Assembly (NCBI RefSeq): GCF_921293095.1
Contig: NC_060253.1
Location: 75,305,992-75,369,991, forward strand
Source: Ischnura elegans
Lineage: Eukaryota; Arthropoda; Insecta; Odonata; Coenagrionidae
Direction of reading: 5' to 3'
Length of the DNA stretch: 64,000 nt
Shown: positions 1-64,000 of the stretch, in pieces
Layout of the letters: every line of letters starts with the position of its first letter
Position numbering within the stretch: position 1 is the stretch's first letter
The notes under the pieces: model-generated
Seen by the model: the letters and a program-made list of their open reading frames with translations, nothing else
Told to the model about the DNA's origin: nothing
Database searches by the model: none
Made by a program: the position numbers and the translations under genes

Positions 1-223
1 TGAAAATGATGTATAAATTCGTAAGCCTAGTGCATCACTAATGTAGCGTAGAAATGACAGTTTGTGTCAATTATTGGATTGTTCGAAGAATTTCGTTAAT
101 TTTTATATAAAATTAATATTGAAAGTGAAATCGATGAGCAATGAACCGAATCCCACATTAAATTATTTTGAATTATATAACAATTTCGCAAGGCTATGAA
201 TTAAAATTATTATGAAAAATATT

Positions 224-288
224 CAGCGTATCATCATCTGGCCAGATGATGATACGCATCATCTGGCCAGATGATGATACCTACGCTG
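224..288. repeat. stacked palindromes (atcatctggccagatgat twice)
   Basis: A perfect 32-bp palindrome (226-257, centre 241/242) overlaps a second 20-bp palindrome (257-276, centre 266/267). Both are built on the same core, atcatctggccagatgat. The pair is enclosed by cagcgta and its complement tacgctg, so the whole segment can fold as one cruciform or as two. No coding potential. Function unknown; it could be the fold-back centre of a decayed element. Confidence 0.8.
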
Positions 289-487
289 TATCGAAACCGG
301 TCGCAAATATATTTTATTTTGTGGAACAGCGAAGTCTTTTTCTTAACTTTCATGAAATGTTTGTAATTTAAAAAAATAATGAAATCGAGTTTTTAAAACG
401 GAAATGAATTAATGGCGCAGAGATACGTTTTTGTGGACTGGGGTTCTGACACACGATTTTACAGACAAAATTTCATATACGATTATA

Positions 488-724
488 AAGGCCGTTTTAC
501 ACGGGGCACGCAATTTCGCAGGCTAGCACTGCATTAATTTCTCTTCATGGCCTGGAATTGCGCGAATACACGAAAAAAATGAGACCAGGGTCTATTTTGC
601 CATCTCACGTCCACGCATTCTCGCATGTGATCAAGTAATTCACCGCTTTACACGACGCAATTTTAACAGCACCTTTGTACACACGTCAGATTGTGCAATT
701 ACGTTCCACGTGTAAAACGGCCTT
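488..724. mobile_element. family A inverted-repeat MITE, copy 1
   Basis: A 237-bp element begins aaggccgttttacacgg and ends cgtgtaaaacggcctt, giving near-perfect terminal inverted repeats. Between them are diverged family A internal motifs, including ctttacacgacgcaa. Related copies lie at 3040-3434, 10842-11238 and 23751-24286, and a decayed one near 17736-17905. There is no coding capacity. I cannot assign a superfamily; the best copy is bordered by TTAA. Confidence 0.75.
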
Positions 725-877
725 TTGGCTCAAATTTTAAAGATGCGATTTTCTGAACTAGAAATTCAACATACGCCTGAATGGAATGATTTTTTGAGAT
801 ACTACTTTGCGGCAAGGAGCGTTCGAATTATTCTCAACAACTCTCTCTACGGCAGAGTCAGTAGTAGCCGCAGTTAT

Positions 878-1168
878 CATGGGCGTACCCAGCGGGGGGC
901 AGGAAGGGGCAGCTGCCCCCCCTCTTAGGAGCGAAGATTAATTTAGTTCAAAACGAAAAAGTTTATAACAAAATTTCTTTTGAAGAAAAATTAAATTAGT
1001 AGAAGACATGGAATTGAAATAAAATCATTATTTTTTTCAAGCAAATACTTTTAAAAACTAATAAAGTGCTGTCATATTTTTTAAAAATTTGGTTTCACCA
1101 TCCAATTTGTGCTTAAATGTTACCACTAGAACGACCTCGGCTTTCCATCCCCCCAATTTTGATCCTGG
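878..1168 (-). mobile_element. hAT-like MITE family C, 3'-truncated copy
   Basis: It starts catgggcgtacccag and runs through a G/C-rich subterminal hairpin (ggcagctgccccc) into the AT-rich family core. It stops at gatcctgg, where other copies continue to gtacgcccatg. The missing end leaves no target duplication. Compare the complete copies at 19176-19461 and 19563-19857. Confidence 0.7.
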
Positions 1169-1859
1169 TTAAGCTATTAGTATTTATAGGTTGGTATGTT
1201 GATACAAAGTTACAGGTAAGTTGCCATGGAGCCACAAATTATGCACTCCGGGAACCATTTGCACTAGGAATCTCAAGTATACAGCTTCGAAAGAAGTGGA
1301 TCTTGTTTTCTGTTCGGTTACATATACACCGTTTGATTCATCTACCACGGGTTTTGCTGGAGCATGTGACAACGCAAGTTGATGAGAAAATATTGACCTA
1401 GATACGCGATTAGAGCGTTAACATCATGGTTACCGCTTCACCGAATGAATTGCAAGCTATCGAAAGAACGGCTTACGGTGAGATTTTCTCAAGCATGAGG
1501 TTATTACCTCATATTTTCTCTTTCTGAGAACTCTACAATTACCTGGTGTATCAAGACCAAATTACTATAGATCGCTTATCAGTTCCAGATTCGTTAACTC
1601 TTACTAAGGAGTAAAACTAGAGTTACGGGGTTTTGCGGAGCTTATTCATCGAAGGAAAACAGGCTTAATATTAAGATGAAGGTCCCACCTTTGATAGATT
1701 AAACTATTTTACTACTTTATGAGCGTCGTAAAAGAAAAAAAATCGAACAGAATGAAAAGATTTTGGTAAAATACTATTGCGTTCAAGGAGAGATTTGTCA
1801 GCAAGAAAGGCGTCAATGATTGAAACCTCATGATAGAACATAGAGAAAATATCGGCGAG
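1169..1859. other. gene-free interval
   Basis: About 690 bp with no recognisable gene or repeat. A minus-strand open frame (1184-1372) has a possible acceptor and donor around it, but no recognisable protein signature, so I do not call it. Confidence 0.4.
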
Positions 1860-2171
1860 CAGGGGCGCAGCCAGGAATTAAGGCTGGGGTGGGGGGGGGG
1901 TTTAGGTGCAACTAATACCGGCGTCTGAGGGGGTATGGTATACCCACCAGGATAAGCGGTAGGTGCGAGATTAATAAATTGCGGAATTTTTAGATTAACG
2001 GTTCAAAATGGTGAGTTTTACGGCTTTGTGAGGGATTTTTATTAATCCTTACACTATCCTATTAGTAATATTAATCCAATTAAGTAAAATGGATTAAACT
2101 TAAATATTTCTCTGAACTATGGGGGGGGGGGAGGGGTTAAACCCCCAAAACCCCCCCTCGCTGCGCCACTG
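1860..2171 (+). mobile_element. hAT-like MITE family B, copy 1, with 8-bp TSD
   Basis: The element begins caggggcgcagcc and ends gctgcgccactg. It is flanked by the exact 8-bp duplication tcggcgag (1852-1859 and 2172-2179). That target length and the CAGnGGCG ends fit the hAT superfamily. Long G runs near each end vary in length between copies. There is no transposase, so it is non-autonomous. Confidence 0.9.
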
Positions 2172-2179
2172 TCGGCGAG

Positions 2180-2884
2180 GAGTCTGGAATAGAACTGTCT
2201 GATCTGAAATATAAGAATGCAGAAGTGGGGTGGAAACGTGGGGCGAAAAGAAAATAAAATCCTCGTATCTGAAATTATGGAATGCAAGAAAATAGGGGAG
2301 ATGATACACATGGACAGGATAAATGAATGATAAATGTACTGGACTAGGCATGCAAGGAGAGGAACTTATAAAATTCAGAAAGGAAGAAGATTCGGTTGAA
2401 GAGTGTATCTGGCATTGATTTTGAGTTGAGGCATTCGGAAGTGAGGCTAGGATTATTTTTTCAAAATCATTAAATTTTATTGGCACCTAAAATGAAATAC
2501 ACTCAACATAGTTAATGATTTAAGTTGTCTGTCACATACCAAAATTGCAAATTCTATGAAAGGCAATTACCGACTTACTACTAAATGTTTTGGCGAGAAA
2601 ATGGATATTACATGTGAGAAAACGAGTTCTTGCGCGAGTTATAATTCAGGTAACTAACCAGTTTTCCAGATTAACAGTCAGTACGCTGCAGATTTGTCTA
2701 GTATTTACAAAAATATAATAAAAATAAACATTTTCTGGTACGTATTACGCCCGATTGAGTTTTTCCCGCTTGGAAGATGGAACATTTCAAACTCTGTGGG
2801 TTCGTTCTTTAAACAGGCGGATCTAGGCGAGTGTGTCTGTCACAAAAAATCGCTCATTAAATATTTGCTACTTACATCATGGTC
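2180..2884. other. gene-free interval
   Basis: AT-rich single-copy-looking DNA. Short open frames here have no domain signature, compositional shift or splice context. I see no repeat boundaries. Confidence 0.4.
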
Positions 2885-2990
2885 ATGAGTAGCGTAGCGG
2901 CCCAGTGGGAAGAAAGTTGTGCTACTGGTGGAAGGGTCCCTGGTTCACATCCAATGAGTAATCCTCGGTAGGCGATAGTGCAGAATTAAG
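2885..2990 (+). mobile_element. tRNA-derived SINE head (fragment)
   Basis: An A-box-like tagcggcccagtgg is followed about 40 bp later by a B-box-like ggttcacatcc, the spacing of an RNA polymerase III tRNA promoter. The flanks do not fold as a tRNA, so this is a SINE head or pseudo-tRNA and not a working tRNA gene. Confidence 0.4.
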
Positions 2991-3039
2991 GGGGGAGGCG
3001 GGGCGGCCACTCCCCCTCGTAATTTATAAAAAAAATGAA

Positions 3040-3434
3040 AAGGCCGCTTTACAAGTACACGTTTACGGGCACGTACTTACACAATCTGACGTGTTGACGA
3101 AGGCGCAATCAAAATTGCGTCGTGTAAAGCGGTGAATTGCTAGATCACATGCGAGAATGCGTGGATGCGAGACGGCAAAATAGCCCCTGTTCTATTTTCG
3201 TTCACGCATTCGCGCAATTCCACGCCATTTTAGAAATTAATGCAGCTCTAACCTGCGCAATTCCGTGCCCCGTGTAAAACGGCCTTAAAACGGAGAATTG
3301 CTAGAACACATGCGTGAATGCATGGACCTGAAATGGCAAAATAGCCCGTTCTAATTTCGCTCATGCATTCGCGCAATTTTAGAAATTAATGCAGTTCTAA
3401 CCTGTGCAATTCCGTGCCCCGTGTAAAACGGCCT
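3040..3434. mobile_element. family A MITE, copy 2, with duplicated right half
   Basis: The left end is aaggccgctttaca. A right end (cgtgtaaaacggcctt) falls at about 3271-3286, and the right half of the element (gaattgctaga onward) is then repeated to a second right end at 3434. The two right halves differ by scattered substitutions and small deletions, so the duplication is not recent. Confidence 0.75.
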
Positions 3435-3695
3435 GAAGGATGCGAAGTTAGGCTTTTTTCGCCGGCGTTTCAGCTTCAAACTGTCGTCACGAAGATAACG
3501 CGGAGGACAACCGAGAAGAATAGCTGCGCCTACTGTACCATTTTGCGGAAGCCTTCATCAATAAATTGAAAGTATGGTAATCTTCAAGATGGCTCTCCAA
3601 TTGAAGTTTTTATTTCACCATCTCAACAAGCAACGTTTAAAAGTAATTGATCGATATCTAAAAGCACCGAATTATCGTGTATGGGTATTGCATAC

Positions 3696-3997
3696 CAGGG
3701 GCGCAGCTAGGAATTAAGGCTGGTGGGGGTTTAGGTGCAACTAATACCGGGGTCTGTGCTGGTATGGAATACCCACCAGGATAATCGGTAGGAGCGAGAT
3801 TAATAAATTGCGGAATTTTAAGATAAATGGTTCAAAATGGTGAGTTTTACGACTTTCTGAGGGATATTTTTTTATTAATCCTTACACTATTCTTTTAGTA
3901 ATACCAATCCAATCAAGTATGGATTAAGCTTAAAAAATTCTATAAGTTCTGGGAAGGGTTTTATCCCCCAAACCTCCCCCCCCTCGCTGCGCCACTT
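3696..3997 (+). mobile_element. hAT-like MITE family B, copy 2, with 8-bp TSD
   Basis: It begins caggggcgcagc and ends gctgcgccactt (last base altered). The exact target duplication ttgcatac lies at 3688-3695 and 3998-4005. The internal sequence is closely related to the copies at 1860, 8913, 12396 and 24383. Confidence 0.9.
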
Positions 3998-4054
3998 TTG
4001 CATACCATCGCATATCAAAGTAATGAACCGTCCCCTTGATCGACCCTGGAGCGC

Positions 4055-4670
4055 GAGACTGCTCATATGCCAGGGAAAGAAACGGGTCTCCCTATGTTGA
4101 ATACGTGGGATTCACACCTGTGTGGACAAGTCTTAGGTGAGTTCTACTCTAACCTATCCAACCCAACCCTCGCGTTGAATCACTGAGGTTCACATCAATA
4201 GGCGCGCCGATTTTGGGGTCTGTACCGGTAAACCAGAGTTCATCACAACCTACCAAAAAACATTAGAATAATTTTGTGCTCATTCTTCTGTGCTGTGCGT
4301 GTGGTGTGCTGTTTGCACTAGAAGACAGAAACTTAAAATTAGACATTGAAAATATGAATCAGAATATTACTTTTTTTAACATGTTTATGAAGAATATTTT
4401 CGAAAAATAAATTCATTATTTTATTTTTTATTCCTTAACTTCAATTTTTTCATTATTTAATATCATTTTTCTTTTTTTTTGCGAGCAGCAAATTTTATTA
4501 CTTTGTTATTTTTTCTCTTTTCTTTTTTAATGCATATACGATTAGCACATTGAAAAATTGATTTATTGAAACACAAAGAAGTGTAAAATTTGGATAACTT
4601 AATGAGGCAAAATGCTTGTACTCGGAACAGTAAGAACACAGTTCCAAATTTCTGTAAAGATATTAATGAA
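4055..4670. other. SINE-like tail fragment, then AT-rich DNA
   Basis: Positions of about 4075-4200 contain a cacacctgtgtgg segment and pyrimidine-rich text resembling the SINE body at 7180-7250. The remainder to 4670 is AT-rich with no gene that I recognise. Confidence 0.3.
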
Positions 4671-5320
4671 CGAAAATGTTTCGTTTCGTCCCGTAGGGAA
4701 ACGATAATACGAGGCCTGGGTGTAGTTTCGTTCCCGCACGAAATTAAAATCACCAAGGAATTTAGTTTCGACCTGGGACGAAACTTTACCACCGAGAACG
4801 AAACTAAATTGATTGAAACTCCGATGCTCATAATGGAGTTTCGATCCCAGAAGTTGAGTGGGGGGGGATAAGAGTGAATAGTTTTACCCATTACGTTTGA
4901 CTTAAGTGTACAGGGGTTAAAATATCGAGCTTAAAAATCGAATGGTCAGTTTTTGCTCACCGTTCACGTGTTAGTGGTAAAAATATGATTGCCCTCATGC
5001 ATCTAATGGCGGTAGGCCGATCCTCTACTTCATTCAACCATTCTTCGTATTCGGTGTGTGGGTCGAAACTTAATTGTTCGAAGGAAAAGCAAGTGGTCCC
5101 TCCGGTGCGAAACATTAGCGCATACAGTTTCGAGTATTTATGCATTTGCGTTTCGTTTCGTCCTAGAGTTTTAGTTTAGTTTCGACCCGAAGTATTTTTG
5201 GCTCTTATTTCGTTTCGTCCCTGAGTTTAGCTTTCCGGGTTTAAATCCACTTCGTTTCGTTTTTCTACATTTCATTCCTGGGAAGGAAATTTTACTGGTT
5301 TTCGTTAAGTTTCTATTACC
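4670..5320. repeat. region of repeated tttcgtttcgtcc motifs
   Basis: The string tttcgtttcgtcc and its variants recur in both orientations (near 4678, 4728, 4768, 4796, 5150, 5208, 5250), giving several short inverted pairs of cgaaac/gtttcg. Open frames on both strands across it (4463-4891 minus, 4590-4871 plus) are by-products of this composition. No element boundary is clear. Confidence 0.45.
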
Positions 5321-5371
5321 ATCCCTGGTTATTAGTTGCCTCGAGCCAAGACTTAAAAACTGCTGACTAAT

Positions 5372-6032
5372 AGGGTGGTTTCCTATTATTTTTTTATTGC
5401 CTAAATCGAAAGATTATTACTCCTGGAGTACGTATTTCACGCTTTTAGATTTTTAAATGACGATATCTATTTTTCGCGATTAAATGAAAAGTGAAAATTT
5501 TCAAGCGCGCGATGACGCGACGCTTAAGTATGAATGCCGGGAAGTCTCTCCGCGTGACGTATTTCTGGTTCCCGTTGCCGCCCTGCGAGGTGACCTTGAG
5601 GCGAGGCTTAGCGCTGATACGACGCAGGCTGCTAGCGGGTAGCCTAGAACCCTGCTAGCTGGTAGCGCTTGGCTTAAATAAGGATTATTAATAACTTATC
5701 AAACGAGGAAAACTTTCCGACCTTAGCCAGTTTTAATAAGTGATTGTTAAGACATGTTTCCCTGAGCTCTGCGCCTCATGCATGCATTGGTGACCTCAGA
5801 CGATGTATAACTCCTATCTTCTCCGATAGAAACTAGGTCCCTGTGACGTCACGTGGAGTGGCATCGCATGGGCGACAATCTGGCCCTTTTCAAATGAGGA
5901 TAAAAATGGACCATTGCCATTCGTCTAACCCGGTATTTCTAAAACAAAATATTTGTATATTATGAATACACTAATGGTAGGTAACGAATCGCAATCAATG
6001 CCTTTCGTTTTCTTTGATGAAGGAAACCACCT
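5372..6032 (+). mobile_element. family D inverted-repeat element, copy 1
   Basis: The ends are agggtggtttcct and aggaaaccacct, a 12-13 bp inverted repeat. A related copy lies inverted at 35876-36504 in intron 4, sharing the segments around gctagcaggg, cctgagctctg and gtgacgtcac. An open frame on the minus strand (5925-6275) crosses the right end and is not a gene. Superfamily unassigned. Confidence 0.7.
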
Positions 6033-6279
6033 TATTGGCTGCTCGATTGATTCATCGCGGGTGTTGATATGCGGAATGGGTATCGGAAATACGGATAATT
6101 TTGAAAGATGAAGTAGTATACTGAGAATGAATGTCATCATTATTATAGGAAAGAGAACGTGTGAGACCAGGTGGTAAAAGCGGTTGGTGGTTTCCCAGTT
6201 CAAAATCGCGAATAAAGTCTCCATGCATATAAAAACCCTTGCGGTTCGAAGTGGTCGGGGGATCGAATTACCCACACTA

Positions 6280-6560
6280 CCGTGAATGTGTGAAATTCTG
6301 AGGCTTAATCTTAGTTGAGCTCAGCCCTCACCAATCCCATTCAACCTTCTGATTGGTCAAAAGCATGGAAACATTGACTTCGCGCATGGATGCTAAGTTA
6401 CATACACCAAGGATGTAATTCGCGAAGAAAAAATCATTCGGCTTACCAGAGATTCGAACCCGAATCTCGCGATTGCCAGTTGTATACCTGATCTGCAATT
6501 GGGAGATCCGGGTTCATATCCCGGCTGAGGCAAATGAGTTATTCATCTCAAATTTCATCC
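6280..6560. mobile_element. head-to-head tRNA-SINE fragments
   Basis: Near 6450 a B-box-like ggttcgaatct lies on the minus strand. Near 6512 gggttcatatcc lies on the plus strand, so two diverged SINE heads face one another in an imperfect inverted repeat. Positions 6290-6370 resemble the SINE body seen at 7190-7250 in reverse. Confidence 0.4.
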
Positions 6561-7045
6561 TGGGTGTATATATCTTATGAGTGGTAATGATGGCGTACAT
6601 ATAGCATTATTATCGCGGACCTAAGCTTGGTAGTACCTGCCCTTGCGGTAGTAGCTACTCAAAGTTTGGTAGGGTGCTTAACTGCTTGGTGTCGGCTGCT
6701 ACACCAACTGCGCAGTCTCATATCTTCCTTCTGATCGAAAATAGCCTTCAGCGTTTCTGGCTCTGACCTCGAGGACTTGCTACAGATACTAGCCCTATGC
6801 CCGAGACACGTACGAGACATTGTTTAATCTTCTCCAAAAGTCTCTACTGGCGGCGATAAACCGAATGTCATAACGTCGCGTCGGTTCTGCCTGAGGAAGA
6901 TAGAGGCTGGGCCACCGAAATAGCGACAGCAGCCACATAACGGTACTTACGAACCCACCGCCTTCTATGACGATTCGCCGCTATTCTTTTCGACGATAAA
7001 AGGCACAGGATAACCATATTCGTTGACTCAGGCTTAACAATAGTC
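6561..7045. other. gene-free interval
   Basis: Moderate GC content, no open frame of note and no repeat that I can delimit. Confidence 0.35.
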
Positions 7046-7049
7046 CGTG

Positions 7050-7260
7050 TGGTGGGGGTTAGTATGGTGGTAAGAGCGTTTGACTACAGAATGAAAGGTC
7101 GCGGGTTCGAGGTGTAAGTAAAATCTTGGCGTTACGAGGTGGCCCAGGAAAATGAGGCGGATCTCCTATACAGCTTCCTGTAAGATCACACACCTGTGAA
7201 TTAGTGTGGGGCGAGCTCTAGCCTCACCTCCAAGTGCAAACCTTCTGGTTGAACTATATA
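7050..7260 (+). mobile_element. tRNA-derived SINE
   Basis: A tRNA-like head has tggtggtaagagcg (A-box region) and a B-box-like gggttcgagg near 7103. It is followed by an unrelated body containing cacctgtgaattagtgtgg and ccttctggttg. The spacing suits a pol III internal promoter. The acceptor stem does not close, so this is not a tRNA gene. Confidence 0.5.
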
Positions 7261-7937
7261 GTGAGAAAGAGTGAAAAATACGATCCGAGTTTTTGTCGGA
7301 TCAAAATTTAATGGGTGAGAAGCCGAGCGGTACCACTGATTTCTTTTTTCTCTACAGAGTTAGGTACAGAAATTGGGTGTAGAAAATAAACGAGATCAAT
7401 TAGATATTTGGTAGTGCATTTGATTTTCCACTCGATATCAGCACAGAACAGAGACTCACTCGTATCCCTTGGTAACCAAGTTTTGTTGTATTTCTTCTAA
7501 CAATTAACTTTACCTAACTCTGATGAAAAAAAAATCACTTTTACCTACCTCACTTCTCACCTCCTCAATTGTCATTGTTTTCACCTCTCTCCACGAAAAG
7601 GAATTAACAATTAGAGGCAATGTTCAATTTTTATTGCGAAAAACTATTCGAATAGCCAACTTTCGGAAAGCCCTTAAAGTCATTGTACCATCATTTATGA
7701 AATTACTTTTTTTGAAGAACAAAAGTCGGCAATGACGCATAAAACCGCTCCATTTTTTTTTACCACTGATAGTCGAATCTATTCAGTTTAGATATACCTA
7801 CCTATTATGTGCGCAATCATGGGGAAGGGAGTTCTGGAGGGAAATCCCTCCCCCTCCAAGCAAGAATGAAGAGTATTGGGCCTCCCCCAGAAATCGGAAA
7901 TAGTGGCTCGGTGTGTTTAATTACCTGGTATCCTTTG
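7261..7937. other. gene-free interval
   Basis: AT-rich. A plus-strand open frame of 70 codons at 7523-7735 is lysine- and leucine-rich, with no domain or splice context. I do not support it as a gene. Confidence 0.35.
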
Positions 7938-8023
7938 GAGAGACCAACCAGCTCCACGAAGAGTCCCAGGTTACAACCCAAGGTCACCTTAGCGAGGTCC
8001 GACAGCCTTGCGTAGGTGTCCAT
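7938..8023 (-). CDS. candidate first coding exon of an unrecognised gene
   Basis: On the minus strand an ATG at 8023 opens a frame beginning MDTYARLSDLAKVTLG. After about 28 codons it reaches GGATACCAG followed by GTAATT, a reasonable splice donor at about 7937. Base composition is higher in GC than the surroundings and the codons look coding. The peptide has a hydrophobic stretch (residues of about 14-27), compatible with a membrane segment. I do not recognise the family and found no convincing next exon at lower coordinates, so it may be an isolated or dead exon, or chance. Confidence 0.3.
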
Positions 8024-8078
8024 TCGGGGGTGTGTGCTTGTGTCTGTGGTAGTCCCTGACGTGAAGTAATTCCCTTAA

Positions 8079-8327
8079 TAGTAGCGTAGCCAGGGGGGAC
8101 CCGGACCCCCCCCCCCCCCCCGAAATATAAAAACACAATTATTGTCCTTCATAAAAGGCAACAAAATATTGAAAAATCAGGAATTTACAAAATGTTTCTT
8201 TAACAAATTAAGTTTTTTCGATTATGAAGTGTTAAAATTAGTTTAAAACTCATTACTTAGTACCCGATTTTTCAAAAATTTTCCCCCTTGTTTTGGACCC
8301 CCCCCCAAACGAAATTCCTGGCTACTG
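8079..8327 (+). mobile_element. hAT-like MITE family E, copy 1, with 8-bp TSD
   Basis: The ends are tagtagcgtagcc and ggctactg, with exact target duplication tcccttaa (8071-8078 and 8328-8335). Poly-C tracts flank an AT-rich core. The sister copy at about 23851-24099 is in reverse orientation and sits inside a family A element. Confidence 0.85.
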
Positions 8328-8487
8328 TCCCTTAAGCTGCCATGGGAGGGAATTCTGGTGAAGTGTTGTTTGTTCATTTCTCTGACTAGGGGTGTCAATT
8401 TTTTACGGCCATTTGAGAACCCCTTTTGATTCACCTATCTATAGAGGCCGTAGTGCTCATTTTCCCCGTGTGGCTCACTTTTGAAAT

Positions 8488-8823
8488 TTAAGTATACTGC
8501 CCAATTCGCAAAATTATCGCCTGCATCCCATACGACCCCGCTCCGATTTTGAATGATACGTCATATTTACGCGAAGAAGATGAAACTTCCCCCACGACCG
8601 CCTCAGGTCGCTTGTAGAAATATTTCAATTGTTTCCCCCACCACGATTCGAGGTTATAACGCCCATTTGCGTGCTTTTTTCCTTGTTTCACTCCGGATAT
8701 TGTAGCAATACTTACTGTTATTAAGAGGATCGATATGCTGGCATCGCAACAAATTTTGGTTGAATTAACAAACTTTTTCTTCATATTAATTTGAAATTCA
8801 TTATTTTCGAGAGAGTATTTCAT
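8488..8823 (-). CDS. 111-codon open frame, unrecognised
   Basis: The frame starts MKYSLENNEF, with an alternative Met at residue 14. It has a hydrophobic segment around residues 30-46 (ASISILLITVSIATISGV), then a basic stretch with GKKHANGRY and a serine-rich C-terminal part. The hydrophobic stretch could be a signal or membrane segment. A perfect donor string, gtaagt, lies within the frame right after codons for LLIT, so an alternative reading is a short exon ending there. No family is recognised. It sits between two MITEs and may be fortuitous. Confidence 0.22.
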   Translation of the reverse strand: MKYSLENNEFQINMKKKFVNSTKICCDASISILLITVSIATISGVKQGKKHANGRYNLESWWGKQLKYFYKRPEAVVGEVSSSSRKYDVSFKIGAGSYGMQAIILRIGQYT

Positions 8824-8912
8824 TCTTCGCTACATCAGATTCCCTTGAAAAAGCGACCAGCATCGGTCGGGAAACGTTGGGGCCACCCGGAAATTGACAT
8901 GGCGACATAGCC

Positions 8913-9214
8913 CAGGCGCGCAGCTAGAAATTAAGGCTCGGGGGATTTTAGGAGTAACTAATACGGGAGTATGGAATACGGGTGGTGCTGGTGCCTTCCC
9001 CCAGAAATTTTTTTATGAGAAATGGTTCAAAATGTTGAGTTTTACGGCTTTTTAAGGGATATTTTATTAATCCTTACACGATTCTGTAAGTAATATTTAT
9101 CCAATTAAGTAAAATGGATTAAATTTAAAATTTCTCCGAGTTGGGGGGGGGTTTATCCCCCAAAACATACAATGATAACATACATGATACATACTCCCCC
9201 TCGATACGCCACTG
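8913..9214 (+). mobile_element. hAT-like MITE family B, copy 3, with 8-bp TSD
   Basis: The ends are caggcgcgcagc and tacgccactg, with exact duplication acatagcc (8905-8912 and 9215-9222). Near the right end a short insertion rich in acatacatgata separates the C tract from the terminus, a private feature of this copy. Confidence 0.88.
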
Positions 9215-9853
9215 ACATAGCCCAAATTTTTTCTAACTAGCTTGAAGAGAATTTAGTTTTTGCTAGTAAAAGTTATATGCTTTCGAAATGTATACATAGT
9301 TTCGAATGTCCTAATGTTTTGATTTTTCTAGCAATAAAAATGCCATTTAGCTCGAGATACATCATTCCTTTGACTAATAATATTGTTGTTTATTAAAGAG
9401 GGTTTCCAAAGAGAACATCTCGGGTATGATCTGAGAAAATTATCATCGTCAGTAGTTCTTTCTTCAGTGATATATCAAAGACAAAAAGCTTGCACGAAAT
9501 GGAGATTAGGGTTAAGAAAAGTCATCACCGACAATGGGTATTAATTCTAGCATTAAACCCGAAAATCAATCGTGATGGAGTGAAATCTTTCCATATTCAA
9601 ATAAAAACTTGTAGTTTTCTACGAAGATGATGTAGTAACATTGAGACTTAGGTCTTAATAAATTTTATAATTGTGGAAAACTGCAATTATTTATTTCCAA
9701 TGTTTCTAAATACTTGCAATAATCCTAGAATTGATTTGATGAATCTCTTCGTTAAAAAATCCCACCCGTTATCTTCATATATTTCATTGTTGTCTTCTCT
9801 TTTAGTTCCATCATCTCTTTCATCATAGCCCATCCGAAAACTTCCCTTGCAAT
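9215..9853. other. gene-free interval
   Basis: AT-rich unique-looking DNA without a supportable open frame or repeat end. Confidence 0.35.
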
Positions 9854-10113
9854 CAGTGACGTAATTATGCGGGTATGAGGGGATAGATCCCTCCCCAAAG
9901 TCTCCGAGAAATAAAAAAGTTGTTTAAAAAAAAGTCTAGTTTTGAAATTTAATAACTGCATCTGCTCAAAGTTAAATTTTTAGTATCAACATTATGTAAA
10001 ATGTATATCCAGGCATGTAATTTTTCAAGAATTTTCCCGAAACCCTTATGCCTTCAGTTCGTCGCCCCAGGCCATCCCATCCCCCTTAAAGCATATTCTT
10101 AGTTAAGCCACTG
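9854..10113. mobile_element. probable hAT-like MITE, diverged
   Basis: The ends are cagtgacgtaa and ttaagccactg. The flanking octamers cttgcaat (9846-9853) and cctgtaat (10114-10121) agree at six of eight positions, as expected of an old target duplication. The core is AT-rich with C-rich subterminal tracts like the other families. Confidence 0.5.
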
Positions 10114-10841
10114 CCTGTAATTCTTTTCGTCAATTTTTCTGCAACCTGCAACGACAATTTCTGTTTGTTTGTTTTCTTACTAGACCTTCCTCATTACTCA
10201 CTCGGCCACTCCGTTTGATTAGTCTTTTCGACCTTCAGCATTCTTCAGTTCACCGCATTTCGAATGCCTTCACCCGTGACCTCTCTGCTGCTGTCATCGT
10301 CCATGCTTAAAAACTATTAATACCAGGCTCCAGATGCTTTGATGAATTGCTCCTCACTTCTTTACTTCATCAGCTCATGTATTTCTCTCTTCAATTATTT
10401 TTTGCAACGTATATTAGGTCCAATTGCGGCTGTTTGATTTTTCGCCAGTTTTCCTGGAAGGGTAAAGGTCGGGGTCACACCCCACCCGAAATTCTGAGAT
10501 AAAGTGGTAAGTTGATACAGATTTTTCCATCAGTCATAAATATCAGTTACCTCGTTGTACATTAGTCTTTTCGACTGACGACTGCTGATGTTTATTATCG
10601 AGAGTTCCGTAGAGAAAATCCTGACAGAAGAAAAAAATCCTGACCGATCGGAATTTCCGAAGATGAGATCTGGGAAAATTATCATTGCAAGTTGTTCTTG
10701 CTGTGGTAATAAATCAAATAATACAAAATAGCTCGATGAAAATGATGATTGATTAACTGGAAATATCTGAGTCATGGCGCTTATACGGTTTTATGTGTGC
10801 CTTACATTTTGGTTACTGCGCAGCCACCTCGAGCACTCTTC
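10114..10841. other. gene-free interval
   Basis: No gene recognised. The minus-strand open frame at 10530-10775 has no family signature. Confidence 0.35.
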
Positions 10842-11238
10842 TAATGCCGTTTTACACGGTGCACGCCATTGCGCATTCCAATCTGACGCATGCACGAAGG
10901 CGCAGTCAAAACTGCATCGTGTAAAGGCCGTTTTACACGGTACACGGAATTGCGCAGTCTGACGTCCGTGTGAAGGCACAATCAAAATTGCGTCGTGTAA
11001 AGCGGTGAATTGCTAGAATACATGCGAGATTGCGTGGATGCGAGACGGCAAAATAGCCCCTGTTCTAATTTCGTTCATGCATTCGCGCAATTCCACGCCA
11101 TTTTAGAAATGAATGCAGCTCTAGCCTGCGCAATTCCGTGTACCGTGTAAAACGGCCTTAAAGCGGTGAATTGCTAGAATGCATGTATGCGAAATGGAAA
11201 AATAGCCCTTTCTCTAATTACGAGCTCGCGTTCTCGCA
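10842..11238. mobile_element. family A MITE, copy 3, with duplicated ends
   Basis: The left-end unit (gccgttttacacgg to the tcgtgtaaa motif) occurs twice in tandem, at 10842-10925 and from about 10926. After the right end (cgtgtaaaacggcctt, near 11144-11159) a partial right half restarts with gcggtgaattgctagaat. Open frames on both strands across it are shadows. Confidence 0.7.
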
Positions 11239-11245
11239 ACTTCGA

Positions 11246-11420
11246 CAAATGCTGGCCTCGGTGGTGGTGGGATAAAGTCCCTGCCTGTCAAACAAAATAT
11301 TGCGGGTTCGAATACCGACTGGGTAGGTTTCCCCTATCCAGGGCATAATTGTTCCTGCACCTGTAATTGTTAAATTTGCTGAACACCCAGATGTAAAATG
11401 GCCTCTATGAGCTGTATTTG
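11246..11420 (+). mobile_element. tRNA-derived SINE
   Basis: The head ggcctcggtggtgg is followed by a B-box-like gggttcgaatacc near 11303. The body is cactgggtaggtttcccc-like, with cacctgtaattg. The organisation is that of an arthropod tRNA-SINE. It does not fold as a functional tRNA. Confidence 0.6.
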
Positions 11421-12387
11421 GTGATATGGGAATATAATGTATGAAAAAATAAAAATAAATGTTTTCAATTATAACTAATTTTAAATTTTGGCATTCCATT
11501 ATTAGGTATCTTGGATAGAAAACATTTACTAATACCACTACTTTTTTCTCCATAAAGCGACCCGGGTTTCGATGAGTACCTAGTTATCATCAGGCGTTAA
11601 CCCTCCGTCATTCGTATCATATTTAGGAACGCGCGGCATCTCACAGTCACCATTTTGGAATAGTTAAACAAAATGCATAAAAGTAGAAATACTTTTTTAA
11701 CTTCAATAAATCATTTGTCGAATACTTACTTTCATGAATGGACGACAAATTTTTGCATAATAATGATGGAGATATTTGTATTAATAAAATACTGAATATA
11801 TTTGACGTTTCTTACAGGATTCCTTTCATCGAAATTGTATCAAATTGATTAAAATAAAAAATTCGTGGCAATAAGACGCATATCCAAAATGTTATTGCTT
11901 TAGATAGTTGTTAGTTTAAAATATAAACGTATTTGAAAACTTAACGATGAATATCATGAAGATATTAGCATGCAATGTATTGTGACTCAAATTGTCGCAT
12001 GTCATCGACCAGACTCCTAAAACAACAAAATATCAAAATTTATTCCATTAGTGTGACAAAACATATAATCATATTGGTGACTAGGGTATTTCATAACCAT
12101 ACAATAATAAGATACTAGGAATATGAGTTTCGTAACTATGGAAATACGACGTGGGCAGATAAAAGAAAATGGCCTGGGGTCTGGTAGACGCCACGCGACC
12201 AACGGATAGTTAAATGATAATATTTTACGCCTGGAATTTACTAATCTAAACCCATGTCGCTTTATGTTGGAGAAAGTAGTGGTATAAGTAAAAGTTTACT
12301 ATCCTAGTTACTTTTCAATGCTAGCCTGCTCAAGGACTTGACCCTTGTAAAATAGCTTTTACGCGTTAACTGGGAGCTCTCGTACCT
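11421..12387. other. gene-free interval
   Basis: About 970 bp, AT-rich, with no recognised gene, RNA or repeat boundary. Confidence 0.4.
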
Positions 12388-12395
12388 ATCTCAGC

Positions 12396-12957
12396 CTGGG
12401 GCGCAGCTAGGAATTAAGGCTAGGGGGGTTTCAGGCGCAACTAACACTGAGGGGTCAGGGGGTATGGCATACCTGCCAGGGTAAACGGGAGGTGCTGGGG
12501 AAAAAATAAAGATAAATGGTTCAAAACGGTGAGTTTTACGGACTTCTGAGGGATATTTTATTAATCCTCACACTATTCTATAAGCCAGTGGCGCAGCAAG
12601 GGGGGGTTTTGGGGGATAAACCCCCCCCCCGGAGCTCAAAGAAATTTTTAAGTTAAATCTATTTTACTTAATTAGATTAATATTACTTATGTAATAGTGT
12701 GAGGATTAATAAAATATCCCTCAGAAGGCCGTAAAACTCACCATTTTGAACCATTTATCTTAATTTTTCCGGCGGAAGCACGCCGCACCTCCCGCTTACC
12801 CTGGCAGGTGTGCAATACCCCCAAGCCCCCCCTAGCTTTAATTCCTGGCTGCGCCCCTGCTATAAGTATTATTAATTCAATTAAATAATGTAAATTAAAC
12901 TTTAAAAAATTCCTGAGCTCTGGGGTGGGTTTAATCCCCCAAATCGCTGTGCCACTG
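12396..12957 (+). mobile_element. hAT-like MITE family B, copy 4, split by another copy
   Basis: The outer element starts ctggggcgcagc and ends tgtgccactg, with exact duplication atctcagc (12388-12395 and 12958-12965). It is interrupted at 12586-12859 by a second, inverted copy of the same family. Removing the insert leaves an element of about the usual 290 bp. Confidence 0.9.
12586..12859 (-). mobile_element. hAT-like MITE family B, copy 5, nested and inverted
   Basis: It runs cagtggcgcagc to gctgcgcccctg on the plus strand, so it is reversed relative to its host copy. The flanking octamers ctataagc (12578-12585) and ctataagt (12860-12867) match at seven of eight bases. The insertion is therefore younger than the host copy. 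Confidence 0.9.
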
Positions 12958-12965
12958 ATCTCAGC

Positions 12966-13317
12966 AAGGTTCATGATTTCCGCTAGATGACTGAGCCAGA
13001 CATTTCTCACATCCGATCTGCGACTCGCTATGAGGGGCGACGATCGTTTGACGGCGGTCTCGACATCTCATAGACGGCCTTGCATGCGAATGCGTTCCGG
13101 AGAGAGGGAAAGTGGTGTGGGAGGAGGTTCAGTTGGGAATGGAACAACGAGCTCACAACGCGCGCGAAATGACGGTGGGGCAGATAAAACGGGTCCCTGA
13201 ATGCCTCCTCGCCGGATTGGTTGTGTCTGCCCCGACGGTTTGCGTGAGACGCAGAAACAGACCGTTTCAGTTGAAGCTGGGTGCGTAGTTTTCCGCGGCG
13301 TTGTCTAGATGACGTCT
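12966..13317. other. GC-rich flank of the large palindrome
   Basis: A GC-rich stretch bordering the palindrome. A 161-codon minus-strand frame (13028-13513) runs from here into the left arm. It has no family signature and half of it is arm sequence, so it is not called. The 12-mer tcagttgaagct at 13267-13278 recurs just beyond the right arm. Confidence 0.4.
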
Positions 13318-14311
13318 CCATGCTTCTGGGTTTCACCGCGTGGATTTTCTTTGCGACGACAGTTTCTCCGGTATTCCAACCGACGCACAGTGGTCCGAAA
13401 TCGGAAAAAGCCGGACAAAAGTCCAAAATGGCTTTTTTTGAGCTAGGGACCTGAAACTTGGCACAAATACTCACAAATGATGGTTGATTATGGATTTGTA
13501 TGCCATTTTTCATAATGTTGATCCGTTGTTGAGATACAGCAGCTCAAACATGACCAATTTTCAAAAACTCGCGCGAACTCGCTTTTCTCCGAAAATCTTT
13601 GAACTTAAGCAGGTGGTGTTGCAGTTGTATGATTTTTATGGAATAAAAAACACAATATTCCTTTGAAAAGTTGCTTTGGCTATGTTGTTCATGATTTTTG
13701 AAGATTTTGGTTCACATTTACATAGTTTTACAACACAAAATGGCGTACCCATTTTTCGCGTGAAATTTCAAATAAAGTAGACATTATCTTTCGTTTACGA
13801 AATATGGTAATCGGGAAATTTACATCACAGTGTGAAGTAGACATTTGTTAAGAATATTGCGAAGAAATCTTGGAAAAAAGTTTGCGACCACGGAAATGAG
13901 AGCGATTTTTCGATCGCGCATCAAGTCTGAGCTACGCCACGCGGGACTCTGAGGCTTGGTAACTGCGGGCGATTTATCAAGTTTTTTTCAGAATTGCTTC
14001 TTAAAAATCGCCATTTGAAGCATGGCACATAGTCAATATTGACATTAAACACTATTACCAAGATAATGGATCGATCGATTAACCGTGTAACGCATTACTC
14101 TAGTGAAGATGGTAAGGGTTAGATTTTTGTCCGTACCATTCTACGTTCACGAAGTATGCTTCGGATATTGAAGTATTGTTAAGAGATTCAGTTGGCATGC
14201 GAAATAAAGAGAGAAGTAAACAGCTTCTGGGAAAGGCAACTACCTATATTCTTTGTCCTTACCAGTAACTACCCTCCCTTTTCAACCCTAGCCGAGGAGG
14301 GTCGCGCGGAT
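13318..14311. repeat. left arm of the palindrome
   Basis: It pairs base for base with 16342-17269 from the inner edge out to 13384. The arm includes a 60-codon plus-strand frame (13484-13666) that reappears on the minus strand of the other arm (16987-17169). This reflects the duplication and does not indicate a gene. Confidence 0.9.
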
Positions 14312-14820
14312 AGTGGCGTTTTATGACCACGCAAGGCCTTTAAAGGCAAAGGTATGTAAAGGGTCCTTCAACACGGGTTTTTACTCTTTGATATCACCAT
14401 ACACTAGGAGAATGTTTGAAGGAGAAAGAAAAGATAATGATTTATCCTTTAATTTATAATTAAATATTATATTAAATTGGTAAATAAAGAGTTAAAATGA
14501 ATTTGTCAAATTTCACTTTTCATCCATCGTTATACAGCATACAAGAAACACGTTTGATTAATGCAAAAATCATTATGAAATCAAACACTTGCGTTTTTAA
14601 AGTTTGGAACCTGTTTTTTTAAATTCGTAGTGGAATATTTCAATAAAAAAACAATGTAGCATTAATGAATTACCAATCATTAGCTCTAAATCTTACGAAT
14701 TAATTTAATGCAGAGTTATGAACAGGAATATAAAGAGGATACATACTTCGGAATTCACCTTTTACTTCGCATTTTTATGAGATTTTACATTGTCTTTTTT
14801 CATTAACGGTAATTCAACTT

Positions 14821-15002
14821 TCAATCCCCGAATGAACTGTCGTCACTGATGTCTGAGTCCTCATCTTCAACATCATCCAAAATCTAGCAGATCTCTTAAA
14901 TCTTCAGCTCGGTCAGCTACTTTAGCTTGAGATACGGTATCTTCTAAGCTCAATGCCTTCTCTCTGTCTCCTCCTTGTTTGTCGTCACCTCGAGCCCCAA
15001 GT
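14821..15002 (-). pseudogene. degenerate coding remnant with acidic C-terminus
   Basis: Read on the minus strand, about 40 codons containing LEDTVSQAKVADRAEDLRD end in LLDFG near 14878. After a one-base frame change they continue as DDVEDEDSDISDDSSFGD and a stop at 14821-14823. Upstream there are further in-frame stops. Heptad-like spacing and an acidic tail suggest the end of a transposon protein, but I cannot name the family. It lies divergent to the plus-strand gene in the same loop. Confidence 0.4.
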
Positions 15003-15713
15003 GTGTTTGGCCTGCGTCTTTAGTCCTTAGCGTCCTTAGCGAAGGGGCCATGTGCCTCGCTCTGCATTTTTTTTTCTGGACAGCAATCAACGAATATAGG
15101 ATTCCATGTAAACAGTCAGCGTATATCAGGACCCCTTCGAGATATTTTCTCGTCTCTTGAGGGACCTTCTAAACCACTAGCTTCAGTCCACTAGAGTCAT
15201 TCAAGCTATGTGGTGTACTTTCAGGCAGTGTGCTGAAATTCTCATCGGGTGTACTTCCTGTGTGTGGTATTTTTTTTATAATTGGGGATCCTACGAAAAG
15301 GCAATAGTGTTGAAAAGCAAAAAAGTGACTCGGAAGTCTGTTTGTGTGTTAGTTTATAGTAAATTCATTGGTGGGGTGGATTTCAAGGCAAAGACGTACG
15401 TCAACTTGCAGTTTTATTTTGGAATCGGTGAAGAAAGGTCGTGTTTGTTGCCCTAGTGACGTGTCGTGCTCTAGTGCAATTCTGAAATTCATCTAGCCCA
15501 GTGATTTAGTTCGACCTTTATTGAATTATCACTAATAATTACTATCTATTCTCGGAGTTGGACGGAACTGTGATTTTCCAGCTTGAAAATTTTTAAGGTA
15601 AGTTCTACCAATTTCCATACCAAATATACGTGTGTTTGCCGACTTCTTAAACAATGTGTTATATCACTTTTAGATTGTCATCATGGCAATTATCATTTTG
15701 ATTTGTTTTCTAG

Positions 15714-16365
15714 GGTAGCAATGGATTCATGTCAAATAAATCTTTCTGAGTTGCATAATAAAATATTAGAAATGAAGAGTAAAACAACAGGCGAGAAAAA
15801 AATACTCTTACTGGATTTTTTGTCGCGGAGACTGAATGTCCAGAGCTATGAAGAAGCTGTTGATGGTCTCCGAGAATTTCTTAGGTTGGAATTTTGGCTA
15901 TATTACGAAAAATTATGGAACAAATGTTGCCGTATTAATAAACGATTTTTATTGCGAAGTAAGGAATGGCTCGCGGAGCCAATAATTATCCCTGAATCTG
16001 TCCGTCAATACTTTCCTGGTTCCTTAAAGGCAAAAGGTATGTATTATATTTACGTTATGTTTTGAACTTTTAAAGTAAATTTAATTTCTGAATATCTATA
16101 CTTATTCCATATGTAATGCATTTTATGTACCACTCTATATCCTACTATTATTGCTTTGTTAGGCTCATTAGGGCGGCCCGAGAAAGACTTTACTTCTTCG
16201 TGTTACAGATCTAAGAGAAGAAAAGTTCAGAACATAAAAAGTACTTCTTCAGTAGCTGAGCTGGCATTAGCCACCACCCTTGGTTTAAGGGAGGAAGGAA
16301 ATACTGCAGCCGCGGATTTAATAACGGAAGTTACTAAAACAATCCGCGCGACCCTCCTCGGCTAG
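15714..16365 (+). CDS. two-exon gene in palindrome loop (~172 aa, unrecognised, transposon-associated)
   Basis: The coding exons are 15721-16036 and 16163-16365, phase-consistent across a GTATGT donor and a TTAG acceptor. A 5' non-coding exon probably ends at 15597 (AAG before GTAAGT) and joins near 15714. The protein starts MDSCQINLSE and has a helical, charged middle containing EFWLYYEKLWNKCCR. A basic patch follows (GRPEKDFTSSCYRSKRRKVQ), then an alanine-rich helix (ELALATTLGLREEG). It resembles hypothetical proteins that I associate with repeats in arthropod and cnidarian genomes, but I cannot confirm this. The last codons (about IRATLLG) and the stop are supplied by the right arm, so the original C-terminus may be lost. 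Confidence 0.5.
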
Positions 16366-17370
16366 GGTTGAAAAGGGAGGGTAGTTACTGGTAAGGACAA
16401 AGAATATAGGTAGTTGCCTTTCCCAGAAGCTGTTTACTTCTCTCTTTATTTCGCATGCCAACTGAATCTCTTAACAATACTTCAATATCCGAAGCATACT
16501 TCGTGAACGTAGAATGGTACGGACAAAAATCTAACCCTTACCATCTTCACTAGAGTAATGCGTTACACGGTTAATCGATCGATCCATTATCTTGGTAATA
16601 GTGTTTAATGTCAATATTGACTATGTGCCATGCTTCAAATGGCGATTTTTAAGAAGCAATTCTGAAAAAAACTTGATAAATCGCCCGCAGTTACCAAGCC
16701 TCAGAGTCCCGCGTGGCGTAGCTCAGACTTGATGCGCGATCGAAAAATCGCTCTCATTTCCGTGGTCGCAAACTTTTTTCCAAGATTTCTTCGCAATATT
16801 CTTAACAAATGTCTACTTCACACTGTGATGTAAATTTCCCGATTACCATATTTCGTAAACGAAAGATAATGTCTACTTTATTTGAAATTTCACGCGAAAA
16901 ATGGGTACGCCATTTTGTGTTGTAAAACTATGTAAATGTGAACCAAAATCTTCAAAAATCATGAACAACATAGCCAAAGCAACTTTTCAAAGGAATATTG
17001 TGTTTTTTATTCCATAAAAATCATACAACTGCAACACCACCTGCTTAAGTTCAAAGATTTTCGGAGAAAAGCGAGTTCGCGCGAGTTTTTGAAAATTGGT
17101 CATGTTTGAGCTGCTGTATCTCAACAACAGATCAACATTATGAAAAATGGCATACAAATCCATAATCAACCATCATTTGTGAGTATTTGTGCCAAGTTTC
17201 AGGTCCCTAGCTCAAAAAAAGCCATTTTGGACTTTTGTCCGGCTTTTTCCGATTTCGGACCACTGTGCGACGTCTTCAGGTCGACCTGACGCCGCCGGTT
17301 GGAATACCGGAGAAACTGTCGTCGCAAAGAAAATCCACGCGGTGGAACCCAGAAGCATGGAGACATCATC
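16342..17370. repeat. right arm of the palindrome
   Basis: Inverted partner of 13318-14311. Relative to the left arm it has an extra segment of about 25 bases right after 17269 that contains the perfect palindrome tcaggtcgacctga. Homology then resumes to 17370. Confidence 0.9.
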
Positions 17371-17735
17371 AGTTGAAGCTTACATGCTTGATAGAACGAT
17401 GCTCAGTTGACGATTTTGGGATTTTTTTAATAGTATGTCATGACATGCTATAATTTTTTTCCTCAAATTCGATCCAACTTCGGCCTATAAATGCCAAGAT
17501 TTTATGTAAAATATATTTATATACTCCATTCTAACCGGGTCCATTGATAGATATCACAATTTTCGCCCGAAGAAAAGACTTGCTAATCCTACCTGATTAA
17601 TGCAACGAATTGGTCTATTATGCATTTGGTGCTCAGAGACATCAATTGCTTATCCTAGTGACACTTCATTTAATAAATCACATTTTCAACTAATGAATAG
17701 TCTATTCTCTAAAGGTGTGTTTGTACGATGCATTA
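17371..17735. other. gene-free interval
   Basis: Starts within the tcagttgaagct repeat (17369-17380). Otherwise AT-rich without recognised content. Confidence 0.35.
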
Positions 17736-17905
17736 CCCTTGTGGGTAGATGCGTGAACACTTTCACCATCGTAATTGCACCGTGTAAATGCCGAAGAAAT
17801 AGTCCCTATTCTAATTCCGTGCATCCATCCGAGCATTTTTCCCACCACGAACTTGCGCCGATAAATGCATCGTGAACCTGTTTTTCGTGCGCCGTGGGCC
17901 TAAAT
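17736..17905. mobile_element. decayed family A MITE
   Basis: It retains diverged versions of the family motifs (attgcaccgtgtaaatg, agtccctattctaattccg, atgcgtgaaca) but has lost clear ends. Confidence 0.4.
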
Positions 17906-17929
17906 AAGCCCTGCTGGTACTAAAATGTC

Positions 17930-18060
17930 TGTTTTCTCCGGCGTACAATGGCAATGAAGATTTCTCGAATCTCACACCGGGTTAGTTGAGTCCTCGAATC
18001 TCACACCGGGTTAGTGAGTCCTCGAATTTCCAAGCCGCGAGTGCATAGGAGGTGACTTGG
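17930..18060 (+). mobile_element. half of a hairpin element (family H) with short tandem repeat
   Basis: Tttctccggcgtac followed by aatgaagatttctcg matches the left part of the hairpin elements at 37049 and 43456. A unit of about 27 bp (cgaatctcacaccgggttag plus gagtcct) then occurs twice. The returning arm of the hairpin is absent. Confidence 0.4.
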
Positions 18061-18348
18061 TTGTTTTGACCGTGAAATTTTTAAATAATGGCATTAAAAC
18101 TTCTGAGATTTCTCCGAGTTACAATTCCACGCTGACGTAGAGAACGACGCTCCGCAACAAAAAGAATAGTCAGTTAAGTTCTCGATATTTTCGCGAAAGT
18201 TTCTTGTCACCATTGTGCCATAATAAACATATCAGGAACTCCAAAATTGCGAAGGATAGTTAACCAGTATAAATTTTTAGATTCTTCGAATGTGCTACTG
18301 CGTCACGATCACGAAAATTGCTCGTCCACATAACACAAAGTCTTTATT

Positions 18349-18608
18349 CAGGGATGCCAACTTACAAAAAATATTGGGGGAGCCCAAACCGGGGATCTTG
18401 CCCCGGGAAATTTTATAAGTAGTGAGTTTTAAGTTTTTTAAGCATTTTAGAAGAGCAATATGATCAATATTAGAACCCTGATAACTGGAATCTCGATATC
18501 TGGACACTCCGGGGAAAATCAACAAGCCTGACACATTTTTTCCTCACACCCATAACGAATTTTTGAGGGGGCTTGGGCCCCCTCAGGCCCATGGAGTCGG
18601 CGCCACTG
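18349..18608 (-). mobile_element. hAT-like MITE family F, copy 1
   Basis: A reverse copy of the element at 21868-22124, ending gtcggcgccactg. The core contains ctccggggaaaatc and tcacacccataacg as in its sister. The flanking octamers (tctttatt, tctattga) only partly match, so the duplication has decayed or the boundary is inexact. Confidence 0.75.
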
Positions 18609-19175
18609 TCTATTGAATAATGCTCCGATTCTTGATTCACATTTACCCTAGGTTGGGACATTTTGAAGATTTTCACGAAGAAAAGAGATGAATCGAATAG
18701 AGTTATGAGAAATTTAGACCATAGTAAGGGGATAAAAATGTGGTGAAAAGTCCAATATCGGCGTTAGTAGGTACATATACTCTCATTTGTCAGCATTGGT
18801 CATCGAAAATTTTGTGGGGGGCCGTTAATTTGTTTTATTCAGCGGATGGTGAGTTGAGCGTCGGAATACTAATATATCACTATCCGCGATCATCTGGAAA
18901 ATGTGTCTGCCACCGATCGGAATCGAACTTTGGCCTTTTGCACGGGATGCCGCTTAATGCTGCCCCGTCGCCTACTCAATCCCCATTTGATATCTGTTCG
19001 TGGTCTGAAACAGTCACAGAGACACAAATATTTTGTGTTCCACCAATTTTTATTAGTCTTACCCAGTTTTCGACACTGTGCACTGTGCCATTCTCAACCA
19101 TTCACCATTCGCCATACACTGTGTAGTAACCTGGGTCAGACCAATAAAAATTTGTGGAACGCACAACATTAGTGT
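18609..19175. other. gene-free interval with possible SINE trace
   Basis: Near 18915 the string cggaatcgaact resembles a B box on the minus strand. Nothing else is recognisable. Overlapping open frames at 18740-19263 lack any family signature. Confidence 0.3.
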
Positions 19176-19461
19176 CAAGGGCGTACCCATGATCATAACT
19201 AGGGGGGGGGGGGGGACGCCATGGTCTAGGGGGGCCAAACCAAGTTGTGACATTAGTTTATGAGATTATTTACTTGAAAAAATAGTCATATTTTAGTTAC
19301 ATATCTTATACTAATACATATCATCTTTCGTGGGTTTAAAGAAAATTTGTTGAATGCTTTCGTTTCCATTCAGTGCTGATTTTGCTGAAAGACTTTTGCG
19401 ATTTTTGCTTCTAGGGGGAGGGGGCAGCTGCCCCCCCTGCCCCTCGCTAGGTGCGCCCATG
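19176..19461 (+). mobile_element. hAT-like MITE family C with 8-bp TSD
   Basis: The element starts caagggcgtacccatg and ends aggtgcgcccatg. The exact duplication attagtgt lies at 19168-19175 and 19462-19469. A long G tract is near the left end and an agctgcccccc hairpin near the right. Confidence 0.88.
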
Positions 19462-19562
19462 ATTAGTGTCTCTGTGATCATGTTTCATGTTACACATTTC
19501 CACCGAGTATCGCCATCTACCCTCAAGTTGGTCTGTCCATGGTTGCCCGTCACCGTTGGCCT

Positions 19563-19857
19563 CAACGGCGTACCCAGGATCAAAACTAGGGGAGGGGGGG
19601 CAAGCCGTGGTCGTTCAAGCTGTAACACAGATAAGTTTAAGGAAACTAAAATTTCAAGAAAATCATAACAGCGCTTTATTATTTTTTAAAAAATATTTCC
19701 TCAAAAAATATTTCAATAAAATGTTTTATACTAATATCCCTTTTCTTGGGTATAAAGAAAATTTGCACAAAACTTTCTTTTTGAACTACATTTGCTTTTG
19801 CTTCTAGGGGGGGGAGGGCAGCTGCCCCCTTCTGTCCCCCCGCTAGGTACGCCCATG
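19563..19857 (+). mobile_element. hAT-like MITE family C with 8-bp TSD
   Basis: It starts caacggcgtacccagg and ends taggtacgcccatg, with exact duplication gttggcct (19555-19562 and 19858-19865). It lies only about 100 bp from another copy in the same orientation. Confidence 0.88.
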
Positions 19858-19865
19858 GTTGGCCT

Positions 19866-20418
19866 TTATAATCATCAGCCCCTTTTCAATATGATTCCGA
19901 TGAATAATTAAACATGGCGCCTGCAACTTGATTGTGACCACTCACTGAATGCCAGTCGTGGGGGCTATAAATATTTAATTTCCTCGCGTATGTTATCCGC
20001 ACCTTTAGTCAGGAATTCTCAAGGACCCGTATTGAAACTTGTTCCTCCGTCATTATGTCCGTGGGAGATGTGATTGGACTGTAATTTTTTGTGTTTAATT
20101 TTTGAGACTTGGTGTCAAAGCGGTGAGTGAATTTGCGAGGCAGAACTTGTCCAAAACGTCTAACAAGGCTTTTCCTTCATAAAATATTGCAGGATCCTTT
20201 CTCCTACGATGCTATCAGCGCATCTTACTCGTATCTCGTTACCAGAGTAGCAGTTATCGAACGTCCACGAAACCCCGGAATCCATATTCTAGTCGGTTCG
20301 ATGGTGTATATGAGGTATACATTATTTCTACACGCTAATTATCGAGATAGCGATGCTATGATGTGATGCTTGAAACTTAAATTGATTGCGAACATACATA
20401 ATAAATATATCAATTGGG
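19866..20418. other. gene-free interval
   Basis: A TATA-like ctataaata occurs at 19965-19973, but no open frame or initiator convinces me of a gene downstream. Confidence 0.3.
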
Positions 20419-20426
20419 CTTTCTTT

Positions 20427-20730
20427 CATGGGCGTACCCAGCGGGGGGCAGGGGAAAACTGCCCCCTCCCCATTGAAGTGAAAATAAATTTAGTTCAAAA
20501 CGAAAGTTATGAACAAATTTTCCTTTTTAAGAAAATGATATTAGTATAAGGCATGGAACTTAGATAAAAATCATTATTTTTTCAAGCAAATAACTATAAA
20601 AACTAATAAATTTCTGTCATAACTTCCTTAAAATTTTGGTTTCATTAACCTTTTCGGTGCAAAAAAGTTACATCTTCAACGGCCACGGCTAGTTTTGCCC
20701 CTCTCCCCTATTTTTGATTCTGGGTCCATG
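20427..20730 (-). mobile_element. hAT-like MITE family C, reverse copy
   Basis: It starts catgggcgtacccagc and ends gattctgggtccatg, where a few bases of the terminal repeat are lost. The flanking octamers ctttcttt and ctcttttt agree at six of eight positions. Confidence 0.75.
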
Positions 20731-20738
20731 CTCTTTTT

Positions 20739-21318
20739 ACAAAAGGATTACAGAAAAATTTTGAACGAAAAGTGAATCTGACAGAGAAATATAAAGAACA
20801 ACAGCCATTGTATGACAAAGGCGGATTACCTACATGAAAATTGGTTGTGCATAGTCAGGAGCAACGATTACTGCATTGGCTGGGGATTTGCCAGAGACAC
20901 CAATTGGAGATGGACCGATTAGTCTTTTAGATTTTAATTATTTTTAAACACTATTTGTTGAACTGGTGAAATATTCATTGGAGAGCCACCAAAAGGATTA
21001 ACATCATTTCAATTTTTCCCGAAAACAATTGGGGATCTACATACCTACTCTACTGTCTCAATTTCTCCTTAGATTGGCGATGAAACATACTTGAGAAACG
21101 AAGCATTATGTTCACATTTTAAGGTCCATAAATTGAAAAACCTACCCACCGGGAATTGCGATACTCATCTCCGAATAGTGAAGTCGCTGACTTTCTTGAA
21201 TGCCGCCATTATTCGACTCTGAAAACACGTCATCCTCGAAGACGAGGCACACGTGTGCTGTGACGGTAGTAAGCTTTTCCTGCGAAATCTATGGCGATTT
21301 AGCCCGAGCTACGGCTAT
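20739..21318. other. gene-free interval
   Basis: No recognised gene or repeat. Confidence 0.3.
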
Positions 21319-21326
21319 TATATAAG
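21319..21326 (+). promoter_or_regulatory. TATA-box-like sequence with short downstream ORF
   Basis: Tatataag is followed about 50 bp later by an ATG (21379) that opens MTLTTQVCIFLLN, then a possible GTAAAT donor. This layout (TATA, short leader, tiny hydrophobic first exon) is common for secreted or cuticular protein genes of arthropods. No second exon is identified; the 97-codon frame at 21503-21796 has no family signature. Weak candidate only. Confidence 0.2.
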
Positions 21327-21867
21327 CCGACGAGTGAGCGATACATTTGGCACCATTTATTTCTCTCCCTCAAGGACAATGACTTTGACGACTCAAGTCT
21401 GCATATTTCTCTTGAACAGTAAATTGACCTGATTAAGTTATTCTAAAGTCAAATCACTTTAATTATTTATTTAAAAAACCTGATAAAATATTGAGGTGAA
21501 TTTTGATTCATGCCACTGAATTAGGCATTGATTTTGCTCCCCCTTCAACCTTCTCCATTCTAACTGTTATGCAATCAAGGGAGAGGATGAGCGACTTTTG
21601 TGGTCGTTGGCAGATGACAATGAAAAGTTGCGGAAAACAGCTATTTCGCGGTCGGAAATCTCCCAGGATTCGCAGAGAGACCTTCGGAGGCAGCTCCATA
21701 ATTGAAACTCCAGTTCTGTCGCTGTTAACGCCGGACAAGGTTAAACTGAAGGACCATTTCTATTGTCGGAAGAAGACGTATTTCGTGCATCGGTAGTCAG
21801 ATGGAGTGCAGTAATTTTAAAACGAAATATCACCGCTGTAATTATACGCTAGTTTTTAGGTGATTAT

Positions 21868-22124
21868 CAGTGGCGCCGACAACATGGGGCCTGAGAGGGC
21901 CCGAGCCCCCTCAAAAATTCGTTATGGGTGTGAGGAAAAAATGTGTCAGGCTTGTCAATTTTCCCCGGAGTGTCCAGATATCGAGATTCGAGTTATCAGG
22001 GTTCTTATGTTGATCATATGACTCTTATAAATGCTTAAAAAACTTAGAACTCACTACTTATAAAATTTCCCGTGACAAGATCCGTGGTTTGGGCCCCCCC
22101 AATATTTTTTGTATGTCGGCCCTG
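21868..22124 (+). mobile_element. hAT-like MITE family F, copy 2, with 8-bp TSD
   Basis: The ends are cagtggcgccgac and gtcggccctg, with exact duplication gtgattat (21860-21867 and 22125-22132). The sister copy is at 18349-18608 in reverse. Confidence 0.88.
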
Positions 22125-22132
22125 GTGATTAT

Positions 22133-22704
22133 GGCATCTAACCGAAGGCGGATTCATGATTTTTTCTGGGGGCGGAAGGGGAAAGTTATTACGAAACTGT
22201 TAATAAGTTACAAATATAATACCCAGGGCGGGATTTACCGGAAGGCAAAATAGGAACGTGTCTAGAGGCGTCGCAGTCCAAGGGGCATCTTCTGTTAGGC
22301 AACTGGCAATGATCTGTAACGGAGGCGCCTCGAAGTGCACGGCCGTCAGCAGGCCTATTATGTGGGTTCCGTCTGCCTTCAAGTGCCCTCTTTGCTAGGG
22401 CTTTAAATGTGCTAAGTTAGGATTATAGCAGAACTTAAACTGTGATGCCGAAAAGAAGACAATAAGGGAACTTTTGAAGTAGTTCTCGTTGTTCTTGAGG
22501 CAGGCCCCGTTAAGTCTTTATTCATGATTTTAATCTGCACTTTAATTTCTCTAGAAGATATTGAGGGGGAATATGCAGCTGGCGGTATTTGTATTTTAGA
22601 GGTTTTGTTCAATTGAAAATGTAATTCTCACCACTGCTCTTCATGCGTTTTGAAATTAGTTAATTTATACTATATTTCGTGCTACTGCAGTTCATTCAGT
22701 TACA
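22133..22704. other. gene-free interval
   Basis: No recognised gene or repeat boundary. Short open frames on the minus strand have no signature. Confidence 0.35.
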
Positions 22705-22712
22705 GCAGTACG

Positions 22713-23187
22713 CAGTGACGGCGCTAGCAGGTGCGGGGCTAGGGGCGAACCTTCAGCGCGGGGCCCTTCACTTAAAATATTAAACTCTATACCCCATCTA
22801 CAAACTCGAGCATTTTGAATCCCTACCACTCTCTGGCTAAGTATGTGTTCCCCTCCCAAATTCAGACTTCGTAATTACGCCGTTATGATACCATCACGCA
22901 GTTGAGTTCAAAATAGTATAATACAAATTAAATTTATAATTATATTTATTCATAAAATTATAACGTAAAATAAACATAAAAAGCGCGCTTTTTACTTTAA
23001 ATTACGGCATTATTATTCCTTTTACATAATATTATTTTTTGTCTAGCACGGACTTAACAATACAGTAATAGTTGAAATTGCGTTTTCAAACTATCGTATA
23101 TTTTAATTTTTTTCACGAACGCGGGGCCCCCCAAAGCGCGGGGCCCGGGGCAGTCGCCCCGGTCGCCCCGCCCTAAGGCCGGCTCTG
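22713..23187. mobile_element. hAT-like MITE family G (475 bp) with 8-bp TSD
   Basis: The ends are cagtgacggcgc and gccggctctg, with exact duplication gcagtacg (22705-22712 and 23188-23195). GC-rich ends with repeated gcggggccc motifs surround an AT-rich centre. Only one copy is in the window. Confidence 0.85.
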
Positions 23188-23195
23188 GCAGTACG

Positions 23196-23750
23196 TATTG
23201 TTTTTATTTTTGAAGTTAGTCCTCTTTTTTGTTGTACGAATTAAGGCTAGACATTATTTTTGGAAAGGGTATTCATAAAGTGTTTTAATTGCATAAAAGT
23301 TAAACTGTTTCATATAGTTTTACTCCAAGCTGTTTAAAAAAATCGAATTATCTATGTTTTCCCTGCGTAAAAATTCAAGCATAAACTTATGCTGTCAGCC
23401 ATACATCTGTTTAATCTTTTTTTCCGAACCTTACCTCATGAGAGTGGCTATGCCTTATCATAAAAATCGGGGAGAGGGGGGCTCAAGTGAGGAGGGGCGC
23501 TCAATGGAGTGGTGCATATAGCGTAACTCTGTGTAAATCCGGACCTGATAATAACGATATTTTTCGAGCCCCTTTCCCACTTGAACGATGCTTTTGTTTC
23601 GAGCGTTGACTATCAAATGACGTGTGATCGGCAAGTCTGTCTTCATGACTTGGGCTCAAGGCTTAAATGGTACGGTACGGTAAGGCTACGGTATTGACTT
23701 CAGTTGACCCTTGCGAAATATCTTCATACTATTTTCCCCCGCTTCTTCTT
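23196..23750. other. gene-free interval
   Basis: AT-rich, no recognised content. Confidence 0.35.
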
Positions 23751-24286
23751 AAGGCCGCTTTACACGGTGCACGGAATTGCGCAGTTTAAAAATGAATTAA
23801 TTTGTTTTTTGGCATGGAATTGCGAGAATGCACGAGCGAAATTAGAAAAGGTAGTGGCGTAGGCAAGAATTTTGTTCGGGGGGGGTCCAAAACCAGTAGG
23901 AAATTTTTTGAAAGACAGGGTACGAAGTAGAGGGCTTTAAACTAATTTTTAACACTTTTCATAATCGAAAAAACTTCATTTTTCAACGAAATCTTTAGTA
24001 CATTCATGATTTTTCAATATTTGGTTTTCCTTTGTGATTCAAAGTAAGTATGGTTTTATATTTCGGGGAAGGGGGGCCGAACCCCCTCGATACGCCACAG
24101 AGCAGGGGCTATTTTGCCATCTCACGTCCACACATTCTTGCATGTCTTATAGCAATTCATTGCCTCACACGACGCAAACTTGACTGCGCCTTCGTACACA
24201 CTCCAGATTGTGCAAGTATACTTGCCCCGTGTAAAACGGCCTTAACAGTCGCTGAAAGGTATACGTGCGCCGTGTAAAACGGCCTT
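23751..24286. mobile_element. family A MITE, copy 4, interrupted and end-duplicated
   Basis: It starts after ttaaggccgctttacacgg and is broken at about 23850 by a family E MITE. It then resumes as gcaggggctattttgcc and ends cgtgtaaaacggccttaa. A 30-base segment of the right end (24227-24256) is repeated at 24270-24299 with period 43. TTAA borders the left end and both right ends. Confidence 0.8.
23851..24099 (-). mobile_element. hAT-like MITE family E, copy 2, nested in family A
   Basis: It runs gtagtggcgtagg to cgatacgccac and is a reverse copy of the element at 8079-8327. By comparison with intact family A text, it inserted next to attagaacag. The putative duplicates (agaaaag and agagcag) have both drifted. 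Confidence 0.75.
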
Positions 24287-24382
24287 AACAGTCGCTGAAT
24301 GGTACGAATGGTATGGAGGTAAAAGGCAATGATAGAAGACACTCATATTATTTACTAATCCCCTTTCACGCGGTACACTTAC

Positions 24383-24679
24383 CAGGGGCGCAGCTAGGAA
24401 TTAGGCTGGGGGGGTTTAGGCACAACTAATACTGGGGTGTCTGGGGGTGTGGAGTACCCGCCAGGGTTAGCGGGAGGTGCGGGGGCACTCCTTTAGAAAA
24501 GATAAAGGGTTCAAAATGGTGAGTTTTACGGCTTTCGGAGGGATATTTTTATTAATATATTCACTATTCTGTAAGTAATATTAATCCAATTAAGTAAAAT
24601 GGATTAAACTTTTAAAAATTTCTGAGCTCTAGGGGGGGGGGGTTTATCCCCCAAAACCCCCCCCCTCGCTGCGTCACTG
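24383..24679 (+). mobile_element. hAT-like MITE family B, copy 6, with 8-bp TSD
   Basis: The ends are caggggcgcagc and gctgcgtcactg. The octamers acacttac (24375-24382) and acacttat (24680-24687) match at seven of eight bases. Confidence 0.88.
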
Positions 24680-24916
24680 ACACTTATACACGCAAGAAGT
24701 CGATTGAGCGCACATTGAACTGTGGAACTGATGCCAGGACTGGCCTGAACAAAAGTGCCGAATTAGAACAATAGTTCAGGCCACGCTGTCATGAAGTTGC
24801 GCAATTGAGGCTGTTGATAAAATGTATTTTCGAAGGTAGCTGCGTTCACGCATTTGATCGAGTGTGGCCGGCGAGAGCCTGGCTGGGTCTGGGGGCAAAG
24901 AACCTGCAGATATATA

Positions 24917-25247
24917 TATGGGTGTACCCAGCGAGGGGCAGGAGGGGGCAGCTGCAATGCCTACCTAACTCTGAGGAAGGTGGATGTATACCACCGAAAA
25001 TTTAGTTCAATGAGAGATTTTTGAAAACTTTTTGTGTCCTGGGTTTCTGCCCAACCTGGGATATTTTTATATTTTTTAGGAAAATAATATTTTTTAAAGC
25101 AAATAATTTTAAATACTAATAAAGAGCTGTTACAATTTCCTTAAAATGTTGATTTCATTCAGCTTTGCCATGCTTATATCTTGCCTACAACTTGAACAAC
25201 CACGGCTTGCTCCCCCCACCCTAGTTTTGATCCTGGGTACGCCCTTG
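24917..25247 (-). mobile_element. hAT-like MITE family C, reverse copy with TA microsatellite at its edge
   Basis: It starts tatgggtgtacccagc and ends cctgggtacgcccttg. The flanks tgcagata (24905-24912) and tgcaggta (25248-25255) match at seven of eight bases if four extra bases (tata, 24913-24916) are allowed at the left edge. The segment at about 24956-25004 is foreign to the family. Confidence 0.65.
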
Positions 25248-25255
25248 TGCAGGTA

Positions 25256-27904
25256 TGTGAACATTAGGCTCTCCATCAATACACCTGTCGCCGCCCAACT
25301 ATCACAGGAGCACGGATCCCTGGGATTTTGCCCTAACCCTTCCCTCTATCGCCAGGCCTGCATTAAACGCATACAACTAGATTCCACAGGTCCGTGCACA
25401 GAAATTTCGGCTGCCTGGTCAAAAATGGCTCACCTCTTTAGCCTCAATCAAAGCAAATGAATCGGAGGATTATATTATTTTATTTACTAAAACCACCACG
25501 ATAACACTCACCTTGATTTTTTCAACTCTCATACAGAAGTATTTTTGTGAACATTTATATTTTATTTTCTTGCGAAGAGGCTTTATGCTCAATGCTTGGT
25601 CGAATTTGAGCACAAGCCCCATAAACGCACCTGGGGGCCCGCACCAAAAGTGATCCCTTTTCACCATCGGGGAACCTCTTGGGCGGGCTGTAGAATCCGA
25701 TGACCCCATACCTGTAGGGTCTCTACCACAGGTTGCCCGTAAAGGCTATGAAAATTCTAAATCCGACTCTGAATCCATACAGTAGACCCTGAAGATTTCG
25801 AGGAAATGAACCCATTGACAGCAGGGGGGCCTGCTCCAAAGCGTTAAAATCAGGATGCAGGTACACATTTCAATGCAACACGAATTTACGTGGAATGTCG
25901 CTTGACTAGGTGCTTAATTAGCAAACGATCCCCATTGTAGCTATGAAGTAGTAGCCCTTTCCTAGGATTAAATCGCTGGTGACCTCAGCCATCTACCACG
26001 CTAGAGCAGTGCCCTGATTTCGGCGTACCTTCGATAGTAGCTGACCGCAGCATCACAGCCATATCGCAATGACACGCACCCATACCCCCATACTGACCCA
26101 CCCCACTCAGCATCATCAAGGTAGCGACTTGCGCAGTTGCGAGCCCTCCTCGGTTAGTAGTCAAGGTAACGTGTATGCTCCTGCCATCTATGCGATATAT
26201 ATGGAACTTCAAGAGATGATGAAGATGGGTGGCAACGTGCAGGCTGGTGATACCGGAATAAACAATCAAACAGTGCTGCCAAACTCATGAATATGCCCTG
26301 CCTCCCTGAGCTGATCATAACAGCATGATTGAATGCGATATTTCACAATTCACTGAGCTGTTTCCCTGTCTGACCCTGATTACGTCAGTCTGCGGTCTCA
26401 CGTGCACTTAAAGTGGAAAATCTCGATACGGAAACTATGCCACGGGAAGCAGATAAAAAAATGATGCGGCTTGCAGGTGGAAAGTCGCAGTGGGTAATGA
26501 ACTTGCGGATTAGCTGGAAGTACTTTCCTCACATTTGAAGCAACAGTGAGCGGTATTTCTTCAGGGAAATTAGAGTAACGTTTTATTTCTTTGTTATTTG
26601 TCATGACATTATTTTCCAGTATTTATTGTCCCGTGGTTGTCTTATTGGGGGGAAATGTGTCGTGAAGAAAAAGGCATTGAATATACCCGCACCATGGTCT
26701 CACATTTATTGAAAATTTCGGGTTGACGATGTTCTTTAACATGCAAATTTTTTTTATAACCAGAGAGCTGTGGAAGGCTAGACGAAAAAGAGGCATTATC
26801 TGACTGTTACTTGTCTGGTTATCTAGGATGATGTAATTATAATTTCTGAAAGTTTCTCTTGTTTTTTTTCGGATGGTTAAAAATAAGGCTGAGATATTGC
26901 CAAAATCATGTGGATTGCCAAGTATTCAGCTCATTCTTTATACATACCAAGGGCAAGGACAGAAGGCTCTGCCGGTGTCAAGGCGTTATTAGTGTTTCTC
27001 ATGCAGTGGCGATTCATTTGCAGCTGAAATTCTAATCGTGATTTAATTTTCTGAAGATAAGTAAGTACTGTGAATAACTTGTGTAACGGAGTTCGATTCG
27101 TAAGTCGTATCATAGAGGACGATTGAGGGACGTGGTCCAGACGGAATGGTAGTCTCCGTTACTAGCTTGTTTTTATATTTATTATCAATTACTCTACCCT
27201 AACTACTGTAAAATTCATAAGTATAGGAAACTCAATTTAACCTTTTTTTGCATTCTTTTCGAGTTATAATCCATGGAATAGACCGTTGCCCATTCACTTG
27301 TTCCTTAGCAAACTTTAATTCCTAATTTAAGAAAGTTCACCTCCGTAAGTTTTGGGTTACAAAAATAGTCGGCTATTTGGACGTAGGCGTTTACGAAACT
27401 TGTCCACGAAATTTCTATTTTATACATATCACCACAGATACCTCAATGAGCGTTTGAGTTTTAGTTTACCCCCAAGAAATTAAGAATTAAGAGTTGCGCT
27501 CGAGTAAGTACATGGTTTGAAAGAGTATTGACTCGTGAATCTACAAGTGGTTACTTCAATTTCTGTGTTTGCAGCGCCTCTAATTGTGCTTTACGTTGTT
27601 CATGAAGTGTTCATGCAATTCCAGAGTACTAGACCTGATGCAGATTTATTGAGAGATCGGTTGCTCAATTTTCGTTTCGAATCGTGATTATCTTAGTCCA
27701 GTTTGCCCTCTTTCGAAAGTTTTAATCGTTTTAATGCTGTAGTGCCTTGAGTTTTGATTTTAATGCCCATAGTTAACGATACAGTGTCGAGTTGTAAATT
27801 TAAAGGGTCCAAACCGTTGATACCATATTATCTCGAATTAAAAAAACGTCATCAATCGTCCTTGGAGTGAAAGTCATTTTCATTTGGGTGATACGATTGC
27901 TTAG
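25256..27904. other. intergenic DNA upstream of the aminotransferase gene
   Basis: About 2.6 kb without a recognised gene or transposon. Overlapping two-strand open frames at 25985-26290 have no family signature. The promoter and any 5' UTR exon of the aminotransferase gene should lie in its last part. A weak acceptor-like tttctgtgtttgcag ends near 27573, but no TATA box or initiator is convincing. Confidence 0.4.
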
Positions 27905-53335
<25,431 letters not shown>

Positions 53336-55684
53336 TTCCAAATGACCAACACAGGGTAAGCTTCATATCCTAATTCTGATGGAGTACTTGGCATAATCAT
53401 GAATTATTTAGAATATTTTAACTGTATGTACTCAGTCTTCAGGCACGAAAATCTTAAAATGTTAATTATGCATTTTTGTACAAATGTTGTGTTAGGAACC
53501 TGTCATGTGATATTCAACTAAATATGTCGATATTTACTAGTGTGTTTGAAAACAGACTATGCCGATGACCATTTCATACAATTGCTCATGTAGAAATTAT
53601 GTATTTGATGGATAATAAGCCAGAACTGAATTTATTCCTGTTATTATCAGTAGTAGATAAAATTTTCCTCTTTATTGCTTCCAAGGAAAAAAAACATTGT
53701 GTGTCTTCCAGTGGTGGTATCATTGCTATTAATATCTCCAGAGTAATGGTGAGTTATATGATTACACTTGCCATGAATTAGAGGGAGACTATTTATGAAA
53801 TGATAAGTTGCTTTTGTGAAAAATTTTAATGATGGTAGCTCTTATCACTTTTAATATTTTTACTTTATAATTACTGGTGAATCCAATGTATCACATGTAT
53901 AGTTTTTAACATGTATTTTAAATTTTTGCTTTTAAAGCAAATTTTAAATTTTATTCAAATTGTTAAATTGTTGGTGAAAAAATTGAATTACTATCTGCAT
54001 CTAGTACTAGTTTTTTCCAAGACATGAGTGAAGGGTTTGGCAATAACGTTAGTTAAAAATTAACTATAGAATAGAATTTATGCAATTAAGTTGTGTGTCA
54101 AAGTTAGGGGAAAGTGATGTTCCATTTCTAAGTCATCCATGAAATCATACCAAGTGACTTTTTTTGTAAAGCTTTTGCATGGTAAAGAGTTCCTTGAAAA
54201 AATCTGTTTGATTTTATCTTTCTAACTGTGTCCAATTTTTTTTACTGTAAAATTTTTACTATGAGTAATCATAATAAATAACATATACGAAGGGATAATA
54301 GGTTATTCTATGAAATTCATGACAGAAGGGAGATAAAATTTTGAAACTTTTGAATATCAGGTTCAAGTCTCTCCTTGTATCAATATCTAGGGTATAAATT
54401 TATTTCTTTCCTAAATTTCCTTTAAGTAAGTTAAATTTTAGGATTAAGTAATGGGCTTGTCAAATTTTAATGCTGGTCCTACTAGAAGTGGTTCTATACT
54501 TAAGTAAAGGTTCCCTAACTCCTGATAATATTTTGTTGTAAGGTTGAATTTATTTAATTCTCCTATGCACCATTAGACCTCATCTTTTCAACTTGGAAAT
54601 AGCTTATTTTACAATATGAAAGTAGTTATTTTTGGTCATAGAATTTTCAGGAAGATATTATTTTTGATACATGCCAACTTCTTCAATGGTAGGCATCCTT
54701 TTGTCGAGAAATTGCCATTTTTTAATAATTTTAAACGATGATCCCTTTGTCCAGTCCTCATGGTGCGAAACTGAATGCCTGTATCAAAATTTCATCTCTC
54801 ATGTCATCATCATGCAAATTGAAAATTATAATATTTGAATATTATAATATATAAATAATTGAAAATTTATTTTAATGTTATTTATTTAAAACACTCATGT
54901 ATTATTTACTGCATAATTTTTTTAAATTGGCATACATTTTGTTATTTGATGGTGGCTCAATTCTGGTCCTATGACCTTTTGAGACCACCTAAAGCTTCTT
55001 CTCTTTGTTATTTTTGCATTAAGATGTAAAAACAAAATGTAGGAGTAAATAAATTATTATTACATCAATCACTAAATAACCTTAAGCAAGGAACATAGCC
55101 AAAATTTACTTGGGAGCTCTTTAGTGGAATTTGGGTTGCATATACTGGTAATTTTTTCTAACCACTTGCATTGGTGGACCATGTTAAATTAAGTGATTCA
55201 CTTCAATTGCGTGGTGTTGAAATTTTTAGGCATTTGTTTCCGAAAACTGTCTGATGTTTCAAAAAAGTTTTAACTTTACACCTATGATGGCAGTAATTGA
55301 AGTTATACAATTTTGAGCTAATTTAAGGTCTGAGACACTGATCTCAGTCCACAATTCTTAATAATTGAGAGAAAGTCAGTGGATAAAAGGGGTTGAAGGA
55401 CCCTAAGCCTACCCCCTTGGCTACGTGCCTGCCTGTTGCAAGGGCTGCTTGGTCCAATTTAAATTGTTCCATACTAAATGAAGTGAATGTGGGTGAAGAA
55501 ATTACCTGAAGAATCCTCATTCCGTTCAGCTGTGCCAATGGACTGCCAATTCATTTGTACATTCATACTATTTTCTCAAAATTTTAGATAATAATTGTTT
55601 CTGAGTATTTTGCATTCATGGTAAATACTTCATGGTAAATACTGATATTTACCATAAATGCACATTTATGCAGCAGTTTAGGAA
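53336..55684 (+). other. GPT: probable 3' UTR / downstream region, part 1
   Basis: AT-rich, with few recognisable repeats. AATAAA signals occur at 54273-54278 and 55048-55053. A strong donor (gtaagc, 53356) follows the stop closely. I see no other gene. Confidence 0.4.
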
Positions 55685-55974
55685 CAGGGCCGGTTTAAGT
55701 GGGGAGCAAAGTACGTCATGGTTGCATAGGGTGCCAAGAAAAAGGGGGCACCTAAGGGCTGCTTTTTAAGCACTAAAAACATCACATTAAATATATAAGG
55801 GCAAACACATTATAAGTTCAAGCGGACATTTAAGTCTCGTCCCTTATTCCTAAAGTATTTGTATTTATTTTAAAATTATCCGGAGAGAATCCGTACTACC
55901 TCTTAAAGTTATTTTAGAGGGAGTACCGGAATGTTACTCGCTTACACTAGAAAAATATCTAGAACCGGCCTATG
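55685..55974. mobile_element. possible hAT-like MITE
   Basis: The ends are cagggccggttta and agaaccggcctatg, which form an inverted repeat. No matching flanking octamers were found, so the boundaries are uncertain. Confidence 0.45.
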
Positions 55975-58648
55975 AAGGAATGACTTATATCTCTTTGGCA
56001 TTTTGAAATGTTTTATTTCTATTGTTGGTTGCATTCAATTTTATTTAAATTTTCACTCAAATGAATGTCAGCAATTTTATATACCTGGTATCATTGTGTA
56101 ACCTGCTAGACATTGGTTGATGCATTCTCTTTAATTTGTTTTATTCTCTTCAATTTTCAACTAAACCTGAAGATTTGCATGCTTTTATGGTGTGATCTTT
56201 TTGGTATGTACGACCCTGGTCTTCAATTAAAAAATTCAGGTAGAGACATTCCCAAGTGTGTGGCTACTTCATTAATTTGATATTTTCTATTCTTATTCGG
56301 TGATACATGTGGCCAGAATTGTTTCTGTCATTTCAAGGTATACATGCTAGATGGATTTATATTATATATTGATTTTTATGCATTGAAACATGATAGGTAA
56401 ATTTTTTTGTGATGTAGGATATAAAAGAAGTATGATGTTAGTCATGCTTAATCGTTTCTTCTCAGGTGCTTTGTATGGCATGTACAATTTGTTTGGACTT
56501 TTTTCTTACAGTAATACTCAAATTTTGCATAGTTTCATAAATAGTTTAAATGTTATGAACTTTTAACTTATGAAAATCTGCTATATGTATCGGTCAAATT
56601 TCTCTACGAGTAGTGTAATGAAGAAAACTGTCCATATTTTTATACAAGTGAAGCCAATCACAGATCTCATATACTACCTCTTTTTTAAAAAATTTTTGAG
56701 CAGCTTTTTTTTAATAAATTGAAAATCCATTGAATCATGAGTACTTATTAAAATTTATCTTAAGAAATTGCCTTCAGGCAAAAATTTCATTTGCGATTAC
56801 ATTGCATGTCTTAGGCTTATTCAGTTTGTAACAAAAATCATTTAGGTATTGAAATAACATTTGTGATTTTTCTTTGTAGCCACACACACATCATGGATTT
56901 CTTTACAAATTTTTATGCATGTTATGTCAGTTAAATATATCATACTTTTAATATCTTCAATTTTTTGATGAACAGATCTTATTGAATTTTACTAATTCTT
57001 AAAATTATCTTCCACACTCATAGATAAGTATATGGATACATCCAGGTGTAGCTATTTTAAACACGATTGTGTTAATATCGCACTCAAGCTTGTTACCCTA
57101 GTTTCATAGTAAATATATGTCGTCTTAGTGTGTGGCATAAATTTACTAGGAACTGCGCAAATAATGGTCACTGTAGGTTAAAAAATAATAATAATGCAAA
57201 GTTCTTAAGATATATTGAAATCAGTTAATTTTTAATATTCAACATAATTGTTATTGCCAAATACCTTCAATTACCATGGTACCAATGGAAATGGTGAACT
57301 ACATCCAAACAAACTACAGAAGTATAAGTTTCAAACTACAAAGCTGTTATCTGTTGTGTATATAGTCCTTGTGAAAGTCTTACTCTGCAGTATGTACTAG
57401 TAAGCACATTATTGAGTCAATATATGTTGTTGTTAGGAGATACATACCATGTCTGTGCACTAAATAATTACACCCATGAAATATATACATATTGAAACGT
57501 CCTGTAAGCTGGAGGAATTCCGATTTGACCATCACAAGAAATGACCATCACAATTTTTAAAAATGCATTGAATTTATGTTTTGATCATTTTTAAGTGCCA
57601 ATACTTTTATAAGAACTTGTATGCACTGAGAATGGTGAAGTATTTTTATAGATTTGTAAAGAAGAGAGAATTTTGATATAATCTAAATATTTTTATTGTT
57701 TTTAAATGGCTAATGGTAGTTTGGCCATTGTATGTAGAATCTATGTGTTGGCTAACTCTTTGTTATGCGTGAATTGTTAATGAAGTCGTTTTTAATCTTG
57801 AGGTTGCGATTAATTATGCACCAGTTTAGCCTCTATCACTTTACTATGCATTTGTTCTAACATTTTATTTTATACTCTTGATGATTGGCCTATACTTTTG
57901 CATACTAATCATAATTGCATCTGAATGGGAAGTTAGTTTTGGTATTTATTCTTGAGCTGAAGTTTAGGGTTCTAGGCATACACATATGTATTTGGTGAGT
58001 AGTAAGATTGTAAAAGCTAACAAGTATGCCGTATCAAAGTGAGCGTAGCTGTCATATTATGAAATGTGATATAAACGATTTTTAGGAGTGTAAATAATCA
58101 TCTAAGGCTGAAAAAAATCTATCAACGAAAGAACTATATCTTTCGTAGAAATGTTAACCTAATTGTTACATGGAGCTGGAATTGTTAGTTGTGCTATGAG
58201 TATCATTGTTAGATGTGGTTGGACAATAATGTAAGCAGAGGCTACCAAACTGAATGATCTGATACTGTTTGTATGCTGGTAATTTGGATATGCATTGTTC
58301 CATTCTGCTCGTTTAACGTTGTCTTGAGAGTTGGAAGGAGTGAACATTGTTATATTGTGCGTGCACAAAATTTTTGATTGACTTATTTTTGTCAATGTTA
58401 TGTAAATAATTTTTAATATGCAAATTACTGAAGTTCATTTGAATGATGGATGATGAAGGATTTCTATCTGTTGTGATCACATTCAGGTTGCTCATTTGTG
58501 CAGTCATTCATGTGAGGTGATATCTGTAGACAATTTAGAATTAGTAGCCTATGAAAATAAAATGGTATGGCTGTTGTCACTCTTCCTTTTTAATTATTTT
58601 TTGTGTTCCCATCATCTTTTGTGTTTTGGTACGGCTTGGTTCGTTATA
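55975..58648 (+). other. AT-rich region, possible distal 3' UTR
   Basis: No gene recognised. A good acceptor-like tract (gatttttctttgtag) ends at 56879. Confidence 0.35.
58556..58561 (+). terminator. candidate poly(A) signal AATAAA
   Basis: AATAAA is followed within 20-70 bases by GT- and T-rich text (ggctgttgtc, ttttgtgttcc, cttttgtgttttgg), the layout of an animal cleavage site. If the AT-rich DNA from 53336 is transcribed as 3' UTR, this would be its distal end. Closer AATAAA signals may be used instead. Confidence 0.3.
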
Positions 58649-59343
58649 CAGTACACTCCTGATTATCTGTGCTAATGACGGGGAGAGACGGCACGAATAA
58701 TCGAAAAACACGAATAACCCAAACTTTCACTAAAATGTTTTGCGATGTCCATAATTGACCTAAAACAAACAATATAATATTATTTATGCAGTTTTTCTAT
58801 TATTTTAGAGTGCCTCCCAGGCTCAATGCAAGCTTTCTTTGCCAGTTCATAATCTTTTTAGTGGCGATAACAGGGTTGTACTCTTATCATTAATGCCCCA
58901 TGCAAGGCCTGGTTCCGAAAACCACTCATCTGTGATCAACGATACAGTAAAGTCGTTTGCACGAATGCTGCAAAACCACATCGTGACATCAGAAATGACA
59001 CTTTCAGGCACCACACCACGTAGTCACGTCTTGCACAAGTTGCCCGGGTTGCAGCTGCTGCGGGAAGTGTATCCGTGGTCACGGAGCGTGGTCGTGCACT
59101 GCGAGGCTTGGTAAACAGGAACACGATGCTACCGTAAATGCAGTTAGCGCGCAATTGCTTCCGTTTATATTGCAGAAATAATAAGCCTGGTGTGTCCTAG
59201 CATTAATGCAGTAATTCCGATGATTTTGAATCCGATTTTATTTTTTTATAAATATTGTGGAAAAAATTGAGCGAGAGTGAAAAATGATGCACAGATAATC
59301 CACAACCCGGATAAACAGCAGCTGGATAATCGGGAGTCTGCTG
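58649..59343 (+). mobile_element. pogo/Tigger-like non-autonomous element P1, copy 2
   Basis: The ends are cagtacactcctgattatc and gataatcgggagtctgctg, with TA borders at 58647-58648 and 59344-59345. Reverse complement of the element in intron 3. The shared GC-rich segment (near 58890-59100) is compatible with a decayed open frame, but no domain is recognised. Confidence 0.82.
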
Positions 59344-59345
59344 TA

Positions 59346-61666
59346 GTTCAAACTGTAGAAGAAAGTGTTCTCATTTTCTTACATCAGATGTTAATTTTAC
59401 CTCTGCAAACTAATGAGATTTTAACTAACAGGAAACCACCAGTAGTTTCTGCTAGTGAATTTATGATGAAATTCTTTTTGAAGCAAGTAATAAGGTAGCA
59501 TTTTTCTCTTCGAGAGTAGTCTTGGTGTACATAAAGTAATGCGTCAATGCCTATTAGGAAGATCTGTTGGTCTATGAGCAATTTTAATGGATTTTTCAAA
59601 GTGGAATGCTCTGTGAAGCAATTGTTATATATTCCTGCTGGCAGGAAGCAGTTCTTTTTTAAAGAGTGGATTTTGTTTTGTGAAAATGAGGAATGAACCA
59701 TTGAGCACAGTAACTGTCAAATTTCTTATATCATCTGTCTTAATTTTAGTCGATTGATATGCTGTGTAAGTTTCAATAGCGTTAGAGAAAGTAGTCCATG
59801 GTTAAAGAACCTCACTCATATGTGTATATAAAATGAGAAACTAGTTCTGGAAAAGACTGCTGTTCATTTTTTTCCCCTGTTGCATAATTTTGACCTAGCT
59901 TCCTGTCACTTGTAACTTCTGCAAGGCTATTGAAGTGAGGTAAGACTTATTGATATCTTTACAAATAATTTTCATTGCCTTCCATTAGTGACCAACAAAA
60001 AGGAAACATACTTCTCTTCCAGTACACATATCCATGCTCATACATCTGCTCCAAGGTTGTACATGAAATATTTTCAGAGGTGTGCTGATTTTTTACCAGT
60101 TTCCACTCCCTGAATAGGCTTGCGAATTGTAATTGTTCTTGAATCTACTTCATAACTGGCATACATTAAAAAAATCAGGTAGGCAATTTGTTGATTAGTT
60201 TTCCAACAACTTTGGTATGCCTCTGGATGCTGATGGGTGAAAAAATTGTGTACCTGCATTTCTGTTTGGTTTATTGTTGACCATTAGATGTGAGCGTTCT
60301 TGGATACCATTCTATTCTATCTCTTGTGATCTCGTATTATCCCATACGATGTCTCATTAACCTATCTTTATCATGTATAGACCAAAAATAAAAATGAAAT
60401 TTTTGTCCTTTAAAATTGTATGTATGTATTTGATTTTACGTTTGAATAATTTCATCTGCAAGCATCTTTGCTTCATTTTATGTTTGAAGGCACTTGCTGC
60501 TTCTTTTATCAATTGCGGATTTTTTTTTGCATTGTAATAATTGTGTCGTACTCTGCATTTCTTACTTCAGCAATATTTACTCCATTTCAGAATCATCAAA
60601 ATCACCATGAATGTTCTCCATTAATCGAAACTGATGATGAAATATAGCTTCTAATGGTACTCATAGGATGGTGATGCTTGATTAATTTTCAGTCAAATTA
60701 TTTGAAGATAAAGGAAAGCATTTATATCAGGTATTACTTATTGAGCTAAGCTAATGTATTTGCAATTCGTTCGTAGAAGTACTGCTATGATTGGAATAGG
60801 AGACGTAACATCTTAAGTAGCAATGGCTGTCTTGGTAAACTGTTGAAAGGAGTAGAAAAAATCCTGTAGTAAACGGAAATGGGAAAATTTTTTGCGTAGG
60901 ATAGGCATTTGCATATTTTATCATTCTCATTGTTTTCCTCTAGGATATACTTAAACTAACCATTAAATCTGGACTAATTAATATTTTTTTTATTAACAGC
61001 AAGTATTATAGACATGTTTTATAGCATTAATGATTCATAGAATGTATTAATTTATTAACTTCTAGAAAACAAAAACTGATAAATATTATTAAAATGCTTG
61101 AATGGGAAATAACTTCCATTGTAGTTTTGCCACTTCATTCTTAGATACAGTAGAGTTAAGAATAAAGTATCATTGTAAAATTATTCAAAGTATGTAGTAC
61201 TAACCTTGATTTTCTGCTGTTGGAGAATTACTATTTCAAGTTCCACTGATTTGTTATTTTTGAGACCATTTTTCCATTCAGCATTATTATCTTATCCACT
61301 TTGATTTAGTTAAAATTTAGTAATTTATGTCTCACATATGTACATAATGAGTTTTCTGAGAAGAATTTGAGATGTTAAAATCAAATACATTTAGTCAAGT
61401 AATGGTAATGAAATATAATTTTCATTTGTTCATCACTATCTGAGAGTCTTGAGGTGCTCCACGATATCAGTAGTATTTACCATACATGTCTGAATATAGT
61501 CCCCCCTTTTTTCCAAAAATGTCCGTGGTAAATGTAAGGGGGGGGACTATATTCAAACGCATTTTTTAAATTATTTCCTGAAACTGAAGTCTCAAAATTA
61601 GGGGGGGGGGACTATATTCGGAGAAATACGGTATGCAGGAAATTTAATTGGGAAAAATGTTAAAAC
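59346..61666. other. gene-free interval
   Basis: About 2.3 kb of AT-rich DNA. At 61498-61632, gggggggactatattc occurs twice, with one inverted partner (gaatatagtcccccc), a small repeat cluster. Nothing coding is supportable. Confidence 0.4.
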
Positions 61667-63006
61667 TATAATACTAACAAGGAGAGGACTACCAAACCTT
61701 GCTCCGCCTTTTTCAATGCCGTATTTTTTATGAAATTCGGAATGGCAAACACATCTCTGAACTGGTAGTGGTTCCATTGAATGGGCGTTAGTTTGGCTAT
61801 AATTAATTAATTTTCATGCTGTTCATTAAACAAGCCTTTTATAATTCCTAAATAGTGAACCATCTTACAGCTGAGTCAGTTGGTGTAGCGGTTATTGTCA
61901 TCAACTCTCACACAGGGGGCCATTGATCGGAAATTTTTCACAGCAGTATATTTTGTAGTCTTCATTTTGATATTACGGCGACAAGTATTTCATTAATTTT
62001 AATGGTAGCAAGCATAGGCATGAGAGAAATATTCTATCATCATTATGGCGTTTAGGTATTGAAGCTGTATAATTTCAAACGCGGAGATATGAAGACCCTT
62101 GCTACCCTCCTCAAAACATGCCGAAAGATTAACGGAAAGCAAAAACAGAGGCTTTTTTTTCGAAGAAATGAAATTTGTTGGTGGTCCTCTTGTTATTATG
62201 CTGAAAGGGCTACGGAAGATTTTGTTGCAGTGAGCACAAGACACATTTGGCATAATGGTTGATTTAAAATTATCAACTTTTATTTCGTCCTTTTTGTTAA
62301 TTTAAATAATATTTCAGAATGGTTCTTTTAGTGTATAAGTACTTAGTAAGTTAACTCTCTTTGGAGTAATGTGAATTACAGGTGTTTGTGAGATACAGCA
62401 ATTTCTATTCATTTTGTGTTCTTATTTATTACATCTGCACGCATATCACTACTTGCTGCGAGCCTTAATGGCATGTGCTCTCGCAAGAAGTGGTTTTCAT
62501 TTTTTACTAGGAAATTGATCATTGTAAGCAATACAAAAAAAATAATGTTATAGCGCTTACCAACCCTTGCTAGTGTAGTCGTAATATCTCCTTGTTCGAA
62601 ATGACACTGCTTAAATACCTAAAGGCCATTATGATAATAAAGAAATGCTCTCATGCCTATGCTTGCTGCTGTTAAAATTAATGAAATACTTGTCATTGTA
62701 TGATCAAAATGAAGACTACAGAATGTACTGCCATGACAAAGCCCCAATCAATGGCCCCCTGGGTGAGAGTCGGCGGCGCTAACCACTACACCAACTGATG
62801 CATCAGTAGAAAGGTGCACTATTTTAGAATTATATAAGGCTTGTTAAAAGTACCGCATGAAAATTAATTAATTACAGCCAAACTAAGGCCCATTCAATGG
62901 AACCATTGCCAGTTCAGAGATGTGTTTGCCATTCCGAATTCCATAGAAAAATACGGCATCGAAAAAGACGGAACAAGGTATGTGACCTCTCCTTGTAAGT
63001 ATTTTG
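61667..63006. mobile_element. diverged palindromic element with tRNA-like arms
   Basis: The arms of about 61667-62110 and 62560-63006 are inverted repeats. They share caaggagagg, ttccattgaatgggc, aattaattaattttcatg, aagcataggcatgagag and tttcattaatttta, with an estimated 80% identity. Both arms contain ttggtgtagnggtta, an A-box-like string, but no good B box follows. The 450-bp centre has no recognised gene. Confidence 0.65.
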
Positions 63007-64000
63007 AGTCCAATGCATTCAATTGCTCAGCCTGAGTGTATCACAAAGTGAAAGGTCCCTCTCCAGATGTGTGGAAAAGTAAGGAAAAAATATACTACCG
63101 TATCCTGAATTATTGAAATCTTGTGCAAGGGTATGATTACAGCATGCATTGTTAATATGCCATTTATATCATTATTTGTATGAATTTTTCAATGCATCTT
63201 AGTGATGGGAGGGGGGTGTCATCATTACTAACGTTCATGCCCCTTCCCTCCACCTCCAAATGAAGAACTATGTACTCCTCTGGGGTTAGCAAACCTCATG
63301 ATGATGGGCATGGGAGACAGTACTAGGGTTTTGGGAAAATGGAGAGATGATATCATTTTAGAGAGTTTGAACCAAGAATTGGAAATGACTGGGGAGCATA
63401 GGCAAACCAAGTACTACAAGAAAATGTGTATCAAGATCATAATATAGTACAAAATATTTTCACTGAGTGGCAAAATTTACCCCCCTTGACCTCTTGTCAC
63501 TATTCACAATGCCATGAAAATTACCTGATTAAAGATCTTATTGTGCTATGGCCATAAAAGTTTCTACTATATTGCTGCTGCATAAATAAAAGTTGGTTCT
63601 TGACTGTGCCACTGACCAGAAAATATTTTTGTTTATAATTTCTATCACCAATTTGTGTGACTGGAACTACGAGTATTGGCACTAAGTGCCATGCATTTCA
63701 CTCACTTTGTAAGTTATTTTATGTTATAACTAGGCCATGTTAACTGGAAGTAGAGAATAGGCATCATGGACCCCCAGCACTGTTCATCCTTTTAAAGACG
63801 ATAACCCACCAATTAACCTGCTGCTAAGTTAAAGGGAATTAATAAAGTTATTCCCATTTAATTTGAAAAACACAGGAAATTCGAAGTCGATACGGATAGA
63901 ATTTTATGAATTCATTTTTGCTTTGCTATGAAGTTGCCACTGCATTGAAGTCACGTTTCATTTAATATACGCATAAAATGATCATTACTTGGAGTTATTT
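63007..64000. other. gene-free interval
   Basis: AT-rich, no recognised gene or repeat boundary up to the window end. Confidence 0.35.

Follow-up and report, generated by a model that had tools for sequence, protein, structure and literature searches.

We analyzed a 64,000-nt stretch of contig NC_060253.1 of Ischnura elegans (hereafter the window), in which two inverted repeats are nested, one inside the other, and the inner one encloses a loop that carries the predicted start of a gene (Table 1). The inner element measures 3,882 bp (13386-17267), with a loop of 2,030 bp between its two 926-bp TIRs (13386-14311/16342-17267), and a base-by-base comparison of these arms reveals one mismatch (13524/17129) and no gaps. 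The repeat search reports the same structure as an inverted pair with arms of 934 nt each (13381-14314/16339-17272), which differ base by base at three positions (13383/17270, 13524/17129, and 14312/16341). Because the outermost of these mismatches lies inside the flanking CGACG repeat and the innermost, just within the loop, is the loop's first base, the true arms are 926 bp long, a length that excludes chance pairing. An earlier note on this DNA had described 928 bp with one difference and no gap, which is confirmed and corresponds to the 926-bp TIR plus two bases (CG) of the duplication, paired by accident. Its remark that nearby repeats are more diverged also holds, as pieces of the left-hand repeat family share 71-96%. 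Within the 64-kb window, blastn (E up to 1e-3) finds no further copies of the arm, the loop, or the outer arms, and the window contains neither tRNA genes nor Rfam families at the gathering score.

Table 1. Features of the nested inverted repeats and of the predicted gene start (positions in the window)
Feature	Position	Strand	Remarks
Outer palindrome, left half-arm	13308-13385	+	96% inverted repeat with 17293-17370; its final 5 bp form the left target-site duplication
Left target-site duplication, CGACG	13381-13385		direct repeat with 17268-17272
Left TIR	13386-14311	+	1/926 mismatch to right TIR
Terminal heptamer CACAGTG, left end	13386-13392	+	identical to consensus RSS heptamer
Nonamer-like ACAAAAGTC, left end	13415-13423	+	22-bp spacer; 7/9 to nonamer ACAAAAACC
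Predicted 5' UTR intron	15598-15713	+	splice-site strings AAG/GTAAGT ... TTTTCTAG/G
Predicted exon	15714-16036	+	start codon 15721; open frame; splice join in frame
Predicted intron, GTATGT...TTAG	16037-16162	+	joins exons in frame
Predicted last exon (GSLGRPEKDF...RSKRRK...)	16163-16365	+	open frame; ends TAG
Right TIR	16342-17267	-	1/926 mismatch to left TIR
Nonamer-like block, right end	17230-17238	-	within matching arm portion
Terminal heptamer CACAGTG, right end	17261-17267	-	same as left end
Right target-site duplication, CGACG	17268-17272		direct repeat with 13381-13385
Outer palindrome, central stretch right of the insertion	17273-17292	+	joined-flank hairpin fold
Outer palindrome, right half-arm	17293-17370	-	96% inverted repeat with 13308-13385; 3 mismatches

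The CGACG direct repeat adjoins both arm ends exactly, and the probability of a given 5-bp match by chance is 0.0013 from the base composition. Both ends of the inner element carry the heptamer CACAGTG, followed by the nonamer-like block; a nonamer likeness of 7/9 at spacers of 20-23 bp is reached by 0.77% of 100,000 random window positions. In the window, CGNCGCACAGTGG has just two exact matches, one at each end of the inner element. When up to three mismatches are allowed, the window contains 15 matches, about the number expected by chance (13.08), and these inexact matches are not taken as further ends of the same kind. The window contains 77 CGNCG motifs, against a single insertion seen.

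The second inverted pair (13308-13385/17293-17370; 78 nt, 96% in the repeat search) lies outside the inner element, and the 20 bp at 17273-17292 on the right side have no counterpart left of the insertion. When the flanks are fused at a single CGACG, they form a near-perfect 176-bp palindrome, and the fused flanks (214 bases) form one hairpin, closed by a 4-nt loop, at -162.5 kcal/mol, calculated with RNA parameters. A near-perfect palindrome restored by flank fusion is what one would predict for an inserted inner element, which most likely landed within an older palindromic element and split it 12.5 bp off its center. Insertion into an older palindrome also explains why the outer arms have diverged more (3/78 mismatches) than the inner arms (1/926). 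The earlier note had read one palindrome over 13318-17370 and had taken this span as the element. A single 4-kb palindrome (13308-17370) is excluded by the differing arm sequences, the differing divergence, and the direct duplication that intervenes; the locus instead holds two nested inverted repeats of unlike sequence, and the boundaries of the element, 13386 and 17267, lie inside the reported span. No convincing target-site duplication of the outer palindrome itself was found at the offsets tested with exact matches of at least 4 bp. The sole such match, GTTG (13300-13303/17372-17375), is placed unevenly around the palindrome, and we do not claim it as a duplication.

The loop carries the start of a predicted gene, with a spliced product of 172 aa. 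Its predicted reading frame crosses into the right arm at 16342 and reaches a stop seven codons later (16363-16365). Stop-to-stop frames in the loop reach 163 aa at most, which leaves no room for a catalytic core in the inner element, and the predicted gene is a 5' part only that cannot encode a full transposase. The earlier note's proposal, a transposon that has long TIRs and a spliced gene of its own, is largely borne out by the precise ends, the 5-bp target-site duplication, and the predicted spliced coding start, but it has to be amended because the gene is truncated and the span was drawn too wide. In Pfam, no family matches the 172-aa predicted product at E up to 10, and with the same cut-off PDB yields a single hit, RAIDD (E 1.1), which we take as a chance match. 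Probing with an approximate RAG1 stretch shows that the PDB set searched includes RAG1, RAG1L, and the DNA-mediated transposase 6pqn, which we take to be the Hztransib transposase. The GRPxKxF...RSKRRK motif of the last predicted exon may resemble the N-terminal regions of Transib-like proteins from insects. A structural model of exon 1 (105 aa), predicted with no alignment, is too poor for a fold search, showing five helices with a mean pLDDT of 55.7 and a pTM of 0.40.

In viral contigs, five stretches fit the pattern of the 172-aa protein and none is confirmed, while the 19-bp end and the degenerate GRPxKxF...RSKRRK motif each have no match in the viral or the prokaryote contigs. These collections are non-eukaryotic and a eukaryotic element is hardly expected there, so these negative results carry little weight. 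On the minus strand of the loop, peptide-like runs are spread over two frames at 14821-15168, and the two longer pieces show no Pfam match above threshold (best Coa1, E 0.16, below the cut-off). A bacterial-type promoter scan of 15170-15720 found three promoters versus 1.4 expected, which has no bearing on a eukaryotic gene.

Transib elements are cut-and-paste transposons related to the antibody-gene recombinase RAG. We consider it highly probable that the inner element is a young, non-autonomous Transib-like DNA transposon with 926-bp TIRs, which inserted at CGACG in the older palindrome; the Transib-like placement would follow from the ends and the duplication, rather than from protein homology. 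As described in PMC4411706 and PMC7204232, 5-bp duplications are typical of Transib and RAG-like transposons, whose termini begin with CAC, and the preferred Transib insertion site is given as CGNCG (PMC4735498). The inner element shares with the Transib superfamily, as so described, the 5-bp duplication, the CGNCG-type target, and the CAC termini resembling the RSS heptamer; CACAGTG is given as the consensus heptamer of the V(D)J RSS in PMC8289069. It also has a nonamer-like block at a 22-bp spacer, as in some Transib families, for which a figure legend depicts TIRs with heptamer and nonamer-like blocks and symmetric spacers of 20-22 bp (PMC8355894). According to PMC8289069, the TIRs of most Transib families, Hztransib included, are heptamer-like with little or no nonamer likeness, so the nonamer match lends weak support. 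The inner element departs from the superfamily in having no catalytic core, as is to be expected of a non-autonomous copy, and in the length of its arms. Identical 13-bp TIRs are called analogous to those of known Transibs in PMC4411706, and by this standard 926 bp is long.

Long TIRs are not new for the Transib group, since Hztransib from the moth Helicoverpa zea (3,518 bp) is described as having "long TIRs" and a 5-bp duplication (PMC1852546). The inner element resembles Hztransib in both respects, compared by description and not by sequence. It differs in its truncated gene start, whereas the deduced Hztransib protein has 489 aa, and in its duplication, which is CGACG here and GCTCG in Hztransib (PMC1852546). 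The Hztransib duplication is unlike CGNCG, indicating that the Transib site preference is not absolute. ProtoRAG/RAGL transposons share the heptamer-like CAC ends and the 5-bp duplications, as far as described in PMC7204232 and PMC8289069, but they have paired RAG1L-RAG2L genes and ends of the form CACTATG or CACTWMC..., neither of which is seen here; no frame in the loop exceeds 163 aa. Galileo and Tetris, foldback-like elements with long TIRs, are likewise described as having a loop set between long inverted arms. Galileo is a member of the P superfamily with internally repetitive TIRs, whereas no direct repeats of at least 12 nt were found within the 926-bp arm of the inner element.

An origin in a neighboring cut-and-paste group (CACTA/EnSpm, Mirage, Chapaev, and kin), or in a hAT family with 5-bp duplications, is unlikely. 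Ends of the form CAC...GTG also occur in EnSpm, the wider clade is described with duplications of 2 to 5 bp, and some hAT families make 5-bp duplications (PMC12730594). This origin would also be in keeping with the coding start in the loop, which has no Transib match in Pfam or PDB, and the 2 bp adjoining both ends match as well (CG and CG), which judged purely by length would allow a 2-bp duplication. However, CACTA/EnSpm elements make 3-bp duplications, as described in PMC12730594, and the flanks at the CAC ends differ over 3 bp (ACG versus CGA) as well as over 4 bp (GACG versus CGAC); the lack of a 3-bp duplication argues against CACTA/EnSpm. The CGACG duplication, on the other hand, agrees with the Transib site CGNCG, and the heptamer and nonamer-like block separated by a 22-bp spacer agree with the Transib figure legend. 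That the structure is no transposon at all, being a fold-back of the assembly or a palindrome formed de novo in the chromosome, is very unlikely. Such artefacts do look like long, near-identical inverted arms, but a fold-back predicts neither the 2,030-bp loop nor the exact 5-bp duplication, the RSS-like termini, and the rejoining of an older palindrome.

The element may be a one-ended (fold-back) derivative, in which both termini copy the same end of an ancestor with short TIRs through aberrant gap repair following excision. This non-exclusive version of the Transib-like reading differs solely in the origin of the arms, and we regard it as possible but rather doubtful. The open reading frame is cut at the arm boundary at 16342, the minus-strand runs could be an inverted remnant of the 3' coding region, and short TIRs are described as usual (PMC4411706). 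Against this, the minus-strand runs are split between two frames, and their two longer pieces match no family above threshold; the same boundary also results from a simple internal deletion that ends within a long TIR already present, and Hztransib has been reported to carry long TIRs (PMC1852546). An extended version adds that the arms of such a one-ended fold-back Transib serve as an off-switch, with read-through hairpin RNA silencing the parent family, that the truncated N-terminal protein competes for the ends, and that the landing in a palindrome reflects hairpin/cruciform targeting. We consider this combination very improbable. The empty 176-bp palindrome contains five CGNCG sites, at offsets of -39.5, -12.5, +9.5, +12.5, and +39.5, and a single insertion at -12.5 is no evidence for a preference for palindrome centers. 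Hairpin/cruciform targeting has been reported for RAG transposition in vitro. In the part consulted of a review that names RAG transposition (PMC2822523), target choice is not treated.

For the Transib-like transposon that we favor, mobility would depend on a full-length relative elsewhere in the genome supplying the transposase in trans. If the transposase is of the Transib class, it would recognize the CACAGTG ends and excise the element by RAG-like nick-and-hairpin chemistry; Hztransib cleavage is described as RAG-like, with the hairpin on the flank (PMC6941560). Joining of the element to a target staggered by 5 bp would then leave CGACG on either side. The remainder of the gene was probably lost by deletion, and what is left would be a transposase-like start that stops at the right arm. 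This deletion may have taken place in an element whose TIRs were long beforehand, or while one end was being copied onto the other, and the coincidence of the right-arm start with the point at which the reading frame is cut (16342) fits both an internal deletion reaching an existing long TIR and end-to-end copying. The near-identity of the arms suggests that they were recently the same sequence or have been kept alike by conversion, which one locus cannot separate. At assumed rates of 2.8e-9, 3.5e-9, and 1e-8 per site, one mismatch in 926 bp corresponds to about 193,000, 154,000, and 54,000 generations, respectively, with a very wide error as it is a single event; given possible conversion, these figures would date only the last time at which the arms were alike.

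The modest lesson of this locus is that a mirror-image structure can be a transposon nested in another palindromic element. It provides one natural target site within a palindrome and makes a preference for palindromes testable genome-wide. If confirmed, the inner element would bring to the Transib group, the source of the V(D)J recombination machinery, a young and structurally complete set of RSS-like ends whose arms are long and symmetric.

We examined the sequences around the Transib-like element that is nested in an older outer palindrome. A dispersed repeat family lies directly to the left of the nested structure, and its pieces share 71-96% identity, with inverted parts inside the repeat forming 83-bp arms (94% identity). 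This family is probably the MITE family mentioned in the earlier note. To the right of the element, two 28-nt direct repeats (93% identity) stand at a spacing of 29. In the loop between the two arms of the element, peptide-like runs are spread over two frames and end in an acidic tail, DDVEDEDSDISDDSSFGD; these runs are possibly an inverted 3' coding remnant.

Features around the nested element (window coordinates)
Feature	Position	Strand	Evidence
Dispersed repeat	about 12398-12957
Its inverted arms	12502-12584/12686-12768
Its relatives	1858-2171, 3692-3996, 8913-9166, 24380-24679
Peptide-like runs	14821-15168	minus
Direct repeats	17959-18015
LINE-like frames	33190-35522	minus
Candidate alanine aminotransferase exon	45934-46455	plus	PDB 3ihj alignment
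195-aa open frame	51158-51742	minus	Pfam DDE_Tnp_1_7 match, E 1.1e-28

The LINE-like frames read like endonuclease/reverse transcriptase fragments of a LINE retrotransposon, and a Pfam search with three frames from this region gave no match (E up to 0.01). The 195-aa frame matches DDE_Tnp_1_7, the piggyBac-type transposase domain. Among the six frames tested, alanine aminotransferase is the only host gene recognised: the frame, which has no Pfam match (E up to 0.01), aligns over 65 residues with alanine aminotransferase 2 (E 1.9e-19), and is probably an exon of an alanine aminotransferase gene.
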